A program made the translations under genes and the position numbers. The notes under the pieces are model-generated. The model was not told the DNA's origin, did no database searches, and saw only the letters and a list, made by a program, of their open reading frames with translations. Below, one piece after another: positions 1-64,000 of a stretch of DNA of 64,000 bases. Where the stretch lies: contig JAEELJ010000051.1 of NCBI GenBank assembly GCA_016288855.1, positions 1-64,000 on the forward strand. The letters run 5' to 3'. How positions within the stretch are numbered: position 1 is the first letter of the stretch; each line of letters begins with the position of its first letter. The DNA comes from Acholeplasmatales bacterium (GTDB taxonomy: Bacteria; Bacillota_I; Bacilli_A; Acholeplasmatales; Anaeroplasmataceae).

Positions 1-32
1 AAAAGAAAATAAAAAAATATGTGTTATTTAGC

Positions 33-62
33 AAAAAGAACAGATTCATTTTGAACCTGTCC
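33..62 (-). terminator. Rho-independent terminator after nrdDG
   Basis: Read on the minus strand, two 10-nt arms (53-62 and 38-47, with G-U pairs) enclose a 5-nt loop and are followed by five T at 33-37. It lies about 95 nt past the nrdG stop and would end the nrdDG transcript. Confidence 0.7.
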
Positions 63-92
63 TTTTTTACTTTTTTCTTAAATTCTTTAGTT

Positions 93-124
93 GGTTGGTT
101 GCTCTAACAACCTACCTACCAACC
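93..124. repeat. GGTTG/CAACC inverted repeat downstream of nrdG
   Basis: GGTTGGTTG is followed after six bases by CAACCTACC and then CTACCAACC, so several alternative hairpins can form. There is no T-run on the minus side; on the plus side a short T-run follows. Its role is unknown. Confidence 0.35.
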
Positions 125-155
125 GGATTTTTTAAAGAATCGAATATCCTTACCT

Positions 156-689
156 CTAGTTATTTAATGGGGATAAAACTATTTTGCCTTGTTTTAAAGT
201 TTCTTTCATATCAATGATTCTTTGGTTTGATGAACCTCTAAAGTTTAGGTCTAATCTTTTTTGTTCATTTATGAATGGACCATCAACTAATATATCAATC
301 ATTGAAAATATTTCGTCTGTTACTTCTGTGTGCTTACGTCCTGATTCTGGCTTTAAATCCTTATCGAATAAATATCCAGAATACATCCATATGTTTTTCT
401 TATCATGGTATTTTTGTCTAACTTTTCTTAAAAGCTCTACTAATCTTCTTTGATTTTCAGGTTCAAATGGTTCTCCACCTAATATTGATAAGCCTTCAAC
501 AAATTGGTCGTCTAATGAATTTATAATCATTTCTTCAACACTCTCTGTGAATTCCTTACCATAATTGAAGTCCCATGTTACCTGATTGAAGCATAATGGA
601 CAATGAACTCTACATCCAGATACAAATAAGGCAGTTCTAATGCCTGTCCCATTTGCAATATCGAAATATTTAATTGTTCCGTAATTCAT
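156..689 (-). CDS. nrdG: Anaerobic ribonucleotide reductase activating protein NrdG
   Basis: Radical-SAM activase that uses a [4Fe-4S] cluster and S-adenosylmethionine to install the glycyl radical on NrdD in the cytoplasm. The 177-aa protein carries the CxxxCxxC cluster motif at Cys26, Cys30 and Cys33, and a GGEPF segment typical of the family. It begins one base after the nrdD stop codon, so the two are clearly co-transcribed and probably translationally coupled. It ends with TAG at 156-158 and is followed by a terminator at 33-62. Length and motif order are normal for the family; the assignment is secure. Confidence 0.95.
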   Translation of the reverse strand: MNYGTIKYFDIANGTGIRTALFVSGCRVHCPLCFNQVTWDFNYGKEFTESVEEMIINSLDDQFVEGLSILGGEPFEPENQRRLVELLRKVRQKYHDKKNIWMYSGYLFDKDLKPESGRKHTEVTDEIFSMIDILVDGPFINEQKRLDLNFRGSSNQRIIDMKETLKQGKIVLSPLNN

Positions 690-690
690 C

Positions 691-2853
691 TTATAGATGT
701 AATTTTCTTTCTTTTATTTCCTGTGTACGACCTTGATTCCAGAATTGTGAGCCAATGTAGCCACATGTACGTCTTGCGACATTAAGCTTTCTTTGATCAC
801 GGTTACCACAGTTAGGGCATTCCCAAACAAGCTTACCAGAATCATTTGTAACAATCTTAATTTCTCCATCAAATCCACAAACCTGGCAGTAATCTGATTT
901 AGTATTTAATTCAGCATACATAATATTATTATAAATGAATTGAATTACTGAAATAACTGCAGGAATATTATTTTGCATATTTGGTACTTCAATATATGAA
1001 ATTGCACCACCTGTAGATAATGCTTGGAAATTAGATTCAAACTTTAACTTAGCAAACGCATTTATATCTTCAGTTACATGAACATGGTATGAATTTGTAA
1101 TGTAGTTTCTATCAGTTACACCAGGAATGATACCGAATCTCTTTTGTAGGCACTTTGAGAATTTATAAGTTGTTGATTCAAGTGGTGTACCATAAGTACT
1201 ATAACCAATATTTTCAGCAGCCTTCCATTCATTACACTTATCATTCATGTGCTGCATAATCTTTAATCCTAAATCTGTTCCTTCAGGATCAGTTAATTTC
1301 TTTCCAATTAACTTATAAACTGTTTCCCATAATCCAGCATATCCTAAAGAGATTGTTGAATAGCCATTGAATAATAGCTTATCAATCTTTTCTCCTGGTT
1401 TTAATCTAGATATAGCTCCATATTGCCATAAGATAGGTGCAACATCAGATGGTGTACCTAATAATCTTTCATGACGGCATCTTAATGCTCTATGGCATAA
1501 TTCTAGTCTTTCATCAAAAATTGCCCAGAAATCATCTAAGTCACGTGCACTACATGCAACATCAACTAGGTTGATTGTAACAACACCCTGATTGAAACGG
1601 CCATAGAATTTATATTTTCCATTTTCATCTTGCCATGCTGAAAGACAGCTACGGCATCCCATAACTGGGAAGCAGTTACCTTCCTTTAGGCTCTTCATTA
1701 CTTTTTCTGAAATGTAATCTGGAACCATTCTCTTTGCAGTACATTTTGCTGCAAGCTCTGTTAAATAGAAATATTTAGAATTTTGATTTACATTATCTTC
1801 TTCTAATACATATACAATCTTAGGGAATGCAGGTGTAATCCATACGCCTTGTTCGTTTTTAATACCACGTGTTCTTTGACGTAGTGTTTCTTCAATGATC
1901 ATTGCTAAATCGTCTTTTTCACGTTGGTTCTTTGCTTCATTTAAATACATGAATTCAGTAATAAATGGAGCTTGACCATTAGTTGTCATAAGTGTAACAA
2001 CCTGATATTGAATTGTTTGGACACCCTTTACGATTTCCTTCTTTAATCTTCTTTCAACAATCTTAGAAATAGAGTCTTCATTTGCATTTATACCTGCCAT
2101 TTCCATTTCAGCTTTTACTTCAGCAGTAATTTTCTTTCTTGAAATGTCAACGAATGGTGCTAAGTGTGCAAGTGAAATTGATTGTCCACCATACTGGCTT
2201 GATGCAACCTGCGCAATAATTTGTGTAGCAATGTTACAAGCAGTTGAAAAAGAATGTGGTTTTTCAATTAATGTACCTGAAATAACAGTTCCATTTTGTA
2301 ACATATCCTCTAAATTTACTAAATCGCAGTTATGCATATGTTGAGCATAATAGTCAGCATCATGGAAATGAATTAAGCCTTCATTATGCGCTTTAACAAT
2401 ATCTTCAGGTAATAAGAAACGGTTAGTGATATCTTTTGATACTTCACCAGCCATATAATCTCTTTGTACTGAAACTACTGTTGGATTCTTATTAGAATTT
2501 TCCTGCTTAACTTCTTCATTAGCTCCCTCTATTAATGAAAGAATTTGCTTATCTGTTGAATTTGATTTTCTGACTAATTCATGACGATATCTATATGTTA
2601 TATAGTTTTTAGCAACCTTATATGCTCCCTCTTCCATAATGTGCTCTTCTACGAAGTCCTGAATCTCTTCAACTGATACAGCACGCATTATTCTATTACA
2701 GTCGTTTCTAACTTTCTCTACAACAACCTTAATTTGATTTTCAGATAATCTGAAATTTTCGTTTGCTACAGATTCATTAGCTTTCCAAATAGCATTATAA
2801 ATTTTGTCTTCTTCAAATTGAACTTCTTGTCCGTTACGCTTAATGACATTCAT
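691..2853 (-). CDS. nrdD: Anaerobic (class III) ribonucleoside-triphosphate reductase NrdD
   Basis: Reduces ribonucleoside triphosphates to deoxynucleotides without oxygen, using a glycyl radical. The 720-aa protein starts with an ATP-cone regulatory domain (about residues 1-95), followed by the ten-stranded reductase barrel. The C-terminus carries the zinc site CQVC...CPNC and the radical loop RRTCGYIG, in which the glycine near residue 698 is the expected radical site. A GGAGG ribosome site precedes the ATG by about 9 nt. It is first in the nrdD-nrdG operon. No aerobic reductase genes are visible in the window. NrdR control is plausible but I could not find a convincing pair of NrdR boxes upstream. 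Confidence 0.96.
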   Translation of the reverse strand: MNVIKRNGQEVQFEEDKIYNAIWKANESVANENFRLSENQIKVVVEKVRNDCNRIMRAVSVEEIQDFVEEHIMEEGAYKVAKNYITYRYRHELVRKSNSTDKQILSLIEGANEEVKQENSNKNPTVVSVQRDYMAGEVSKDITNRFLLPEDIVKAHNEGLIHFHDADYYAQHMHNCDLVNLEDMLQNGTVISGTLIEKPHSFSTACNIATQIIAQVASSQYGGQSISLAHLAPFVDISRKKITAEVKAEMEMAGINANEDSISKIVERRLKKEIVKGVQTIQYQVVTLMTTNGQAPFITEFMYLNEAKNQREKDDLAMIIEETLRQRTRGIKNEQGVWITPAFPKIVYVLEEDNVNQNSKYFYLTELAAKCTAKRMVPDYISEKVMKSLKEGNCFPVMGCRSCLSAWQDENGKYKFYGRFNQGVVTINLVDVACSARDLDDFWAIFDERLELCHRALRCRHERLLGTPSDVAPILWQYGAISRLKPGEKIDKLLFNGYSTISLGYAGLWETVYKLIGKKLTDPEGTDLGLKIMQHMNDKCNEWKAAENIGYSTYGTPLESTTYKFSKCLQKRFGIIPGVTDRNYITNSYHVHVTEDINAFAKLKFESNFQALSTGGAISYIEVPNMQNNIPAVISVIQFIYNNIMYAELNTKSDYCQVCGFDGEIKIVTNDSGKLVWECPNCGNRDQRKLNVARRTCGYIGSQFWNQGRTQEIKERKLHL

Positions 2854-3214
2854 GTACTCTTTTCCTCCAATTTAACTAATCAATATAAAAAAATAAACAC
2901 AACACTGAATTAATAAAACAATCTATTCTCATTTAGTGTACTTCTTTTAAGTACTTATTATTATATTTATTTTGCCCTATAATTACTACACATTTTTGTT
3001 TGATATAAAATCTTATTATGAAAAGTTATTTTTTCATAAAAAATTAATTATTTTTATTAATTCACTTGCATTTAAATAAATTTGTGCTTTGGACTGAAAG
3101 CATATTTTCATAAAATTTATTTATTAAATTATTACATAAAACAAAATATCCTTTATTTTATTTATATTTGTGATAAAATTAATATAATATTGATTAGAAA
3201 AGGAGATGGTTTTC
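2854..3214. other. Divergent intergenic region between nrdD and metA
   Basis: A 361-bp very AT-rich spacer holding the promoters of two divergent units. Visible elements are a spaced ACACT (2902-2906)/AGTGT (2935-2939) pair and an AAGTAC-rich inverted repeat near 2938-2961, both possible operators for nrdD. No SAM riboswitch, T-box or other recognisable leader is seen in front of metA, and I see no small gene. Confidence 0.5.
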
Positions 3215-4156
3215 ATGCCAATTATTATACCAAAAGAAATACCAGCATATCAAAAACTGAAAGATGAGAACATATTTGTCATGTCAACCAATCGTTCTAG
3301 TACTCAGGATATACGTGTATTAAATATTTTAATATTAAATTTAATGCCAACAAAAATAGAAACTGAAACTCAGCTTGCAAGATTACTTGCAAACTCTTCT
3401 TTACAGATTGAGGTTACATTCATTGTACCTAAGACACATGAGGTAAAGAATACTGCAAAGTCACATTTAGATAAATTCTATACTACTTTTGACAAGATCA
3501 AGGATAAAAACTTTGATGCAATGATTGTTACAGGTGCACCTGTTGAGCAAATACCTTTTGAGGAAGTAGATTATTGGAATGAACTAAAAGAGATTTTTGA
3601 ATTCTCTAGAAATCATGTTACAACAACAATGTTTATTTGTTGGGGAGCTCAAGCTGCCTTATATCATTTTTATGGAATTGATAAATATCCTCTTGATAAA
3701 AAGTTATTTGGTGTATTTAAGCATAAGAAATCTGTTGAATATGAACCATTACTAAATGGTATTGATGATATATTCTATATTCCACAGTCTCGTCATACAT
3801 ATAATAAGGAATCTGATTTATTAGCACATCCTGATAAATTAATTCCACTAGTACATTTCAATGATGGAAAAGAATCTCATACTACTATTTTAAAGACACC
3901 TGATAATAAGCAATTATTTATCTTAGGTCATATTGAATATGATAAATATACACTTAAGGGTGAATATGATAGAGATAAGGGTAAAAGAGATGATGTTCCT
4001 TACCCATGTAATTATTTCAATACTGAAACTGGTGATGTAGACGTATTATGGAGATCAACTGCTAATTTAATTTATTACAATTGGTTAAATTATTATGTTT
4101 ACCAAGTGACACCATACGATTTTAAAAATCCTACTATTAAATTTAAAGGTGAATAG
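3215..4156 (+). CDS. metA: Homoserine O-acetyltransferase (MetA family)
   Basis: Activates homoserine in the first committed step of methionine synthesis. The 313-aa protein has the nucleophilic Cys142 in FICWGAQAA and the GHIEYDKYTL segment with catalytic His and Glu. Residue 111 is Glu (GAPVEQIPFEEVDYW); in studied MetA proteins Glu here goes with acetyl-CoA and Gly (as in E. coli) with succinyl-CoA, so I predict O-acetylhomoserine as product. An ATG at 3206 overlaps the Shine-Dalgarno AGGAG (3201-3205); the ATG at 3215 is correctly spaced and gives the family's usual N-terminus and residue numbering. It is one of only three plus-strand genes and stands alone, closed by a shared terminator. 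Confidence 0.93.
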   Translation: MPIIIPKEIPAYQKLKDENIFVMSTNRSSTQDIRVLNILILNLMPTKIETETQLARLLANSSLQIEVTFIVPKTHEVKNTAKSHLDKFYTTFDKIKDKNFDAMIVTGAPVEQIPFEEVDYWNELKEIFEFSRNHVTTTMFICWGAQAALYHFYGIDKYPLDKKLFGVFKHKKSVEYEPLLNGIDDIFYIPQSRHTYNKESDLLAHPDKLIPLVHFNDGKESHTTILKTPDNKQLFILGHIEYDKYTLKGEYDRDKGKRDDVPYPCNYFNTETGDVDVLWRSTANLIYYNWLNYYVYQVTPYDFKNPTIKFKGE

Positions 4157-4187
4157 AAAAAACTCGGAAATTAATCCGAGTTTTTTT
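4157..4187. terminator. Bidirectional terminator between metA and the thiT operon
   Basis: Arms AAACTCGGA and TCCGAGTTT (about 4160-4168 and 4175-4183) form a hairpin flanked by A-run and T-run on either side, so it can stop transcription from both convergent units. Confidence 0.85.
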
Positions 4188-4191
4188 ATTC

Positions 4192-4632
4192 TTATAATCC
4201 TTCTCCTGTTAATTTTTTATCTTTAAAATATTTAGCAGTCATTGCAAGAAGGAAGCATATTCCAACAATTCCTAATGCTAAATATAATTTTGCATCAGTA
4301 AAAACATATCCATCATTAACGAAGTCGATTTTTTTATTTAAATTTTTAAAGTAAATTCCTAATGGATAAAATCCAAATATAGTACCATTAAGAATCATAA
4401 TTAGATTAAAATATAGAACCTTAGCTTGATCTCCTCTCATTAATCTATATACAAATAATAAAACAAATGAGAATGAAGAAACTAATAGGATGACATAGTC
4501 TGTACAAAAGCTTATATCCTTGCCACAGCTATCATCAAATTTAAATGATAAAATGAAAAGGATTAGTGAGACTATTGTTGCAACTATTGATGTAGCTAAT
4601 AATAAAATATTATATATAAGCTTTTGCTTCAT
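4192..4632 (-). CDS. Uncharacterised four-helix membrane protein in the thiT operon
   Basis: I do not recognise this 146-aa protein. It has four strongly hydrophobic segments (roughly residues 7-29, 43-63, 72-92 and 114-133) and a short lysine-rich C-terminus, so it is an inner-membrane protein. Its ATG overlaps the stop of thiT in a TAATG junction, so it is made from the same TPP-riboswitch-controlled message. That context suggests a link to thiamine uptake or use, but the sequence shows no catalytic motif and the protein could simply ride along in the operon. Confidence 0.75.
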   Translation of the reverse strand: MKQKLIYNILLLATSIVATIVSLILFILSFKFDDSCGKDISFCTDYVILLVSSFSFVLLFVYRLMRGDQAKVLYFNLIMILNGTIFGFYPLGIYFKNLNKKIDFVNDGYVFTDAKLYLALGIVGICFLLAMTAKYFKDKKLTGEGL

Positions 4633-5342
4633 TACTCTATACCTCCATTTTCATTATTTGGAATTTCTTTGTAATTTTGATCATCATCTTCTTTTGCTTC
4701 TACTACTTCACCATCACCTTTATTACCTGGTAATAGGATTTGTGGATAGAATACTCCAATAATAGCCATAATAGCAGTTGATAAAACAATACTTGGTATT
4801 GAAAAGCAGCCATTATAGAAGAATGAATAGAACCAAGAATCATCCTTAACTCCAAAGAATTCTCCTCCGAAATTTAAATAGAAGAATCCTCCTGATAATA
4901 CATGTACAAGATATTTTAATAAGCCGCCTACTAAACAACCTACTAAAATCCATAATAATTTCTTACCTTTTGACTTACTTCCCTTATATAATCCTGCGAA
5001 TGCACCAGCAAAACCAACAAATGTATATGCTAATACATAATCTAAGGATACCTGGAAGAATGGTACTAATACTCTCATTACACCACTATAGTCTGCAACA
5101 GGACATATTAGAATTCCACCTAGCATTTGTAAAACTGATACTATAAAGCCACAAATTAATCCTGCAAGAAGTCCTCTTCTATATGCAATGATGAAAATTG
5201 GAACCATTGCAACACCTATAGAACCACCATTAATAAAAAGTCCTTTTGAGTATCCGCTTTGTAAGAAATCAAGTGCTAGTGCTAAACTGGCAAAAATTGC
5301 GATTTCTGCTAAAACTTTTACTGTTATTTTATTTGTTTTCAT
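4632..5342 (-). CDS. thiT: Thiamine ECF-transporter S component ThiT
   Basis: Membrane-embedded thiamine-binding subunit of an energy-coupling-factor transporter. The 236-aa protein has about six hydrophobic helices and the ThiT-like start with ALALDFLQS, plus GGSIGVAMVPIFIIAYRRG. A TPP riboswitch directly upstream supports thiamine as the ligand. I start it at 5342, behind a GGAGG site, rather than at an ATG 21 nt upstream that lacks spacing to a ribosome site. The C-terminus carries an unusual acidic tail of about 25 residues rich in Glu, Asp and Asn. The shared ECF ATPases and EcfT must be encoded elsewhere. Confidence 0.9.
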   Translation of the reverse strand: MKTNKITVKVLAEIAIFASLALALDFLQSGYSKGLFINGGSIGVAMVPIFIIAYRRGLLAGLICGFIVSVLQMLGGILICPVADYSGVMRVLVPFFQVSLDYVLAYTFVGFAGAFAGLYKGSKSKGKKLLWILVGCLVGGLLKYLVHVLSGGFFYLNFGGEFFGVKDDSWFYSFFYNGCFSIPSIVLSTAIMAIIGVFYPQILLPGNKGDGEVVEAKEDDDQNYKEIPNNENGGIE

Positions 5343-5361
5343 TTTTCCTCCTCTAAAAAAC

Positions 5362-5383
5362 AAAAAAATGTCCGCTAGGACAT
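5362..5383 (-). terminator. Expression-platform terminator of the TPP riboswitch
   Basis: ATGTCC/GGACAT hairpin with a 4-nt loop followed by seven T on the minus strand, between the TPP aptamer and the thiT ribosome site. This indicates control by transcription termination when thiamine pyrophosphate is bound. Confidence 0.85.
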
Positions 5384-5402
5384 GACTAAAACAATAAGAT
5401 AT

Positions 5403-5495
5403 CTCACATTATCCCTATCGCTAGCATTACCTAGATCAGGTCAAGGGTCGATTATCTATTTAATCCTCTCAGCTAGAATACTAGCTCCCCTTAAT
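5403..5495 (-). promoter_or_regulatory. TPP riboswitch (THI element)
   Basis: Minus-strand sequence shows the conserved aptamer pieces in order: GGGGAGCT, CTGAGA (5467-5472), ACCCTTGACCTGATCT (5433-5448), TAATGCTAGCG and TAGGGA. It sits between a good promoter and the terminator in front of thiT and should turn the operon off when thiamine pyrophosphate is plentiful. Confidence 0.96.
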
Positions 5496-5506
5496 ATGAC
5501 AATAAT

Positions 5507-5534
5507 ATTATATACTTATTTATATATTTTTCAA
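5507..5534 (-). promoter_or_regulatory. Sigma-A-type promoter of the thiT riboswitch operon
   Basis: Minus strand TTGAAA (5529-5534), 16-bp spacer, TATAAT (5507-5512), about 12 nt before the TPP aptamer. Confidence 0.7.
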
Positions 5535-5536
5535 TA

Positions 5537-5566
5537 GAAAAAGCGGATAAAATCCGCCCTTTTTTT
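5537..5566 (-). terminator. Terminator after the HIT gene
   Basis: GCGGAT/ATCCGC hairpin (5543-5548 with 5552-5557) with T-runs on both sides; on the minus strand five T follow. It overlaps the HIT stop region and lies next to the thiT promoter. Confidence 0.8.
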
Positions 5567-5996
5567 ATGCATTATAATTCTTTTTAATATTTTCGATAAC
5601 TTCATTAATTTCAGCTTCTGATGCATAATGATCAGCGCCTCTATTCATAACGAACATTCCGCCCCAGTCTTCTTTACCTTCATACTTAGGAACGATATGA
5701 ATGTGTAAGTGACCTAATGTATCACCGAATGCACCATAGTTAATACGAGCTGGATGATAAGCTTTATCAATAGCGCGAGCTACATCACTAACATCCTTCA
5801 TAAATGCATTTCTATCAGCATCTGATAAGTCTTTGATTTCAGCTACATGATCACCCTTCCAAGCAACAATAGCTCTTCCCTTATATGTTTGATCCTTAAA
5901 TACAATTACTTCTGACTTTTCAGTTTCGAATGCTAAAACACCAAACTTAGCAAGATATTCACCTTGATGGCAATATGGACAACCGTCTTTTTTCAT
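5565..5996 (-). CDS. HIT-family nucleotide hydrolase/transferase
   Basis: Histidine-triad protein, a cytoplasmic enzyme family that hydrolyses adenosine phosphoramidates or dinucleoside polyphosphates. The 143-aa protein has the triad HLHIH at residues 96-100 in GHLHIHIVP, and an N-terminal CPYC that may bind zinc as in many bacterial HIT proteins. The gene is monocistronic, bounded by the lepA end on one side and a terminator on the other. The family is certain; the physiological substrate cannot be told from sequence. Confidence 0.9.
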   Translation of the reverse strand: MKKDGCPYCHQGEYLAKFGVLAFETEKSEVIVFKDQTYKGRAIVAWKGDHVAEIKDLSDADRNAFMKDVSDVARAIDKAYHPARINYGAFGDTLGHLHIHIVPKYEGKEDWGGMFVMNRGADHYASEAEINEVIENIKKNYNA

Positions 5997-6075
5997 TTTA
6001 AATTTCCTCTTTTTTTATAATAATTTTAGCTTTTAAAGTACTATAACTTTTTTATATTAAGAGATTTTCTCCTAA

Positions 6076-7908
6076 TTACTTTTGTTCATCTGATTCTAGA
6101 ATAGCTAAGAAGGCTTCTTGTGGTACTGATACTGAACCAATTTCTTTCATTTTCTTCTTTCCTTCTTTTTGCTTTTCTAGCAATTTCTTTTTTCTTGATA
6201 TATCTCCACCATAACATTTTGCAAGAACGTCTTTTCTTAATGCCTTAATATCACTTCTTGCAATAACCTTATGGTTTATTACAGCCTGTACAGGAACCTC
6301 AAATTGTTGACGAGGAATTAATTCTTTTAGCTTTTCAACTAATACTCTTCCTCTTTCGTAAGCAAAATCTTTATGAACAATTACTGATAATGCATCAATA
6401 ACATCACCATTTAGCATTACATCCATTTTTACAAGCTTAGATGCACCATAATCACCTAATTCATAATCTAATGATGCATATCCCTTTGTATAGCTTTTTA
6501 GCTTATCAAAGAAATCATATACTATTTCTAATAATGGGATATTATAATGAAGAACAGCTCTTGTTTCTTCTACATATCTCATATCAATTAAAGAACCACG
6601 CTTCTTTTGACATAAATCCATTACTGATCCTATATAATCAGATGGAGTCATTATTGTTGCTTTAACATATGGTTCTTCAATTCTATCAATTCTTTGTACT
6701 TCAGGTAATTCACTTGGGTTATCTATTTGTACCATTGTACCATCAGTTAAATATACATGGTAATTAACAGATGGTGCAGTTGCAATTAATTCAATACCAA
6801 ATTCTCTAGAGATTCTTTCTTTTACAATATCCATATGTAATAATCCTAAGAATCCAGTACGGAAACCGAAGCCTAAAGCTTGAGATGTTTCTGGTTCATA
6901 TACCAATGCAGCATCTGATAATTTCATTTTATCAAGTGCATCATGTAAATCCTGATATTGCTTTGAGTCAATAGGATAAAGACCACAATATACCATTGGA
7001 TTTAATTTTCTATATCCGTGTAATGGCTTTTCTGCAGGATTAGATAATAATGTTACAGTATCACCTACAGCAACAGTATTAATATCCTTTATTGCAGCTG
7101 TAAAATATCCTACATCTCCTGCCATTAAATAATCTCTTTTTACTTCCTTTGGAGTTCTAACACCTAATTCTACAACTTCATATGTTGCACCAGAAGCCAT
7201 TAATTTGATTTTATCTCCAACCCTAATGATTCCTTCTTTAACACAAATTAGTACAACAACACCTCTATATGCATCAAAAGCTGAATCGAAAATTAATGCC
7301 TTAAGTGGTGCATCAATTTCACCTGATGGTGGTGCAATATATGAAACAACCTGCTCTAATATATCTTTAACACCAACTCCAGTTTTTGCAGAAGCTAATA
7401 CAGCTTCATATGCAGGAATACCAACAACATCCTGAATTTCTTTTCTTGTTCCTTCAGGATCAGCTGATGGTAGGTCAACTTTATTAATTAATGGTAATAT
7501 TTCTAGATCATTATCTAAAGCTAAATAAACATTTGCAAGTGTTTGTGCTTCAACACCTTGTGTTGCATCTACAACTAATATCGCACCTTCACATGCAGCA
7601 AGAGATCTTGATACTTCATAAGTGAAGTCAACATGACCTGGGGTATCAATTAAATGGAATTCATATTCTATTCCATTGTTGGCCTTATATTTTAAAGATA
7701 CAGCATTAAGCTTTATGGTAATACCTCTTTCTCTTTCAAGATCCATAGAGTCTAGCATTTGATCCTTCATTTCATGTGAATCAATAGATTCGCATAGCTC
7801 TAATATTCTATCTGATAAAGTAGTTTTACCATGATCAATATGTGCTATGATACAGAAGTTTCTTATTTTAGATTGTCTATCTTTCAATTTATCTATATCA
7901 AAATCCAT
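6076..7908 (-). CDS. lepA: Elongation factor 4 (LepA) GTPase
   Basis: Ribosome-associated translational GTPase that acts on elongating or assembling ribosomes. The 610-aa protein shows the P-loop AHIDHGKT at residues 22-29, DTPGHVDF (G3), NKVDLP (G4), EF-G-like domains and the LepA-specific basic C-terminal domain ([20 protein letters not shown]). I start at 7908, preceded by AGAGGTG, rather than at an ATG 18 nt upstream. An 18-bp palindrome lies about 60 nt upstream. Length is normal. Confidence 0.96.
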
Positions 7909-7967
7909 AAGATTAGCACCTCTCATTCCTATAAAATTTTATCAAATTATATAATTATTTTCAATGA

Positions 7968-7985
7968 TTTATCACTAGTGATAAA
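7968..7985. repeat. 18-bp perfect palindrome upstream of lepA
   Basis: TTTATCACTAGTGATAAA reads the same on both strands. It lies between the lepA start and the terminator of the solute-binding lipoprotein gene, where a lepA operator would be expected. No regulator is identified. Confidence 0.6.
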
Positions 7986-8014
7986 TAAAAAGACTTGCGA
8001 TTTAACGCAAGTCT
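7986..8014 (-). terminator. Terminator of the solute-binding lipoprotein gene
   Basis: AGACTTGCG/CGCAAGTCT hairpin (7991-7999 with 8006-8014) followed on the minus strand by a T-run. Confidence 0.85.
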
Positions 8015-8024
8015 AATGTATTTT

Positions 8025-10433
8025 TTAATTTAAGCTTAAATACTGAGGCATATATTGAGTATAATGCTTTGATAATGCAGTATATAAGTATTCAGTCTTT
8101 CTTGCACCAATTTGTGCAATGATTTCTTGGTATGTATAATTTCTACCATCTGCTGCAGCAATTACAACTGTTTCACTTGATAAGCCTTCAGTGTGAGTAT
8201 TTGCTTGGTCAGTAACTACCTTAACCCATCCTTGTGGAGTTGTAGATAATTTACCATCAACTTCCCAGAATCTTGAAATACCAGCGAAATGAGAGCTTCC
8301 GACTGAAACTGTACCATAATTGATACTTGGAACTGTTACACCCCAACTAATGTCAGTAGTTAATTCAGATAATGTTACAGAACCTGTTTGACATGCAGTT
8401 AAGATGTTTGTTAAAGCATCCTGTGCATATTGGTTTGTAGCCGTATAATTTAATGATGCTTCACGAACAGAACCAATACCATGTGTTGCACCGATATTTT
8501 GTCTCATGAATTCCCAGAAAGATACACCAGATGACTTAATCCAGTTTCTTGTAGCTTGGCTTAACTGAGGAGTTGTTTGTCCTTGATATACAACTAATTC
8601 TTGATTCCAATACTTGCTTGTACCGAAGTCATTAACCATTGTACCTTGCTTAGAGAAGATATAATCCATTAACTGAACTGCTTTTTCCTTATTATCAGAT
8701 TCAGTTGGAATACACCAAGAATTATTCTTTACAGAACGGTTATCTTCCATATATCTCATTAAAGTCTTACCTGTTTTATTTGTAATACTTTGAGTTAAGA
8801 TATCATCATTATTATATGATGTATTATGCCAATATGAATATGGTGGTAATATAGGCATGATTCCTGTTACTGAAGATCCTTGGAACATTCCTACTCTATC
8901 TTCATCTTCTGTACCTACATTGTTAGTATCAATAGAATTTGTTGCAGCTGTAGTAGCTGTAAAATCATATGTCATGAAACCATAATTATCATTATCTGGT
9001 GAAGTTTCAAGGTGACCAAAGTATTTATTTAAATAAACTGATGCACCCTTATTTGCACTAATATAGAAATTCTCTAAAATTAATCCTTCATCATATAATT
9101 GTGATAAGTAATTTAATGCTTCATATGTAGATGTTGCAGTATCTGCATCAGAAATTGTACCATTTCCATCAAAGAATAAATGATTATGTTCTGAAGTTAA
9201 ACCTTGAACACCAAAGATTTGTGCAAATTGTAAAATATTATTAATACGGTTATCTTCTTGTCCTCTTGGGAATAATACTTCGATTTCTACATTATCATCG
9301 AAAACAATTTCTCCTGGATTTGCTTTAATAACACGCATTAATGCAATTAAATCATCAGTATTATAGCAAGCAGCTTGTGATGTGAAAATATCACTTAGCT
9401 TTTCATAATACTTATTTGTTCCGATATATTGTCCATAAGCAGCACGTAAATATGTTCTAAATTGATTAGCTAATTCTAATCCTGTACATCCATGGCTTAA
9501 TAATTCATTTTGTTGCTTAATAATATTAGTTGTTTGCTTTACTAAAATAGTTTCTAATTCACCATCATATGTAATTTTTAATTCAGTATTCTCTTGTGGA
9601 TAATTGTAGTTATCATCCATAAATGGCTGGAACTTAGGAGCTTGTAATACATTTGAATCTGCGTTGGCACCATTTGTCTTACTATCGTCTCCTACGTTAT
9701 CATTATCTAGAATAGTTTCTACATATTCTGTGTTCATAACAATAGACTTTTCATATTCATTATATCCATCAAAGTATGGAGTATAATACATTACTTGGTC
9801 ATCACCTTCACCCTGAATAACTAAATCTTTAACTTCAGGATGGCTTTCTAGATAAGCCTTGAAATAAGGCATTTTACCACTATTATAATATGGCATTAAG
9901 TTTACTGCCTTACCTGAATTACCCATTTCAGTAATATTTTCAGTTGTGTTATAGAATAAGTCAATCTTTTGATTTGTATCTTTTTGTGACTTGTAGTTAT
10001 TTGTATCAACAGTTGTATAAGTATTCTTATCATTAGTTGAATTGTAATCACAAGCTTCTCTTATACTTGTTTTTATTGTATTACCAAAATAAGTCCATAC
10101 AGGTAAAACTTGATCCTTAGTATAATTTGAATTTTCAATTGGGTTTTGGAATGAATCTCTAGCTGAAATACCAGCAGTTCCACTATAGTTAATAAAAACA
10201 TCTAACCCTTTTGTATCTTGTTCGTATGTAATTGTTGTAGAAGTATTTTGAGTAGTTGTATTACCAGTAGTTGTATTACCAGTAGCTGTTGTAGTTGTAG
10301 TTGTAGAAGTTGTAGTTGTTCCGCTTGTTGTCTTAGCAGGTTCATTACCACTACCTTCGTTAGAACCACAAGCTGTTAAAGCAAGAGCTGTTAAAGCAGT
10401 TGCTGCAAATAAAACACCGACTCTTTTTCTCAT
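8025..10433 (-). CDS. Large extracellular solute-binding lipoprotein (family 1-like)
   Basis: An 802-aa secreted lipoprotein: signal peptide with lipobox LTAC and lipidated Cys22, a Thr/Asn/Gly-rich linker of low complexity up to about residue 70, then a long globular part. The body resembles large family-1 sugar-binding proteins of ABC transporters (segments such as NSWCIPTESDNKEKAVQLMDY and WGVTVPSINYG), but it is longer than usual and no permease or ATPase gene is beside it. A GGAGG site precedes the ATG. A good promoter (10476-10504) and a cre-like site (10520-10533) upstream suggest carbon-source control. The bound substrate is unknown; a carbohydrate is the most likely guess. Confidence 0.75.
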   Translation of the reverse strand: MRKRVGVLFAATALTALALTACGSNEGSGNEPAKTTSGTTTTSTTTTTTATGNTTTGNTTTQNTSTTITYEQDTKGLDVFINYSGTAGISARDSFQNPIENSNYTKDQVLPVWTYFGNTIKTSIREACDYNSTNDKNTYTTVDTNNYKSQKDTNQKIDLFYNTTENITEMGNSGKAVNLMPYYNSGKMPYFKAYLESHPEVKDLVIQGEGDDQVMYYTPYFDGYNEYEKSIVMNTEYVETILDNDNVGDDSKTNGANADSNVLQAPKFQPFMDDNYNYPQENTELKITYDGELETILVKQTTNIIKQQNELLSHGCTGLELANQFRTYLRAAYGQYIGTNKYYEKLSDIFTSQAACYNTDDLIALMRVIKANPGEIVFDDNVEIEVLFPRGQEDNRINNILQFAQIFGVQGLTSEHNHLFFDGNGTISDADTATSTYEALNYLSQLYDEGLILENFYISANKGASVYLNKYFGHLETSPDNDNYGFMTYDFTATTAATNSIDTNNVGTEDEDRVGMFQGSSVTGIMPILPPYSYWHNTSYNNDDILTQSITNKTGKTLMRYMEDNRSVKNNSWCIPTESDNKEKAVQLMDYIFSKQGTMVNDFGTSKYWNQELVVYQGQTTPQLSQATRNWIKSSGVSFWEFMRQNIGATHGIGSVREASLNYTATNQYAQDALTNILTACQTGSVTLSELTTDISWGVTVPSINYGTVSVGSSHFAGISRFWEVDGKLSTTPQGWVKVVTDQANTHTEGLSSETVVIAAADGRNYTYQEIIAQIGARKTEYLYTALSKHYTQYMPQYLSLN

Positions 10434-10475
10434 TTTTTTGTATCCTCCTCTGGATAATATACGATATTCATAGTT

Positions 10476-10504
10476 ATTATATGATAAATATTATTTTTTA
10501 GCAA
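10476..10504 (-). promoter_or_regulatory. Promoter of the solute-binding lipoprotein gene
   Basis: Minus strand TTGCTA (10499-10504), 17-bp spacer, TATAAT (10476-10481), giving a leader of about 35 nt. Confidence 0.65.
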
Positions 10505-10519
10505 ACATAATGAAAAGAA

Positions 10520-10533
10520 TGAAAACGTTATTA
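10520..10533 (+). promoter_or_regulatory. cre-like (CcpA) site
   Basis: TGAAAACGTTATTA matches 13 of 14 positions of the cre consensus TGWAANCGNTNWCA. It lies just upstream of the -35 element of the solute-binding lipoprotein promoter. Whether this organism has CcpA cannot be seen from the window. Confidence 0.4.
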
Positions 10534-10546
10534 TTTCTTACATAAT

Positions 10547-10573
10547 TAAAAGGGAGAATAAATATTCTCCCTT
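10547..10573 (-). terminator. Terminator of rnpB
   Basis: GGGAGAATA/TATTCTCCC hairpin (10552-10560 with 10563-10571), T-run on the minus side, directly after the RNase P RNA 3' end. Confidence 0.85.
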
Positions 10574-10582
10574 GTTTTTTAT

Positions 10583-10932
10583 ATTAATACAGCTTGTAAG
10601 CCATGTTTTGTACCTCGTTAAAGGCGGTAATCATTTATCTAAGATTTCTCTTCTTCTTCGTTGCTTCGATTCGCACTCAGAAACTCTCCTACCAAATTTG
10701 GATTTCTAGCTTGTGGGGTTTACCAACGTTTCATTCTAAAATTTCTTTTAGTATCGTCTCTGTGGCACTTTATGGAATACACCATATCATAAGACTTAGG
10801 CTTCTTCCGCCGTCACCATTTCTGGTGCCAGGCCTTATTTATTAGACCTGCGCAAACACTACATTCATCACAGAATGTGCTAGCATGGACTTTCCTAACG
10901 GTTACCCGCTCGATTACCCGGCTGTATCATTA
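10583..10932 (-). ncRNA. rnpB: RNase P RNA, type B
   Basis: Catalytic RNA that matures tRNA 5' ends. On the minus strand I see AGGAAAGTCC (10887-10896), the AGTGTTTGCGC and GACGGCGGAAG pieces, AAAGTGCCACAG (about 10757-10768), GGTAAACCCC, the CCAAATTTGG hairpin typical of type B RNAs, and AACATGGCTTACA (10595-10607). The ends pair to form P1 (GATACAGC with GCTGTAT), which sets the boundaries to within a few bases. At about 350 nt it is shorter than the roughly 400-nt Bacillus RNA, so some peripheral helix is reduced. Confidence 0.95.
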
Positions 10933-10963
10933 TTTATTCTATATATTTTTTAAGAAAAATCAA

Positions 10964-13114
10964 TTAGTTTTTCTTTTGTGCATCTAATAATGCATCTTTT
11001 CTTGATAAGTCGATTTGACCCTTTTCATTGATGTTAATGCACTTAACGATAATTTCATCGTTTAATGAAACTACATCTTCACACTTCTCAACTCTTTCTT
11101 GAGCTAATTTAGAAATGTGGCATAAACCTTCACATCCAGGCCATAATTCAACGAAGCATCCGTACTTTTCAATTCTCTTTACTTTACCAGTATAGATTTG
11201 GCCAACTTCAGCTTCCTTAACTGAATTAACAATATATTCTAAGCAAGCCTTAGCTGTTTCTAAGTTAGCATGCATTACATAAATTCTACCGTTTTGTTCA
11301 ATATCGATTTGAGCATTGTCGAATTTAGCAATTGTTTCATTAATTGTCTTTCCGCCTGAACCAATAACATCCTTAATCTTATCAGGGTTGATTTCAGATG
11401 TAACAACCTTTGGTGCATATTCTGAAACTGTAGGTCTTGGCTTAGCAATAGTTTCTGCCATATGATCTAGAATTTCGAATCTACCCTTCTTAGCTTGTTC
11501 TAGAGCTTCTCTTAAGATTTGATATGAAATACCTCTTACCTTAATATCCATTTGTAATGCTGTAATACCTTCTCTTGTACCAGCTACCTTGAAGTCCATA
11601 TCTCCTAAGTGATCTTCCATACCTTGGATATCAGTTAATACTGTATAATGCTTTTCATCAGTCATAATAAGACCCATTGCAATACCCGCAACTGGAGCCT
11701 TAAGAGGAACACCTGCAGCCATTAATGATAATGTACCAGCACAAATAGATGCTTGTGATGAAGAACCATTAGATTCTAAAATATCAGATGTAACACGAAT
11801 TGTGTATGGGAATTCTTCTACTGAAGGAATAACATAAGAAATTGCTCTTTCAGCTAAATTACCATGACCAATTTCTCTTCTTCCTGGTGCACCATATCTA
11901 CCAGTTTCACCAACTGAGTATTGAGGGAAATTGTATTGAAGCATGAAACGCTTTGTTGCATCTTCATCTAATCCATCAATTGTTTGTGCATCATTCATAG
12001 GAGCAAGAGTTGTTGTACCTAATGATTGAGTTTGACCACGTGTGAATAATGCAGAACCATGTACTCTAGGTAATACATCTATTCTTGAAGATAAAGGTCT
12101 TATTTCATCAACCTTTCTTCCATCAGGTCTAATCTTATCTACAGCAATCATTCTTCTTACTTCACCGTGTAAGATTTCATCTAATGTATATTGTACATTT
12201 CTTAAATATAATGCCTTAGCATCAGTATCCTCAACCTTGATATCTCCTAAATCCTTAATAAATACCTTCTTTGAGAATTCTTCAATTGTTTCAGCATTAA
12301 CTTCATCGATTGCCTTATATCTTTCAAGCTTATCTTCTACTCTGATAGCCTTGATTAATTTTTCTTCTGCAAAATCCTTTACTGCTTTTTCAATAACTGG
12401 ATCTACATGGAATAATGTAGGAACATATTTTTCCTTACCACATTCCTTAACGATTTCATTTTGGAATTCTGTTAATTTTTGGATTTCAGCATGACCGAAC
12501 TTTAATGCTTCCCACATTTCATCTTCTGAAACGAATTTTGCACCAGCTTCAACCATGTTGATAGCCTTATTTGTTCCTGCAACTGTTAAAGAAATAGTTG
12601 TTTCCTTAGCTTGTTCAGGTGTTGGGTTAATTACTAACTCTCCATTTACTTTACCAACTTCAACGCCGGCAATAGGTCCTTCAAAAGGAATATCTGAAAT
12701 CATTAATGCGATTGATGAACCTAATAATGCTGCCATTGCTGGTGAGCAATCAGGATCATAAGATAATACTGTATTAATGATTTGTACTTCATTATTAAAT
12801 CCATCTGCGAATAATGGACGGATAGGACGGTCAATTAAACGTGAAACTAATGTTTCATGTGTTGATGCCTTTCCTTCTCTTCTTAAATAGTTTCCAGGAA
12901 TCTTTCCTGCGGCATATAACTTTTCTTGATATAATACCATTAGTGGGAAGAAGTCTGCATCTGATGCAACGTTATTTGATACTGCTGCTGATAAAACAGT
13001 TGTATCACCATATTTTACAATACAAGCACCATTAGCCTGCTTAGCTACTTCACCAATTTCTACAACAACTGGACGTCCTGCCCAATTGTATTCAAAGTGC
13101 TTTACTTCACTCAT
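10964..13114 (-). CDS. pnp: Polyribonucleotide nucleotidyltransferase (PNPase)
   Basis: Phosphorolytic 3'-5' exoribonuclease of RNA turnover. The 716-aa protein contains two RNase PH domains (about 1-220 and 310-540) with the SSSQASICAG and GxGNLAERA regions, then a KH domain (INPDKIKDVIGSGGKTI) and a C-terminal S1 domain (GQIYTGKVKRIEKYGCFVEL). An AAGGAGA site precedes the ATG. It follows rpsO, keeping the common rpsO-pnp order, although a strong terminator lies between them. Confidence 0.97.
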   Translation of the reverse strand: MSEVKHFEYNWAGRPVVVEIGEVAKQANGACIVKYGDTTVLSAAVSNNVASDADFFPLMVLYQEKLYAAGKIPGNYLRREGKASTHETLVSRLIDRPIRPLFADGFNNEVQIINTVLSYDPDCSPAMAALLGSSIALMISDIPFEGPIAGVEVGKVNGELVINPTPEQAKETTISLTVAGTNKAINMVEAGAKFVSEDEMWEALKFGHAEIQKLTEFQNEIVKECGKEKYVPTLFHVDPVIEKAVKDFAEEKLIKAIRVEDKLERYKAIDEVNAETIEEFSKKVFIKDLGDIKVEDTDAKALYLRNVQYTLDEILHGEVRRMIAVDKIRPDGRKVDEIRPLSSRIDVLPRVHGSALFTRGQTQSLGTTTLAPMNDAQTIDGLDEDATKRFMLQYNFPQYSVGETGRYGAPGRREIGHGNLAERAISYVIPSVEEFPYTIRVTSDILESNGSSSQASICAGTLSLMAAGVPLKAPVAGIAMGLIMTDEKHYTVLTDIQGMEDHLGDMDFKVAGTREGITALQMDIKVRGISYQILREALEQAKKGRFEILDHMAETIAKPRPTVSEYAPKVVTSEINPDKIKDVIGSGGKTINETIAKFDNAQIDIEQNGRIYVMHANLETAKACLEYIVNSVKEAEVGQIYTGKVKRIEKYGCFVELWPGCEGLCHISKLAQERVEKCEDVVSLNDEIIVKCININEKGQIDLSRKDALLDAQKKN

Positions 13115-13203
13115 TATAAATTATTCTCCTTTTTTTATTAATCTCACAAATTATTATAGCACAATTCATAACTTTTTCCATCATTAAATATTATATTTAA
13201 AAA

Positions 13204-13235
13204 TAAAAAAATGGATAACCTAATAGGTTATCCAT
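13204..13235 (-). terminator. Terminator between rpsO and pnp
   Basis: 11-bp hairpin ATGGATAACCT/AGGTTATCCAT (13211-13221 with 13225-13235) with a 3-nt loop and a T-run on the minus strand just past the rpsO stop. Confidence 0.9.
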
Positions 13236-13242
13236 TAATTAA

Positions 13243-13509
13243 TTATCTTCTTAAGCCTAACTTCTTAATAGTTTCTTCATATTCCTTAAGGTTAGTCTTC
13301 TTTAAATAAGCTAATAAAGCCTTTCTTTGTCCAATCTTAGACATAAGACCACGCTTACCTTGGAAATCATGAATGTTTACTTCGAAGTGCTTGTTTAAGT
13401 TTTCGATTTCCTTTGTTAAGATAGCAACCTGAACAGATGTAGAACCTGTATCATTAGCGTTCTTACCGAAATCCTTAACGATTTGTGCCTTTTCTTCCTT
13501 AGTTAACAT
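13243..13509 (-). CDS. rpsO: 30S ribosomal protein S15
   Basis: Primary 16S rRNA-binding protein of the small-subunit platform. The 88-aa sequence carries family-typical segments (GSTSVQVAILTKEIENLN, GLMSKIGQRKALLAYLK) and the basic GLRR end. A GGAGG site precedes the ATG. A structured leader upstream could bind S15 for feedback control. It is followed by its own terminator and then pnp. Confidence 0.97.
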   Translation of the reverse strand: MLTKEEKAQIVKDFGKNANDTGSTSVQVAILTKEIENLNKHFEVNIHDFQGKRGLMSKIGQRKALLAYLKKTNLKEYEETIKKLGLRR

Positions 13510-13539
13510 AATTAAGTTCCTCCTATAAATTCATATTCA

Positions 13540-13584
13540 CGTATAACAATGTCTAAGTTGAGGAAACTATAGACTTTGCAAACG
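13540..13584 (-). promoter_or_regulatory. Structured rpsO leader (possible S15 autoregulatory element)
   Basis: On the minus strand the leader folds with an outer helix (CGT...ACG plus GCAA/TTGT) and an inner GTCTA/TAGAC helix, about 30 nt before the ribosome site. Several lineages control rpsO through such leaders, but sequence alone does not prove S15 binding. Confidence 0.35.
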
Positions 13585-13637
13585 CACAAGTGTATTTTAC
13601 ACTAATCAATATTATATTTCAACCCTAAAAATAATTT

Positions 13638-14540
13638 TTATTTATTTTCTAACGATTTACTTATACATTTATCTTTATCATTTTTTAATTGAGTTTTTAA
13701 TTCATCTAAAGATTGGAATTTAACTTCTCCTCTTATTCTATCTATAAAGAATATTTCAATGTTTTTTCCATATAGGTCTAAATCTAGATCAAAAATATTA
13801 ACCTCAAGTCTTAAATCCTCTTGGAATTTAACAGTTGGATTATGTCCTATATTACACATGCCATCATATTCTTTATTGTCATATAATACCTTAACGTAAT
13901 AAACTCCATTTTCAGGTAGAAAATAGTTTTTATATTCTATATTAGCAGTAGGGAATCCAAGCTTTCTTCCGTTTTGATTACCATGAACAACCATACCTCT
14001 AATTGAGAATGGTCTACCAAGCATCTTCTTAGCTTCGCTAACATTTCCCATTGATAAAAGCTCTCTTATATATGTTGTTGACACTCTAACATTTTCATAG
14101 ATGAATTTTTTAATTTCATAGAATTCAAAATTTTCATCTAAATCCTTAATGTTTCCTTCAGCATATATTCCAAATGTAAAATCATATCCACAAACACAGC
14201 TTTTTATTCCTATTTTTCTCATTAAATTCATGAATTCTTCTTTTGGCATATTCATAACCTTATCATTAAATTCAATAACAATAAGATAATCAATACCCAT
14301 GGATTCAATTATTTCAGCCTTTTTATCAATTGGTGTAATAACTGGATAATTAGGAATCTTTTTTATAAAAACACTTGGATGAGGATTAAATGTTAATACT
14401 GCAGACTTCAATCCATGTCTTTTACATTCTTCTATTAATTTTTGATGTCCTAGATGAACTCCATCAAAATTACCTATTGCAGCACATACTTCTTCAGGTA
14501 GTTGTTGGACATTCATATCTTTAATGAATATTGTTTTCAT
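13638..14540 (-). CDS. ribF: Bifunctional riboflavin kinase / FAD synthetase
   Basis: Makes FMN from riboflavin and then FAD from FMN. The 300-aa protein has an N-terminal nucleotidyltransferase domain (GNFDGVHLGHQKLI near residues 23-36, TFNPHP) and a C-terminal kinase domain (GRKLGFPTANI, NGVYYVKV, MCNIGHNPTV, LEVNIFDLDLDLYG). Last gene of the long thyA-to-ribF operon, 8 nt after truB. Together with RibU at 38423 it defines a riboflavin salvage route. No clear terminator follows, so some readthrough toward rpsO is possible. Confidence 0.95.
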   Translation of the reverse strand: MKTIFIKDMNVQQLPEEVCAAIGNFDGVHLGHQKLIEECKRHGLKSAVLTFNPHPSVFIKKIPNYPVITPIDKKAEIIESMGIDYLIVIEFNDKVMNMPKEEFMNLMRKIGIKSCVCGYDFTFGIYAEGNIKDLDENFEFYEIKKFIYENVRVSTTYIRELLSMGNVSEAKKMLGRPFSIRGMVVHGNQNGRKLGFPTANIEYKNYFLPENGVYYVKVLYDNKEYDGMCNIGHNPTVKFQEDLRLEVNIFDLDLDLYGKNIEIFFIDRIRGEVKFQSLDELKTQLKNDKDKCISKSLENK

Positions 14541-14548
14541 AGTTGCCT

Positions 14549-15397
14549 CTAAAATATTAATAATGGCTTATATATATTTTCTTCCGTTTCCTCATAAATT
14601 GCAATATCTTTTGATTCACATCTAACTATAAAAATACCTTTCATAGTTGTTTGTCTTTTATCAAAAGTTACTCCATTTTGTGCTAAGTGAGCTCTATATT
14701 TATCTACTTCTAATACTTGAAAATTAAAAAACTTATTTATTGGAATAATATCATATTCTTTTACATCATCTAATGATTTAGCATCTGAAATTGATAAATC
14801 CTCTACTTTTGTTCTTCTTAATTCCTTTACAATAGCACATCCACCTAATAATATGCCTAAGTCATGTGCATAGCTTCTTATGTAAAATCCTTTAGAAACC
14901 TTAAGTCTTATTCTTGCTATAGGATGAGTAGGAGAATCAATAAATTCAATTAATTCATCTTCTATTACATGTACATCTCTTTCTTGTACTAAAACTTCTT
15001 CATCATCCTTATATCTCATTAGCTTTTTACCATTTACCTTAATAGCTGATACCATTGGTGGTAATTGTGTAGTTTTCTTTTTAAGGATTTCCATTTTTTC
15101 TTTTAAATTATTTATATCTATAGGCATTGAAATATCATTTGTAATTTCTGAATCTATATCATAGCTTTTTGAATCTAGACCAAAAACAATATCTGCAATA
15201 TATTCTTTAGTATCATAATTTAAAAGCTTTAAAAGCTTAGTTGCCTTATCTAGCGCAACAATCATTAATCCTGTCGCATTAGGATCTAGGGTTCCAGAAT
15301 GTCCGGTTTTAGATAAAGAAAATTTATATTTAATTTTGTTGCATAAAGAAAATGAAGTCATACCCTTTTCTTTATCTAAAAGTAAAAATCCGTCCAT
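14549..15397 (-). CDS. truB: tRNA pseudouridine(55) synthase TruB
   Basis: Converts U55 in the T loop of tRNAs to pseudouridine. The 282-aa protein shows the catalytic motif GHSGTLDPNATGL with nucleophile Asp38, plus the LPPMVSAIKVNGK and RSYAHDLG segments. It begins one base after the thiN stop and precedes ribF, a truB-ribF order common in Bacillota. The ribosome site (GGAAGA) lies inside the end of thiN. Confidence 0.95.
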   Translation of the reverse strand: MDGFLLLDKEKGMTSFSLCNKIKYKFSLSKTGHSGTLDPNATGLMIVALDKATKLLKLLNYDTKEYIADIVFGLDSKSYDIDSEITNDISMPIDINNLKEKMEILKKKTTQLPPMVSAIKVNGKKLMRYKDDEEVLVQERDVHVIEDELIEFIDSPTHPIARIRLKVSKGFYIRSYAHDLGILLGGCAIVKELRRTKVEDLSISDAKSLDDVKEYDIIPINKFFNFQVLEVDKYRAHLAQNGVTFDKRQTTMKGIFIVRCESKDIAIYEETEENIYKPLLIF

Positions 15398-15398
15398 T

Positions 15399-16010
15399 TT
15401 ATTTTTTATCTTCCTTTGAATAAATTACTAATATTCTTCCTTTATTAATTATAATTTCAGGATCATTATCAATTTCATTTGAAATACCTAATGGATTATT
15501 CATTAATAAATCCATATTAGTAACATTGTATTTAAATCCTTTTAAAGTTATATTAGTATCATTTGATAATGAAAATATTGATACATACTTATAATTAGAT
15601 AATGGCTTAAATGAAGATGATGATGTTATCATTAATGAATTATCATCAATCATTTTAACTTTAGGATTATTATACATATCTATGACATTTGCATAAAAAT
15701 GCTCTATTCTATCCCCTTTTATGCCGCCATAGATTGTAATTTCATCATAATCACTAACATATTCTATTGCATCTTTTGTGTCAGTATCATCCTTAATTGG
15801 ATTTAAAATTTTAATAGATTTTGAATACTTTTTAATTAATTCAAATTCTTCTTTTGATACTGAATCAAAATCACCAATTGCTAAATCCATTGTTATTTTA
15901 TTTAAAGCACAATTAAGTGCTCCTCTATCAGCACCAATTATAAATGTATCTTTTAGTAAATCCGTATTAATATTTTTAATATTAAATAAAACAATAGAAG
16001 CTTTTTTCAT
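15399..16010 (-). CDS. thiN: Thiamine pyrophosphokinase
   Basis: Transfers pyrophosphate from ATP to thiamine to give the active cofactor TPP. The 203-aa protein has the family motifs GADRGALNCA, LAIGDFDS, DDTDTKDAIEY and GGIKGDRIEH. Its ATG directly follows the mutS2 stop, so the two are coupled. It provides the second half of the thiamine salvage route started by ThiT. The position between mutS2 and truB is not the common one for this gene. Confidence 0.92.
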   Translation of the reverse strand: MKKASIVLFNIKNINTDLLKDTFIIGADRGALNCALNKITMDLAIGDFDSVSKEEFELIKKYSKSIKILNPIKDDTDTKDAIEYVSDYDEITIYGGIKGDRIEHFYANVIDMYNNPKVKMIDDNSLMITSSSSFKPLSNYKYVSIFSLSNDTNITLKGFKYNVTNMDLLMNNPLGISNEIDNDPEIIINKGRILVIYSKEDKK

Positions 16011-18341
16011 TTATTTTAGCTTTACAACGGTTACTCCGTTTAAGCCTTCACCTTCTCCACCATATCTCCATGATTTTGCATATGGGCATTTCTTTAGATA
16101 TTCCCAAACTGCTTTTCTAATTGTACCAGTACCAAAACCATGTATAATTGAAACCTCTTCTAAATTACCTAATACTGCTTGATCTAAATATTGATCCATT
16201 AGATATGTTACATCCTCATATCTCTTACCTCTAAGGTCTAGTGATAATGTAGCATGTGATGCAGCATTATATCCGGATAATCTTTCTTTCTTTTTAGGTT
16301 TTTCAACAGGCTTTGCTGATAATTGTAGGTCACTTTTCTTAAAATCCATTAAGAAGTTACCCATTTTTACATAATATTTATCTTTTTTAATTTGTGAAAT
16401 AGTACCATATTTTTCATATGGCTTGATATATACGAAATCACCAACATTTAATTCATCTAAGAAGATTTCTTCTTCCTTTTCTTCAACCTTAAGACTATTT
16501 GCTCTTGTTTTAAGATTAATTAATTCATGCTCCTTGAAGTTTTCTTCACTCATGTTTTTGATTTCTTGAATAAGCTTATTAGCTTCTTCTTTAGCATCAT
16601 CTAATACTTTTTGAGCATCTCTTCTTGCGTCAGCTAAAATCTTATCTGTCTTTTTAACTAATTCTATTTTTTCTTGCTTTAATTTGTAATTCTCTTTATT
16701 ATATTTTTCTATTTCTTTTTCCAATGCCTCTTCTTTAATTCTAAGCTTTGACATTTCTTCTTCAATATTACCAATTAAAACTTCATTATGCCCCTTATTA
16801 TTGTTTAATAAATCCTTTGCTTCATCAATAATTGAATCATTAATTCCAATTCTTCTTGCGATATCTAGTGCGTTAGATTTACCAGGAACACCCATTAATA
16901 GCTTATATGTTGGCATTAAAGTATCAGTATTAAATTCAACTGATGCATTAATTACATCTTCATTTTCATAAGCATAGCTTTTTAAATCACTATAGTGTGT
17001 TGTTGCAATTACTAAAGATTGCTTTGATTTAAGACTATTAATTATTGAGATTGCAAGGCTAGAGCCTTCCTTTGGATCTGTACCTGATCCCAATTCATCT
17101 AATAAAACTAATGATTTATTATCACTTATACCTAAAATTTTAACTATTTTAGTCATATGGCTTGAGAAAGTTGATAATGATTGCTCAATTGATTGCTCAT
17201 CACCAATATCAGCCATAATTGATTCAAAATAACCAAATTCTGAATCCTGTGATGCAGGAACCATCATTCCATAATAAGCCATTAAATGTAATAAGCCTAC
17301 TGTTTTTAAAGTAACAGTCTTACCACCTGTATTTGGACCTGTTATAACAATGCATTTTTGCTTGCTTCCTAAATTAATTGTTAAAGGTACACATACATCT
17401 TTATCAATTAATGGATGTTTAGCATTCTTTAAATTAAATTTCTGATTTTCAGTAATTTTAGCAGTGTTATAATCTAATTCCTTACCCATCTTAGCTTTTG
17501 CATAGATTATATCTAATTGTTTAATTGATTCAACCATATTAAATAAATCTTGTGATTGTGCAGAAACTAATAAAGTTAAATTCTTTAAAATTATTTCTAT
17601 TTCTTTCTTTTCCTGTGCTATATAAGAATCAATTTGATTTTGTGTTGGAATTATTTCTTCTGGTTCAATATATACTGTTGTTGATGAAGATGATACATCA
17701 TGAATAATTCCTTTAAATGTATTTTTATATTCAATTTTTACTGGTAAGCACATTCTAAAATTACGTTGTACTACTATAGCCTCAGTAAGCATTTTAGATC
17801 TTTGAGATAATAATTCAGTTAATTTAGTACGTAATCTCGATTCTAAGCTCTTTTTACTTCTTCTACATACAAATAATTCTCTTGATGCGTTATCTAAGAT
17901 TTCTCCATCATTAGATATAGCAAGCTCAATAGAAGATTTTAATGTATTTTCATCAATAAATGCATCATAGTATGACTTTTGATATTTAACATCACAAATA
18001 TTAGATATTTGTTTTAAAAATCTTTTCAAATCATTTGCGTTAATTATTAATTCATTTACCTTTAATAATTCTTTTGCTGATAACACAGCACCCTTTTCAG
18101 CCTTCTTTAATATATCATCAATACCACTTAAGTCATGAATAGGTGCACTATCTAATTTAACTATTGCATTAAATGCCTCTTCTACCTCATTTTGCATTTT
18201 GATAATGTCAGCATAATTATAATTCTTATTATCATAATGCATTATTTCATTCTTAGAAAAATCGCATATTGCATATTCAGTTAATCTATTAATGATTTTA
18301 TTAAATTCTAATGTTTCAAAATCATACATAATATTTACCAT
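16011..18341 (-). CDS. mutS2: MutS2 ATPase/endonuclease (ribosome-collision and recombination factor)
   Basis: MutS-family ATPase; in Bacillota MutS2 rescues collided ribosomes and is also linked to suppression of recombination. The 776-aa protein has the core/clamp region, Walker A GPNTGGKTVTL, Walker B LVLLDELGSGTDP, a coiled-coil/KOW-type linker and a C-terminal Smr domain (LDLRGKRYED, HGFGTGTIRKAV). Start is uncertain: ATG at 18341 or 18329, neither with a strong ribosome site. A terminator-like hairpin sits immediately before it, so its expression may be reduced relative to upstream genes. Confidence 0.95.
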   Translation of the reverse strand: MVNIMYDFETLEFNKIINRLTEYAICDFSKNEIMHYDNKNYNYADIIKMQNEVEEAFNAIVKLDSAPIHDLSGIDDILKKAEKGAVLSAKELLKVNELIINANDLKRFLKQISNICDVKYQKSYYDAFIDENTLKSSIELAISNDGEILDNASRELFVCRRSKKSLESRLRTKLTELLSQRSKMLTEAIVVQRNFRMCLPVKIEYKNTFKGIIHDVSSSSTTVYIEPEEIIPTQNQIDSYIAQEKKEIEIILKNLTLLVSAQSQDLFNMVESIKQLDIIYAKAKMGKELDYNTAKITENQKFNLKNAKHPLIDKDVCVPLTINLGSKQKCIVITGPNTGGKTVTLKTVGLLHLMAYYGMMVPASQDSEFGYFESIMADIGDEQSIEQSLSTFSSHMTKIVKILGISDNKSLVLLDELGSGTDPKEGSSLAISIINSLKSKQSLVIATTHYSDLKSYAYENEDVINASVEFNTDTLMPTYKLLMGVPGKSNALDIARRIGINDSIIDEAKDLLNNNKGHNEVLIGNIEEEMSKLRIKEEALEKEIEKYNKENYKLKQEKIELVKKTDKILADARRDAQKVLDDAKEEANKLIQEIKNMSEENFKEHELINLKTRANSLKVEEKEEEIFLDELNVGDFVYIKPYEKYGTISQIKKDKYYVKMGNFLMDFKKSDLQLSAKPVEKPKKKERLSGYNAASHATLSLDLRGKRYEDVTYLMDQYLDQAVLGNLEEVSIIHGFGTGTIRKAVWEYLKKCPYAKSWRYGGEGEGLNGVTVVKLK

Positions 18342-18347
18342 TTAAAG

Positions 18348-18372
18348 AAAAATATAGGTCACCCTATATTTT
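18348..18372 (-). terminator. Terminator-like hairpin just before mutS2
   Basis: AAAATATAGG (minus strand, 18363-18372) and CCTATATTTT (18349-18358) enclose a GTGA loop of the GNRA type, followed by a short T-run. It overlaps the stop of the upstream gene and may attenuate transcription into mutS2-thiN-truB-ribF. Confidence 0.5.
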
Positions 18373-19107
18373 CTTTCCTTCACATTTAATATCTTTATAA
18401 TTATCAACTAAGTTTTGATAAGTCATTACAAATAAACCATTTAAGTCATTTTTTGGAGTAACGAATTTCATTTCACATTCATTAATATATCTTAATATTG
18501 TATTTGAGTGTGGGTAGATTAATGCTACCTTTGATGTTTTAATATAATCAATTTCTTTTTGAGGGTCGAATCTTACAAATTCATCAACATCAATAAATTT
18601 ATTAGATTTATCATTAAATGATTTTTTTATTTGCCATTTAACAGCATTATTCATACATATTTCCGCATTTGAAAAATTAGGAATGATTTTAATAAATAAT
18701 ATTTTATTAGGTAAAACCATTTTAAAATCATATAATGCTTGTGCATTATTCTTTTTAGAAACTCTTTCAACTTTAAATGCGTTATCAGGAATCTTTGTAA
18801 TTTCTTCTTCTTGTTCTAAATCTAGGTTAATATCTAATTCATCAAATAAAGTGGGCTGTTTATTATTTTTCTTTCTTTTTTTATTAATATTAGTATTAAC
18901 ACTTTTTACTTCAGGCTTTAATTTTTCATCTTCTAAATCATTTTTTAATTTATTAGCTATATTATTAAGCAGATTAGTAACATTTTTAAACATTGTATTA
19001 TCTTTTTTTACATTGATGATTCTAATAATCAAAAACAATATACAAATTATTAATAATATGCAAAAAACTATTAAAACTATTATATTTAGTGTTTTATACA
19101 TATCCAT
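18364..19107 (-). CDS. Uncharacterised membrane-anchored protein
   Basis: I do not recognise this 247-aa protein. One strongly hydrophobic segment (about residues 6-28) anchors it, followed by a Lys/Asn/Glu-rich charged linker (about 30-115) and a compact C-terminal domain containing FVRFDPQKEIDYIKTSKVALIYP. The layout (one helix, charged stalk, cytosolic domain) recalls RmuC- or RecN-like anchored proteins, but no motif confirms this. I start at the ATG at 19107, spaced from AAAGG; a GTG 9 nt upstream overlaps the preceding TGA stop. It is inside the thyA-ribF operon. Confidence 0.7.
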   Translation of the reverse strand: MDMYKTLNIIVLIVFCILLIICILFLIIRIINVKKDNTMFKNVTNLLNNIANKLKNDLEDEKLKPEVKSVNTNINKKRKKNNKQPTLFDELDINLDLEQEEEITKIPDNAFKVERVSKKNNAQALYDFKMVLPNKILFIKIIPNFSNAEICMNNAVKWQIKKSFNDKSNKFIDVDEFVRFDPQKEIDYIKTSKVALIYPHSNTILRYINECEMKFVTPKNDLNGLFVMTYQNLVDNYKDIKCEGKKI

Positions 19108-19112
19108 ATGAA

Positions 19113-19325
19113 TCACCTTTTTCTTGCGAAATAATATAATAAGCCATAGATTAAAAGTATAACATAAATAATTACACCTAATATTACAGCTAATAATGAT
19201 CCTAATACTAAAGCTTCATTTTTATATAAAAATGAGATTATTAATATTATGGAACCAACTACTAATAATATAAAACCAATTATTAATAATAAACTAATTA
19301 GAAGTATTTTCTTTTGCTTGTTCAT
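19113..19325 (-). CDS. Small two-helix membrane protein
   Basis: A 70-aa protein of almost purely hydrophobic character with two predicted membrane helices (about residues 6-30 and 38-63) and a basic ARKR end. It overlaps the 3' end of plsC by 32 nt in another frame and ends with TGA overlapping the start region of the next gene. Overlap with a real gene on the same strand and good coupling favour a real gene, but no function is known. Confidence 0.55.
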   Translation of the reverse strand: MNKQKKILLISLLLIIGFILLVVGSIILIISFLYKNEALVLGSLLAVILGVIIYVILLIYGLLYYFARKR

Positions 19326-20109
19326 TCTTTATTCCATTATTAATTATTTCAAATATCATTTCGCCAATTTGAGTAGTATTCATGTCTTTATATTCCTCAT
19401 ATGGGATTGGCTTATGGAAAATAACTTTAATTTTTTTTCTTTGAAAGAATTTTTTATTATGAACCTGGCTATTTCCTATAATTGAAATTGGTAATATAGG
19501 AGCTTCTGCCTTTGTTGCAAGCTTATAAGCACCTGGCTTAATATCTACCATTAAATCTGTTTCTCTAGATTTTATACCACCTTCTGGGAATACAGTAATT
19601 GGGTATCCAGATTTAACACAATCTATAGCAACCTTTAAGCTTTTTAATGCTTCTCGGTTATCTTCTCTATTCATAGGTATTGCTTTATATACTCTTACAA
19701 ATAGCTTCATTATTTTCATTTTGAATAATTCTTTTTTACCAATTAAGCAATTGGGTTTGCCAATTGTATAATAACAAAGTAATGGATCCATCATAGACTT
19801 GTGATTTGCAAATCCAGCGAATGTTCCTGATGGAATATTTTCTCTTCCTTCAACTTTGATTCTGAAATTTTGAATATATATCGCAATTCCAATAACACTT
19901 CTTGCAAAGAAATGTCTTATTTTTCCTTCAGGATGCTTAGGATCACATAATGATAAGAATATTATTAATAATAAAACTATTGTTAATATAGATAATATCA
20001 TTCCTAAAGGAATCCATAGGAATAAAAACCATGGAGATAATGGAATAAAATAAGCAAATAAGAATGAATATAATCCTGCTAAAATAATCCATTCAATAAG
20101 TATAAACAT
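19294..20109 (-). CDS. plsC: 1-acyl-sn-glycerol-3-phosphate acyltransferase (PlsC family)
   Basis: Adds the second acyl chain to lysophosphatidic acid to form phosphatidic acid at the membrane. The 271-aa protein has two hydrophobic helices at the N-terminus (about 5-27 and 30-54), then the acyltransferase motif NHKSMMD (His103, Asp108) and FPEGGIKSRE. It starts one base after the folA stop. The family also contains lyso-lipid acyltransferases with other substrates, but the housekeeping PlsC role is the simplest reading. Confidence 0.88.
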   Translation of the reverse strand: MFILIEWIILAGLYSFLFAYFIPLSPWFLFLWIPLGMILSILTIVLLLIIFLSLCDPKHPEGKIRHFFARSVIGIAIYIQNFRIKVEGRENIPSGTFAGFANHKSMMDPLLCYYTIGKPNCLIGKKELFKMKIMKLFVRVYKAIPMNREDNREALKSLKVAIDCVKSGYPITVFPEGGIKSRETDLMVDIKPGAYKLATKAEAPILPISIIGNSQVHNKKFFQRKKIKVIFHKPIPYEEYKDMNTTQIGEMIFEIINNGIKNEQAKENTSN

Positions 20110-20110
20110 A

Positions 20111-20593
20111 TTATTTTATCCTTTCAAATACTGTATATCTTACTTCATCAGTATTATTTTCAAATATTAGATTATATTTAGAATAATCAATTGTTGGGAA
20201 ATATCTATCACCTTCATGATGACCTTTTACAAATGAAATATATAATTGGTCTGCGTAAGGTAATGAGATTTTATAAATAGTTGCACCACCAACAACAAAA
20301 ATATCTTCTTTTACATTTTTTAAGAAATCAACAAGGTCATAAACCATTGTAACATTATCAATTCCTTCAATTTTAAGATTTTTATCTATTGTTGCAACAT
20401 AAATCTTGCCATATGGTAATGGCTTTGTTTTATAATAACCTCTTAATGAATAATATGTTGTATCACCCATTAAAACAGTTTGTCCTTCAGTTTTTGACTT
20501 ATAATAAATTAAATCTTCTTTAATATGCCAAGGAAGCTTGTCACCTTTTCCTACAAGGTTATCTTCATCCATGGCCCAAATCATTTTTATCAT
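20111..20593 (-). CDS. folA: Dihydrofolate reductase
   Basis: NADPH-dependent reduction of dihydrofolate to tetrahydrofolate, regenerating the cofactor consumed by ThyA. The 160-aa protein has the family pattern: IWAMDEDNLVGKGDKLPWH, VLMGDTTYYSL and DIFVVGGATIYK. Its ATG overlaps the thyA stop (TAATG), so the two are translationally coupled, a classic pairing. Confidence 0.96.
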   Translation of the reverse strand: MIKMIWAMDEDNLVGKGDKLPWHIKEDLIYYKSKTEGQTVLMGDTTYYSLRGYYKTKPLPYGKIYVATIDKNLKIEGIDNVTMVYDLVDFLKNVKEDIFVVGGATIYKISLPYADQLYISFVKGHHEGDRYFPTIDYSKYNLIFENNTDEVRYTVFERIK

Positions 20594-21474
20594 TATACTG
20601 CCACTTCTCCTTTTATTGCTGGATATGGATCATAATCTTCTAATTTAAAATCATCAATTGTAAAATCAAAAATTGATTTAACATTTGGATTAATCTTCAT
20701 ATGAGGTAGTGCCTTAGGCTCTCTTGATAATTGTAATTTAATTTGCTCAACATGATTTGAGTAAATATGAGCATCACCCATAGTATGAATGAATTCACCT
20801 GGCTTTAGACCACATACTTGTGCAATCATCATTGTAAATAAAGAATATGAAGCAATATTAAATGGTACACCTAAGAATACATCTGCAGATCTTTGATATA
20901 ATTGACAAGATAATTTACCATCAATTACATAAAATTGCATAAATGAATGACATGGAGGTAGTGCCATTTGATCAACTTCACATGGATTCCATGCAGAAAT
21001 GATTAATCTTCTTGAATTTGGATTGTTCTTAATTTGATCAATTAATATTTTTAATTGGTCAACACCTTGTTCATTAAAGTTTCTCCATTGTCTACCATAT
21101 ACTGGTCCTAATTCTCCCCATTTTAAAACGAATGGATCATTTGCATCAAGGCTCTTGATATGTTCTGCGAATTGCTTCATATCATCACCATTGAATTCAC
21201 TTGAATTCTTATATGCCTTATATGCCCAGTCATCCCAAATATGAACATTATTATCAACTAAATATTTAATATTTGTTGATCCTGAAATAAACCATAAAAG
21301 CTCATGGATTATTCCTCTTAAAAATACTTTTTTTGTCGTTAAAAGAGGAAAAGTATCTTCTAGATTATATCTTGCCTGGTAACCAAAAATAGAATATGTA
21401 CCAGTGCCTGTTCTATCATCTTTCCAAGTACCTTCTGTTAAAATTTTTTTGCATAAATCTAAATACTGTTTCAC
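20593..21474 (-). CDS. thyA: Thymidylate synthase ThyA
   Basis: Methylates dUMP to dTMP with methylene-tetrahydrofolate. The protein (293 aa from GTG at 21474; 297 aa from ATG at 21486) shows [12 protein letters not shown], the catalytic Cys in [10 protein letters not shown], and [13 protein letters not shown] prefer the GTG because it yields the family-typical MKQYLDLC start and is spaced from GGTGA, while the upstream ATG has no ribosome site. A TATAAT lies only about 10 nt before the ATG, which also fits a short leader and the later start. First gene of the operon running to ribF. Confidence 0.94.
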
Positions 21475-21522
21475 ATAAATCACCATTTAAATTATATAAC
21501 AACCAATACTAAAAATAAAGAG

Positions 21523-21548
21523 AAAAAAGGAATGTAAATACATTCCTT
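21523..21548 (-). terminator. Terminator of ssb
   Basis: AAGGAATGT/ACATTCCTT hairpin (21527-21535 with 21540-21548), 4-nt loop, T-run on the minus strand. Confidence 0.85.
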
Positions 21549-21574
21549 AATGATACTTAGGCCAAGAGCCTTTC

Positions 21575-21928
21575 TTACTCCCCGATTTCATTTCTAATGA
21601 TATCAGTTTGCTGTTGTTCAAAGAAGATTATTCTATCAGCAAATAAGTTATTTACTCTAGTTTTTATTCCACCATCTAATACTTCACTTTTAGGTGAAAT
21701 TCTTCCCTTAAGTCCAACCTTACAGCCTTTTTTAAGATTATCTACCGCAACATCAGCTAAGAAATCCCAAATAGATACTCTTATGTTGTCATAATCATAT
21801 TCACCATTTGCATTTTTAAAATCTCTTGCAACTGCTAAATTGATATTAACAACCTTTTTTCCATCAGAAAGTTCAGTCACTTCTACATCAGAAGTAATTA
21901 TCCCAATCAACAAGAAATAATTGTACAT
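21575..21928 (-). CDS. ssb: Short single-stranded DNA-binding protein
   Basis: OB-fold single-stranded DNA-binding protein. The 117-aa sequence matches the SSB fold (LIGIITSDVEVTELSDGKKV, NINLAVARDF, VSIWDFLADVAVDNLKKGCKVGLKGRI). It ends in NEIGE and lacks both the flexible linker and the acidic DDIPF-type tip used to recruit partner proteins. It is not beside rpsF/rpsR, where the main ssb of Bacillota usually lies, so it may be an accessory SsbB-like paralogue or a reduced SSB. An AAGGAGG site precedes the ATG; it is monocistronic. Confidence 0.85.
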   Translation of the reverse strand: MYNYFLLIGIITSDVEVTELSDGKKVVNINLAVARDFKNANGEYDYDNIRVSIWDFLADVAVDNLKKGCKVGLKGRISPKSEVLDGGIKTRVNNLFADRIIFFEQQQTDIIRNEIGE

Positions 21929-22111
21929 TAATAATTTATACCTCCTTTAGCATGATATTTTAAAGGATTGGCATAAATATTAAAATTTTCTAAAATGGAA
22001 TAAATTTTATTACAAAATAAAATATTTAGAAAAAGTTTTATATAAAATGTGATTTTTGATGATTAGATATTATATTATTTTTATTTTTTCTCAATTTTTA
22101 AAAAAAATATG

Positions 22112-23344
22112 CTATTTAACATTTTTTTCAAGAATTGAATAATTTGATTTTTTGAATATTTCAATTATATCTAATAAATCATTCTTAGAAATATTTTTAG
22201 TTTTATCTATTAATGTAAAATAATCTAAGTCCTCCATCCATAATGACAATACCTTTTCACCTAGTGTATCTGGTTTATCAAGAATTCTTAAATTCTCTGA
22301 TAATACTCTTTTCTTTTCTTCTTCAATACTCTTTTCCCTAATCATTTTAATATTTAATTTATTTAGGGAATTTAAAAGCATTTCTCTTACTTTTTTTAAA
22401 TCAGTAGGTCTTAATACTATTTGTACTGCAATCATATTAGATGCTGATAATGTTGTAAAATCATAATCATAATCTAATAACAAATCATTATCTAATAAAT
22501 CTTTAAATAAACCTCTGTCACATGAGAATAATTCATGAAGTACTATAGATATTTTTTCTAGTATTATTGGATCACTATAATTATATTTAAAAGACTTAAA
22601 TTGTAATACTAATAAATTAGAATCATAATCATTTTTTAATTCAATATTAGTAATTATATCTTCCTTATTCTCTAACAGTAATTCCTTTTTATGATAATTT
22701 AAATTCATACTATTTAATATTTTATTTAAATAATCTATAACATCTTCTTCATCTTTATTAGAAACAATTACTAAGTAAGTATTATCTATTGTATAAAAGC
22801 TTTTATATGCATCATATAGGTCATCTTTATTAATAGACATTATTGAATCATATGTACCTAGTATATTTATACTATATGGATCATTTGGGAATAAGGCTTT
22901 AACCTCTTCTTCATTTATTCTTTGCTCTAGATTATCGTTTTTATTTCTAAATTCTTCTTCTATAATCTTTCTTTCATTATCAATGACTTCACTATCAAAT
23001 GATGGAGAAAAGAACATTTTAACAAATATATCAAGTGATTCATAAAATGATTCAAGACCACTAATATAGTATATAGTTTGCTCCTTTGATGTATAAGCAT
23101 TTGCAAAAACATTTAATTTATCAAATTGTAATGTTGCATCTGTTTTATCTTCATTTTTAAATAGCATATGCTCTAAGAAATGAGCTAGGCCAGGTTTAAT
23201 ATTTTTTATAGTTCCATCTTCTTGTAAATATTTATCATATCTACCACCGAATTTTACTCCAAATCCACAATAGAATCTCATGAATGGTGATTTAATGTAT
23301 TTTAGTTTTAACCCACAATTTAAAGTAATATCTTTAGTTTTCAT
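22112..23344 (-). CDS. M16-family zinc peptidase (active partner, YmfH-like)
   Basis: Insulinase/processing-peptidase family protein of 410 aa. It has the inverted zinc motif HFLEH (His55, Glu58, His59) and the downstream Glu-rich IIEEEF near residue 130 that supplies the third ligand, so it should be catalytically competent. A strong GGAGGTGA site fixes the ATG at 23344; the upstream partner gene ends 11 nt inside it. The pairing of an active and an inactive M16 protein matches the YmfF/YmfH pair of Bacillus. The substrate is unknown. Confidence 0.88.
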   Translation of the reverse strand: MKTKDITLNCGLKLKYIKSPFMRFYCGFGVKFGGRYDKYLQEDGTIKNIKPGLAHFLEHMLFKNEDKTDATLQFDKLNVFANAYTSKEQTIYYISGLESFYESLDIFVKMFFSPSFDSEVIDNERKIIEEEFRNKNDNLEQRINEEEVKALFPNDPYSINILGTYDSIMSINKDDLYDAYKSFYTIDNTYLVIVSNKDEEDVIDYLNKILNSMNLNYHKKELLLENKEDIITNIELKNDYDSNLLVLQFKSFKYNYSDPIILEKISIVLHELFSCDRGLFKDLLDNDLLLDYDYDFTTLSASNMIAVQIVLRPTDLKKVREMLLNSLNKLNIKMIREKSIEEEKKRVLSENLRILDKPDTLGEKVLSLWMEDLDYFTLIDKTKNISKNDLLDIIEIFKKSNYSILEKNVK

Positions 23345-24536
23345 CGATATCACCTCCAAATAGATATATTAATTTTTTCTTTTTAAGAAGTGATTTCATT
23401 TCATATAAGTCATCTAAAGTGATTTCTTTAAGGTATGATTTATATTCTTCATCTAATAAAATATCTTTAAAATTATTATTATAAAATGCATTAGAAACAT
23501 ATGTTCTAATATAATCATATGAAGCATCTTGAGATGTTATAAAATATGATTTAATTTTTTCTAAATTAATATCATCAAGCGATTTATCTATTGCTTCATC
23601 TATTGCATCAATTACTTTATTATAATCTTTCTTTTTTATAGTAGATGTTATATAAAATATTCCTGTAGAAAAATCTGTGTCACAATCAATGTCGTAGCAA
23701 AGCCCGTACTTTTCTCTTACGATAGAGAATAGCTTTGAATAACCACTTTGTCCTAAAATATAGCAATACATTGACATTTTAGCAATGTCTTTTGTGCCAG
23801 AATAAATCCCTATATTATAATAAATTCTTAGGTATGCCTGAGTAGATTTATATTTCTTTATTACTGTTCCACCCTTTAATTTAGGATACTTATATGCATG
23901 TAGGTATTCATTTTTAACATTAATAGCTTTATTATTTTCTAATGTATTATTTCCAGCAAGTATGATATATGATTTTTCTTTATTTATTCTTTTATAAAAG
24001 TTATATAAATTAACTTCATTAATTTCCTTTAATTCTTTTTTATTAAGTAATGTTATATAATCAATTTCTAAATTTTTAAATAAGTAATTTAAAGAATAAT
24101 ATGTTGCTTTAAAATCATTATCATTAAGCTCATCTTGTACTTCTGTTTGATATATTTTTTTAACCTTATTTAAAAACTTTTTACTGAATTTATTATCTTC
24201 TATAAGAGGTTTACTTATTTCATTAAATTTTTTTAATAGGTAAGTATAATTATATCTATCATCAGATACATAATATGGATCAACGCCTCGCATTTCATAT
24301 TTTAATAAATATAGCATTCCATATCTTTGATATGATACCTGATATGAAAGGTCATAATTTTTAGCAAAGAAATCATGTAGTGCTTCAAATGTTTTATATT
24401 TGTTATTAACTATATTCATATAGCTAGCTAGTATTTGAAGATATTTAGTTTCTTTTTTATTTAGTTTTAGTATTTGATATTTAGATAGAATAAATGTATG
24501 AAATTTATCAACTTCTACAATATTATTTATTATCAT
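23334..24536 (-). CDS. M16-family protein lacking the zinc motif (YmfF-like partner)
   Basis: A 400-aa M16-like protein related to YmfF: it has the family fold cues (YDYIRTYVSNAFY, GQSGYSKLFSIVREKYGLCYDIDC) but no HxxEH, so it is probably the non-catalytic half of a heterodimer with the gene just downstream, which it overlaps by 11 nt. The ATG at 24536 has GAGG about 7 nt upstream; an in-frame TTG 12 nt earlier is not needed. Only about 50 bp separate it from deoD and a terminator fills most of that, so its promoter is unclear. Confidence 0.82.
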   Translation of the reverse strand: MIINNIVEVDKFHTFILSKYQILKLNKKETKYLQILASYMNIVNNKYKTFEALHDFFAKNYDLSYQVSYQRYGMLYLLKYEMRGVDPYYVSDDRYNYTYLLKKFNEISKPLIEDNKFSKKFLNKVKKIYQTEVQDELNDNDFKATYYSLNYLFKNLEIDYITLLNKKELKEINEVNLYNFYKRINKEKSYIILAGNNTLENNKAINVKNEYLHAYKYPKLKGGTVIKKYKSTQAYLRIYYNIGIYSGTKDIAKMSMYCYILGQSGYSKLFSIVREKYGLCYDIDCDTDFSTGIFYITSTIKKKDYNKVIDAIDEAIDKSLDDINLEKIKSYFITSQDASYDYIRTYVSNAFYNNNFKDILLDEEYKSYLKEITLDDLYEMKSLLKKKKLIYLFGGDIDEN

Positions 24537-24551
24537 TTCAAACCTCAAAAT

Positions 24552-24578
24552 AAAAACGTTAGCATATTACTGCTAACG
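24552..24578 (-). terminator. Terminator after deoD
   Basis: CGTTAGC/GCTAACG hairpin (24557-24563 with 24572-24578) with T-run TTTTTA on the minus strand, wedged between the deoD stop and the ribosome site of the M16 gene. Confidence 0.8.
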
Positions 24579-24587
24579 CTTATTATA

Positions 24588-25310
24588 TTATTCATTAGCC
24601 ATTTCTAAGGCTATTTCAATCATATCCTTGAATTCACGTTCTCTTTGTTGACTAGTAGTTTCTTCACCTGTTACAAATGAATTTGAAATTGTTAGTAAGC
24701 AAGCCGCTTTTTTACCTAATGCCTTTGCATTAGCAAATAAAGCGAATGCTTCCATTTCAACTACATCACAGTTGTTTTTGTCTCTAACTGTTGTCCAGTG
24801 ATCAGGGAATATGTTATAAAATGCGTCAGTTGATTCACAAATTACTTTTTTTAAGTTTAATTTTAGTTTTTCTGCACATTTTAATAGTTTATTATTTAAA
24901 ATCTTTGATGGTGTAATTGTATGTCCACTCATACCAAATGCCTCCTTGGCGTAATTGGACTTAGAGTAGGCCTTAGTTACTATTACTGCATCAAATACAT
25001 TTAAATTTGGATTGTATGCTCCTGCAGAGCCAATTCTTATAATGTTATCTACATTATAAAATTTAAATAATTCATAAGAATATATTCCAACTGATGGCAT
25101 ACCCATACCTGATGCCATTACTGAAATCTTTTTCCCATGATATGTACCAGTATATCCATAATTACCTCTTACTGTATTAAATCTTATTACATTATCAAGG
25201 TATGCAAATGCTATAAATTTAGCACGCATTGGATCTCCAGGCATTAATACTGTTTTTGCAATTAATTCAGGATTTGTACATTCATTATGAGCTGTAGGAA
25301 TATTACTCAT
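24588..25310 (-). CDS. deoD: Purine-nucleoside phosphorylase (DeoD type)
   Basis: Phosphorolysis of purine (deoxy)nucleosides to base and (deoxy)ribose-1-phosphate. The 240-aa protein carries [13 protein letters not shown], the [16 protein letters not shown] phosphate/ribose site, RIGSAGA and [10 protein letters not shown], all typical of the hexameric DeoD type. It overlaps deoC by 8 nt and works with it in deoxynucleoside catabolism. A terminator follows directly. Confidence 0.95.
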
Positions 25311-25959
25311 TAAGTAAATCCTCCATTATTTTAACTGATTTAGAGCATCCAATTCTTGAAGCACCTGCCTCAATTAATTTTAAGAATGTTTCTTTATCTC
25401 TAATACCACCAGAGGCTTTAACTTTTAATGGAGATGATTTTACTGTATCAACCATTAATTTAACATCTTCTACTGTTGCTCCACCTGTTGAAAAACCAGT
25501 TGATGTTTTTACGAAGTCAGCTTGAGCCTTGACTGCAGCTTTACAAGCCTCAATTTTTTCTTCTTCTGTAAGTAGACAGGTTTCAATTATTACCTTTACT
25601 AATGTACCTGAAGCTTTATCTACACAAGCTTTGATATCATTATAAACGTAATCCCAGTCATGATTTTTTGCCGCAGATATATTTATTACCATATCTACTT
25701 CATCTGCACCATCCTGAATTGCTTTAGTAATTTCGAATTCTTTTACTTCAGTAGTATTTGCTCCTAAAGGGAATCCAATTACTGTACAAACTAATACATC
25801 ACTACCAGCTAATAATTCATGTGCTAGTGATACAAACGCAGGATTTACACAAACTGATTTAAATTTATATTTATTTGCTTCTGCACAAAGTAGTAAAATA
25901 TCTTCTTTTGTTGCATCTGGCTTTAAATTTGTATGATCAATGTACTTATTGTATTCCAT
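25303..25959 (-). CDS. deoC: Deoxyribose-phosphate aldolase
   Basis: Class I aldolase that splits deoxyribose-5-phosphate into acetaldehyde and glyceraldehyde-3-phosphate, feeding nucleoside sugar into glycolysis. The 218-aa protein has the Schiff-base Lys151 in VKTSTGFS, the DHTNLKP start and [13 protein letters not shown] precedes the ATG. It lies in an operon unknown-deoC-deoD; no phosphopentomutase or pyrimidine-nucleoside phosphorylase is in this operon, so the set is incomplete here. Confidence 0.96.
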
Positions 25960-25967
25960 AACTGCTC

Positions 25968-26843
25968 CTAAACATCTAAGATTTGTTCAAGCATTGTTGG
26001 TTTAACTTCATGTGCTAGAGGCGGGAATTTTTCTTTTGTAATAATCTTTAAGAATTTCTTTACGTATTTTGCCTCAAGTAACATAATGTCACCATAACCA
26101 TCAATTGGTTTGAATAATTTATCCGTATGCTTTATAACTTCAAACATAGGATATTTCTTTACGCCCTTTCCATCGTCTACCATTAAAAGGTCAACGCATG
26201 GAGGTAATATAAATGATGATTTTCCATCCCACTTTATCGCTACATAAGCACTTCTTGAGGATTCTGTTCTTAAGAATATATAATTTGATACAATAATTTT
26301 TTCAGTATCAATTGTTAATTCTATTCTTTTTCTCTTTTGTAAGTAGTTATATACCTGCGATAAAGTTTGAGGATCTAAGAAATTAAATGCAGCAACTTTT
26401 TCTGGATATTTAGATGCGTAAGCTTTTTTCCATGACGTAAATGCCTTAACCATAATAGGTCTTCTAAATGGCATTACAACATATTGGAAGGCTTGATTGT
26501 ATACAAAAAATCTGAATCTTTTGCAAATATCTTCAACGATATCTAATACCAGTTCTACAGCGTAGTTAGAAAGTAACACACTAAATGACACATAGAAATC
26601 AACATCTAAGTACTTTGGGTTTATTTGATCCGCGTCAGGGACAACGGCAATATCAGACATAATAAACCTTGCTTCAAAGTTTAATAGAGGGTGATGGTAT
26701 GTGTATACTTTTTTGCCATTGTCATCTGTTGGACCTGTGACATTTGGATTAGATGTTAATAATGTTATTAACTCTGTTTTGTCATAAACTCTAGTCTGTT
26801 CCTTTAGAAAGTAGAACGCGAATTCTGGTATTTTAGAATTCAT
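25968..26843 (-). CDS. Uncharacterised protein, first gene of the deoC-deoD operon
   Basis: I do not recognise this 291-aa, probably soluble protein. It has no signal peptide, no membrane helix and no obvious nucleotide-binding or catalytic motif; it is rich in aromatic and basic residues ([20 protein letters not shown]) and appears mixed alpha/beta. The ATG at 26843 follows GGGAGGGG. It ends 8 nt before deoC and shares the promoter and palindrome at 26880-26925, so a role in deoxynucleoside use or its control is possible, but there is no helix-turn-helix I can point to. Confidence 0.7.
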
Positions 26844-26879
26844 CAATCCATCCCCTCCCTTCGTTTTAATTTTACAACT

Positions 26880-26899
26880 AATAAGTATTTATACTTATT
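26880..26899. promoter_or_regulatory. Operator-like palindrome at the deo promoter
   Basis: AATAAGTAT and ATACTTATT (26880-26888 and 26891-26899) form a perfect inverted repeat with a 2-bp centre. It overlaps the -10 element and the expected transcription start of the unknown-deoC-deoD operon, the classic position for a repressor site. Confidence 0.55.
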
Positions 26900-26925
26900 T
26901 TAGCATTATTGAAAAATTATTTCAA
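26897..26925 (-). promoter_or_regulatory. Promoter of the unknown-deoC-deoD operon
   Basis: Minus strand TTGAAA (26920-26925), 17-bp spacer, TAAAAT (26897-26902). The -35 element is built from the last two sense codons of ileS. Confidence 0.65.
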
Positions 26926-29628
26926 TAGATTCATCTTATCAATAATTCCACGGCATCTTGGACATAAGCCTAAAGAATCAACTTCTTTAACTATCATCCA
27001 GCATCTTGCACAAGTATCGCCTGTTGCAGCTTCTACTTTAACATCGAACTTGTCGCCTTCCTTAGTTTCTAATTGAGAAACAATTAATAATTGTGCAGCA
27101 TTATCTAAGATTGGAGCAAATGCGTTCTTTGCGTCATTATCTAATGTTAATGTAAGCTTTGCATTGAAGCTCTTTCCGATAACCTTAGCATTTCTTGCTT
27201 CTTCTAATGATTTTAGAATTACTGAACGGTATTCCATGAATTTATCTAGCTTAGCTTCTAATTCATTATCACGACCTAAGTCTGCCTTAGGGAAATCTGT
27301 TAAATAAACATCTTCTTCAGTTTCATATTGTAATGTGTTATAAGCTTCTGACATTGTATGAGGAAGAATTGGTGATAATAATTTAATTAATGCTAATGCA
27401 ATTTGATAGAATACTGTTTGAGTAGATAATCTCTTGTTTGAAGTAGGAGATTCAATATATAAAATATCTTTTGTGAAATCTAAATAGAATGAAGATAATG
27501 TATTTGTAATATAAGCATTTACATTTCTATAAATGTCACCAAATTCATAATTTTCATAGCTATTGATTGTTTCATTAATGAATTCTTGAAGCTTGATATA
27601 CATATACTTATCTACGTTTTCAAGCTTTTCATATGGTAAGCTATTCTTTGGATCAAAATCAGATGTATTAACTAATAAGAATCTTAATGTATTTCTAATC
27701 TTACGATAAGATTCAGAAACCTGCTTTAAGATTTCTTGAGATAAAGGTAAATCTGCTGTGAAATCAACAGATGCAACCCATAATCTTAATACATCAGCAC
27801 CATTAGTTTGGCAAACCTTGTTTGGATCAACACCATTTCCAAGTGATTTTGACATCTTTCTTCCTTGACCATCAATTGTAAAACCATGTGATACAACTGT
27901 CTTATAAGGTGCGATTCCTCTTGTTGCAACAGATGTAATAATTGATGAGTTGAACCAACCTCTATATTGGTCAGAACCTTCAATATATAAATCAGCAGGG
28001 AACTTTAATCCACGACGATCTAATAACATGTATGAAGAACCTGAATCAAACCATACATCCATAATATCTTTTTCTTTTGTGAAGATACCATTTGGAGAAT
28101 GTTCATTCTTATAGCCTTCTGGTAATAAATCCTTAGCTTCTTTTTCAAACCAAACATTTGAACCATATTCACCGAATAAATCAGCAACATGGAAAATTAC
28201 ATCTTTATCAAGAATTGGAGTACCATCTTCACAGTAGAAAATAGGAAGTGGAACACCCCATGCTCTTTGACGAGAAATACACCAATCATGACGATCCTTA
28301 ATCATATTAGAAATTCTTACTTCACCCCAAGTAGGAATCCACTTAACAGCATGGATTTGAGCAAGAATTTGATCCTTAATTGGGTCAATTGATGCAAACC
28401 ACTGTGGTGTAGCACGGAAAATAACTGGCTTTTTAGTTCTCCAGTCATGAGGATATGAGTGAACGATTGGATCTAATAATAATAAAGAACCATTTTCCTT
28501 CATATCAGCCATGATTGCTTCTTCTGAATCAGCATAGAACATACCAGCATACTTACCAGCTTCTTGTGTTTGATAACCATGATTATCAACAGCAACCATT
28601 ATATCTAGACCATATTTCTTACCAGCAACATAGTCATCTTCACCATAACCTGGTGCGATATGTACAAAACCTGTACCATCAGTTGTAGTAACATAGTCTG
28701 CGTTGATAACTGGTGATACTCTATCATATAATGAATGCTTATAATGTAAGCCTTCTAATTCAGCACCAGTATAATGCTTTAAATCCTTTACATTTTCTAA
28801 TGATAATTTTGTAACTAATGCTTCTTTTAATTCAGATGCACATAATAATTTACCAATAGATGTTTCTAATAATACATAATCAATTTGAGGACCTGCAGCA
28901 ACAGCAAGGTTACATGGAAGAGTCCAAGGAGTTGTTGTCCAAATTAAAATATATGCATCTTTTAATTCATCTTTTCCATCAGTAATTTGGAAACGGAAAT
29001 AAATAGAATTAGATTTAATATCTTTATATTCGATTTCTGCTTCTGCAAGTGCTGATTCACTTGATGGTGACCAATAAACTGGCTTTAATCCCTTATAAAT
29101 TAAACCCTTTTCAACCATCTTACCAAATACAATAATTTGGTCCTTTTCGAAATCCTTTGTTAATGTGATATAAGGATGATCGAAATCACCTAATACACCT
29201 AAGCGCTTGAATCCAACCTTTTGGCGTTCAACCTGTGACATAGCGAAATCATAGCATAGTTTTCTAAATTCTACGATTGGCTTATCCTTTCTTGAAACAC
29301 CCTTCTTTTGTAATGCATTTTCAGTTGGAAGACCATGAGTATCCCAACCAGGAATATATTCTGATTTATAACCATTCATGTTATGGTATCTAACAATTAT
29401 ATCCTTTAAAATCTTATTTAATGCATGTCCTAAATGGATATCACCATTTGCATATGGAGGACCATCATGAATAGTATATTCACGCTTTCCTTCATTCTTT
29501 CTAATTCTCTTGTTATAAAGATCAATTTCTTCCCATTTTGCTTCGATATTAGGTTCTTTTTGTCCAAGATTACCTCTCATTTCGAAAGCACTATTACCCA
29601 TGAATAGGGTATCTTTAAAATCTGCCAT
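26917..29628 (-). CDS. ileS: Isoleucyl-tRNA synthetase
   Basis: Class Ia synthetase that charges tRNA-Ile and edits valine. The 903-aa protein has the HIGH-type motif HLGH (residues 65-68), the editing domain (IWTTTPWTLPCNLA), KMSKS in GRKMSKSLGNG, and a C-terminal zinc finger (CARCW...CPRC). This C-terminal zinc form is the common bacterial type. A T-box leader with an Ile specifier lies upstream. No terminator follows; the next promoter starts inside its last codons. Confidence 0.98.
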   Translation of the reverse strand: MADFKDTLFMGNSAFEMRGNLGQKEPNIEAKWEEIDLYNKRIRKNEGKREYTIHDGPPYANGDIHLGHALNKILKDIIVRYHNMNGYKSEYIPGWDTHGLPTENALQKKGVSRKDKPIVEFRKLCYDFAMSQVERQKVGFKRLGVLGDFDHPYITLTKDFEKDQIIVFGKMVEKGLIYKGLKPVYWSPSSESALAEAEIEYKDIKSNSIYFRFQITDGKDELKDAYILIWTTTPWTLPCNLAVAAGPQIDYVLLETSIGKLLCASELKEALVTKLSLENVKDLKHYTGAELEGLHYKHSLYDRVSPVINADYVTTTDGTGFVHIAPGYGEDDYVAGKKYGLDIMVAVDNHGYQTQEAGKYAGMFYADSEEAIMADMKENGSLLLLDPIVHSYPHDWRTKKPVIFRATPQWFASIDPIKDQILAQIHAVKWIPTWGEVRISNMIKDRHDWCISRQRAWGVPLPIFYCEDGTPILDKDVIFHVADLFGEYGSNVWFEKEAKDLLPEGYKNEHSPNGIFTKEKDIMDVWFDSGSSYMLLDRRGLKFPADLYIEGSDQYRGWFNSSIITSVATRGIAPYKTVVSHGFTIDGQGRKMSKSLGNGVDPNKVCQTNGADVLRLWVASVDFTADLPLSQEILKQVSESYRKIRNTLRFLLVNTSDFDPKNSLPYEKLENVDKYMYIKLQEFINETINSYENYEFGDIYRNVNAYITNTLSSFYLDFTKDILYIESPTSNKRLSTQTVFYQIALALIKLLSPILPHTMSEAYNTLQYETEEDVYLTDFPKADLGRDNELEAKLDKFMEYRSVILKSLEEARNAKVIGKSFNAKLTLTLDNDAKNAFAPILDNAAQLLIVSQLETKEGDKFDVKVEAATGDTCARCWMIVKEVDSLGLCPRCRGIIDKMNLLK

Positions 29629-29639
29629 ATTTTTCCTCC

Positions 29640-29880
29640 TAAATAATAAAAAAACCTTAGATTTTATCTAAGGACGAATTATCGCGGTACCACCTTAGTT
29701 CTATGAATAGTATTCATAGCACTCATTATCCTTTAACGCAGGTATACGTTTCTAGTTACTTAGTTTCACTAAAAAAGCTCCTCCAGTGATCCGAATATTA
29801 TACAATATCATTTTACACCAACCAATGACTCTCTAAGATTGTGTTTAATATTCAAGCTGGTATCAGCCTCTAAACGAATT
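29640..29880 (-). promoter_or_regulatory. T-box leader of ileS (Ile, AUC specifier)
   Basis: On the minus strand: AGAGAG and GGTTGGTG stem-I elements, specifier ATC (29788-29790) followed by a purine, and the T-box AGGTGGTACCGCG (29683-29695). An antiterminator can compete with the terminator at 29647-29673. Uncharged tRNA-Ile should allow readthrough into ileS, which matches the specifier. Confidence 0.95.
29647..29673 (-). terminator. T-box regulated terminator
   Basis: CCTTAGAT/ATCTAAGG hairpin (29655-29662 with 29666-29673) with seven T on the minus strand, immediately downstream of the T-box. Confidence 0.92.
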
Positions 29881-29882
29881 TT

Positions 29883-29911
29883 ATTATAACATTTAATATT
29901 AATTTTGTAAA
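29883..29911 (-). promoter_or_regulatory. Promoter of the ileS T-box operon
   Basis: Minus strand TTTACA (29906-29911), 17-bp spacer, TATAAT (29883-29888), directly ahead of stem I. Confidence 0.75.
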
Positions 29912-29943
29912 TTAAAAAAACTAAAATATAGACTTAATAAAAG

Positions 29944-29975
29944 AAAAAGATGAACTCTTTTTTTAAGAATTCATC
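29944..29975 (-). terminator. Terminator of the marR-ABC exporter operon
   Basis: GATGAATTC/GAGTTCATC hairpin (29967-29975 with 29949-29957, one G-T pair) with T-run on the minus strand. Confidence 0.8.
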
Positions 29976-29984
29976 TTTTTTGTA

Positions 29985-31928
29985 CTATTCAAGCTCAAAT
30001 GCACCAGTATATAACTGATAATATACACCCTTTTGGCTTAATAATTGACTGTGATCTCCACGCTCGATTATACGACCATGGTCTAATACCATAATTGCAT
30101 TAGAGTTTCTTACAGTTGATAATCTGTGAGCAATAACAAATACAGTTCTTCCATCCATTAGATTATCCATACCCTTAGATACTAATGCTTCAGTACGTGT
30201 ATCAATTGATGAAGTTGCTTCATCTAAAATCATTACAGGAGCATCAGCAATTGCAGCTCTTGCAATAGAAATAAGCTGACGTTGGCCTTGAGATAATTGT
30301 GAACCATTACCAGTAAGCATAGTATTAAATCCATCAGGTAATCTCGTGATGAAATCATATGCATTTGCTATCTTCGAAGCCTTGTATACTTCTTCATCAG
30401 TAGCATCAAGCTTACCATATCTAATATTATCCATAACTGTACCAGTGAATAGGTTAGTATCTTGTAATACAATACCAATTGATCTTCTTAAATCATCCTT
30501 TTTGATTTTATTGATATTAATACCATCATATCTTATTTTACCATCTGCTAAATCATAGAAACGGTTAATTAGGTTAGTAATTGTTGTTTTACCTGCACCT
30601 GTTGCACCTACAAAGGCAATCTTTTGACCTGGTTTAGCATAAATAGATACATCGTGTAATACTATCTTTTCAGGGAAATAACCAAAATCTACATCAAAGA
30701 ATCTAATATCTCCCTTTAATTCAGTATATGTTATTGTACCATCCTGATGAGGATGCTTCCAAGCCCAGTGACCTGTTCTTTCATTTGTTTCTTCAATAGT
30801 GCCATCTTCTTTAATAATAGCATTTACTAAAGTAACATATCCTTCATCACTTTCAGGTTTCTTATCCATAAGCTCAAAAATTCTATCTGCACCAGCAAGA
30901 CCCATAACAACTGAGTTTAATTGCATTGAAATTTGGTTGAATGAGTTAGCAAATTGTCTAGACATTCCTAAGAATGTAATTGCTGTACCAATTGTTAAGC
31001 CAATTTCTTTTCCAGAACCATAGCCTCTTAATGATAAATTAGGTACATTATTAATAACTAAAACAACACCAATAATTGCAACAATTACATATAATAGGTT
31101 ACCAATATTATGAATAATAGGTCCAAGCATATTTGCATATGCGTTAGCTTTAAATCCATCTTGGTTTAATTGTTCATTTAATACTTCAAAATCTTCTTGA
31201 TTCTTCTTTTCGTGATTGAATACCTTAACAACCTTTTGGCCTTCCATCATTTCTTCAATGAAGCCTTCACAAATTGCAAGTGATTTTTGTTGCTTAATGA
31301 AATATTTTGCAGAACCACCACCAATTTTCTTAGTTGTTATAAAGATGAATATTACTGCAACAACTATTGCTACAGTTAACCATAAGCTTAAATAACACAT
31401 AATAATAAATAATACAGTTACTAAGAATATTGTTTGTACAGCTTGAGGTATAGCAACAGATATAAGTTGTCTTAATGCATCTGTATCATTTGTATAAGTT
31501 GACATTATTGTACCATGTTGGTTACGATCAAAATATGAAATAGGAAGCTTTTCCATTCTAGCAAACATATCTTTTCTAACCTTAGCAAGGAATCCTTGTG
31601 TTAATTTTGCAAGCATCTGACCTTGAATAACTATAGAAATAAATGCAACTACATAAATTGAGCCTAAAATAATTAAATATTTAACTAAATTAGCTTTTGC
31701 TTCATCCCATAAACCGAAATTAGTAGATTTTTCTACAATTCCTGATTCCATATTATCAACTATTAATTTCATAATAATTGATGGAGCAAGTGAACCTACT
31801 GCAGCTAAAATAATTGTTATACCAATAATAATTACATATAAAGGATAAGTGTGGAATAAATATCCCATTATTCTAGAAAAAGTCTTTTTTCTATCAAATT
31901 TTCTTGTTGTAGCACCAAATTTTGGCAT
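29985..31928 (-). CDS. Heterodimeric ABC exporter, catalytic-site-competent half
   Basis: Membrane exporter half of 647 aa: six-helix transmembrane domain (about 1-345) and C-terminal ATPase with Walker A GATGAGKTT, signature LSQGQRQ and Walker B VMILDEATS with the catalytic Glu. Between the two parts is an insert containing GHWAWKHP, seen in LmrD/BmrD-like subunits. It starts one base after its partner gene. Together they form a type IV (ABCB-like) exporter, likely for drugs, lipids or other amphipathic compounds; the MarR regulator supports a drug/toxin response. Confidence 0.9.
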   Translation of the reverse strand: MPKFGATTRKFDRKKTFSRIMGYLFHTYPLYVIIIGITIILAAVGSLAPSIIMKLIVDNMESGIVEKSTNFGLWDEAKANLVKYLIILGSIYVVAFISIVIQGQMLAKLTQGFLAKVRKDMFARMEKLPISYFDRNQHGTIMSTYTNDTDALRQLISVAIPQAVQTIFLVTVLFIIMCYLSLWLTVAIVVAVIFIFITTKKIGGGSAKYFIKQQKSLAICEGFIEEMMEGQKVVKVFNHEKKNQEDFEVLNEQLNQDGFKANAYANMLGPIIHNIGNLLYVIVAIIGVVLVINNVPNLSLRGYGSGKEIGLTIGTAITFLGMSRQFANSFNQISMQLNSVVMGLAGADRIFELMDKKPESDEGYVTLVNAIIKEDGTIEETNERTGHWAWKHPHQDGTITYTELKGDIRFFDVDFGYFPEKIVLHDVSIYAKPGQKIAFVGATGAGKTTITNLINRFYDLADGKIRYDGININKIKKDDLRRSIGIVLQDTNLFTGTVMDNIRYGKLDATDEEVYKASKIANAYDFITRLPDGFNTMLTGNGSQLSQGQRQLISIARAAIADAPVMILDEATSSIDTRTEALVSKGMDNLMDGRTVFVIAHRLSTVRNSNAIMVLDHGRIIERGDHSQLLSQKGVYYQLYTGAFELE

Positions 31929-31929
31929 A

Positions 31930-33756
31930 TTACATTCCCTCCTTTACTTCATTATCTTCTTGCTTATTTTGAGTTTCATAAACCTCTTTATAAATTTCAT
32001 TACGAGCTAATAATTCATCAGGTGTACCAATATCATTAATAGTACCATTATCCATAATGATAATTCTATCAGCATGCTGAATTGATGAAATTCTTTGAGC
32101 AATAATGATTTTTGTAGTATCAGGAATGAAATCCTTTAATCCACTCTTGATTATAGCATCTGTTTTTGTATCTACTGCAGATGTTGAATCATCAAGAATT
32201 AAAATCTTTGGATTCTTAAGAAGAGCTCTAGCAATACATAATCTTTGCTTCTGACCACCAGAAACATTAGAACCACCCTGTTCAATTCTTGTATCATATT
32301 TATCAGGGAATTGTTCAATAAATTCATCTGCACAGGCAAGCTTACATGCATGGATGATTTCTTCATCTGTTGCATCTTCCTTACCCCATCTTAGGTTAGA
32401 TTTAATTGTACCTGCAAATAGCATATTCTTTTGTAATACAACAGCTACATTATCTCTTAGTGTTTTAATATCATAATCTCTAACATCAACACCACCAACA
32501 GAAACTGTTCCTTCTGTTGTATCATATAATCTTGAAATTAAATTTACTAATGATGTTTTTGATGAACCAGTTGAACCTAAGATACCAATTGTTTCACCAG
32601 ATTTAATTTCAACATTAATATTTTTAAGTGAAGGCTTTTCTGCTTTTTCAGAATATTTGAAAGTTACATTATCAAATTTAATAGAACCATCCTTAATTTC
32701 CATAATAGGATTTTCTGGATTAGATAATGTTGGCTTTTCAACTAATACCTCACAAATTCTCTTAGCTGATTCTACTGAGATTGCAATCATTACAACAACC
32801 ATGTTAAGCATCATTAATGCCATTAATGATTGGAATCCATATGTTGTTAAAGATTGGAATTGACCAATTGTTAAATCATTAAATACAAATACATTTTTAC
32901 CTAAACGAACAGTTTCAGCTGCATCTAGGCTAGAATTATTAATAATTATGTTAGAACCAATTAATAAAACAATAATCATGATGATAGATACTGCAGCATT
33001 CATTGCAGGGTTTGTCCATGCAACAATCTTTTCAGCCTTAGTGAAATCCTTCTTTAATTCATCAGCTGCCTTATTGAATTTATCTTTTTCATATTCTTCT
33101 CTAACAAATGATTTTACAACTCTAATACCTTTAATATTTTCTTCTACAGATTCATTTAAGGCATCATATTTCTTAAATACCTTGTTGAATACTCTCATAG
33201 CTAAAATCATGATCAATACCATGATTAATGCTAAAATTACCATAACAACTACGAATATCCAAGCAATTTTTGGTGATATTACAAATGACATAACCATTGA
33301 GAATATAATCATTAATGGTGAACGTAATGCAGCACGAATGATCATCATATATGAATTTTGAACATTTGTTACGTCTGTTGTCATTCTTGTTACAAGTGAT
33401 GATGTTTGGAAGCGGTCAATATTTGTAAATGAGAAATTACAAATTGCTTCATACATATCTTTTCTTAAATTTTTTGCAAATCCTGCTGATGCCTTACTTG
33501 AGAAATAACCTGCAAGTGCACCAAAAGTTAGTGATGCAAAAGCCATTACTACAATTATAATAGCGTAAATAGTTAGCATTTTACCATCAGGATTATTCAT
33601 TTGGTCAACTAACATTGAAGTACCAAAAGGTAAAATACATTCCATTATTACTTCAAGCACTATGAATAGTACAGATAAGAATGATGGCTTCTTGTACTCT
33701 CTAATACTTTTCTTTAAAGTTTTAAGCATGGGAATTTTATTTTTTTCTTTTGACAT
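31930..33756 (-). CDS. Heterodimeric ABC exporter, half with degenerate catalytic site
   Basis: A 608-aa exporter half: transmembrane domain (about 20-320) and ATPase domain with Walker A GSTGSSKTS and signature VSGGQKQ. In Walker B the residue after the Mg-binding Asp is Asp instead of Glu (LILDDSTSAVD). One weakened ATP site is the hallmark of heterodimeric exporters such as LmrCD, BmrCD and TM287/288, so this pairs with the gene downstream. AGGAG precedes the ATG; it lies 4 nt after marR. Confidence 0.9.
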   Translation of the reverse strand: MSKEKNKIPMLKTLKKSIREYKKPSFLSVLFIVLEVIMECILPFGTSMLVDQMNNPDGKMLTIYAIIIVVMAFASLTFGALAGYFSSKASAGFAKNLRKDMYEAICNFSFTNIDRFQTSSLVTRMTTDVTNVQNSYMMIIRAALRSPLMIIFSMVMSFVISPKIAWIFVVVMVILALIMVLIMILAMRVFNKVFKKYDALNESVEENIKGIRVVKSFVREEYEKDKFNKAADELKKDFTKAEKIVAWTNPAMNAAVSIIMIIVLLIGSNIIINNSSLDAAETVRLGKNVFVFNDLTIGQFQSLTTYGFQSLMALMMLNMVVVMIAISVESAKRICEVLVEKPTLSNPENPIMEIKDGSIKFDNVTFKYSEKAEKPSLKNINVEIKSGETIGILGSTGSSKTSLVNLISRLYDTTEGTVSVGGVDVRDYDIKTLRDNVAVVLQKNMLFAGTIKSNLRWGKEDATDEEIIHACKLACADEFIEQFPDKYDTRIEQGGSNVSGGQKQRLCIARALLKNPKILILDDSTSAVDTKTDAIIKSGLKDFIPDTTKIIIAQRISSIQHADRIIIMDNGTINDIGTPDELLARNEIYKEVYETQNKQEDNEVKEGM

Positions 33757-33760
33757 ACTA

Positions 33761-34192
33761 CTACTCCTTTCCCACAGCGTTTTTTAATTTGTTTAAAAGG
33801 TAATTTAATTGATTAAGCTCTTCTTTAGAAAAATCTTTTGTAATTATTTTTTCATAATTACTCTTTTCTTCCCTAATCTTGTTATAAATAATAATTGATT
33901 TATCTGTAAGTGATAGTTTTCTTAATCTTTGATCTTCATTTACCTTTTCTCTTACGACCAATCCTTCATTTTCCATTTGGGTTATTATGTTAGATGCGGT
34001 TGATCTAGAAAAGCCAAATGTCTTCTCAATTGTTTTTTGATATACGTCTTCTTTACTTTCGCATATAAATGATATAAGCATTCTTGTAACACCATTTGTT
34101 CTTGCATAATCATCTACTCCATTGATGGTAGAAACATATCTTTTATAATTATTAGTTATACAAAAAATAGTTGAAAGAATAAGTTTATCCAT
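33761..34192 (-). CDS. MarR-family transcriptional regulator
   Basis: Winged-helix repressor of 143 aa that typically responds to small toxic ligands. The DNA-binding core is visible as KTFGFSRSTASNIITQMENEGLV (recognition helix) and the wing REKVNEDQRLRKLSLT. I place the start at 34192 because AGAGGTG is correctly spaced; an in-frame ATG 18 nt upstream overlaps that site. It leads the operon marR-ABC-ABC and probably represses it and itself. Confidence 0.9.
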   Translation of the reverse strand: MDKLILSTIFCITNNYKRYVSTINGVDDYARTNGVTRMLISFICESKEDVYQKTIEKTFGFSRSTASNIITQMENEGLVVREKVNEDQRLRKLSLTDKSIIIYNKIREEKSNYEKIITKDFSKEELNQLNYLLNKLKNAVGKE

Positions 34193-34264
34193 ATCTAAAC
34201 ACCTCTTCATTTTATATTTTACTCAAAAATTGTGTGAAAAAAATGTTTTAAATGGAACTTTTTT

Positions 34265-34278
34265 AGTAAACGTTTGCA
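34265..34278 (-). promoter_or_regulatory. Weak cre-like site between marR and the GNAT gene
   Basis: Minus strand TGCAAACGTTTACT matches 12 of 14 cre positions and has the LacI-family CG-centred core. It lies between the divergent marR and GNAT genes; functional meaning uncertain. Confidence 0.25.
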
Positions 34279-34299
34279 TTAAAATATCATTATCTTAAA

Positions 34300-34328
34300 T
34301 TGATTTTATAATCATTATTGATTATAAT
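34300..34328 (+). promoter_or_regulatory. Promoter of the GNAT gene
   Basis: TTGATT (34300-34305), 17-bp spacer, TATAAT (34323-34328), leaving a short leader before the ATG at 34351. Confidence 0.7.
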
Positions 34329-34350
34329 ATGGGTTAAGTGGGTGAGGTAA

Positions 34351-34827
34351 ATGGTTTTCGAACTTGTTGATGAAGAAAAGGAATTTAAGACAATCGAAAT
34401 GATGGCTGGTATAATATGGCCTACATATTATAAAAATATATTGCCACGTGAAGAGATTGCTTATATATTAAAAGAATACCTATCAGCTGATGCAATTAAA
34501 AATGCAACAAGACAAGGTCATACATTTGTTATTATGTATGAAGATGATATAAGAATCGGATTTATGTCTTATAAATTTGAAAGAAATTATATTTTTATTT
34601 CTAATCTTTATATCTTACCTCAGTATAGAGATAAAAATGTAGGAAAGGCATCAATAGATTATTTAGACCAATTTAACTTACCTTTAGAAATTCATGTAAA
34701 TGAAAATAACACTCAAAGTATAGATACCTTAACTCATTTAGGGTTTCATATTAATGAAACTATTAAAGAAAATATTGGTAATGGATATATTAATAATAAT
34801 GTAGTACTAAAAAAAGGAATGAATTAG
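34351..34827 (+). CDS. GNAT-family N-acetyltransferase
   Basis: Acetyl-CoA-dependent acetyltransferase of 158 aa. The conserved motif A region reads ISNLYILPQYRDKNVGKASIDYL, with the pantetheine-binding loop QYRDKNVGKA, and a motif B follows (NENNTQSIDTLTHLGFH). The substrate cannot be told. It is one of three plus-strand genes, divergent from marR, with its own promoter. Its stop lies in the loop of a terminator shared with the opposite gene. Confidence 0.85.
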   Translation: MVFELVDEEKEFKTIEMMAGIIWPTYYKNILPREEIAYILKEYLSADAIKNATRQGHTFVIMYEDDIRIGFMSYKFERNYIFISNLYILPQYRDKNVGKASIDYLDQFNLPLEIHVNENNTQSIDTLTHLGFHINETIKENIGNGYINNNVVLKKGMN

Positions 34828-34842
34828 TTTTCATTCCTTTTT
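34809..34842. terminator. Bidirectional terminator between GNAT and YcxB-like genes
   Basis: AAAAAGGAATGAA/TTCATTCCTTTTT (34811-34823 with 34830-34842). The stop codons of both convergent genes fall in or beside the 6-nt loop. Confidence 0.85.
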
Positions 34843-35435
34843 TCTTCTACTTTTTTATATTTTTTCTTTATTTTTAATCTTATTCTCTTTTTAGAATCTT
34901 CTTGTGCTTGATGATTAATTGTTATATTAGAAATAAAGAAATCAACCATTTTTGGTTCGCTAAAGCCATTTTTATAAACATAAGCAACCATTTCTTCTTC
35001 AAATCTTAATTCATAACGATTTTCATATTCATATACTTTCTTTAATTTAGTATAACTGTAGTCAAATTTAGTTAATTGACCATTACTTCTATTTTCACAT
35101 CTCATTGAATTTTCTTTAAATGTATAAGTATAATCAGCACCAAAATCACATAGCATTTGATTCTCTTTATATAATTTTTTAGGTAATGATTTACTTTGGA
35201 TAAAGCTCATTATTAAATATGCAACACCAATTGCAACAAAAAGTGCTGAAAATATAACTAATGATGGTGATATTTGACCTATTTTTTCTAAAAGTGAATA
35301 AATAAATATACCTAAACCAAATAATATTACAACTAAAGACATAATATATCTTTTCATAATAGCCTTCTTAGCACTATATGTTAAAAGGCTCTTCATTTCT
35401 TCACCAGAAATTTTAGTATGATTTATAACAACCAT
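34824..35435 (-). CDS. YcxB-like two-helix membrane protein
   Basis: A 203-aa protein with two membrane helices (about residues 31-50 and 57-80) followed by a cytosolic beta-rich domain that resembles the YcxB C-terminal domain (YTYTFKENSMRCENRSNG, KLKKVYEYENRYEL) and a strongly basic tail. The function of YcxB proteins is unknown. A GGAGA site precedes the ATG, directly after the tRNA-Gln terminator. Convergent and overlapping by 4 nt with the GNAT gene. Confidence 0.65.
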   Translation of the reverse strand: MVVINHTKISGEEMKSLLTYSAKKAIMKRYIMSLVVILFGLGIFIYSLLEKIGQISPSLVIFSALFVAIGVAYLIMSFIQSKSLPKKLYKENQMLCDFGADYTYTFKENSMRCENRSNGQLTKFDYSYTKLKKVYEYENRYELRFEEEMVAYVYKNGFSEPKMVDFFISNITINHQAQEDSKKRIRLKIKKKYKKVEEKRNEN

Positions 35436-35452
35436 AATTTCTCTCCTTTTAT

Positions 35453-35514
35453 AAAAAAATTGCAGCGAATAGTTAATATAAGATTAAAATACCATAATCA
35501 ACAAATGCGCTGCA
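35453..35514 (-). terminator. Long-loop terminator after the tRNA-Gln genes
   Basis: TGCAGCG (minus strand, 35508-35514) pairs with CGCTGCA (35461-35467) across a loop of about 40 nt, followed by ATTTTTTT. It abuts the ribosome site of the next gene. Confidence 0.6.
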
Positions 35515-35551
35515 TTATATAAAATATACAAGTATATTTTGATTATTAAAT

Positions 35552-35627
35552 TGGCAGCAGCTACAGGGATCGAACCTGTGAAATGCTGGGGTCAGAGTCC
35601 AGTGCCTTACCGCTTGGCTAAGCTGCT
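35552..35627 (-). tRNA. tRNA-Gln (anticodon CUG), copy 2
   Basis: 76 nt with encoded CCA. Acceptor AGCAGCT/AGCTGCT, D arm GCCAAGCGGTAAGGC, anticodon loop CTCTGAC with CTG at 35593-35595, T arm ACAGG-TTCGATC-CCTGT. The last anticodon-stem pair is A.C instead of A-U and the variable region is 6 nt. Identical to the copy at 35653-35728. Confidence 0.93.
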
Positions 35628-35652
35628 AAATAAGAATATGAATATATAAAAA

Positions 35653-35728
35653 TGGCAGCAGCTACAGGGATCGAACCTGTGAAATGCTGGGGTCAGAGTC
35701 CAGTGCCTTACCGCTTGGCTAAGCTGCT
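35653..35728 (-). tRNA. tRNA-Gln (anticodon CUG), copy 1
   Basis: Identical to the downstream copy, with anticodon at 35694-35696; the two are separated by 25 nt of AT-rich spacer (repeat period 101 bp). CUG decodes CAG. No terminator with a T-run separates it from efp upstream, so the tRNAs may be made from the efp transcript and cut out. Confidence 0.93.
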
Positions 35729-35734
35729 ATAGTG

Positions 35735-35754
35735 AAGGCATGTTGCCATGCCTT
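35735..35754 (-). other. Hairpin between efp and the tRNA-Gln pair
   Basis: AAGGCATG/CATGCCTT (35747-35754 with 35735-35742) with a 4-nt loop. On the minus strand no T-run follows, so it is more likely an RNA-processing or stabilising hairpin than a terminator. Confidence 0.45.
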
Positions 35755-35763
35755 TATTATTAA

Positions 35764-36315
35764 TTATGCTCTAGAAACATATGTACCATCTTGAGTTGAT
35801 ACAATGATTTGGTCTCCAGATGAAACAAATAGTGGAACGTTTAATTCATATCCTGTTTCTAACTTTGCCTTCTTCTTAGAAGTTTGATCACCCTTAATTG
35901 CAGGATCACATTCAGCAATAGTTAATGTTACTTTATCAGGTAAAGAAACACCTAATAATTCATCTCCGTAGAAGGTTAAATCTACATTCATACCTTCTAA
36001 CATGAAATTCTTTTCCCATTCTAGTCTTTCAGAAGGGATTTCCATTTGCTCATATGTTTCATTATCCATGAAAACATATGCATCTGGTGTTGCGTAAATA
36101 TAATTCATTTTACGCTTATCAATGAAGCACTTCTTGAATGCAGAATCAGAACCCTTAAGAGCTGTTTCAGTAACTGTACCAGTTCTTAAATCCTTCATTT
36201 TAACTCTTACATATGCAACCTTGTTTTGTAAAACATGCATAAATTCAAGAATTTGCATAAGCTTGCCATCATATTCGATAACAACGCCATTCTTTAAGTC
36301 ATTAACATTTATCAT
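35764..36315 (-). CDS. efp: Elongation factor P
   Basis: Binds ribosomes stalled on polyproline stretches and promotes peptide-bond formation. The 183-aa protein has the three-barrel layout (KOW-like N-terminal, central OB, C-terminal OB). The tip loop that reaches the active site reads HVLQNKVAYV instead of the usual HVKPGKGAAFV: Lys32 is kept, but the Pro-Gly before it and the Gly after it are lost and the loop is one residue shorter. The start is the ATG at 36315, spaced from AAAGGTG; a GTG 9 nt upstream is rejected. Confidence 0.95.
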   Translation of the reverse strand: MINVNDLKNGVVIEYDGKLMQILEFMHVLQNKVAYVRVKMKDLRTGTVTETALKGSDSAFKKCFIDKRKMNYIYATPDAYVFMDNETYEQMEIPSERLEWEKNFMLEGMNVDLTFYGDELLGVSLPDKVTLTIAECDPAIKGDQTSKKKAKLETGYELNVPLFVSSGDQIIVSTQDGTYVSRA

Positions 36316-36343
36316 TTTATACACCTTTTTAAGTCAAAAGTAA

Positions 36344-36376
36344 AGGGGAAATTAATTGCTTTTTTTAATTTCCCCT
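36344..36376 (-). terminator. Terminator between eno and efp
   Basis: AGGGGAAATTA/TAATTTCCCCT hairpin (36366-36376 with 36344-36354); the minus-side T-run is broken (TTTACTTTT), the plus side is better. Probably ends eno transcription. Confidence 0.65.
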
Positions 36377-36415
36377 CTTTTTATCAATTTATTATATTTA
36401 ATAAGTGAAATTAAA

Positions 36416-37726
36416 TTACTTTATGCAGTAAATAGACTTCTTACCTAAGAACTTAGATACGCCAGGGAATTGTCCACGACCATTTAAGTCATCTTCAATT
36501 CTGATTAACTGGTTGTACTTAGCAACACGGTCAGTTCTTGATAATGAACCTGTCTTAATTTGACCAGCATTTGTACCAACTACGATATCAGCAATTGTAG
36601 TATCTTCAGTTTCACCTGATCTATGAGATACGATTGCAGTATATCCAGCCTTCTTAGCCATTTCGATTGCTTCGAAAGTTTCAGTTAAAGTACCAATTTG
36701 GTTAACCTTAATTAAGATTGCATTAGCAACGCCCATTTCGATACCCTTAGATAATCTCTTAGTATTTGTAACGAATAAGTCATCACCAACTAATTGTACA
36801 TCCTTACCAATCTTGTCAGTCATGTACTTCCAACCTTCCCAGTCATCTTCTGCTAAACCATCTTCAATAGTTACGATTGGGAACTTCTTGATTAAGTTAG
36901 CATAGTAAACGTCAACCATTTCTTGAGAAGTGAATTCACCCTTATCAGCCTTTAATACATACTTCTTAGTTTCTGTATTATAGAATTCTGATGCAGCAAC
37001 GTCAATTCCTAAGCAAACATCCTTACCTGGTTCATAACCAGCAGCCTTAATAGCTTCAACAACACGTTCAAATGCTTCTGTATTTGAAGATAACTTTGGA
37101 GCATAACCACCTTCGTCACCTACTGATGTAACATAACCATTCTTCTTTAAAATTGTCTTTAAAGCATGGAATACTTCAGCACCCATTCTTACAGCTTCCT
37201 TAATATTAGCTGCGCCAACAGGTAAAATCATAATTTCTTGGAAATCGATGCAGAAATCAGCATGAGCTCCACCATTTAAAATGTTCATCATAGGTAGAGG
37301 TAATTGAACTGCATTGAAACCTCCGAAATAGTTGTATAGAGGGATTCCATAGAAATCAGCAGCAGCTCTAGCGCAAGCCATAGAAACACCTAAAGTAGCA
37401 TTTGCACCTAATTTACTCTTATTTTCAGTACCATCTAAAGCTAACATTAAATGATCGATTGCAACTTGTTGAGTTACATCCATACCTAATAACTTTGGTC
37501 CGATAACTTCGTTAACGTTCTTAACAGCCTTAGTTGTACCCTTTCCGTTATAACGAGCCTTGTCTCCGTCTCTTAATTCTAGAGCTTCATGAACACCTGT
37601 AGATGCTCCTGATGGAACTAGGGCACGACCCATAGCACCTGATTCAGTTTCAACTTCAACTTCGATAGTTGGGTTTCCACGTGAGTCTAATACTTCTCTT
37701 GCATAAACGCTTGTAATATATGGCAT
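36416..37726 (-). CDS. eno: Enolase
   Basis: Interconverts 2-phosphoglycerate and phosphoenolpyruvate. The 436-aa protein is standard: [17 protein letters not shown] start, metal/catalytic region [24 protein letters not shown] and the signature [14 protein letters not shown]. It stands alone, close to gpmI, the enzyme of the preceding glycolytic step. A cre-like sequence lies about 105 bp upstream of the start. Confidence 0.98.
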
Positions 37727-37830
37727 AAATTTACATCTCCTTATATTTATTTATATTTAAAATTTTTACCAATTAACATTATACATTATAATAATGTAAA
37801 TAAAATAACTAATTATCTTTTTTTATTTTG

Positions 37831-37844
37831 TGAAAACGTTTTAT
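37831..37844 (+). promoter_or_regulatory. Weak cre-like site upstream of eno
   Basis: TGAAAACGTTTTAT matches 12 of 14 cre positions and touches the stop codon of the upstream gene, about 105 bp before the enolase ATG. Confidence 0.28.
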
Positions 37845-38344
37845 TAATTTCTGTATCCACTAGATGCTAATCGATAGCATAGTATGTATGCAAGCACATA
37901 ACATACGATATTTATCATGTAAATAATGAAATTCAAACCATCACCACTTCTTATCGCTAGAATAGGATAAACAAAAGGCATAATAAAGAATCCATATAAT
38001 ACATTTCCAAAATAACTAAATAAAGATACAAATGAAAAATTGAATAACATAAAGTATTGCATTAATGATGCAAAGAATAAACCTAATGTCATAAATAGTA
38101 CTGCCAGTACTGGATATAATATATGGAATGAATAATATCCTTTTCTTACTCTATATCCAACAAGATAAGCAAGTATAATTAATCCAAAAGAGATCATTAT
38201 ATTCAATAATCCAAATAAATAATCAAGTGCACCAGCTAAAACGCCACCTAAAATTCCTGCAACAAGACCATCTATAACTACATTGATAACATCGTTTTTA
38301 TATAAAGGTTCTTTCCAATTATTTTTATTAAACATATTTGCCAT
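37844..38344 (-). CDS. Uncharacterised multi-helix membrane protein
   Basis: A 166-aa hydrophobic protein with four to five predicted membrane helices (about residues 20-45, 49-67, 75-97, 103-128 and 136-160) and a GLVAGILGGVLAGALDYLFG glycine-rich first helix. No family recognised. The ATG follows GGTGAT. It lies between ribU and eno; no terminator separates it from eno, so it may share a transcript with it. Confidence 0.65.
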   Translation of the reverse strand: MANMFNKNNWKEPLYKNDVINVVIDGLVAGILGGVLAGALDYLFGLLNIMISFGLIILAYLVGYRVRKGYYSFHILYPVLAVLFMTLGLFFASLMQYFMLFNFSFVSLFSYFGNVLYGFFIMPFVYPILAIRSGDGLNFIIYMINIVCYVLAYILCYRLASSGYRN

Positions 38345-38392
38345 TTTTAATCACCGAATAATATTTTATATTATTTCATTAAAAAAAACAAT

Positions 38393-38418
38393 AAAAATAC
38401 CCTCAGCAAGAGGGTATT
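38393..38418 (-). terminator. Terminator of ribU
   Basis: AATACCCTC/GAGGGTATT hairpin (38396-38404 with 38410-38418), T-run on the minus strand. Confidence 0.85.
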
Positions 38419-38422
38419 AATG

Positions 38423-39226
38423 TTATTGATTAATTGATTCTAAATTAGTTTCTTTTTTATTTTCTTCATTAATAATTGCTGGATTAACTATTTCATTAGA
38501 TTCAATATCATTTGATTTTTCTTCTAATTCAAAATCAGATAAATCTTCTTCTTTATCTTCTTTTTTTACACCAATCATATCATATAGCTTTCTTAATCTC
38601 AAATGAACAAGTGCAGTCACAGATGATATTACAATTGAAATTAATAGATTGAATGGTAATACTGCAAGTAATAAATAATACATTAAGAAATTTTCACCAT
38701 TTACATCAGTCACTGTACCAAATGAAATTAACTTAAATGCATCCTTACAAGCATTAACTATGAACATATATCCATCTTCTACCTTATATCCAGAAGAGAA
38801 TGTATATCCAGTATAATATCTTGAATACATTGGAATATTAAACCAAGCATTTGATGCTATACCAGCTAAAACCCAAGAAATAACAACAGTAATAAATGCT
38901 AATAAAGTCTTATGCTTTACAGGTACATGATGGTATACAATTCCTGAAGATAAAGCTGTAACCATACCAATCATTAAATCAGCTGTTTCTCCAATAAAAC
39001 CAGTTGATGATAAAGGTAGCTTAACTGCAAACCTTACAAGAACACAAATTGCTGCATCTATAGGTCCTAACATAAATGCGCAAATTATGATTGGCAGCAT
39101 CGAAAAATTGATTTCGAGAAATGAGGGGAAGAATGGTAAAGGGAACTTTGGTCCTAAGTATAATACAAATGACAATGCAGCAAATGTAGCAATACAAACC
39201 ATTCGTTTAATTGTTAAATTTTTCAT
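38423..39226 (-). CDS. ribU: Riboflavin ECF-transporter S component RibU
   Basis: Membrane riboflavin-binding subunit of an ECF transporter. The 267-aa protein has about six helices and the S-component pattern (LYLGPKFPLPFFPSFLEINF, LPIIICAFMLGPIDA). An FMN riboswitch directly upstream supports the ligand. Like ThiT in this window it carries a long acidic C-terminal tail (about 45 residues, Glu/Asn/Ser-rich). AAAGGA lies about 14 nt before the ATG, somewhat far. Confidence 0.92.
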   Translation of the reverse strand: MKNLTIKRMVCIATFAALSFVLYLGPKFPLPFFPSFLEINFSMLPIIICAFMLGPIDAAICVLVRFAVKLPLSSTGFIGETADLMIGMVTALSSGIVYHHVPVKHKTLLAFITVVISWVLAGIASNAWFNIPMYSRYYTGYTFSSGYKVEDGYMFIVNACKDAFKLISFGTVTDVNGENFLMYYLLLAVLPFNLLISIVISSVTALVHLRLRKLYDMIGVKKEDKEEDLSDFELEEKSNDIESNEIVNPAIINEENKKETNLESINQ

Positions 39227-39250
39227 ATTAAATTATTCAGTCCTTTCTAT

Positions 39251-39286
39251 AAAATGAAAAATATCCCCATATTTCTACGGGGATAT
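39251..39286 (-). terminator. Expression-platform terminator of the FMN riboswitch
   Basis: ATATCCCC/GGGGATAT hairpin (39279-39286 with 39261-39268) with TTTTCATTTT behind it on the minus strand, between the aptamer and ribU. Confidence 0.85.
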
Positions 39287-39318
39287 AAATAAATTCTTGA
39301 CTGAAAATTTATTCTTTT

Positions 39319-39421
39319 ACTTCTCACATCCAGACTCTACTGTCGGTTAAGGAATTTCACCTTATCATGCCTAAGCTCGCGGACTTTACCGCCGGTATGG
39401 AATTACACCAAACCCCGAAGT
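39319..39421 (-). promoter_or_regulatory. FMN riboswitch (RFN element)
   Basis: Minus strand shows CTTCGGGG, the GGCGGTAAAGTCCGCGAGC segment, GGTGAAATTCCTTAACCGAC and AGTCTGGATG...GAGAAG in conserved order. It should stop ribU transcription when FMN is abundant. Confidence 0.97.
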
Positions 39422-39435
39422 AAATATGTACTTAT

Positions 39436-39464
39436 ATAATACTACTACATGTTATTGTTTTCAA
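39436..39464 (-). promoter_or_regulatory. Promoter of the ribU riboswitch unit
   Basis: Minus strand TTGAAA (39459-39464), 17-bp spacer, TATTAT (39436-39441), about 15 nt before the FMN aptamer. Confidence 0.7.
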
Positions 39465-39471
39465 TATAAAA

Positions 39472-39500
39472 TAAAAAAATGGACAGAATTAACTGTCCAT
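39472..39500 (-). terminator. Terminator of gpmI
   Basis: ATGGACAG/CTGTCCAT hairpin (39479-39486 with 39493-39500) followed by seven T on the minus strand. Confidence 0.88.
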
Positions 39501-39508
39501 TTTATATA

Positions 39509-41032
39509 TTATTTTACAATAATAGATTCAGAAGTCATATCTTCTGGCTTTTCAATGTTTAATAATTCAAGCATTGTTGGAGCTAAATCAGATAAAATAC
39601 CATCACGAATCTTAATATCCTTATCAGTAATAACTACTGGTACTGGATTAGTTGTATGAGCTGTAAATGGCTTACCTGCTTCATCTCTTAGCTTTTCAGC
39701 ATTACCATGGTCTGCAGTAATAATTGCAACACCACCAACCTTGTCTAATGCACGAACAACATCACCAACGCATTGATCAACTGCTTCAACAGCCTTAACT
39801 GCTGCAGGAATAACACCTGTATGACCAACCATATCGCAGTTAGCGAAATTTAATACAATAACATCATACTTTAAAGAATTAATAGCTTCTACTACCTTAT
39901 CTCTAACTTCGAAAGCAGACATTTCAGGCTTTAAGTCATATGTAGGTACCTTTGGTGAATTTACTAAAATTCTATCAGCACCCTTAATAGTTCTATCCTC
40001 ACCACCATCATAGAAGAATGTTACGTGAGCATACTTTTCTGTTTCAGCAATTCTTAATTGAGTTAAATTATTATTTGCAATAATATCACCCATTAAGTTA
40101 GTTAATTTTTGAACACCAAATGCTAATTCACCCTTAACTGTATCACTATACTTCATCATTGAAACAAAGAATGTTGATTTAGGACCCTTTGTTGTATCTA
40201 GCTTATATGGCTTTAATGGATTATAAACTAATCCTTCTGGATTAGATAATGCAGTTGCAATTTGAATTGCACGGTCAGGACGGAAATTAGCAAATACAAC
40301 TGAATCTCCATCATTAATCATACCATTCTTATCAGAAATAAATGGTACCATGAATTCATCTGTGATATTGTTATTATATGATGCTTCAATTCCATCAAAT
40401 GGATTAGCAAAGAATTCACCAATTCCCTGTGTCATTGCATCATAACCCTTTTGGATTCTATCATAGTTCTTATCTCTATCCATTCCATAATATCTACCTT
40501 GGATAGTTGCTACCTTTACACCAGAACCATCAATAATTTCCTTAATATACTTTGCAGCTGACTTAGGTGCAACATCTCTACCATCTAAGAATGCATGGAA
40601 ATAAACATCCTTAATACCTTTTTCATGTGCTAAATTAGCAATTGCAATAATATGTGGAATAGCAGCATGAACTCCACCATCACTTGCAAGTCCTAAAACA
40701 TGGAATTTCTTATTATTCTTTAAAGCATTATCAATTGCATGATTAATTGCTTCATTATTCTTAAAATCACCTGTTTTAATTGAATTGTTAATTCTAGATA
40801 AGGATTGATAAACAATTCTACCTGCACCAAGGTTCATATGACCAACCTCAGAATTACCCATTTGTCCTTCTGGTAAGCCTACTGCTTCTCCTGAAGCATC
40901 TAGCTTATGTGTATCATATTTTGAAAAAATTTCATCTAGATTTGGCTTATTAGCAAGTGAAACTGCATTTGAATCAGATGGAGCAGCAAGGCCATATCCA
41001 TCCATAATAATTAAACATACTGGTCTTTTCAT
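39509..41032 (-). CDS. gpmI: 2,3-bisphosphoglycerate-independent phosphoglycerate mutase
   Basis: Manganese-dependent alkaline-phosphatase-superfamily mutase that converts 3- to 2-phosphoglycerate. The 507-aa protein has MDGYG with metal ligand Asp11, the phosphoserine Ser61 in GNSEVGHMNLGAGR, and the late metal site TADHGNAE. I start at 41032, spaced from AAAGGGA, not at an ATG 18 nt upstream that overlaps that site. Glycolytic partner of eno nearby. Confidence 0.97.
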   Translation of the reverse strand: MKRPVCLIIMDGYGLAAPSDSNAVSLANKPNLDEIFSKYDTHKLDASGEAVGLPEGQMGNSEVGHMNLGAGRIVYQSLSRINNSIKTGDFKNNEAINHAIDNALKNNKKFHVLGLASDGGVHAAIPHIIAIANLAHEKGIKDVYFHAFLDGRDVAPKSAAKYIKEIIDGSGVKVATIQGRYYGMDRDKNYDRIQKGYDAMTQGIGEFFANPFDGIEASYNNNITDEFMVPFISDKNGMINDGDSVVFANFRPDRAIQIATALSNPEGLVYNPLKPYKLDTTKGPKSTFFVSMMKYSDTVKGELAFGVQKLTNLMGDIIANNNLTQLRIAETEKYAHVTFFYDGGEDRTIKGADRILVNSPKVPTYDLKPEMSAFEVRDKVVEAINSLKYDVIVLNFANCDMVGHTGVIPAAVKAVEAVDQCVGDVVRALDKVGGVAIITADHGNAEKLRDEAGKPFTAHTTNPVPVVITDKDIKIRDGILSDLAPTMLELLNIEKPEDMTSESIIVK

Positions 41033-41092
41033 AAATAATTTCCCTTTCATCTATTAAAATGTATAAATCTCCAAACAAGATTATATAACAAA

Positions 41093-42028
41093 CTAATCTA
41101 TTCTTCCATTGATTTTTAGAAGATAATAATTATTAACGCTTTCAGCTCCAACCCACTTAATCATAGCTGAATCTTCTTCTGGATAATTATTATATCCCCA
41201 ATTACCAATATGGTCCCATAGGCCATGGCTTGCGATTGAAGATATTATAAAATCTAATTCTTCATTTTTATATTTATCTAGCTTTTCACTATTTAAGTAT
41301 AAAGCAACATTTAATGGTCTTACACATTCAACATCTTTATAGTTTGTTGTAACCATCTCTTCCGCTTTACTAATTAATACCTTAGATAATTCATCTAATT
41401 TATCACTAAATAAACCTAATTCCTTTATGATGTTATAAAAGATATTAAATGATTTCATTTCATACTTAGTAAATTTAACTTTATTATTTAATATATCATC
41501 AATTAATATCTCACTATACTTTAATGCCTTCTTATAATATGCTTTTGTAGGCTCATTAAAATATAGAGTATATGCAAATAAAGCTGCAGATGGGTGATAT
41601 CCTAATATTTCTTCATTTTCTTTTGTATATGAAAAAATCTTTGCATGTGCGAAATCATCATTTGTTTTTACATTTGCATACCACATATTATTTTCAAATG
41701 TAGCTCTATTATATAAATAATTACATGCACGATTTACAATGTTAAAAAACATTTCATTTTTTAAATCCTTAGAAGTAAATCCTGCCATATATAATAAACG
41801 GAATGCTTCATATATTTGATAAACACTAGTATTAGTATTATAGTTATCAATATATAGGCCACCCTGGAATCCACCATCTTTTGCTTGATAGAACATTAAA
41901 CCATCTAAAACATATTCCTTTGGCATAGTTCCATCTAGGGTGTTTATCATAATCATATCGATATCTCTTGATTTTAATACCATTTGTGAAGCAATTACTT
42001 CTTGCTGTTCTTTAGTTAAAGTTTTCAT
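41093..42028 (-). CDS. Uncharacterised protein, possible alpha/alpha-toroid fold
   Basis: A 311-aa soluble protein I cannot name. It is almost all helical, and QAKDGGFQGGLYIDNYNTNTSVYQIYEAFRLL resembles the DGGF repeats of terpenoid-cyclase/prenyltransferase-like alpha-toroid proteins; no catalytic DxDD or zinc site is evident. I place the start at 42028 behind GAGG; an in-frame upstream ATG would add 20 residues without a ribosome site. It lies 60 nt ahead of gpmI with no terminator between and may be co-transcribed. Confidence 0.65.
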   Translation of the reverse strand: MKTLTKEQQEVIASQMVLKSRDIDMIMINTLDGTMPKEYVLDGLMFYQAKDGGFQGGLYIDNYNTNTSVYQIYEAFRLLYMAGFTSKDLKNEMFFNIVNRACNYLYNRATFENNMWYANVKTNDDFAHAKIFSYTKENEEILGYHPSAALFAYTLYFNEPTKAYYKKALKYSEILIDDILNNKVKFTKYEMKSFNIFYNIIKELGLFSDKLDELSKVLISKAEEMVTTNYKDVECVRPLNVALYLNSEKLDKYKNEELDFIISSIASHGLWDHIGNWGYNNYPEEDSAMIKWVGAESVNNYYLLKINGRID

Positions 42029-42116
42029 TCTTAAAACCTCTACTTTCACAAGTAGTATTTTACAATAAATATAGTAAAAATTAAACATTTATTTTATAAT
42101 AAAATAAGGTGATTAT

Positions 42117-42971
42117 ATGTATTTAGAAATGGTTCATTATTATTTCTTAAAAAAATTAATAAATGCTTTACCAGAAAACATTTCAAGCGCAATAACATTA
42201 GATGATAAAAAATTATTTTATTATGCTAATATGCTATCTATGGATAAATATTTCAACTCATTCTCATTAAGAAGAGATAAGAGTAAGCTTGGTGAAAAGA
42301 TTAACAATGATTTTAATACCTTTTATACTAATTTACTTATCACATTAAGTGAAAAGAATTCAGTTGATTTACTTATATTTGCATATTCGATTTTATCTTA
42401 TAAAATTTTAGATGATTATATTATGCAATATATAAATATATTTAAACCATATAAAATGAATATTTTTACTGCTAAAAATATGCTTGATTCATATGTTTTT
42501 AAAAAGCTTTATGATAAGGATTTATATAAAACATCTTATTATAAGCAATTTGGTAATTTTTTATATGACATAGATATAGATAAAATAATGAAGCCTTCTT
42601 TTATTAAATCATATAAGGTTACTGCATTTAGTCCATATTATGAAAGATGTAATAAGAAAAGAAATAGAGTATTTAAATATTCAAAAAATATTATTGTTAG
42701 ATTATTAGTTATATTCTTAGATATATTTAGAAAGAATAAAAGATATAAGAATTATTATTTTAAGAAAAAGTTTGAAAATAATTTATTAAATTTAGATCAT
42801 AATGAATATACAATTAATGAACAAAAGCTTAATTATAGCTTTGAAGAATTACTAGATTACTTAACTACAATAATGCTAGATAATACTAAAATGATTAATG
42901 ATTATTTAGTGGATGGAAATGAAAAAGAGATTAGAAAATATTTAGATATTCCATTAGATAAAAAATTATAA
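42117..42971 (+). CDS. Uncharacterised plus-strand protein, weak resemblance to zinc-dependent phospholipase C family
   Basis: A 284-aa Lys/Tyr/Asn-rich protein. The opening MVHYYFLKKL and the helical pattern recall the bacterial zinc-dependent phospholipase C family, but most of the His/Asp metal ligands expected there are absent, so if related it is probably not an active enzyme of that type. A basic, hydrophobic stretch around residues 190-215 could touch the membrane. GGTGAT precedes the ATG. Divergent from the 311-aa gene, with its own terminator. Confidence 0.6.
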   Translation: MYLEMVHYYFLKKLINALPENISSAITLDDKKLFYYANMLSMDKYFNSFSLRRDKSKLGEKINNDFNTFYTNLLITLSEKNSVDLLIFAYSILSYKILDDYIMQYINIFKPYKMNIFTAKNMLDSYVFKKLYDKDLYKTSYYKQFGNFLYDIDIDKIMKPSFIKSYKVTAFSPYYERCNKKRNRVFKYSKNIIVRLLVIFLDIFRKNKRYKNYYFKKKFENNLLNLDHNEYTINEQKLNYSFEELLDYLTTIMLDNTKMINDYLVDGNEKEIRKYLDIPLDKKL

Positions 42972-42979
42972 TAAGTAAT

Positions 42980-43010
42980 AAAAAAGCTCATCCGAAAGGA
43001 TGAGTTTTTT
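42980..43010. terminator. Bidirectional terminator with GAAA loop
   Basis: CTCATCC/GGATGAG (42987-42993 with 42998-43004) with a GAAA tetraloop, A-run before and T-run after; serves the plus-strand gene and the minus-strand yqeG operon end. Confidence 0.9.
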
Positions 43011-43223
43011 CTATAATGTTTTTACTTGACCGTTTCTTGTTAAAACAACAATTCCTAAAAATAATACAAATGCAACATGGACAAGGAAACCAATTCTAGC
43101 ACCCTTTTTAGTATATGTTGCGCCATTAATTGCAAAAACAAAACCTAAAATACCAAATAATAAACATGAAAAGAATCCTCTTGAATATGATCCTCTTCTC
43201 ATATGTAGTTCTACATCATGCAT
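43011..43223 (-). CDS. Small two-helix membrane protein
   Basis: A 70-aa protein with a short polar, Arg-rich N-terminus (HMRRGSYSRG) and two hydrophobic helices (about residues 16-34 and 44-62). No family recognised. A clear GGGGAGG site precedes the ATG, which supports it being real. It is 20 nt downstream of the yqeK-rsfS gene and is probably the last gene of that operon. Confidence 0.7.
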   Translation of the reverse strand: MHDVELHMRRGSYSRGFFSCLLFGILGFVFAINGATYTKKGARIGFLVHVAFVLFLGIVVLTRNGQVKTL

Positions 43224-43243
43224 TTATTTTTCCTCCCCTATTA

Positions 43244-44146
43244 TTAATCTTCTTGTATTAGTCTTTTTGGAATATCAATATAAAGCTTTTCGATTTCGAA
43301 ATGACTTCTTTCTTCCTTAGTAAATACAGATACAACAATTGAATTACAATCTACTAAAACCCAAGATGTATTTAATCCTTCAATTCTTCTAATTTGTAAT
43401 CCATCATTTTCTAAATCTTCTAAATAACCTATAAATGATGAAGCCTGACGTTCGCTTGATACTGATGCTACAACCATAGTATCGTAGAAAGGAGACTTTT
43501 CCTTCATATCATAAACTATAATATCTTCACATCTGACCTTTTTTAGTGCGTCTACTACCTTATCAATCATTTCTTCTTCTACCTTTTCCTTGTAATAATT
43601 GAATACCATAACCTGCTTAGGATGTGGTTCTTCATGATTTTTTAAAACTATATCTATAGTATACATAAGAGATTTATAAATTGCTAGATTAATTTTTCCA
43701 TCAAGGATTAATTTTCTACATTCTATACAGCTATCATAGGTTCTATTCTTTTCTGTATAATCAGAAATCATTATAATCTCTTCTAAATCTGACATATTTG
43801 GTCTACCAAAAACATGATATCTTATCGCATTATAAATATCAATATCATCACCAATAAGCTTCTTATACCAATATGCAGATAAATAAGCATGATATAGGAA
43901 TGGATATTTCTCACATTCCTTTTGATCCTCTTCTGATAAATATTTTTTTGCATCATTAATATCATCATATTTTGAATAATCATGCATTAGGGCAGCTGTT
44001 TTAGCCTTAGTTACATCAACACCCTTAATCTTGGCAAGATATTCTGCCATTTCACAAACCCCAAGAATATGCTCATATCTTTTTTTATGAGTATTTTTGA
44101 GTTTATTAGTAATTATTTCATATGCCTTATCACTAGATGATTGCAT
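43244..44146 (-). CDS. yqeK-rsfS: Fused YqeK (HD-domain Ap4A hydrolase) and RsfS (ribosomal silencing factor)
   Basis: A 300-aa two-domain protein. Residues 1 to about 185 are a YqeK HD hydrolase (His26 in YEHILGVC, His55-Asp56 in ALMHDYSKY, plus YHAYLSAYW), the family that splits diadenosine tetraphosphate to ADP. Residues about 193-300 are RsfS (DIIVYDM, SPFYDTMVVASVSSERQ), which binds ribosomal protein L14 and blocks subunit joining when nutrients are low. In Bacillus these are neighbouring genes yqeK and rsfS; here no stop separates them. It overlaps yqeH by 14 nt. The fusion joins an alarmone-removing enzyme to a translation brake. Confidence 0.9.
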   Translation of the reverse strand: MQSSSDKAYEIITNKLKNTHKKRYEHILGVCEMAEYLAKIKGVDVTKAKTAALMHDYSKYDDINDAKKYLSEEDQKECEKYPFLYHAYLSAYWYKKLIGDDIDIYNAIRYHVFGRPNMSDLEEIIMISDYTEKNRTYDSCIECRKLILDGKINLAIYKSLMYTIDIVLKNHEEPHPKQVMVFNYYKEKVEEEMIDKVVDALKKVRCEDIIVYDMKEKSPFYDTMVVASVSSERQASSFIGYLEDLENDGLQIRRIEGLNTSWVLVDCNSIVVSVFTKEERSHFEIEKLYIDIPKRLIQED

Positions 44147-45227
44147 TAGTAATTAAAACCTCTGTTCCTTCAATATATCTAACCTTAACCTTACATTTTC
44201 CAAGGATTGTAATAAAGCCAAAGCCACTGAACCAAATAGATTTCTTTTTAACACCATCAAATATAATTTCTTTTTCAACATAATTAATATTCTTAACCTC
44301 ATCCTTAGTTGGTGGAGTTAAAATATCTCCTATTCTAGAATCAAATAAATCTTTAACTCTACTTCTATTTGTCTTATGTATGTTAATATCATTTGATGCA
44401 TAAATAATAGCTTTTGCGTCCCCTTTATCTAAAACCTCAAATGATGCAAGTCCACCAATAAATATTGCAAGATTATCATCTAGTGGATATGTTTTAGGCT
44501 TAAGCTCTGTTTTAGGCATTATTTTACTATAAGATACAGGTAATAATTTACCTAAAACATCATAATCATTAATTAAGCCTGGAGTATCTACTAGTTTAGA
44601 ATTATCACTAAAGAATGGAATATTAATTTCATTAAGAGTAGTACCTGGAATAACAGATGTTGAAATAGTATCTGTTTTAATTGAATATGCATCCTTTATG
44701 ATTGCATTAATAAGTGATGATTTACCAACATTTGCACTACCTACAAAATATACATCCTTATCATCAAATCTAAACATATCAATAAGTGATAATAAATCTT
44801 TAATAAAAAGTCCACTCTTACTTGATACGACTATAGATGCTAAAACCTTAAATGATTTTGCCATACATTGATAATTTAACCAATCAACAATTTTAGATGG
44901 TACAGTTGAATGAGGGAAAATATCAAACTTATTTGCAACAAGAATAACATTTTTACCTCTTAAACGCTCAATCATGTCATCTCTAAATGTATTTTTAAAT
45001 TGGAATATATCTACTACATAAACAATTAATCCATCTTTTTTTAATACATTATCAATTACTCTAGCATAATCCTCATTTGTTGCGATAATTTTAGGTAAGA
45101 CATTATAATGTATCATTTTATAGCATCTCATACAATATTTTGTTTTATCATTAATTTTAGGTACAAATCCAGCCTTAGTTTCATCCTTATCCTGGATTAT
45201 TGCACCACAGCCGTTACATTTAATCAT
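44133..45227 (-). CDS. yqeH: Ribosome-biogenesis GTPase YqeH
   Basis: Circularly permuted GTPase needed for 30S assembly. The 364-aa protein has an N-terminal treble-clef zinc site (Cys4, Cys7, Cys32, Cys35), then G4 NKFD at 99-102 ahead of G1 GSANVGKS at 163-170 and G3 DTPG at 214-217, the permuted order that defines the family, and a C-terminal RNA-binding-like domain. Its ATG overlaps the yqeG stop. Confidence 0.95.
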   Translation of the reverse strand: MIKCNGCGAIIQDKDETKAGFVPKINDKTKYCMRCYKMIHYNVLPKIIATNEDYARVIDNVLKKDGLIVYVVDIFQFKNTFRDDMIERLRGKNVILVANKFDIFPHSTVPSKIVDWLNYQCMAKSFKVLASIVVSSKSGLFIKDLLSLIDMFRFDDKDVYFVGSANVGKSSLINAIIKDAYSIKTDTISTSVIPGTTLNEINIPFFSDNSKLVDTPGLINDYDVLGKLLPVSYSKIMPKTELKPKTYPLDDNLAIFIGGLASFEVLDKGDAKAIIYASNDINIHKTNRSRVKDLFDSRIGDILTPPTKDEVKNINYVEKEIIFDGVKKKSIWFSGFGFITILGKCKVKVRYIEGTEVLITNAII

Positions 45228-45784
45228 TATGCTTCATCAAACTCCTTAAGCTTTTCGTTATAAATATCTTTATATTTTTTTCTTTTTTTAATTCTATTTA
45301 AGAAAAATTGTTCTATTCTTCTATTATTCTTAGTAACATTAATTTCAGTTGACTTATCTACTGGTCTAATAAGACATGTTTTAATTTTGCATCTATTACC
45401 ACCTAATATATCAGTCATCATCTGATCACCCATGATCATTATTTCATCCTTATTGTATTTCTTTTTTGCTACCTTATTAATAGCTTTTTTAATACCTCTT
45501 TTTAAAGGCTTAGTTGAAAATTTAACACATGGTATATCAAATGCTTTGGCGAAATTAGTAACTCTTTCCTTTCTAGAATTAGAAACTAAAATAAATTCAA
45601 AGCCAATTCTTTCTACTTCTTTTTTAAATTCAAATAATTTTTCATTGGGCATTGTTTCCTTATAAGAAATCAATGTGTTATCTAAATCAGTTAAAATTAG
45701 CCTAATCCCGCTATCATATAGTTCTTGAAGTGGGATATCGTATATTGATTTATAGTAATATGTTGGTATAAGCTTTTTTAACAT
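45227..45784 (-). CDS. yqeG: YqeG-family HAD phosphatase (IIIA)
   Basis: HAD-superfamily phosphatase of 185 aa with the nucleophile motif DLDNT at residues 33-37, the SNSRK motif II and the MIMGDQMMTDILGGN metal site. YqeG proteins cluster with yqeH throughout Bacillota; a phosphatidylglycerophosphatase role has been shown for related proteins elsewhere, but the substrate here is not established. The C-terminus is very basic. First gene of yqeG-yqeH-yqeK/rsfS; aroE, yhbY and nadD, found between yqeH and yqeK in Bacillus, are missing. Confidence 0.9.
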   Translation of the reverse strand: MLKKLIPTYYYKSIYDIPLQELYDSGIRLILTDLDNTLISYKETMPNEKLFEFKKEVERIGFEFILVSNSRKERVTNFAKAFDIPCVKFSTKPLKRGIKKAINKVAKKKYNKDEIMIMGDQMMTDILGGNRCKIKTCLIRPVDKSTEINVTKNNRRIEQFFLNRIKKRKKYKDIYNEKLKEFDEA

Positions 45785-45843
45785 GGTTACTCCTAAAATA
45801 ATAAAATAATTCTATATGATTATAACATAAATTTTAAATAAAT

Positions 45844-45870
45844 AAAAATGGGTAAACACGTTTACCCATT
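45844..45870 (-). terminator. Terminator of the 168-aa membrane protein gene
   Basis: AATGGGTAAA/TTTACCCATT hairpin (45847-45856 with 45861-45870), 4-nt loop, T-run on the minus strand. Confidence 0.85.
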
Positions 45871-45877
45871 AATTTAA

Positions 45878-46384
45878 TTACTTCATATATTCTACTGGTG
45901 TAGTTTTAATTGATTTTCTATATAAAATTTCATCTACTGCAGTTAATCCTAAGTTGATTACTAATGCAAGAATTGATACATATGGACCTGAAGCTAAATA
46001 ATATTCATTTAAATAACTCTTTGATGCAAGAGTTGTTGTATTTAGCATTAATCCTGTTGCACCTAAAACAAAGAAAATGATTGATGCAAATAATACGATA
46101 CCAATTAAGATATTAATATAGAAACGATAATTATATTTTAAGAAAAATCTTAATACAGTTAATAATACAATTAAAATAAAGAAAATTATTATAAGAATTG
46201 CACCAACTGATACGTTGAACCAGTCATCAATTCCATAAAAAGCTTCAAATCCTGTATAAAAAGTTCCTTCTGATCCACTATAACCTGGTAATCTATAAAT
46301 ACAAGGTAAGAACATAAAGAAGAATGTACCAATGATTAATAATGATTGTAATACTGGCATAATTAGTTTTTTAACTATTTTCAT
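45878..46384 (-). CDS. Uncharacterised four-helix membrane protein
   Basis: A 168-aa protein with four membrane helices (about residues 8-29, 58-82, 88-110 and 134-152) and a roughly 30-residue loop after helix 1 containing YSGSEGTFYTGFEAFYGIDDW. I recognise no family. It is a single gene with its own terminator, lying downstream of the lipoprotein/M3 peptidase operon. Confidence 0.65.
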   Translation of the reverse strand: MKIVKKLIMPVLQSLLIIGTFFFMFLPCIYRLPGYSGSEGTFYTGFEAFYGIDDWFNVSVGAILIIIFFILIVLLTVLRFFLKYNYRFYINILIGIVLFASIIFFVLGATGLMLNTTTLASKSYLNEYYLASGPYVSILALVINLGLTAVDEILYRKSIKTTPVEYMK

Positions 46385-46459
46385 GGTAAACCTCCCAAAA
46401 AATAACGTACATTTAAATTATATAATTTTATTTCATAAAATCAACATTAAAATGCTTTT

Positions 46460-48100
46460 TTATGATAATAAATTAGCTAATCCTATAAATGCTTCTTCTG
46501 TAAATGGGTTAGATAAACCAGCATTAACCATACCATCTTTGAAATTATAGTTTTTTGTATCAAAATTATAAATAGTTTTATAAATATTTAAAGCATTAGA
46601 ATAATCATTTTTAGCTTCTTCATAAAGATTAATTGATGGAATTAATGATGTAGCATAAGAAATATAATAGAAACGAGATGAAATTATTGCTCTATGGTAA
46701 TATTCAACAGGGTCGTTACCACCTAAGGCGTCCTTTACCATTTGGTATCCTCCCATTTCATCGCATAATGAAATCATTACATCATTTAGCTCTGATGCAT
46801 CGTATGATGCATTATTATCATAAATTCTTTGCTCAAATTGATCCATAATTGTAGAAAGAACGATTGTTGTTAAAGCACTTCTAATTCTATATTTTCTTAT
46901 TGCTTCTTTTACGTTACTACTTAAACTATTATTGTTTTCTAAATAAGCTAAGAATAGCATTTCATTACTTTGTGATTGTGTTTCTGATACATCTAGTGAT
47001 GCAGTACCCTTTGAGTTCTTTAATTCTAACGTCATTGAATTCATATGACCAAATTCATGTACCTTAGTAAAGATATCTTGATAATTATATCCGAAGTAGC
47101 ATACTGCAACCTTTGAATCAAGAATATATGTAGTATAAGCTCCATCATATGAATTAGTTGTATCAGCATAGAATGAATATAAATTTTTGAACTTTGTATA
47201 ATTAGATTTAATTGTAGAATCTGTAAATGTATTCATATATGAATCAAATAAATCCATATTAGAAGATTTAGAATGAGAACTAAACATTGATTTAAATGTT
47301 GTCTTTTCATCTTCAGTTAAGCCAACTTGTAAATCAGATGCTTTATACTGATTATCATATAATTCAGGTAACATATAGTCTTTAACATAGGTAAAGAAAT
47401 TATCTGAATCTTCTTCTGTATAATCTCTATTAAATGAGCTATATTTAAATTCTAAGAATGAATTATAACCTGCTTCTTTTGCTAATTCCTTAGATTTATT
47501 AATTATATTAACATATATAGCTTCAGCCTCAGTACTAAAATTTTCATCTTTTGATGAAAGACTACGATAGCTATTATCAAGTTGAGATATTTCATCATTT
47601 AATTCATAATATCTATCGCTATATTGCTTACCAATTATATTTTCAATTTCTTCATCAGTTTTATTACCAAAAATATAAGATCTTAGTTCAGTTGTTTCTG
47701 CAGATACTTTCATAAATTCTTGATATTTTTGATAGATTTCTGTAAATTTTTCTTGTAAATTTTGATATTTAGCTGTAGTTCTTGACTTATCTAAGCAATA
47801 TGATACATATTCCTTATTTCTTGCAGATGCTAGTTCAGAAATATATGATACTGTTGAGTTTAAGTAATTTACTATAGTGTATTGATAAGCCGTTGACATA
47901 CCGTTTTTCTCAATAGTATCTGCAAGCTCAATTAATGAATTAATTTTATTTAACGCTGTTTGATGCTTTGCATCAGTTATAGAATAATTTAATATTGATG
48001 TTGATGTAGTTGAATTTAACCATTTACTTAAATTACAGCTTGATAAAGCCAGTGTTGCTCCAGCAATTGCTGCAATAAGTGCTATTCTTCTTTTAATCAT
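46460..48100 (-). CDS. M3-family zinc peptidase lipoprotein (oligoendopeptidase F-like)
   Basis: Extracellular, membrane-anchored metallopeptidase of 546 aa. A signal peptide ends in the lipobox LSSC with Cys22. The catalytic zinc motif HEFGH is at residues 348-352 and the third-ligand region SETQSQSNE at about 372-380. Oligoendopeptidase F is normally cytoplasmic; export as a lipoprotein implies peptide trimming outside the cell, perhaps for nutrition. It starts 9 nt after the preceding lipoprotein gene and forms an operon with it. Confidence 0.88.
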   Translation of the reverse strand: MIKRRIALIAAIAGATLALSSCNLSKWLNSTTSTSILNYSITDAKHQTALNKINSLIELADTIEKNGMSTAYQYTIVNYLNSTVSYISELASARNKEYVSYCLDKSRTTAKYQNLQEKFTEIYQKYQEFMKVSAETTELRSYIFGNKTDEEIENIIGKQYSDRYYELNDEISQLDNSYRSLSSKDENFSTEAEAIYVNIINKSKELAKEAGYNSFLEFKYSSFNRDYTEEDSDNFFTYVKDYMLPELYDNQYKASDLQVGLTEDEKTTFKSMFSSHSKSSNMDLFDSYMNTFTDSTIKSNYTKFKNLYSFYADTTNSYDGAYTTYILDSKVAVCYFGYNYQDIFTKVHEFGHMNSMTLELKNSKGTASLDVSETQSQSNEMLFLAYLENNNSLSSNVKEAIRKYRIRSALTTIVLSTIMDQFEQRIYDNNASYDASELNDVMISLCDEMGGYQMVKDALGGNDPVEYYHRAIISSRFYYISYATSLIPSINLYEEAKNDYSNALNIYKTIYNFDTKNYNFKDGMVNAGLSNPFTEEAFIGLANLLS

Positions 48101-48109
48101 ATTTACTCC

Positions 48110-49219
48110 TTATTGGCTAATTAATCTATAGCCATTTGTATCTAATTCATTTAAGTTCAAAGTTTCATAGTTAATATTTAATTCAAAATTTGAATTATCA
48201 AATGTAAGTGGAATATTAAATGTGTCAGTTATAAAGCTATTACTATTAAATCCTAAAACCTTAATTTTATTAGGTCTCATTTTAGATGCCTGTATTGTTA
48301 ATTCTAAAAGGCCATTTGTAGTTGTTTTATTACCTGTAAATTCATTTATATCAACTAAGAAAGTAATTTCATCATTTGATGCATTTTTAATTGAAATATT
48401 ATACTTATTTATCAATTCTTTATCTAAATATAGTGAAGGTGTTATGTAATCATTAATATCAGTATTCATAATGTCATATATGAAATTATTAAATAATAAT
48501 ATACTATTATCACCTATCATTGATAAAACATTCTCTTTAGTTGAAGCTATTTTTAAATTTTTAGTAAAATTAAAATATTTAGCTATATTATCATATTCAT
48601 CAGGTAATACTAATGTTATTAACGCAGTAGGAATAATATTTTTTTCTCCAGTATGTAGGTAAACTAAATCAGAATCATTTAAGGTTTGGGCATCTAAATC
48701 AAATCTGAATGGCTTACCATTAAGTAATTCAACTTCTTCTCTAATACTTTGGTCTGATGTTAAATCTTCTGCTCCTAAGTTTAAATCGGATTTTAGATTT
48801 AATAAAAAGTCAAAATTATCAATTATAGCCTCTTTTGCCTCAGTTACATCATTTTGATTAATTTCATCTTCTAAAGATGGAATATTATATTTTTTATATT
48901 CAAATTCTTTTGATTCCATACCAAAATCCATATCAATTGAACCATCAAATGATATTTTAATGAAATCATCTTGCGTATATGTGAATTTTCCTTCATATGC
49001 TAAATCAAACTCAATACTATGTGAAGTTTCAATATCAATTTTAGATAAAGATTCTAAAACCTTATATACCTCATCAGTATCTGTTGTTGCATTTACTTTA
49101 TATTCGTTTCCTAAATTATCCTTTAAAATTACATCATTATTCTTATTACATGAAGTAAGAAAAAAAGGCATAATGCTTAATATCGAAAACATACCCAAAT
49201 TCATTATTTTTTTGTTCAT
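48110..49219 (-). CDS. Uncharacterised lipoprotein, divergent member of a local family
   Basis: A 369-aa lipoprotein with lipobox LTSC and Cys24. It is related in layout to the two lipoproteins upstream: a short DNLGNEYKV-type strand after the Cys, a DTDEVYKVLESLS helix and an AKEAIIDNFDFLLNL segment, but it has diverged more. No enzymatic motif is seen; repeated beta strands suggest a lipid- or ligand-binding fold like LolA/LppX-type proteins (inference only). I start at 49219 (AGGAAG 10 nt upstream), not the GTG 9 nt earlier. Co-transcribed with the M3 peptidase. Confidence 0.7.
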   Translation of the reverse strand: MNKKIMNLGMFSILSIMPFFLTSCNKNNDVILKDNLGNEYKVNATTDTDEVYKVLESLSKIDIETSHSIEFDLAYEGKFTYTQDDFIKISFDGSIDMDFGMESKEFEYKKYNIPSLEDEINQNDVTEAKEAIIDNFDFLLNLKSDLNLGAEDLTSDQSIREEVELLNGKPFRFDLDAQTLNDSDLVYLHTGEKNIIPTALITLVLPDEYDNIAKYFNFTKNLKIASTKENVLSMIGDNSILLFNNFIYDIMNTDINDYITPSLYLDKELINKYNISIKNASNDEITFLVDINEFTGNKTTTNGLLELTIQASKMRPNKIKVLGFNSNSFITDTFNIPLTFDNSNFELNINYETLNLNELDTNGYRLISQ

Positions 49220-49243
49220 ACGGTTCACTTCCTACACATATTA

Positions 49244-49271
49244 ATTATAATTAATAAAAATTAAAAATCAA
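49244..49271 (-). promoter_or_regulatory. Promoter of the lipoprotein-M3 peptidase operon
   Basis: Minus strand TTGATT (49266-49271), 16-bp AT-only spacer, TATAAT (49244-49249); nearly the same design as the promoter at 50728-50755. Confidence 0.6.
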
Positions 49272-49306
49272 TCAATTTTGATATCCGAATGATTAATAAT
49301 ATAAAG

Positions 49307-49334
49307 AAAAAGGATTGCAATCTTGCAATCCTTT
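49307..49334 (-). terminator. Terminator of the 444-aa lipoprotein gene
   Basis: AAAGGATTGCA/TGCAATCCTTT hairpin (49309-49319 with 49324-49334) with T-run on the minus strand. Confidence 0.88.
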
Positions 49335-49354
49335 ATATCATAATCAATATTAAA

Positions 49355-50689
49355 TTACTTTAATTCATTTTCGAATAAAGCAACGTAAGTCTTACCAGCT
49401 GTCTTAGTCTTAGTAAACTTAACATCATCATTATACTTGAAATCTAATGATAAGTTGATAGAACCAGACTTAACGATTTCAGCTGATTCAGAAGTTGAAG
49501 CTCCTAAATAAGCATTAACAATTCCCTTAATATTTTCTGTACCAATAGTGATATTCTTTGGTAAACCAGTTGCTGCACCAATCTTTAATGAAGCTGAAGC
49601 ATAAACTGTATCTTCATCAAAAATACCAGTAGTTGTAGTTGCTCCATTATACATAGCAGTAGTTATAGCTATTTGATCACCATGTGGAACAATTTGCTTA
49701 GAATTAATAATTGACATTGCAGTATTTAATAAAGAACCCTTTGCATCAAGTGAGAATGTAACATCTCCATTCTTAACGTCAGAAACCTTAACACCTAACA
49801 TTTGAACACCAGCAACTAATGCTTTGAATTCATCAGATTCATAAACATTTACAGTAGTTGTTTCAGTAGTTGGAGCAATAACAGATGTATCAACACCTAA
49901 CATAGCTAATACTGCGTTAAGATCATTTGTTTGATATGCAGCTAAAAGTGAATTGATTTGTAAAGCATCTTCATCCTTAATGTTTGCTTCACCTAGATTG
50001 TAGTACATATCCACCTTGTACTTGCCATCTTGAGCTTCAGCACCAGGAATTAATTCCTTACCTGACATCATAGTAACAAAATCATAAATGCCTTGTGTAC
50101 ATTCTAAGTTAGCTTCTGTATACATAGTTAAGTTATCTTCTGTAAATGCAGCAGCACTAGCTGTAAGCTTTTGGTTCTTGAATGCAGCTTCATATTGAGT
50201 TGCAGCTTCACCCATTTGTGACTTCATTTCATCACTAAATGTAGCATTTAAAGTTACTTCAGCATTTGCCTTAGCTTCTAAATCAACATTAGATGAAATT
50301 GCATTCTTAGCAGCTGTAATTTGAGCTTCAGTTGGTTCTTCAACAGCACTATAATCAGTGTAGTTGTTCTTACCAATTGTACCATAAACTGATGCAGTTG
50401 CATTTGCACTTAAATCAAAAGATGCACCCATGTAATCAGCCTTAACACTTGCATCTAATGAAGCATCAACACCTACTGAATAATAAGTTTCCTTATTTGA
50501 TGCAGCAGAGCTTGCAACAGCTAATAAAGCCTTTGATACTTCAGTAGCATCATCAGTTACAACAATCTTTACTTCTTTTCCGTCAGCGCCTGTAACAACT
50601 GCTTCGTTATTACCGCCACATGAAGCTAATGTTAATGCAGAAACTGCAACACCAGCAATTGCACCCATACTTAAAAATAATTTTTTCAT
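49355..50689 (-). CDS. Uncharacterised lipoprotein (local family member)
   Basis: A 444-aa lipoprotein, lipobox LASC with Cys24, rich in Ala, Thr and Ser and predicted to be largely beta. It shares with its upstream neighbour a DGKEVKI-like strand, ATEVSKALLAVASS, YYSVGVDAS, TIGKNNYTDY, AKNAISSNVDLEAKAN and the C-terminal YNDDVKF. No catalytic motif is visible. Its codon choice looks more uniform (fewer rare codons, more Ala) than its neighbours, consistent with high expression. It has its own promoter (50728-50755) and terminator. Function unknown; surface or ligand-binding role likely. Confidence 0.75.
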   Translation of the reverse strand: MKKLFLSMGAIAGVAVSALTLASCGGNNEAVVTGADGKEVKIVVTDDATEVSKALLAVASSAASNKETYYSVGVDASLDASVKADYMGASFDLSANATASVYGTIGKNNYTDYSAVEEPTEAQITAAKNAISSNVDLEAKANAEVTLNATFSDEMKSQMGEAATQYEAAFKNQKLTASAAAFTEDNLTMYTEANLECTQGIYDFVTMMSGKELIPGAEAQDGKYKVDMYYNLGEANIKDEDALQINSLLAAYQTNDLNAVLAMLGVDTSVIAPTTETTTVNVYESDEFKALVAGVQMLGVKVSDVKNGDVTFSLDAKGSLLNTAMSIINSKQIVPHGDQIAITTAMYNGATTTTGIFDEDTVYASASLKIGAATGLPKNITIGTENIKGIVNAYLGASTSESAEIVKSGSINLSLDFKYNDDVKFTKTKTAGKTYVALFENELK

Positions 50690-50727
50690 AATTTTAAACC
50701 CACTCCTTCATATTTTAAGTCAATTTT

Positions 50728-50755
50728 ATTATATTCTTAAAATTTTAAAAATCAA
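50728..50755 (-). promoter_or_regulatory. Promoter of the 444-aa lipoprotein gene
   Basis: Minus strand TTGATT (50750-50755), 16-bp spacer, TATAAT (50728-50733). Just upstream, GTGTGATT occurs twice in tandem (about 50764-50782, plus strand), a possible regulator site. Confidence 0.6.
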
Positions 50756-50821
50756 TACAAATCGTGTGATTTTGTGTGATTAATTCGCCACAATATGTTT
50801 TTTTTAGACTTTTTTGAACTA

Positions 50822-52087
50822 TTAATTACCTAATGATGATATTATAGAACCTATGATTGTTGATAAATCAGTTTCATTATAAGTCTTAGAAGAATCCTTA
50901 TTTAGATTAAATTTAACATCATCATTATATATATAAGATGTCTCTGCAGAAGTCTTATATTTTGAGATTTCTACTGAATCTAGAGTTGAAGTACATGATC
51001 CTAAATCAACTTTTGTACTTACTTTTTTAACAAAACCTGTTTCTACGCTATATGTTAAGCTAAAATTACCAATTTCTTGATCATCATCAATTCCTTCAAA
51101 ATCAATTACTTGACTTGAAGATGCATAATCATTACCAATTAAATTAATAAACATATTCTCTATTGCTTTAAATGAATTTCCTTTAACCTTTGCATCAAAT
51201 GTTATTTCATTATTAGCAGTATTTGTTATTTCAATTTCTAATTCCTTAACATATGCTTTAATCATTGTATATGCCTCAGAATCATAAAATTCTGCTGATG
51301 TAAGAATAGATGTATCAAAAGATACATTAGCATATTCAAAAATCATATCAAATAAGCTAGATGATTTAAAAGTATTTAATGCTGTTGATACTTCTGCTGC
51401 AGGAATACTATCAAAAATATCTTTAACAACTATATCCTGTTTAGTTTCATTTGTAGTAGATGTTACAACTGAACCACTCTTAGAATCAGCCTCAGCATAT
51501 AAATCTCCATTATCTAAAAATGCTTTTAAATTAATATCTACATCAATTTTTGTTTCTTGGTCAGTTAAAGAAATATTCGATACATTAATTCCCATTTCTC
51601 TATAATAATCTTTTAATTTTTCAGCATCAACAAGTGCCTTTGAGTTTGTCTTAGAATTAAGTTCTGCTTCAAAATCAATATTAGATTTTAAAGATTCTTT
51701 TGCATTAGCAATATCATCATCAGTTAAAGTATTATTTAAGATTTTATCTTTATAATCAACATAATTATTCTTACCGATAGTTAATTTAGCCACTCCAGAT
51801 ACTTCGCTTGAAGATTCAATTGTAGTATAATTATAATTCGTATTTGTTTCTGTTGCATTTTTTATATCTACACCAATTGAATAAATATTTTTAGCGTTAT
51901 TTGAATAACTATTTGCAACAGCAACTAAAGCCTTAGAAACAGCTTCTTCATCCTTAGTTTTTTCTACTACTAGATCATTACCATCAAGATCTTTTAATGT
52001 TGCCTTTGAATCACCACAAGATGATAATGATAGAGCTGTAGCTGTAACTCCCAATATTGCGCCTAAACTTAAAATAATTTTTTTCAT
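50822..52087 (-). CDS. Uncharacterised lipoprotein (local family member)
   Basis: A 421-aa lipoprotein, lipobox LSSC with Cys24. Clear paralogue of the next gene downstream: LDGNDLVV strand, EEAVSKALVAVANS, IYSIGVDI, TIGKNNYVDY, AKESLKSNIDFEAELN and C-terminal YNDDVKF. More Asn/Asp/Ser-rich and less Ala-rich than its relative. No catalytic motif; mostly beta with the same apparent fold. The stop is followed by a T-rich stretch but no good terminator hairpin, so some transcripts could run on into the neighbour. Confidence 0.72.
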   Translation of the reverse strand: MKKIILSLGAILGVTATALSLSSCGDSKATLKDLDGNDLVVEKTKDEEAVSKALVAVANSYSNNAKNIYSIGVDIKNATETNTNYNYTTIESSSEVSGVAKLTIGKNNYVDYKDKILNNTLTDDDIANAKESLKSNIDFEAELNSKTNSKALVDAEKLKDYYREMGINVSNISLTDQETKIDVDINLKAFLDNGDLYAEADSKSGSVVTSTTNETKQDIVVKDIFDSIPAAEVSTALNTFKSSSLFDMIFEYANVSFDTSILTSAEFYDSEAYTMIKAYVKELEIEITNTANNEITFDAKVKGNSFKAIENMFINLIGNDYASSSQVIDFEGIDDDQEIGNFSLTYSVETGFVKKVSTKVDLGSCTSTLDSVEISKYKTSAETSYIYNDDVKFNLNKDSSKTYNETDLSTIIGSIISSLGN

Positions 52088-52180
52088 AAGTTTCCTCCCT
52101 GTTTTGTATTAAATTACTAAAAAAATCCAAAATTCAATTCTTATTATAAATGAAATTTTTTAATAATCAATATATAAAAT

Positions 52181-52204
52181 AAAAAAGGAAGCTTTAGCTT
52201 CCTT
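52181..52204 (-). terminator. Terminator of the jetABC-sepF operon
   Basis: AAGGAAGC/GCTTCCTT hairpin (52185-52192 with 52197-52204), 4-nt loop, T-run on the minus strand right after the sepF stop. Confidence 0.88.
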
Positions 52205-52210
52205 TCCTTA

Positions 52211-52540
52211 TTATGCTTTCTTTAAGTCTTTAACAAACTCTCTTACTGAGCCATCAAGTAAATCTTCTTTTCTTGCAAAAAGATATATATCAGCATCAAT
52301 TCTTAATGCTTTACCATCAAGTGCAACAGCAGCTCCTTGAAAGAATGCAATCATTTTATTACATTCAATTTCATTTAGCTTAGAGAAATTAATAATTAAT
52401 GGACATCCATTTTTTAATTCTCTTACAAGATTTAATGCAAGATGGTCATCATCTTCAAGTTCATTAAAAATAATTTTATCAGCACTTCTTTTTGGTTCTT
52501 CTAGATCAATATCGTCTTCCTTTTTACGTCCAAAAAGCAT
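52211..52540 (-). CDS. sepF: SepF-like cell-division protein without the membrane helix
   Basis: SepF binds FtsZ filaments and normally tethers them to the membrane during septation. This 109-aa protein matches the SepF core (KIIFNELEDDDHLALNLV, GCPLIINFSKLNEIECNKMI, FFQGAAVALDGKALRIDADIYLFA), including the FxxG turn of the dimer face. The N-terminal part before the core is only about 20 charged residues (MLFGRKKEDDIDLEEP), so the usual amphipathic membrane helix is missing or very short. It starts one base after the jetC stop, in the place where jetD would be expected. In most Bacillota sepF lies in the ylm/divIVA cluster near ileS, not beside an SMC operon. Confidence 0.85.
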   Translation of the reverse strand: MLFGRKKEDDIDLEEPKRSADKIIFNELEDDDHLALNLVRELKNGCPLIINFSKLNEIECNKMIAFFQGAAVALDGKALRIDADIYLFARKEDLLDGSVREFVKDLKKA

Positions 52541-52541
52541 A

Positions 52542-55500
52542 TTAATCTTCCTTTCTGATTACTGGTAAAACCTGAGCCTTAGTTCCCTTTCTTACCATTA
52601 CTAATGTTGTATCAGCATATTCTTCAAGAATATTCATTCTTTGTGGAGGACATGCTAAGATAATTTGTAATGGCATTGAGCACATGAAATTCATCATGGC
52701 ACGCATACGGTTACCATCCATCTTATCAAATACTTCGTCGAACATTACAATACCAATTGGATCTCCACCAGCAAATCCAGTCTTAGTATATACACGAACG
52801 AATGATGCAACAATCGCAACATAGAATGGAACCTGTGTTTCACCACCGGATTTTTCCTTAAATACCTTAGAATAAGTCATTGAATCACCATCTTGGTTAG
52901 TAATTCTAATATCGTAATCCATATATGTACGATAATCTGTGAACTTATTAAATGCACCATTAGTATTTAAGTCATCTTGTGAAATAGATTCAAATAATTC
53001 TGAAATTTGTTCATTATACTTATTTTGGAATTCATAAGTAAATAAACCTTGGTTTAAATCAACCATATCAGATGTAACCATATCATAGAATTCAGCATAT
53101 TCCTGTGAACGAGGGAAAATGAATTCATATGTATCATTACCAAATCTAATTCCTCTTAATGTATCATTAATCTTTTGGATTTCTTGTTCAGCTGTTAAGA
53201 TATTATTTCTTAGCTTAGCAATGAAATCTTCTTTGAATACAACTTCAGCAGATTCTCTAGCTTCTCTTACCTTCTTTTCATAAGTGATTAATTCACTCTT
53301 TTCAAGCTTAGATAATTCAGCTAAATACTTATCCATTTCATTTAAGCCAACTGTATAATTTGAATTATACTTGTTGATGAAATCGAATTGCTTTTGATGT
53401 AAGGCATCATCAAGAGTTTTGAAGTTCTTTTCATGAGATTCAAATCTTTCTTGATATTTGCTTAAAGCCTGCTTAAAGCTTTGACCCTTAATAATTTCTT
53501 GATATTCTTGCTTAGCATTTTCAGCAATTACAGCATTATCTCCAGCTAATTCCTTTAACTGTTCTTCTAATTCCTTAAGCTTAATATTATTTGCGTTAAT
53601 AGATTCATTTAATGTTGTAATCTTATTATCAATAGAACCCATATCTCTTGAAACAGTTAATTTCTTTTCATCATTTGACTTAATAGTTAACTGAATCTTC
53701 TGATAATCATCTTCAAGCTCTGTTGGTGTAGCATTCTTTGTACGCTTAGCTTCATTCTTTAAATCTAGGATTGCAGCCTTTTCCTTTTCAAGCATTAATG
53801 CCTTATCTAAGTCAGTAATTAAAGTACGAACATCAATTGAAGATAATAAATCTACTTCTTGAGTTAATGCTTCTATCTTACCATTAACTTCTGTATATTC
53901 CTTCTTAGCTTCAACTGCCTTTTGCATCCAAACTTCTTTTGACTTAGCAGCTGCATTCTTACCCATGAATGGCTTTTCAATATTAGGATTTAATGATGTA
54001 ACAGTATATCCACGATAAATTAAATTATCATTTGTAATAGCTGTTGGATATTTTTCAAGATCCTCTGGCTTATCAACCATGATAACTGAACCACATGTAT
54101 AATTAATAAATGCACGTGCATCAGCATTTTCAGAATCAATGATTGATGCTAATGAGTTTTCTTGGAATGATTGGAACTTAGCAATTTGCTTAGTATTAAC
54201 TAAACCAATACCATATAGGTGGTACTTATTCTTAATTCTTGCATAAATTTGTAATGCTTGATCGAAATATCTAGGTTCAACGATTAACATGAATCTTCTA
54301 TTACCTAAATAATTTTCAATAGTATCAGCCCATGCAGGATTTGTAATTTCACATAATTCAGCAAAAATATGAACTTCTACATCATAATTATAAACTCTCT
54401 TTAAGCCTTCTTTAATTTCTTGACGAAGCTGTGATAATTGAGGGTTATAATTTAATCTATTTTGCTTAGCATTATTAACTGCTGTTGAAATTTGGTTGAT
54501 TGTTGCAATAATTTCATGAACCTTTGCTTCAAGTGAACCTAATTCCTTATTCTTAGATGCAGCAATAGTCTGAATTTGGTTATCGAAATCTGTTAATCTA
54601 ACTTTCATTTCATTAACTGATTGTTGATTGATAACAGTTAAATTCATACCTTGAACTTGAGAATAAATCTTTTCATTAGATAATCTTCTTAAATCATTTA
54701 AGATATCCTTAAAATTAGTTACTCTCTTTAAGAATTGTTCCTTATTTGCTTCTAATGATTCAATATTAGATTGTGTCTTATTGATTTCTCTTGAAACATA
54801 TTCTTGAGCCTTAAATTGATCATTATTTTGTAATAAATTATATACTTCTCTAGCTCTATCCTGTAAAGCAAGATTTTCTTTATCTAAGTCTCTTAATTGT
54901 TGTTCGAAATCTAATCTATTTTGCTTTTCTCTTTCAATTTGTTGCTTAGCAGCTTTGATATTGTTTCTTACTTCTTCAACATCAAATAAACGCATTAAAT
55001 ATTCTAAATAGCTCTTTTGCTCTTGGATTTTTAAAATTTCTTGATATACTAAATCAATTTCTCTTAAGTCAGCAATCTTTGCTTGAATTTGCTTTAATGT
55101 AGTTTCTAATTCCTTATAAGCACGAATTGAATCCTTAATTGCAGTAACATCAATTTCTTTTTCTTCTAGGATGTTTTGATAAATGAATTCCTTAACATCG
55201 GCAATAGGCTTAAATGCTAAAGCCTTTGGAATTAATTTATAGAAATCTTCAGAAATTGATCCAAATGCATTTCTAAATCCTCTCTTTGCTTCCTTCTTAG
55301 TTAGATAGTATTCAAATAAAGGATTATGCTTTCTAAATTCTACACAGCCATAGATAGTTTTTTCTTCAGAAATAAACATTTTATCATCCATTGGCTCTAA
55401 GCTCTTATAGAAAACAGTCTTAACAGGTGATAAGTCACCGAATGCATCAATTACAGCACCTACAGTGAAATCCTGTCCTGTCTTTTCATCATGGAATTGT

Positions 55501-55778
55501 AAAGCGATATGACCTGAAACATCACCATTTCTTAAATATTCCTTGTCATCCATACCAAGCTTACATTTTACGTAACCTCTTAAATCACGCTTACCTTTTT
55601 CATTAGCTGCAAGGTTGAATACTGTATCACCTGCAGTTAATACATAAGTAATTGCATCCATGATAGTTGATTTACCTGAACCGTTAGGTCCAGATAATAA
55701 TGTATTACCATTTACTGTAATAGTTTCATTAGAAAGGTAATGCCAATTAATTAGTCTTATTTTAACAAGTTTCTTCAT
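52542..55778 (-). CDS. jetC: Wadjet-type SMC ATPase JetC
   Basis: Large SMC/MukB-like ATPase of 1078 aa, the motor of the Jet loop-extruding complex. Walker A GPNGSGKST is at residues 30-38, followed by two long coiled-coil arms (about 235-450 and 620-900) around a hinge-like domain (about 460-610, containing AWADTIENYLGNRRF). The C-terminal half of the ATPase has signature SGGET at 977-981 and Walker B FDEVFDKMD with Asp1014 and Glu1015, so it should hydrolyse ATP. It begins 2 nt after jetB. In Wadjet systems JetABC extrudes circular DNA and JetD cuts it; no JetD is adjacent here. Confidence 0.92.
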   Translation of the reverse strand: MKKLVKIRLINWHYLSNETITVNGNTLLSGPNGSGKSTIMDAITYVLTAGDTVFNLAANEKGKRDLRGYVKCKLGMDDKEYLRNGDVSGHIALQFHDEKTGQDFTVGAVIDAFGDLSPVKTVFYKSLEPMDDKMFISEEKTIYGCVEFRKHNPLFEYYLTKKEAKRGFRNAFGSISEDFYKLIPKALAFKPIADVKEFIYQNILEEKEIDVTAIKDSIRAYKELETTLKQIQAKIADLREIDLVYQEILKIQEQKSYLEYLMRLFDVEEVRNNIKAAKQQIEREKQNRLDFEQQLRDLDKENLALQDRAREVYNLLQNNDQFKAQEYVSREINKTQSNIESLEANKEQFLKRVTNFKDILNDLRRLSNEKIYSQVQGMNLTVINQQSVNEMKVRLTDFDNQIQTIAASKNKELGSLEAKVHEIIATINQISTAVNNAKQNRLNYNPQLSQLRQEIKEGLKRVYNYDVEVHIFAELCEITNPAWADTIENYLGNRRFMLIVEPRYFDQALQIYARIKNKYHLYGIGLVNTKQIAKFQSFQENSLASIIDSENADARAFINYTCGSVIMVDKPEDLEKYPTAITNDNLIYRGYTVTSLNPNIEKPFMGKNAAAKSKEVWMQKAVEAKKEYTEVNGKIEALTQEVDLLSSIDVRTLITDLDKALMLEKEKAAILDLKNEAKRTKNATPTELEDDYQKIQLTIKSNDEKKLTVSRDMGSIDNKITTLNESINANNIKLKELEEQLKELAGDNAVIAENAKQEYQEIIKGQSFKQALSKYQERFESHEKNFKTLDDALHQKQFDFINKYNSNYTVGLNEMDKYLAELSKLEKSELITYEKKVREARESAEVVFKEDFIAKLRNNILTAEQEIQKINDTLRGIRFGNDTYEFIFPRSQEYAEFYDMVTSDMVDLNQGLFTYEFQNKYNEQISELFESISQDDLNTNGAFNKFTDYRTYMDYDIRITNQDGDSMTYSKVFKEKSGGETQVPFYVAIVASFVRVYTKTGFAGGDPIGIVMFDEVFDKMDGNRMRAMMNFMCSMPLQIILACPPQRMNILEEYADTTLVMVRKGTKAQVLPVIRKED

Positions 55779-55780
55779 TA

Positions 55781-56383
55781 TTAATTAGCCTCCCCATTGT
55801 TTTTATTATATTCATCCTGTGTAATCTTATTAATAGTATTAACAACCATTGTAATATCTTCAGTATTAATAGCCATTAAGATTGTAGGTAAAATAACTAA
55901 TTTAGTAGATGATGATTGAATATCACCAGTTACTTCAATTAAATTATATTTTCTAAATAAACGAATTGCGCTTATTAAATCTGTTTTATTTAATTTTCTC
56001 TTAATTTCTAGATAATCATATTTTTCATGAATATCAGAAATAGCACAAACTATATTTTCATTTAATGAAGTATCCTTCATCTTCTCATTATATAAAAGTC
56101 TTAAAATTAATAATACAATAGTTTCATCTCTTCTAAGTTTCAATGAGAATGCATTTGTAGCACCTGATAACATTACTGAGCCAGTAGGCATATCTAATGT
56201 TATTTCAAGTCCTAGAATTTTAAAGAATTCATCAAATAAATCTTTATAGCTCATTAAGAAGTAATAAGCTTCCTTATTGTCTCTCTTATCTCTTGATAGG
56301 AAAGTAGATTGTAATAACTTATTAGCAGTGTCTTGGAACTGTTGCTGCTGTGTTACGGTCATTTTTTCTAGTGCGTCTAACAT
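55781..56383 (-). CDS. jetB: Wadjet-type winged-helix subunit JetB (DUF4194, MukE-like)
   Basis: A 200-aa kite-type subunit that binds JetA and the JetC neck. Family cues are LSRDKRDNKEAYYFLMSYKDLFDEFF, the beta hairpin LEITLDMPTGSVML, and LRRDETIVLLILRLLYNEK followed by a winged-helix-like stretch (LNKTDLISAIRLFRKYNLIEV). AGGAGA precedes the ATG. It sits between jetA (16 nt away) and jetC (2 nt away), the standard Wadjet order. Confidence 0.9.
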   Translation of the reverse strand: MLDALEKMTVTQQQQFQDTANKLLQSTFLSRDKRDNKEAYYFLMSYKDLFDEFFKILGLEITLDMPTGSVMLSGATNAFSLKLRRDETIVLLILRLLYNEKMKDTSLNENIVCAISDIHEKYDYLEIKRKLNKTDLISAIRLFRKYNLIEVTGDIQSSSTKLVILPTILMAINTEDITMVVNTINKITQDEYNKNNGEAN

Positions 56384-56399
56384 TCTATTATCTCCTAAT

Positions 56400-57824
56400 T
56401 TATAATGTTCTTCTAATTACAAAATCTTTCATCTTGTAATGTTCATTCTCAACCATATCAGTTAAGATATTGAAATAATATCCTTTTTCACTTGCTTGAA
56501 TAATACAATATACAACCATCATAAATATTTCATCTGGTGTATCAAAATCGATTATATCTGAAGCCTTAAATTCACCATTAGATTCATTGTCAGCCAAGAA
56601 TTTAGCAATTTCTTCTTCATTATAATTGCTCTTAAACTGTGCCATGAATTCTTCATCAAGTTCAAATCCATCTAGACCAACCTCATCTAACATCTGATTA
56701 TAGTTTCTAGAATAACCACCACGAGGCTGATATAATGATTTTTCTTGATCATAAATCTTATATAGAGGTAAATTATATAAGCCTTCAATGATTCTCATGC
56801 ACTTATCAATCTTGTCTTCCTTCTTACTCTTCTTAATGAAATTTAAGATAGTATTAAGCTTGCCAATTGTATTATCATCCTCTGATAATAAGAATTTAAC
56901 CTTACCGATTGTAGAATTAATATAATCTCTGTTCTTATTATCGATTTCTGTAATGAATTCTTCTAATGCGTTAAAAGCATCGATTACTTCATCGATATTT
57001 CTTACTGCCTTATAAACAGCTTGTTCATGATTTTGACAAACAGGGACATAATTCATTGCAACATCATTAATTATAGATTCATTAGCTTGCATGTTTTGAA
57101 GCTTAGTGATTATAGATAGACGATATCTATCAATGTTATCTGAAATTTTAAGCTTAACGTACATATTATCATATACATTAGTCTTATAATCCATTAGCTT
57201 TTCCATCAAGTCTTTTAATTCATTATTATTAACTACTGAATTAATATAATCCTTCATTCTAGCGTCTAGTCTTCTGATAGCACGAATAAGCATTCTTGTA
57301 TCTTGATAAACTAAATTAAATGTAAGACCATAATCCTGGATATCATCCTGATTCAATAATGAATAAATTGAATAAATGTAACCTTGATATTCATTTGGAT
57401 TAACATAATTTTCAGGTAACTCATCATCCTCATATTCGATTGCTGGATAAGCATTAATGATAGCTTCACATATTGTAATAGCTACATCACTAAAGTTTAG
57501 AATTTCATCATAGTCGTTAGAAACGTCTACGTAAATCCATCCTGTCTCTTCCATTTTTCTTAATATGAAATTTGCAAGTTCCCTATTAGTTTTTGGATCA
57601 GCTTCTTCATCTTCCTTGTCATCTTCTTCAACATCATATAAGTATTGCTTATTAGTGTCTAAAAAATAAACAAGGTCGTCAACTACTATCTTCTTATCGA
57701 TACCTAAGATTGTACCTGTTTCGTATACTTTAAATACCTGAAGTATACTTGCAAGATATATTCTTCTGTTCTTTGATGATAGTAGTGAGAAAAAATTATC
57801 TGGGACCATATCGAAAAAATCCAT
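56400..57824 (-). CDS. jetA: Wadjet-type kleisin subunit JetA (DUF5716)
   Basis: A 474-aa MukF/kleisin-like subunit, first gene of the operon. The N-terminus MDFFDMVPDNFFSLLSSKN is very close to known JetA starts and begins a winged-helix domain; a helical middle region follows (about 150-330), then an acidic linker (about 340-430) and a C-terminal domain that would contact JetC. A strong G-rich ribosome site (GGGGGAT) precedes the ATG. The promoter upstream is overlapped by two inverted repeats. Confidence 0.92.
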   Translation of the reverse strand: MDFFDMVPDNFFSLLSSKNRRIYLASILQVFKVYETGTILGIDKKIVVDDLVYFLDTNKQYLYDVEEDDKEDEEADPKTNRELANFILRKMEETGWIYVDVSNDYDEILNFSDVAITICEAIINAYPAIEYEDDELPENYVNPNEYQGYIYSIYSLLNQDDIQDYGLTFNLVYQDTRMLIRAIRRLDARMKDYINSVVNNNELKDLMEKLMDYKTNVYDNMYVKLKISDNIDRYRLSIITKLQNMQANESIINDVAMNYVPVCQNHEQAVYKAVRNIDEVIDAFNALEEFITEIDNKNRDYINSTIGKVKFLLSEDDNTIGKLNTILNFIKKSKKEDKIDKCMRIIEGLYNLPLYKIYDQEKSLYQPRGGYSRNYNQMLDEVGLDGFELDEEFMAQFKSNYNEEEIAKFLADNESNGEFKASDIIDFDTPDEIFMMVVYCIIQASEKGYYFNILTDMVENEHYKMKDFVIRRTL

Positions 57825-57854
57825 TTTAACTATCCCCCTACATAAAAGTATATA

Positions 57855-57877
57855 CTATTATTTTAACAAAATAATAG
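57855..57877. repeat. 10-bp-arm inverted repeat over the jetA -10 region
   Basis: CTATTATTTT (57855-57864) and AAAATAATAG (57868-57877) form a perfect inverted repeat with a 3-bp centre. The -10 element (57860-57865) lies inside it. AT-rich, so partly expected by chance, but perfect over 20 bp. Confidence 0.6.
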
Positions 57878-57888
57878 GATGTTTGCAA
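57860..57888 (-). promoter_or_regulatory. Promoter of the jetABC-sepF operon
   Basis: Minus strand TTGCAA (57883-57888), 17-bp spacer, TAAAAT (57860-57865), about 30 nt before the jetA ATG. Confidence 0.65.
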
Positions 57889-57894
57889 TGCAAA
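57882..57894. promoter_or_regulatory. TTTGCAATGCAAA palindrome over the jetA -35 element
   Basis: A 13-bp inverted repeat (TTTGCA-A-TGCAAA) that contains the -35 hexamer of the jet promoter; an operator candidate. Confidence 0.5.
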
Positions 57895-57952
57895 TAGAGG
57901 CATTTTTCCTTAAAAAACTCCACTTTTTTAATATTTTAGTCTAAAAATTCTT

Positions 57953-57986
57953 TACAAAAAAACAGGATTTTAGAAAAATCCTGTTT
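57953..57986 (-). terminator. Terminator of ychF
   Basis: AAACAGGATTTT/AAAATCCTGTTT hairpin (57960-57971 with 57975-57986), 3-nt loop, long T-run on the minus strand. Confidence 0.92.
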
Positions 57987-58004
57987 TCATATTTCTTTCA
58001 TAAT

Positions 58005-59105
58005 TTATACATTAAACTTGAAAAGCATTATATCTCCATCTTGAACAATATAATCTTTTCCTTCCTGTCTAACTAATCCAGCTTCCTTAGCCTTTAATGC
58101 AGAACCTGATTTAATTAAATCATCATAAGATACTGTTTCAGCACGAATAAATCCTTTTTGGAAGTCAGTATGAATAACACCAGCACATTCTGGAGCATAC
58201 ATTCCCTTCTTAAAAGTCCATGCTCTACATTCATCTGTACCAGTTGTAAAGAATGTTGCATATCCTAATAAATCATATGTTGCTCTAATTAATTTATTTA
58301 AGCCTGGTTCTTCTACACCATAATCTGCTAAGAATGCTTTTTTATCCTCTTCATCTAATACAGCTAGCTGAGATTCGATTTCAGCAGATATTGCAATACA
58401 GCCTGCACCAGTACGAGTTGCATATTCCTTTAATTTATTAAAATTAACATCATCACTTGCATCTGCAATATAGTCTTCATGAACATTACCAACATATAAA
58501 ATTGGCTTTGCAGTTAAGAAATTATATGCATCTACATATTTTTTATCTTCTTCAGAGAAATCTAATTCCCTAATAGCTTTCTCATTTTCTAATGCTTCTT
58601 TAATTCTTGTCAAAATTTCATATTCCTTTTGAGCATCATCAACCTTAGATTGAGCCTTCTTTGCAATTTTTTGAATACGAGTTTCAACCTGAGCTAAATC
58701 AGATAATATTAATTCAATATTAATAATTTCAACATCTCTAATTGGATCTACTCCACCTTCAACATGTGTAACATTACCATCCTCAAAGCATCTAACTACT
58801 TCTACTATAGCATTGCAATTTCTAATATTACCTAGGAATTGGTTTCCTAAACCTTCTCCTTTACTTGCGCCTTTAACTAAACCTGCTATATCAGTAAATT
58901 CACATACAGCTGGAATAGTTTTTTTAGGGTTATACATTTTAGATAAAACCCATAATCTTTCATCAGGTACTTCTACCATACCTACATTTGGTTCAATTGT
59001 TGCGAAAGGGTAATTTGCAGCTAATGCTCCAGCTTTTGTTATTGCGTTAAATAATGTTGACTTACCAACGTTAGGTAAACCAACTATACCTGCTGTTAAT
59101 GCCAT
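58005..59105 (-). CDS. ychF: Redox-regulated ATPase YchF (Obg family)
   Basis: OBG-family P-loop protein that prefers ATP and associates with ribosomes; linked to stress responses. The 366-aa protein has GLPNVGKST at residues 8-16, FTDIAGLVKGASKGEGLGNQ (G3) and the C-terminal TGS domain (TFFTTGTDECRAWTF, GVIHTDFQKGFIRAE, YIVQDGDIMLFKFNV). AAGGAG precedes the ATG. Monocistronic. Confidence 0.97.
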   Translation of the reverse strand: MALTAGIVGLPNVGKSTLFNAITKAGALAANYPFATIEPNVGMVEVPDERLWVLSKMYNPKKTIPAVCEFTDIAGLVKGASKGEGLGNQFLGNIRNCNAIVEVVRCFEDGNVTHVEGGVDPIRDVEIINIELILSDLAQVETRIQKIAKKAQSKVDDAQKEYEILTRIKEALENEKAIRELDFSEEDKKYVDAYNFLTAKPILYVGNVHEDYIADASDDVNFNKLKEYATRTGAGCIAISAEIESQLAVLDEEDKKAFLADYGVEEPGLNKLIRATYDLLGYATFFTTGTDECRAWTFKKGMYAPECAGVIHTDFQKGFIRAETVSYDDLIKSGSALKAKEAGLVRQEGKDYIVQDGDIMLFKFNV

Positions 59106-59209
59106 ATATAAAATTCTCCTTAAATACTTGTATTAATAACCTAATCCTTATATATATTAATATATATATATATGAATAAACCTACTTAATTATAATTGTT
59201 TATTAAAAA

Positions 59210-59258
59210 ATAAACAAGACCAAAAGCCTTTATTTATGTTAAAAGTACTTTTGGTCTT
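59210..59258 (-). terminator. Terminator of the his-pgm transcript
   Basis: AAGACCAAAAG/CTTTTGGTCTT (59248-59258 with 59216-59226) with a loop of about 21 nt, followed on the minus strand by GTTTATTTTTTA. Confidence 0.7.
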
Positions 59259-59264
59259 TTAAAA

Positions 59265-60968
59265 TTATTTAATTAAGTTAACAATTGCCATTAATTCATC
59301 AGTTAATTTCTTAACGATTGCATCTGCTTCTTCTTCAGTATTACCCTTAGCACCATAATATAATTTTAGCTTTGGCTCTGTACCTGATGGTCTTAATACA
59401 ACCCATGAACCATCTGATAGATAATATTTGATTACATTTGACTTTGGTAGATTAATAAAGGACTTCTTATCTTCCTTATCACCAAATTCAGTATGAATGC
59501 CTAGCATACAATCATCCTTTGCAGAAATAGTAAATCCCTTTAATGAGATTTCATTTCCACGGAAGAAATCCATAATTCTCTTAATCTTAGCTTGGCCTTC
59601 TAATCCCTTTAATGTAATATTAGTAATTCCTTCTTTATAATAACCATACTTCTTATAAATCTCTTCTAAGGCATCATATAAATCCATACCTTTTTCAAAA
59701 TAATAAGCAGCAGCTTCACATAACATTAAAATAGCCTGAATTGAATCCTTATCACGTACACATGGTGAAACAAGGCAGCCATATGATTCTTCAAATCCGA
59801 ATACATATTCTCCCTTACCCATATCAACCATTTCATGTGCTTTTTCTCCAATGAATTTAAATCCTGTTAATGTGATTTCAGTCTTAATGCCATAATCTTT
59901 GGCAATGATTGATGGTAATGTAGATGATACATTTGTTGTGAAAATATATCCATCCTTCTTTGGTAATGTATTTAATTCTTTTCTAGTTTTTAGAATATAA
60001 TCTAAAATAATTGCAGCAGTTTGATTACCTGTAAATAAATAATATTCACCCTTGTGCTCAACAGCAATACCTAATCTATCTGCATCTGGATCTGTTGCAA
60101 GACAAATCTTTGCACCAATCTTCTTAGCTAATTCAATAGATTCATCATAAGCTTCCTTATTTTCAGGGTTAGATGTCTTTACACCACTGAAATCAGGGTC
60201 ACAAGTCATTTGTTCCTTAACTGGTGTAACATCATATCCTTCACTTCTTAATACATCAGCAGCAAATACCTGTCCTGTACCATGAAGTGGAGTATAAGTT
60301 AACTTAAAATTCTTTTTTAAGTTAGGTCTTAAAATAATCTTCTTAACCTCTTTAATATAAGCTTCGTCAACTTCTTTTCCAATATAATGGATTAATTCAT
60401 GATTTAATGATGTTTCAATATCAAAATAATCCTTAATTTCATCTATCTTCTTAATTACCTTATCAGCATCTTGTGGTACTAATTGGCATCCTGTTTCATC
60501 ATAAATCTTATATCCATTATATTCCTTTGGATTATGGGATGCAGTAATCATAATACCACCAATACAATTGAAATGTCTTACTGCAAATGATAATTCAGGT
60601 GTAGGTCTTAATGATTCAAATAAGAATACTCTAAAGCCTAATGAAGATAATACTTCAGCAGAAATTCTTGCAAATTCCTTTGATTGATGTCTATTATCAT
60701 GAGAAATTGCAACACCCTTAGCACATGCAACATCACTTTGTTCCTTTAAATAACGACCAAATCCTAAAGTAGCCTTAGCAACAATATAGATGTTCATGCG
60801 GTTAGTACCAACTCCAAGTACTCCTCTCATACCACCTGTACCAAAAGCTAGATCATCAGTAAATGCATCCTTTAACTGATTGTCATCCATTTGATCTAAT
60901 TCAGCCTTTAAATTCTTTTCTAATCCCTTAAAATTCTTCCATAATTCTACTTTCTCTAAATAACCCAT
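59265..60968 (-). CDS. pgm: Phosphoglucomutase/phosphomannomutase (PgcA type)
   Basis: Alpha-D-phosphohexomutase of 567 aa, moving phosphate between C1 and C6 of glucose (or mannose) for glycogen, wall or polysaccharide precursors. The active-site phosphoserine Ser144 is in TASHNP, the metal loop is DPDADRLG, the sugar-binding loop is GFEES(YG), and the C-terminal phosphate loop is RPSGTEPK. AGGAGG precedes the ATG. It follows hisIE by 18 nt with no terminator between, so it may be co-transcribed with the his genes although it belongs to another pathway. Confidence 0.94.
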   Translation of the reverse strand: MGYLEKVELWKNFKGLEKNLKAELDQMDDNQLKDAFTDDLAFGTGGMRGVLGVGTNRMNIYIVAKATLGFGRYLKEQSDVACAKGVAISHDNRHQSKEFARISAEVLSSLGFRVFLFESLRPTPELSFAVRHFNCIGGIMITASHNPKEYNGYKIYDETGCQLVPQDADKVIKKIDEIKDYFDIETSLNHELIHYIGKEVDEAYIKEVKKIILRPNLKKNFKLTYTPLHGTGQVFAADVLRSEGYDVTPVKEQMTCDPDFSGVKTSNPENKEAYDESIELAKKIGAKICLATDPDADRLGIAVEHKGEYYLFTGNQTAAIILDYILKTRKELNTLPKKDGYIFTTNVSSTLPSIIAKDYGIKTEITLTGFKFIGEKAHEMVDMGKGEYVFGFEESYGCLVSPCVRDKDSIQAILMLCEAAAYYFEKGMDLYDALEEIYKKYGYYKEGITNITLKGLEGQAKIKRIMDFFRGNEISLKGFTISAKDDCMLGIHTEFGDKEDKKSFINLPKSNVIKYYLSDGSWVVLRPSGTEPKLKLYYGAKGNTEEEADAIVKKLTDELMAIVNLIK

Positions 60969-60986
60969 AACTAATAACTACCTCCT

Positions 60987-61634
60987 CTATCTATTTTTTA
61001 ATTCATCAAAAACTTCCTGCCATGAAATATCTTTTGATTGCATTTCAACAGTTAAATGATAAATTAAATCAGCAATTTCACCAACTATTTCAGGCTTCTT
61101 ACCATCCTTAAAAGCAATAATAGTTTCAGTTGCTTCTTCTCCAACCTTCTTTAATATCTTATTATCACCTTTTTCAATTAAATAATTAGTATAAGAACCT
61201 GGTTCTGGATTTACTATTCTATCGTGAATTGTTGCCTCTAAATTAAATAATTCAATATTAGATTTTTCGATTTTAGTTCTATTAACCTTTACATCTACAT
61301 CTTCATCTAAATCTCTATAAAAGCATGTAGCATGACCAGTATGACAAGAAATTCCACCAACCTGTTCAACTTGGAATAATAATGCATCTCCGTCACAGTC
61401 GATAGATAATCCCTTCATATGCTGAAAATAGCCTGATGTTTCACCCTTTCTCCATAGCTCATTACGACTTCTAGAGAAATAATACATTTCTTTTGTTTCT
61501 AAAGTTTTTTCTAAAGCTTCACGGTTCATATATGCAACCATTCTAATTTTTTTAGCATGTGCATCTTGAACAACGCAAACAACTAAGCCTTTTTCATCAA
61601 ATTTTACTGTATCTAAAATTTCTTGCTTTGTCAT
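60987..61634 (-). CDS. hisIE: Bifunctional phosphoribosyl-AMP cyclohydrolase / phosphoribosyl-ATP pyrophosphatase HisIE
   Basis: Catalyses the second and third steps of histidine synthesis. The 215-aa fusion has the HisI cyclohydrolase ([31 protein letters not shown] with the metal Asp residues, [10 protein letters not shown] with zinc Cys/His) up to about residue 110, and the HisE pyrophosphatase ([36 protein letters not shown]) after it. Its ATG overlaps the hisF stop (ATGA). Confidence 0.95.
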
Positions 61635-62386
61635 ATTCTAACCTCTACACCATTATCTTTTAAATAATTCTTTAAATCTTTTATTTCTAATTCCTTAAAA
61701 TGGAAAAGTGATGCTGCAAGTCCGGCATCTGCCTTTCCTTTAGTGAATACATCTAAGAAATCCTCTTTAGAACCAGCTCCACCTGATGCTATTACAGGTA
61801 TATTAACTGCTTCAGATACTAAGCTTGTTAATTTTAATTCAAAACCCTTCTTTGTACCATCTGCATCCATACTTGTTAATAGTATTTCACCAGCTCCTAA
61901 AGATTCAACCTTCTTAGCCCATAATACTGCATCAAGTCCTGTCTTATTTCTTCCGCCTTCAGTATATACCTCATAGAATGAACCATTCCATTTAGCATCA
62001 ATCGCAACAACAATACATTGATTACCATATTTTAAGGCACCTTCTCTTATTAGTTCAGGATTATGAACAGCACTAGAGTTAATAGAAACCTTATCAGCAC
62101 CTGCCATTAGGATATCATGTATATCATCTATTGTTCTAATTCCGCCACCTACTGTTAATGGAATAAAAACATTAGCTGCAGCATTTTTTATTACATCTAT
62201 AAGTATACCTCTTTTTTCATGAGAAGCAGTAATATCTAAGAAAACTACTTCATCAGCACCTAATTCAGAATAAGCCTTAGCCTGTACTACAGGATCACCA
62301 GCATCAATTAGATTTAAGAAATTAACTCCCTTAACAACTCTACCTTCCTTTAAATCAAGGCATGGTATGATTCTTTTAGTTAACAT
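61631..62386 (-). CDS. hisF: Imidazole glycerol phosphate synthase subunit HisF
   Basis: TIM-barrel cyclase that uses ammonia from HisH to form imidazole glycerol phosphate and AICAR. The 251-aa protein keeps both catalytic aspartates, Asp11 ([10 protein letters not shown]) and Asp130 (VVAIDAKW), and the phosphate loops VGGGIRT and ASGGAG. Its stop is TGA, direct evidence that UGA is not read as Trp here. Partner hisH lies two genes upstream. Confidence 0.97.
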
Positions 62387-62395
62387 ATATGCCTC

Positions 62396-63103
62396 CTAAC
62401 CCTCATAGCTTAATGCTTCTTTTAATTTTATTTCACCAGCATATAATGATTTGCCTAATATTATACCCTCACAGCCAATATTTTTAGCTGCTTTTACATC
62501 TAAAATAGACTTAGCTCCACCTGATGCAACAATATTCATACCAGTCTCAAGAACCATCTTCTTAGTTTGTTCCTGATTAATTCCTTCTAAAGTACCATCT
62601 TTAGAAATATCAGTAAAAATAATTGTTTTAATACCAATCTTTTTTAAATCAAGTGCAAAATCTATTGCGTATAAATTAGTATCCTTAAGCCAACCGTGAG
62701 TTTTAACCATCATATCACAACAATCAATACCAACAACTATTTTATCAGAACCAAATTTATCTACTGCTTCCTTAACAAAATCTAAATTTAATGCACTAGA
62801 GCCTAAAATAACTCTTTCTAGTCCTAAGTCTAATAAAGTTTTAATATGCTCAATTGTTCTAATTCCTCCACCAAGCTCTGCTTTAATACCTGTTGAAAGA
62901 ATCTGTTTTACAGCTTCAAGGTTTTCGAATTTTCCATCCTTAGCACCATCTAAATCAACTAGATGTAAGAATGTTGCACCTTCATTTTTAAATTGTAAAG
63001 CCACTTCCTTAGGAGTGCCATAATTAGTTACTTGGTTATAATCACCTTTATATAATCTAACTGCATTTCCTAAATGTAAATCGATTGCTGGATATATTTT
63101 CAT
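62396..63103 (-). CDS. hisA: ProFAR isomerase HisA
   Basis: Amadori isomerase of histidine synthesis, TIM barrel. The 235-aa protein has catalytic Asp8 (YPAIDLHLG), LVDLDGAKDG, GGGIRT, the second catalytic Asp in IIFTDISKDGTLEG and ASGGAKS. I start at 63103 behind GGAGAA; an in-frame TTG 15 nt upstream overlaps hisH and is not needed. It begins one base past the hisH stop. Confidence 0.96.
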   Translation of the reverse strand: MKIYPAIDLHLGNAVRLYKGDYNQVTNYGTPKEVALQFKNEGATFLHLVDLDGAKDGKFENLEAVKQILSTGIKAELGGGIRTIEHIKTLLDLGLERVILGSSALNLDFVKEAVDKFGSDKIVVGIDCCDMMVKTHGWLKDTNLYAIDFALDLKKIGIKTIIFTDISKDGTLEGINQEQTKKMVLETGMNIVASGGAKSILDVKAAKNIGCEGIILGKSLYAGEIKLKEALSYEG

Positions 63104-63104
63104 T

Positions 63105-63713
63105 TTATAATTCTCCAAAATTCCTTAAGATTTGTAATCCAACATCACCTGATTTTTCAGGGTGAAATTGAGTAGCATAAACATTACCACGTCTAACTGC
63201 AGATACATAATTTATGCCTGCATAATTAGTCATAGCAATCGCATCACTACTTGAAGGGCAATAATAAGAATGTACAAAATATACATACTTTCCATCTAAT
63301 CCCTTCAATAATGGATTATCATCAACTACTTTAATTTGATTCCATCCCATATGGGGAATCTTATATTTAACTCCATTATTTAAATCATTAAAACGAATTA
63401 TTTCTCCCTTTAAGATACCCAAGCCTTCATGAGTACCATATTCATAATCACGTTCAAATAACATTTGCATTCCAACGCAAATACCTAATATTGGAGTATT
63501 CTTTTTAAAAGCTTCATCTATAACTTTATCAAATCCATAACTACGGAATGTGTTAATAGCATCACTAAATGCACCAACACCTGGTAATATTATCTTATCA
63601 GCTGATAAAATAATATCCTTATCAGATGTAATTACATTATCTAATCCTAAATGATCTAATGCATTCTTTACAGAGCCTAGATTACCGATGCCATAGTCCA
63701 TTATAGCAATCAT
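63105..63713 (-). CDS. hisH: Imidazole glycerol phosphate synthase glutamine amidotransferase subunit HisH
   Basis: Class I glutaminase that feeds ammonia to HisF. The 202-aa protein has the triad Cys79 (GICVGMQML), His184 and Glu186 (TQFHPEKSG) and the oxyanion region PGVGAF. Its ATG overlaps the hisB stop (TAATG). Confidence 0.97.
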   Translation of the reverse strand: MIAIMDYGIGNLGSVKNALDHLGLDNVITSDKDIILSADKIILPGVGAFSDAINTFRSYGFDKVIDEAFKKNTPILGICVGMQMLFERDYEYGTHEGLGILKGEIIRFNDLNNGVKYKIPHMGWNQIKVVDDNPLLKGLDGKYVYFVHSYYCPSSSDAIAMTNYAGINYVSAVRRGNVYATQFHPEKSGDVGLQILRNFGEL

Positions 63714-64000
63714 TAAATCACACCCTTTGTAGTAAGGCTTCCTTTGATGTCAGAATTAATTTTAACTGCATCTCTTAAGCACTTAGCTAAAGATTTAAAC
63801 ATAGCTTCAATAATATGATGAGCATTGTTTCCTCTAAAAATAACAAAATGAAGATTAATCATTGCATTATCCGCAAATGATCTAAAGAATTCATCTGTTG
63901 TTTGAGTTTCAAAATCACCACATTTATCACAATCAAATGTAGCATCAGATTCATAATATGCTCTACCACATAAATCAACAGCACACATTACAAGTGCATC
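63713..64000 (-). CDS. hisB: Imidazoleglycerol-phosphate dehydratase HisB (C-terminal part, cut by the window)
   Basis: Only the last 95 codons are in the window; the reading frame runs through 64000 (upstream codons give DALV before MCAVDLCGR, as in full-length HisB). The fragment holds the C-terminal metal-site motif HFVIFRGNNAHHIIEAMFK. A stand-alone ATG at 63988 is not the true start. Role: dehydration of imidazole glycerol phosphate. Gene order hisB-hisH-hisA-hisF-hisIE is standard for Bacillota. Confidence 0.95.
   Translation of the reverse strand, partial: DALVMCAVDLCGRAYYESDATFDCDKCGDFETQTTDEFFRSFADNAMINLHFVIFRGNNAHHIIEAMFKSLAKCLRDAVKINSDIKGSLTTKGVI

Follow-up and report, generated by a model that had tools for sequence, protein, structure and literature searches.

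JetD-less JetABC linked to sepF in Anaeroplasmataceae: a probable Wadjet-derived chromosomal condensin in place of Smc-ScpAB

The JetABC complex of the known Wadjet systems is an ATP-driven loop extruder, and both MukBEF and MksBEF have been proposed to derive from Wadjet, in the case of MksBEF through the loss of JetD (PMC10586767). In Corynebacterium glutamicum, Wadjet is placed by DivIVA (PMC10123090). For the phytoplasmas, the assignment of smc has been called unclear (PMC3322544). Here, we describe a jetABC operon without jetD, joined to sepF, in a 64,000-nucleotide stretch (the window) of the Acholeplasmatales contig JAEELJ010000051.1. The bacteria concerned are gut inhabitants with small genomes. 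The genome to which the window belongs measures 1.77 Mb and is estimated to be 100% complete.

The operon lies on the minus strand at positions 52211-57824 and has the order jetA-jetB-jetC-sepF, with intergenic gaps of 16, 2 and 1 nt. The kleisin subunit JetA (474 aa; 56400..57824, minus strand) matches PF18982 at 6e-65 (220 bits, cutoff 26) and PADLOC's JetA1 with 341 bits. JetB (200 aa; 55781..56383, minus strand) is a KITE/MukE-like subunit recognized by DUF4194 (8e-29) and by PADLOC JetB1 (189 bits), while JetC (1078 aa; 52542..55778, minus strand) is an SMC ATPase that PADLOC JetC1 (PDLC00519) covers over its full length with 1007 bits. The last gene (52211..52540, minus strand) encodes the cell-division protein SepF, of 109 aa (PF04472, 2.6e-9; 37.6 bits, cutoff 27). 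Coordinates and profile searches therefore agree with an earlier note on this DNA, which had described four tightly packed genes for JetA-, JetB- and JetC-like proteins and a SepF core protein. That note had also set them between one promoter and one terminator. The terminator is strong, being an intrinsic one with a 12-pair stem and a T run (52181..52208, minus strand); the candidate promoter (57860..57888, minus strand) is a weak consensus match of 9/12 (TTGCAA-17-TAAAAT, with TG before the second hexamer), and matches of such strength occur no more often than in shuffled sequence. All 54 assessable genomes of the family share this gene order, so the operon is not due to chance. We infer that jetABC and sepF are co-transcribed as one predicted unit. 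The flanking genes differ from genus to genus; in the window they are housekeeping genes (ychF, pgm and his, names taken from reading the sequence), with no defence island. Downstream of the operon, at 48110-52087, are three consecutive ORFs of 372, 444 and 421 aa that resemble lipoproteins with signal peptides, the latter two being mutually related.

Compared with type I Wadjet (JetABCD), the window's JetA, JetB and JetC each fall clearly within the corresponding subunit family, the order jetA-jetB-jetC is the same, and the ATPase motifs are kept. As the earlier note had read from the sequence, JetC retains an intact Walker A (GPNGSGKST, 55665..55691), ABC signature (KSGGETQ, 52833..52853) and Walker B (VMFDEVF, 52728..52748), all on the minus strand. 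Of 92 JetC proteins in the alignment, nearly all show the Walker A pattern G-x-N-x-x-G-K-[ST]. All three motifs are intact in almost every copy, with departures from consensus among the most divergent (e.g. L116 and L097). The solved structures related to this protein are those of JetC (8dk1, 8dk2 and 8dk3). Unlike type I Wadjet, the window's system has sepF in its operon, has no JetD either beside it or in the genome, and is universal and vertically inherited where Wadjet is patchy. MukBEF and MksBEF share its architecture class, and MukBEF likewise stands in for Smc-ScpAB. These JetABC nevertheless score as Jet and weakly as MksE or MukB: the window's proteins reach 26.4 bits with MksE (cutoff 27) and 17 bits with MukB (cutoff 23), both below threshold, and a weak MksE match above threshold was obtained for one JetB from family f24 and for one JetB that is phytoplasma-like. 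They also differ from MukBEF and MksBEF in having arisen separately, in several lineages of small-genome Bacilli.

Orthologous jetC is found in 55/55 genomes of the window's GTDB family, spanning seven genera at 49-97% identity, with a few of these orthologs being contig-edge fragments. The JetC tree tracks the genera of the family, and the patchy, mobile distribution of a defence gene is not what we see among these 55 genomes. At the level of the order, JetC is present in 132/160 genomes; several members of family f2 are assembled in one or two contigs, so assembly gaps do not account for the pattern. At three phytoplasma-like loci of g18 (L050, L051 and L052), jetB-jetC is kept and JetA is not detected by profile in any of them; in L050 and L051, the gene upstream of jetB-jetC is a HAD-hydrolase-like ORF. 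These loci perhaps encode a kleisin-less JetBC, or else JetA lies elsewhere.

The earlier note had remarked that JetD is missing next to JetC and had concluded that the system does not cut plasmids. The first point extends to the whole of the window genome, where the JetD_C profile finds no match, and a plasmid-cutting role is accordingly very unlikely. JetD_C is matched in 5/55 family genomes. In G008, G021, G023 and G033, jetD directly follows a second jetC of 26-29% identity and completes a jetABCD set, which is a separate, ordinary Wadjet; the family thus does encounter true Wadjets and maintains them separately from its shared jetABC. In G045 (L072:947-2212), a JetD-like ORF occurs without any jetABC and with an uncharacterised ORF of 329 aa in front of it; it perhaps belongs to another nuclease system. 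The N-terminal IFDR motif of JetB was considered as a mark of JetD contact, but is missing in Bacilli JetB with or without JetD, which makes the test inapplicable.

A JetABC without JetD might still act against plasmids, either through compaction and silencing of small circles or with an unrelated nuclease recruited from the host. The type I JetABC does sense small circular DNA (PMC10586767), and the PADLOC models assign all three proteins to Wadjet. We nonetheless regard this explanation as improbable: patchy defence genes would not be expected in every genome of a family with a tree that runs along genera, the neighbours are housekeeping genes, and several genomes carry a complete jetABCD in addition. 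Furthermore, Smc-ScpAB is missing, so that some condensin is to be expected.

The absence of Smc-ScpAB was judged from ScpB and SMC_hinge profiles. ScpB has no match above cutoff in any of the 55 family genomes or the 160 genomes of the order, while the same search recovered it from Bacillus subtilis, Lactococcus lactis and nine other controls; the lone match in the order (G071, 26.5 bits in a 70-aa frame) is below cutoff and was set aside. SMC_hinge matches in 20 genomes looked Smc-like at first, but all those above cutoff fall within jetC ORFs. It is the middle of JetC, in f1 and f2 genomes, that scores as SMC_hinge in these 20; hence, a count of Smc that relies on the hinge profile alone can go wrong in this group. 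Outside jetC, no SMC_hinge match in the order is above cutoff, the single one elsewhere being weak, partial and sub-cutoff. The genome search for smc-scpA-scpB that the earlier note had proposed was carried out for ScpB and the SMC hinge; it yields neither in the window genome beyond jetC, and JetC is the sole SMC-type condensin found by these searches. JetABC is built from different subunit families than Smc-ScpAB, and the likeness between the two would lie in their presumed role as main chromosomal condensin. In the order, neither ScpB nor JetC was found in g21, most of f4 and part of the phytoplasma-like g18; condensin may be dispensable in these genomes, or a third kind may exist. FtsZ was not found in the 744 kb searched of the 1770-kb window genome.

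We favour, as likely, the reading that this jetABC is a housekeeping chromosomal condensin, descended from Wadjet, devoid of JetD and replacing Smc-ScpAB. The Jet-based chromosome organiser suggested in the earlier note draws its backing from the presence of jetC in 55/55 genomes, the lack of ScpB, SMC hinge and JetD, and the intact ATPase motifs; the role in chromosome organisation and all of the biochemistry are inferred.

Across the class, JetC and ScpB mutually avoid each other. The two are shared by 14 genomes where 55 would be expected (Fisher p 7e-21, a value that is overstated, as the genomes are related and phylogeny was not corrected for). JetD is found in 12 of these 14, adjoining jetC in 10 and elsewhere in 2. 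Among the 58 genomes outside the order with JetC and without ScpB, only 4 have a JetD match, one of them below cutoff; in G431 and G436, JetD accompanies a second jetC. In f12 genomes and one f17 genome, JetD-less JetABC coexists with ScpB, and loss of JetD alone is therefore no proof of takeover. The f12 loci in question (L084, L086 and L088-L091) have JetD-less jetABC in ScpB-positive genomes, and jetABCD is also present in G187, G196 and G212. The f12 state may represent an intermediate stage before takeover.

JetD-less jetABC in genomes without ScpB is not confined to the window's family, and several others in the class have it as well. In unrooted JetC trees, these JetD-less, ScpB-less copies form at least the following groups: f1+f3+f5+f23+f24 (support 100); f2; f11+f21+f26-28; g110, which is a second f11 group; and f7. 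JetD-bearing copies intervene between them. A single clade of all orphan JetC is rejected by the AU test (p-AU 3e-39), which was run without the long-branch rows, the g110 group being among those omitted. We take the direction of change to be loss of JetD rather than gain because JetABCD is widespread, and transfer of jetC between lineages could have played a part. Judged from sequence, it is very probable that JetABC took the place of Smc-ScpAB as chromosomal condensin on more than one occasion.

The fourth gene of the operon encodes an unremarkable SepF. The protein is single-copy in the window genome and is of ordinary size and fold, with no extra domain. Its AlphaFold model (mean pLDDT 90) superposes on SepF of B. 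subtilis and C. glutamicum, with Foldseek matches to 8hzq, 3zih and 6sat at E about 1e-4 and core-chain rmsd of 1.0-1.3 Å, and the SepF-like assignment of the 109-aa protein is confirmed by this comparison with crystal structures. The N-terminus, where a membrane-binding helix would be expected in SepF, has a conserved M-x-L-F-x-K-K-K start, in a region of low model confidence. With its Pfam family, its fold and its ancestral neighbours ylmH and ileS, the gene resembles sepF of Bacillus and Corynebacterium and of the ylm-sepF-ileS cluster; unlike in that cluster, jetABC and not the ftsZ side now stands upstream.

The linkage of sepF with jetC is conserved. In all 54 assessable genomes of the family, representing seven genera, sepF comes directly after jetC, which answers affirmatively the survey of relatives that the earlier note had called for. 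The gap between the two, measured at 39 loci, ranges from -23 to +67 nt with a median of -1, and 37/39 fall within -14..+10 nt. In the basal genus of the family (L058), the arrangement is jetABC-sepF-ylmH-ileS, with ylmH confirmed by Pfam, and other genera retain sepF-ileS. Outside the family, ileS follows sepF in all five sepF loci sampled from f2, f3, f4 and f5; the f4 locus L122 reads ftsZ ... sepF-ylmH-ileS, and in genomes of f2 and f4 the distance from sepF to FtsZ, which lies upstream, is about 1-2 kb. This order in other genera and families indicates that jetABC came upstream of an old sepF-ylmH-ileS cluster. The cluster has since come apart in the window's genus: ileS, the ancestral downstream neighbour, is about 23 kb from sepF (26929..29655, minus strand; 70% identity by tblastn to the IleRS of L061, whose gene is just downstream of sepF in L061), and a ylmH homolog is on another contig. 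There, sepF is still with jetC, and the jetC-sepF link has outlived that between sepF and ileS.

The earlier note had described SepF as standing in place of JetD, and its gene does occupy the position of jetD, which would be consistent with SepF having become the effector of the Jet complex. We find this highly improbable and the description misleading. JetC of the same clade is already without JetD in f3, f5, f23 and f24, where no sepF is alongside, and the SepF of the operon is the cell's only one, orthologous to the ancestral SepF of the sepF-(ylmH)-ileS cluster beside which jetABC settled. SepF as a nuclease substitute is likewise rejected. From these comparisons, jetABC appears to have arrived upstream of sepF once JetD had already been lost.

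The persistence of the junction makes functional or expression coupling of jetC and sepF plausible. The proximity could instead be a historical accident held in place by polar effects, a possibility that we take seriously without favouring it, and one compatible with a condensin role; ylmH and/or ileS do follow sepF in f2, f3, f4, f5 and several f1 genera, yet the window's genus and g5 have split other parts of the cluster and never jetC from sepF, and these two genes overlap or almost do. A further idea, put forward in the earlier note, is a checkpoint linking the state of the DNA to division, whereby JetABC would bind SepF and unsegregated DNA would keep SepF-FtsZ from dividing the cell. This too is compatible with a condensin, and the conserved operon is what remains in its favour: the junction overlaps or nearly does so in 54/54 genomes and outlasts sepF-ileS in the window's genus. 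DivIVA, a scaffold of division and pole, positions the C. glutamicum Wadjet (PMC10123090), so that contact of the motor with division scaffolds is not far-fetched. Against it, JetABC of the same clade does without adjoining sepF in f3, f5, f23 and f24, SepF carries no added domain, and co-expression by itself accounts for the operon. Hence, we hold a checkpoint to be rather unlikely.

Returning to the condensin reading, we propose that the family's jetABC would descend from a JetABC motor like that of type I Wadjet, without the JetD nuclease, which would have taken over from the Smc-ScpAB missing across the order. If it behaves like JetABC and MukBEF in purified form, the complex would be loaded onto the chromosome and use ATP hydrolysis for loop extrusion, such that sister chromosomes are compacted and separated; without JetD, finished extrusion of a circle would have no cutting outcome. 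Within this family, the genes of the motor would have been joined upstream of the sepF-(ylmH)-ileS division cluster and have formed one predicted transcription unit since. The most likely reason for this linkage would be co-expression at a fixed ratio of a chromosome-segregating motor and SepF, the membrane tether of FtsZ, and physical contact between JetABC and SepF at midcell is possible. The most far-reaching version, in which repeated nuclease loss in small-genome Bacilli and displacement of Smc-ScpAB by JetABC as the sole chromosomal condensin are combined, in one family, with a direct JetABC-SepF contact that couples segregation to septum placement, is doubtful.

By sequence criteria, the jetABC described here is probably a variant of the Wadjet/MukBEF-type condensins and not a Wadjet defence system, and annotating it in these genomes as Wadjet defence is probably an error. 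We found no account of JetD-less JetABC replacing Smc-ScpAB in a literature search whose coverage excluded most subscription journals and preprints. MukBEF-like condensins have been proposed, in the absence of a clear example, to stem from complexes of plasmid defence after loss of the nuclease (PMC10586767); here, the route from defence motor to condensin seems to have run in several independent lineages, up to complete replacement of Smc-ScpAB. Among these lineages are relatives that seem to be Acholeplasma species amenable to culture, which makes the idea testable in living cells, along with the question of which changes follow when a motor that senses plasmids has to serve the whole chromosome. 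For the phytoplasmas, JetABC may provide a candidate condensin.
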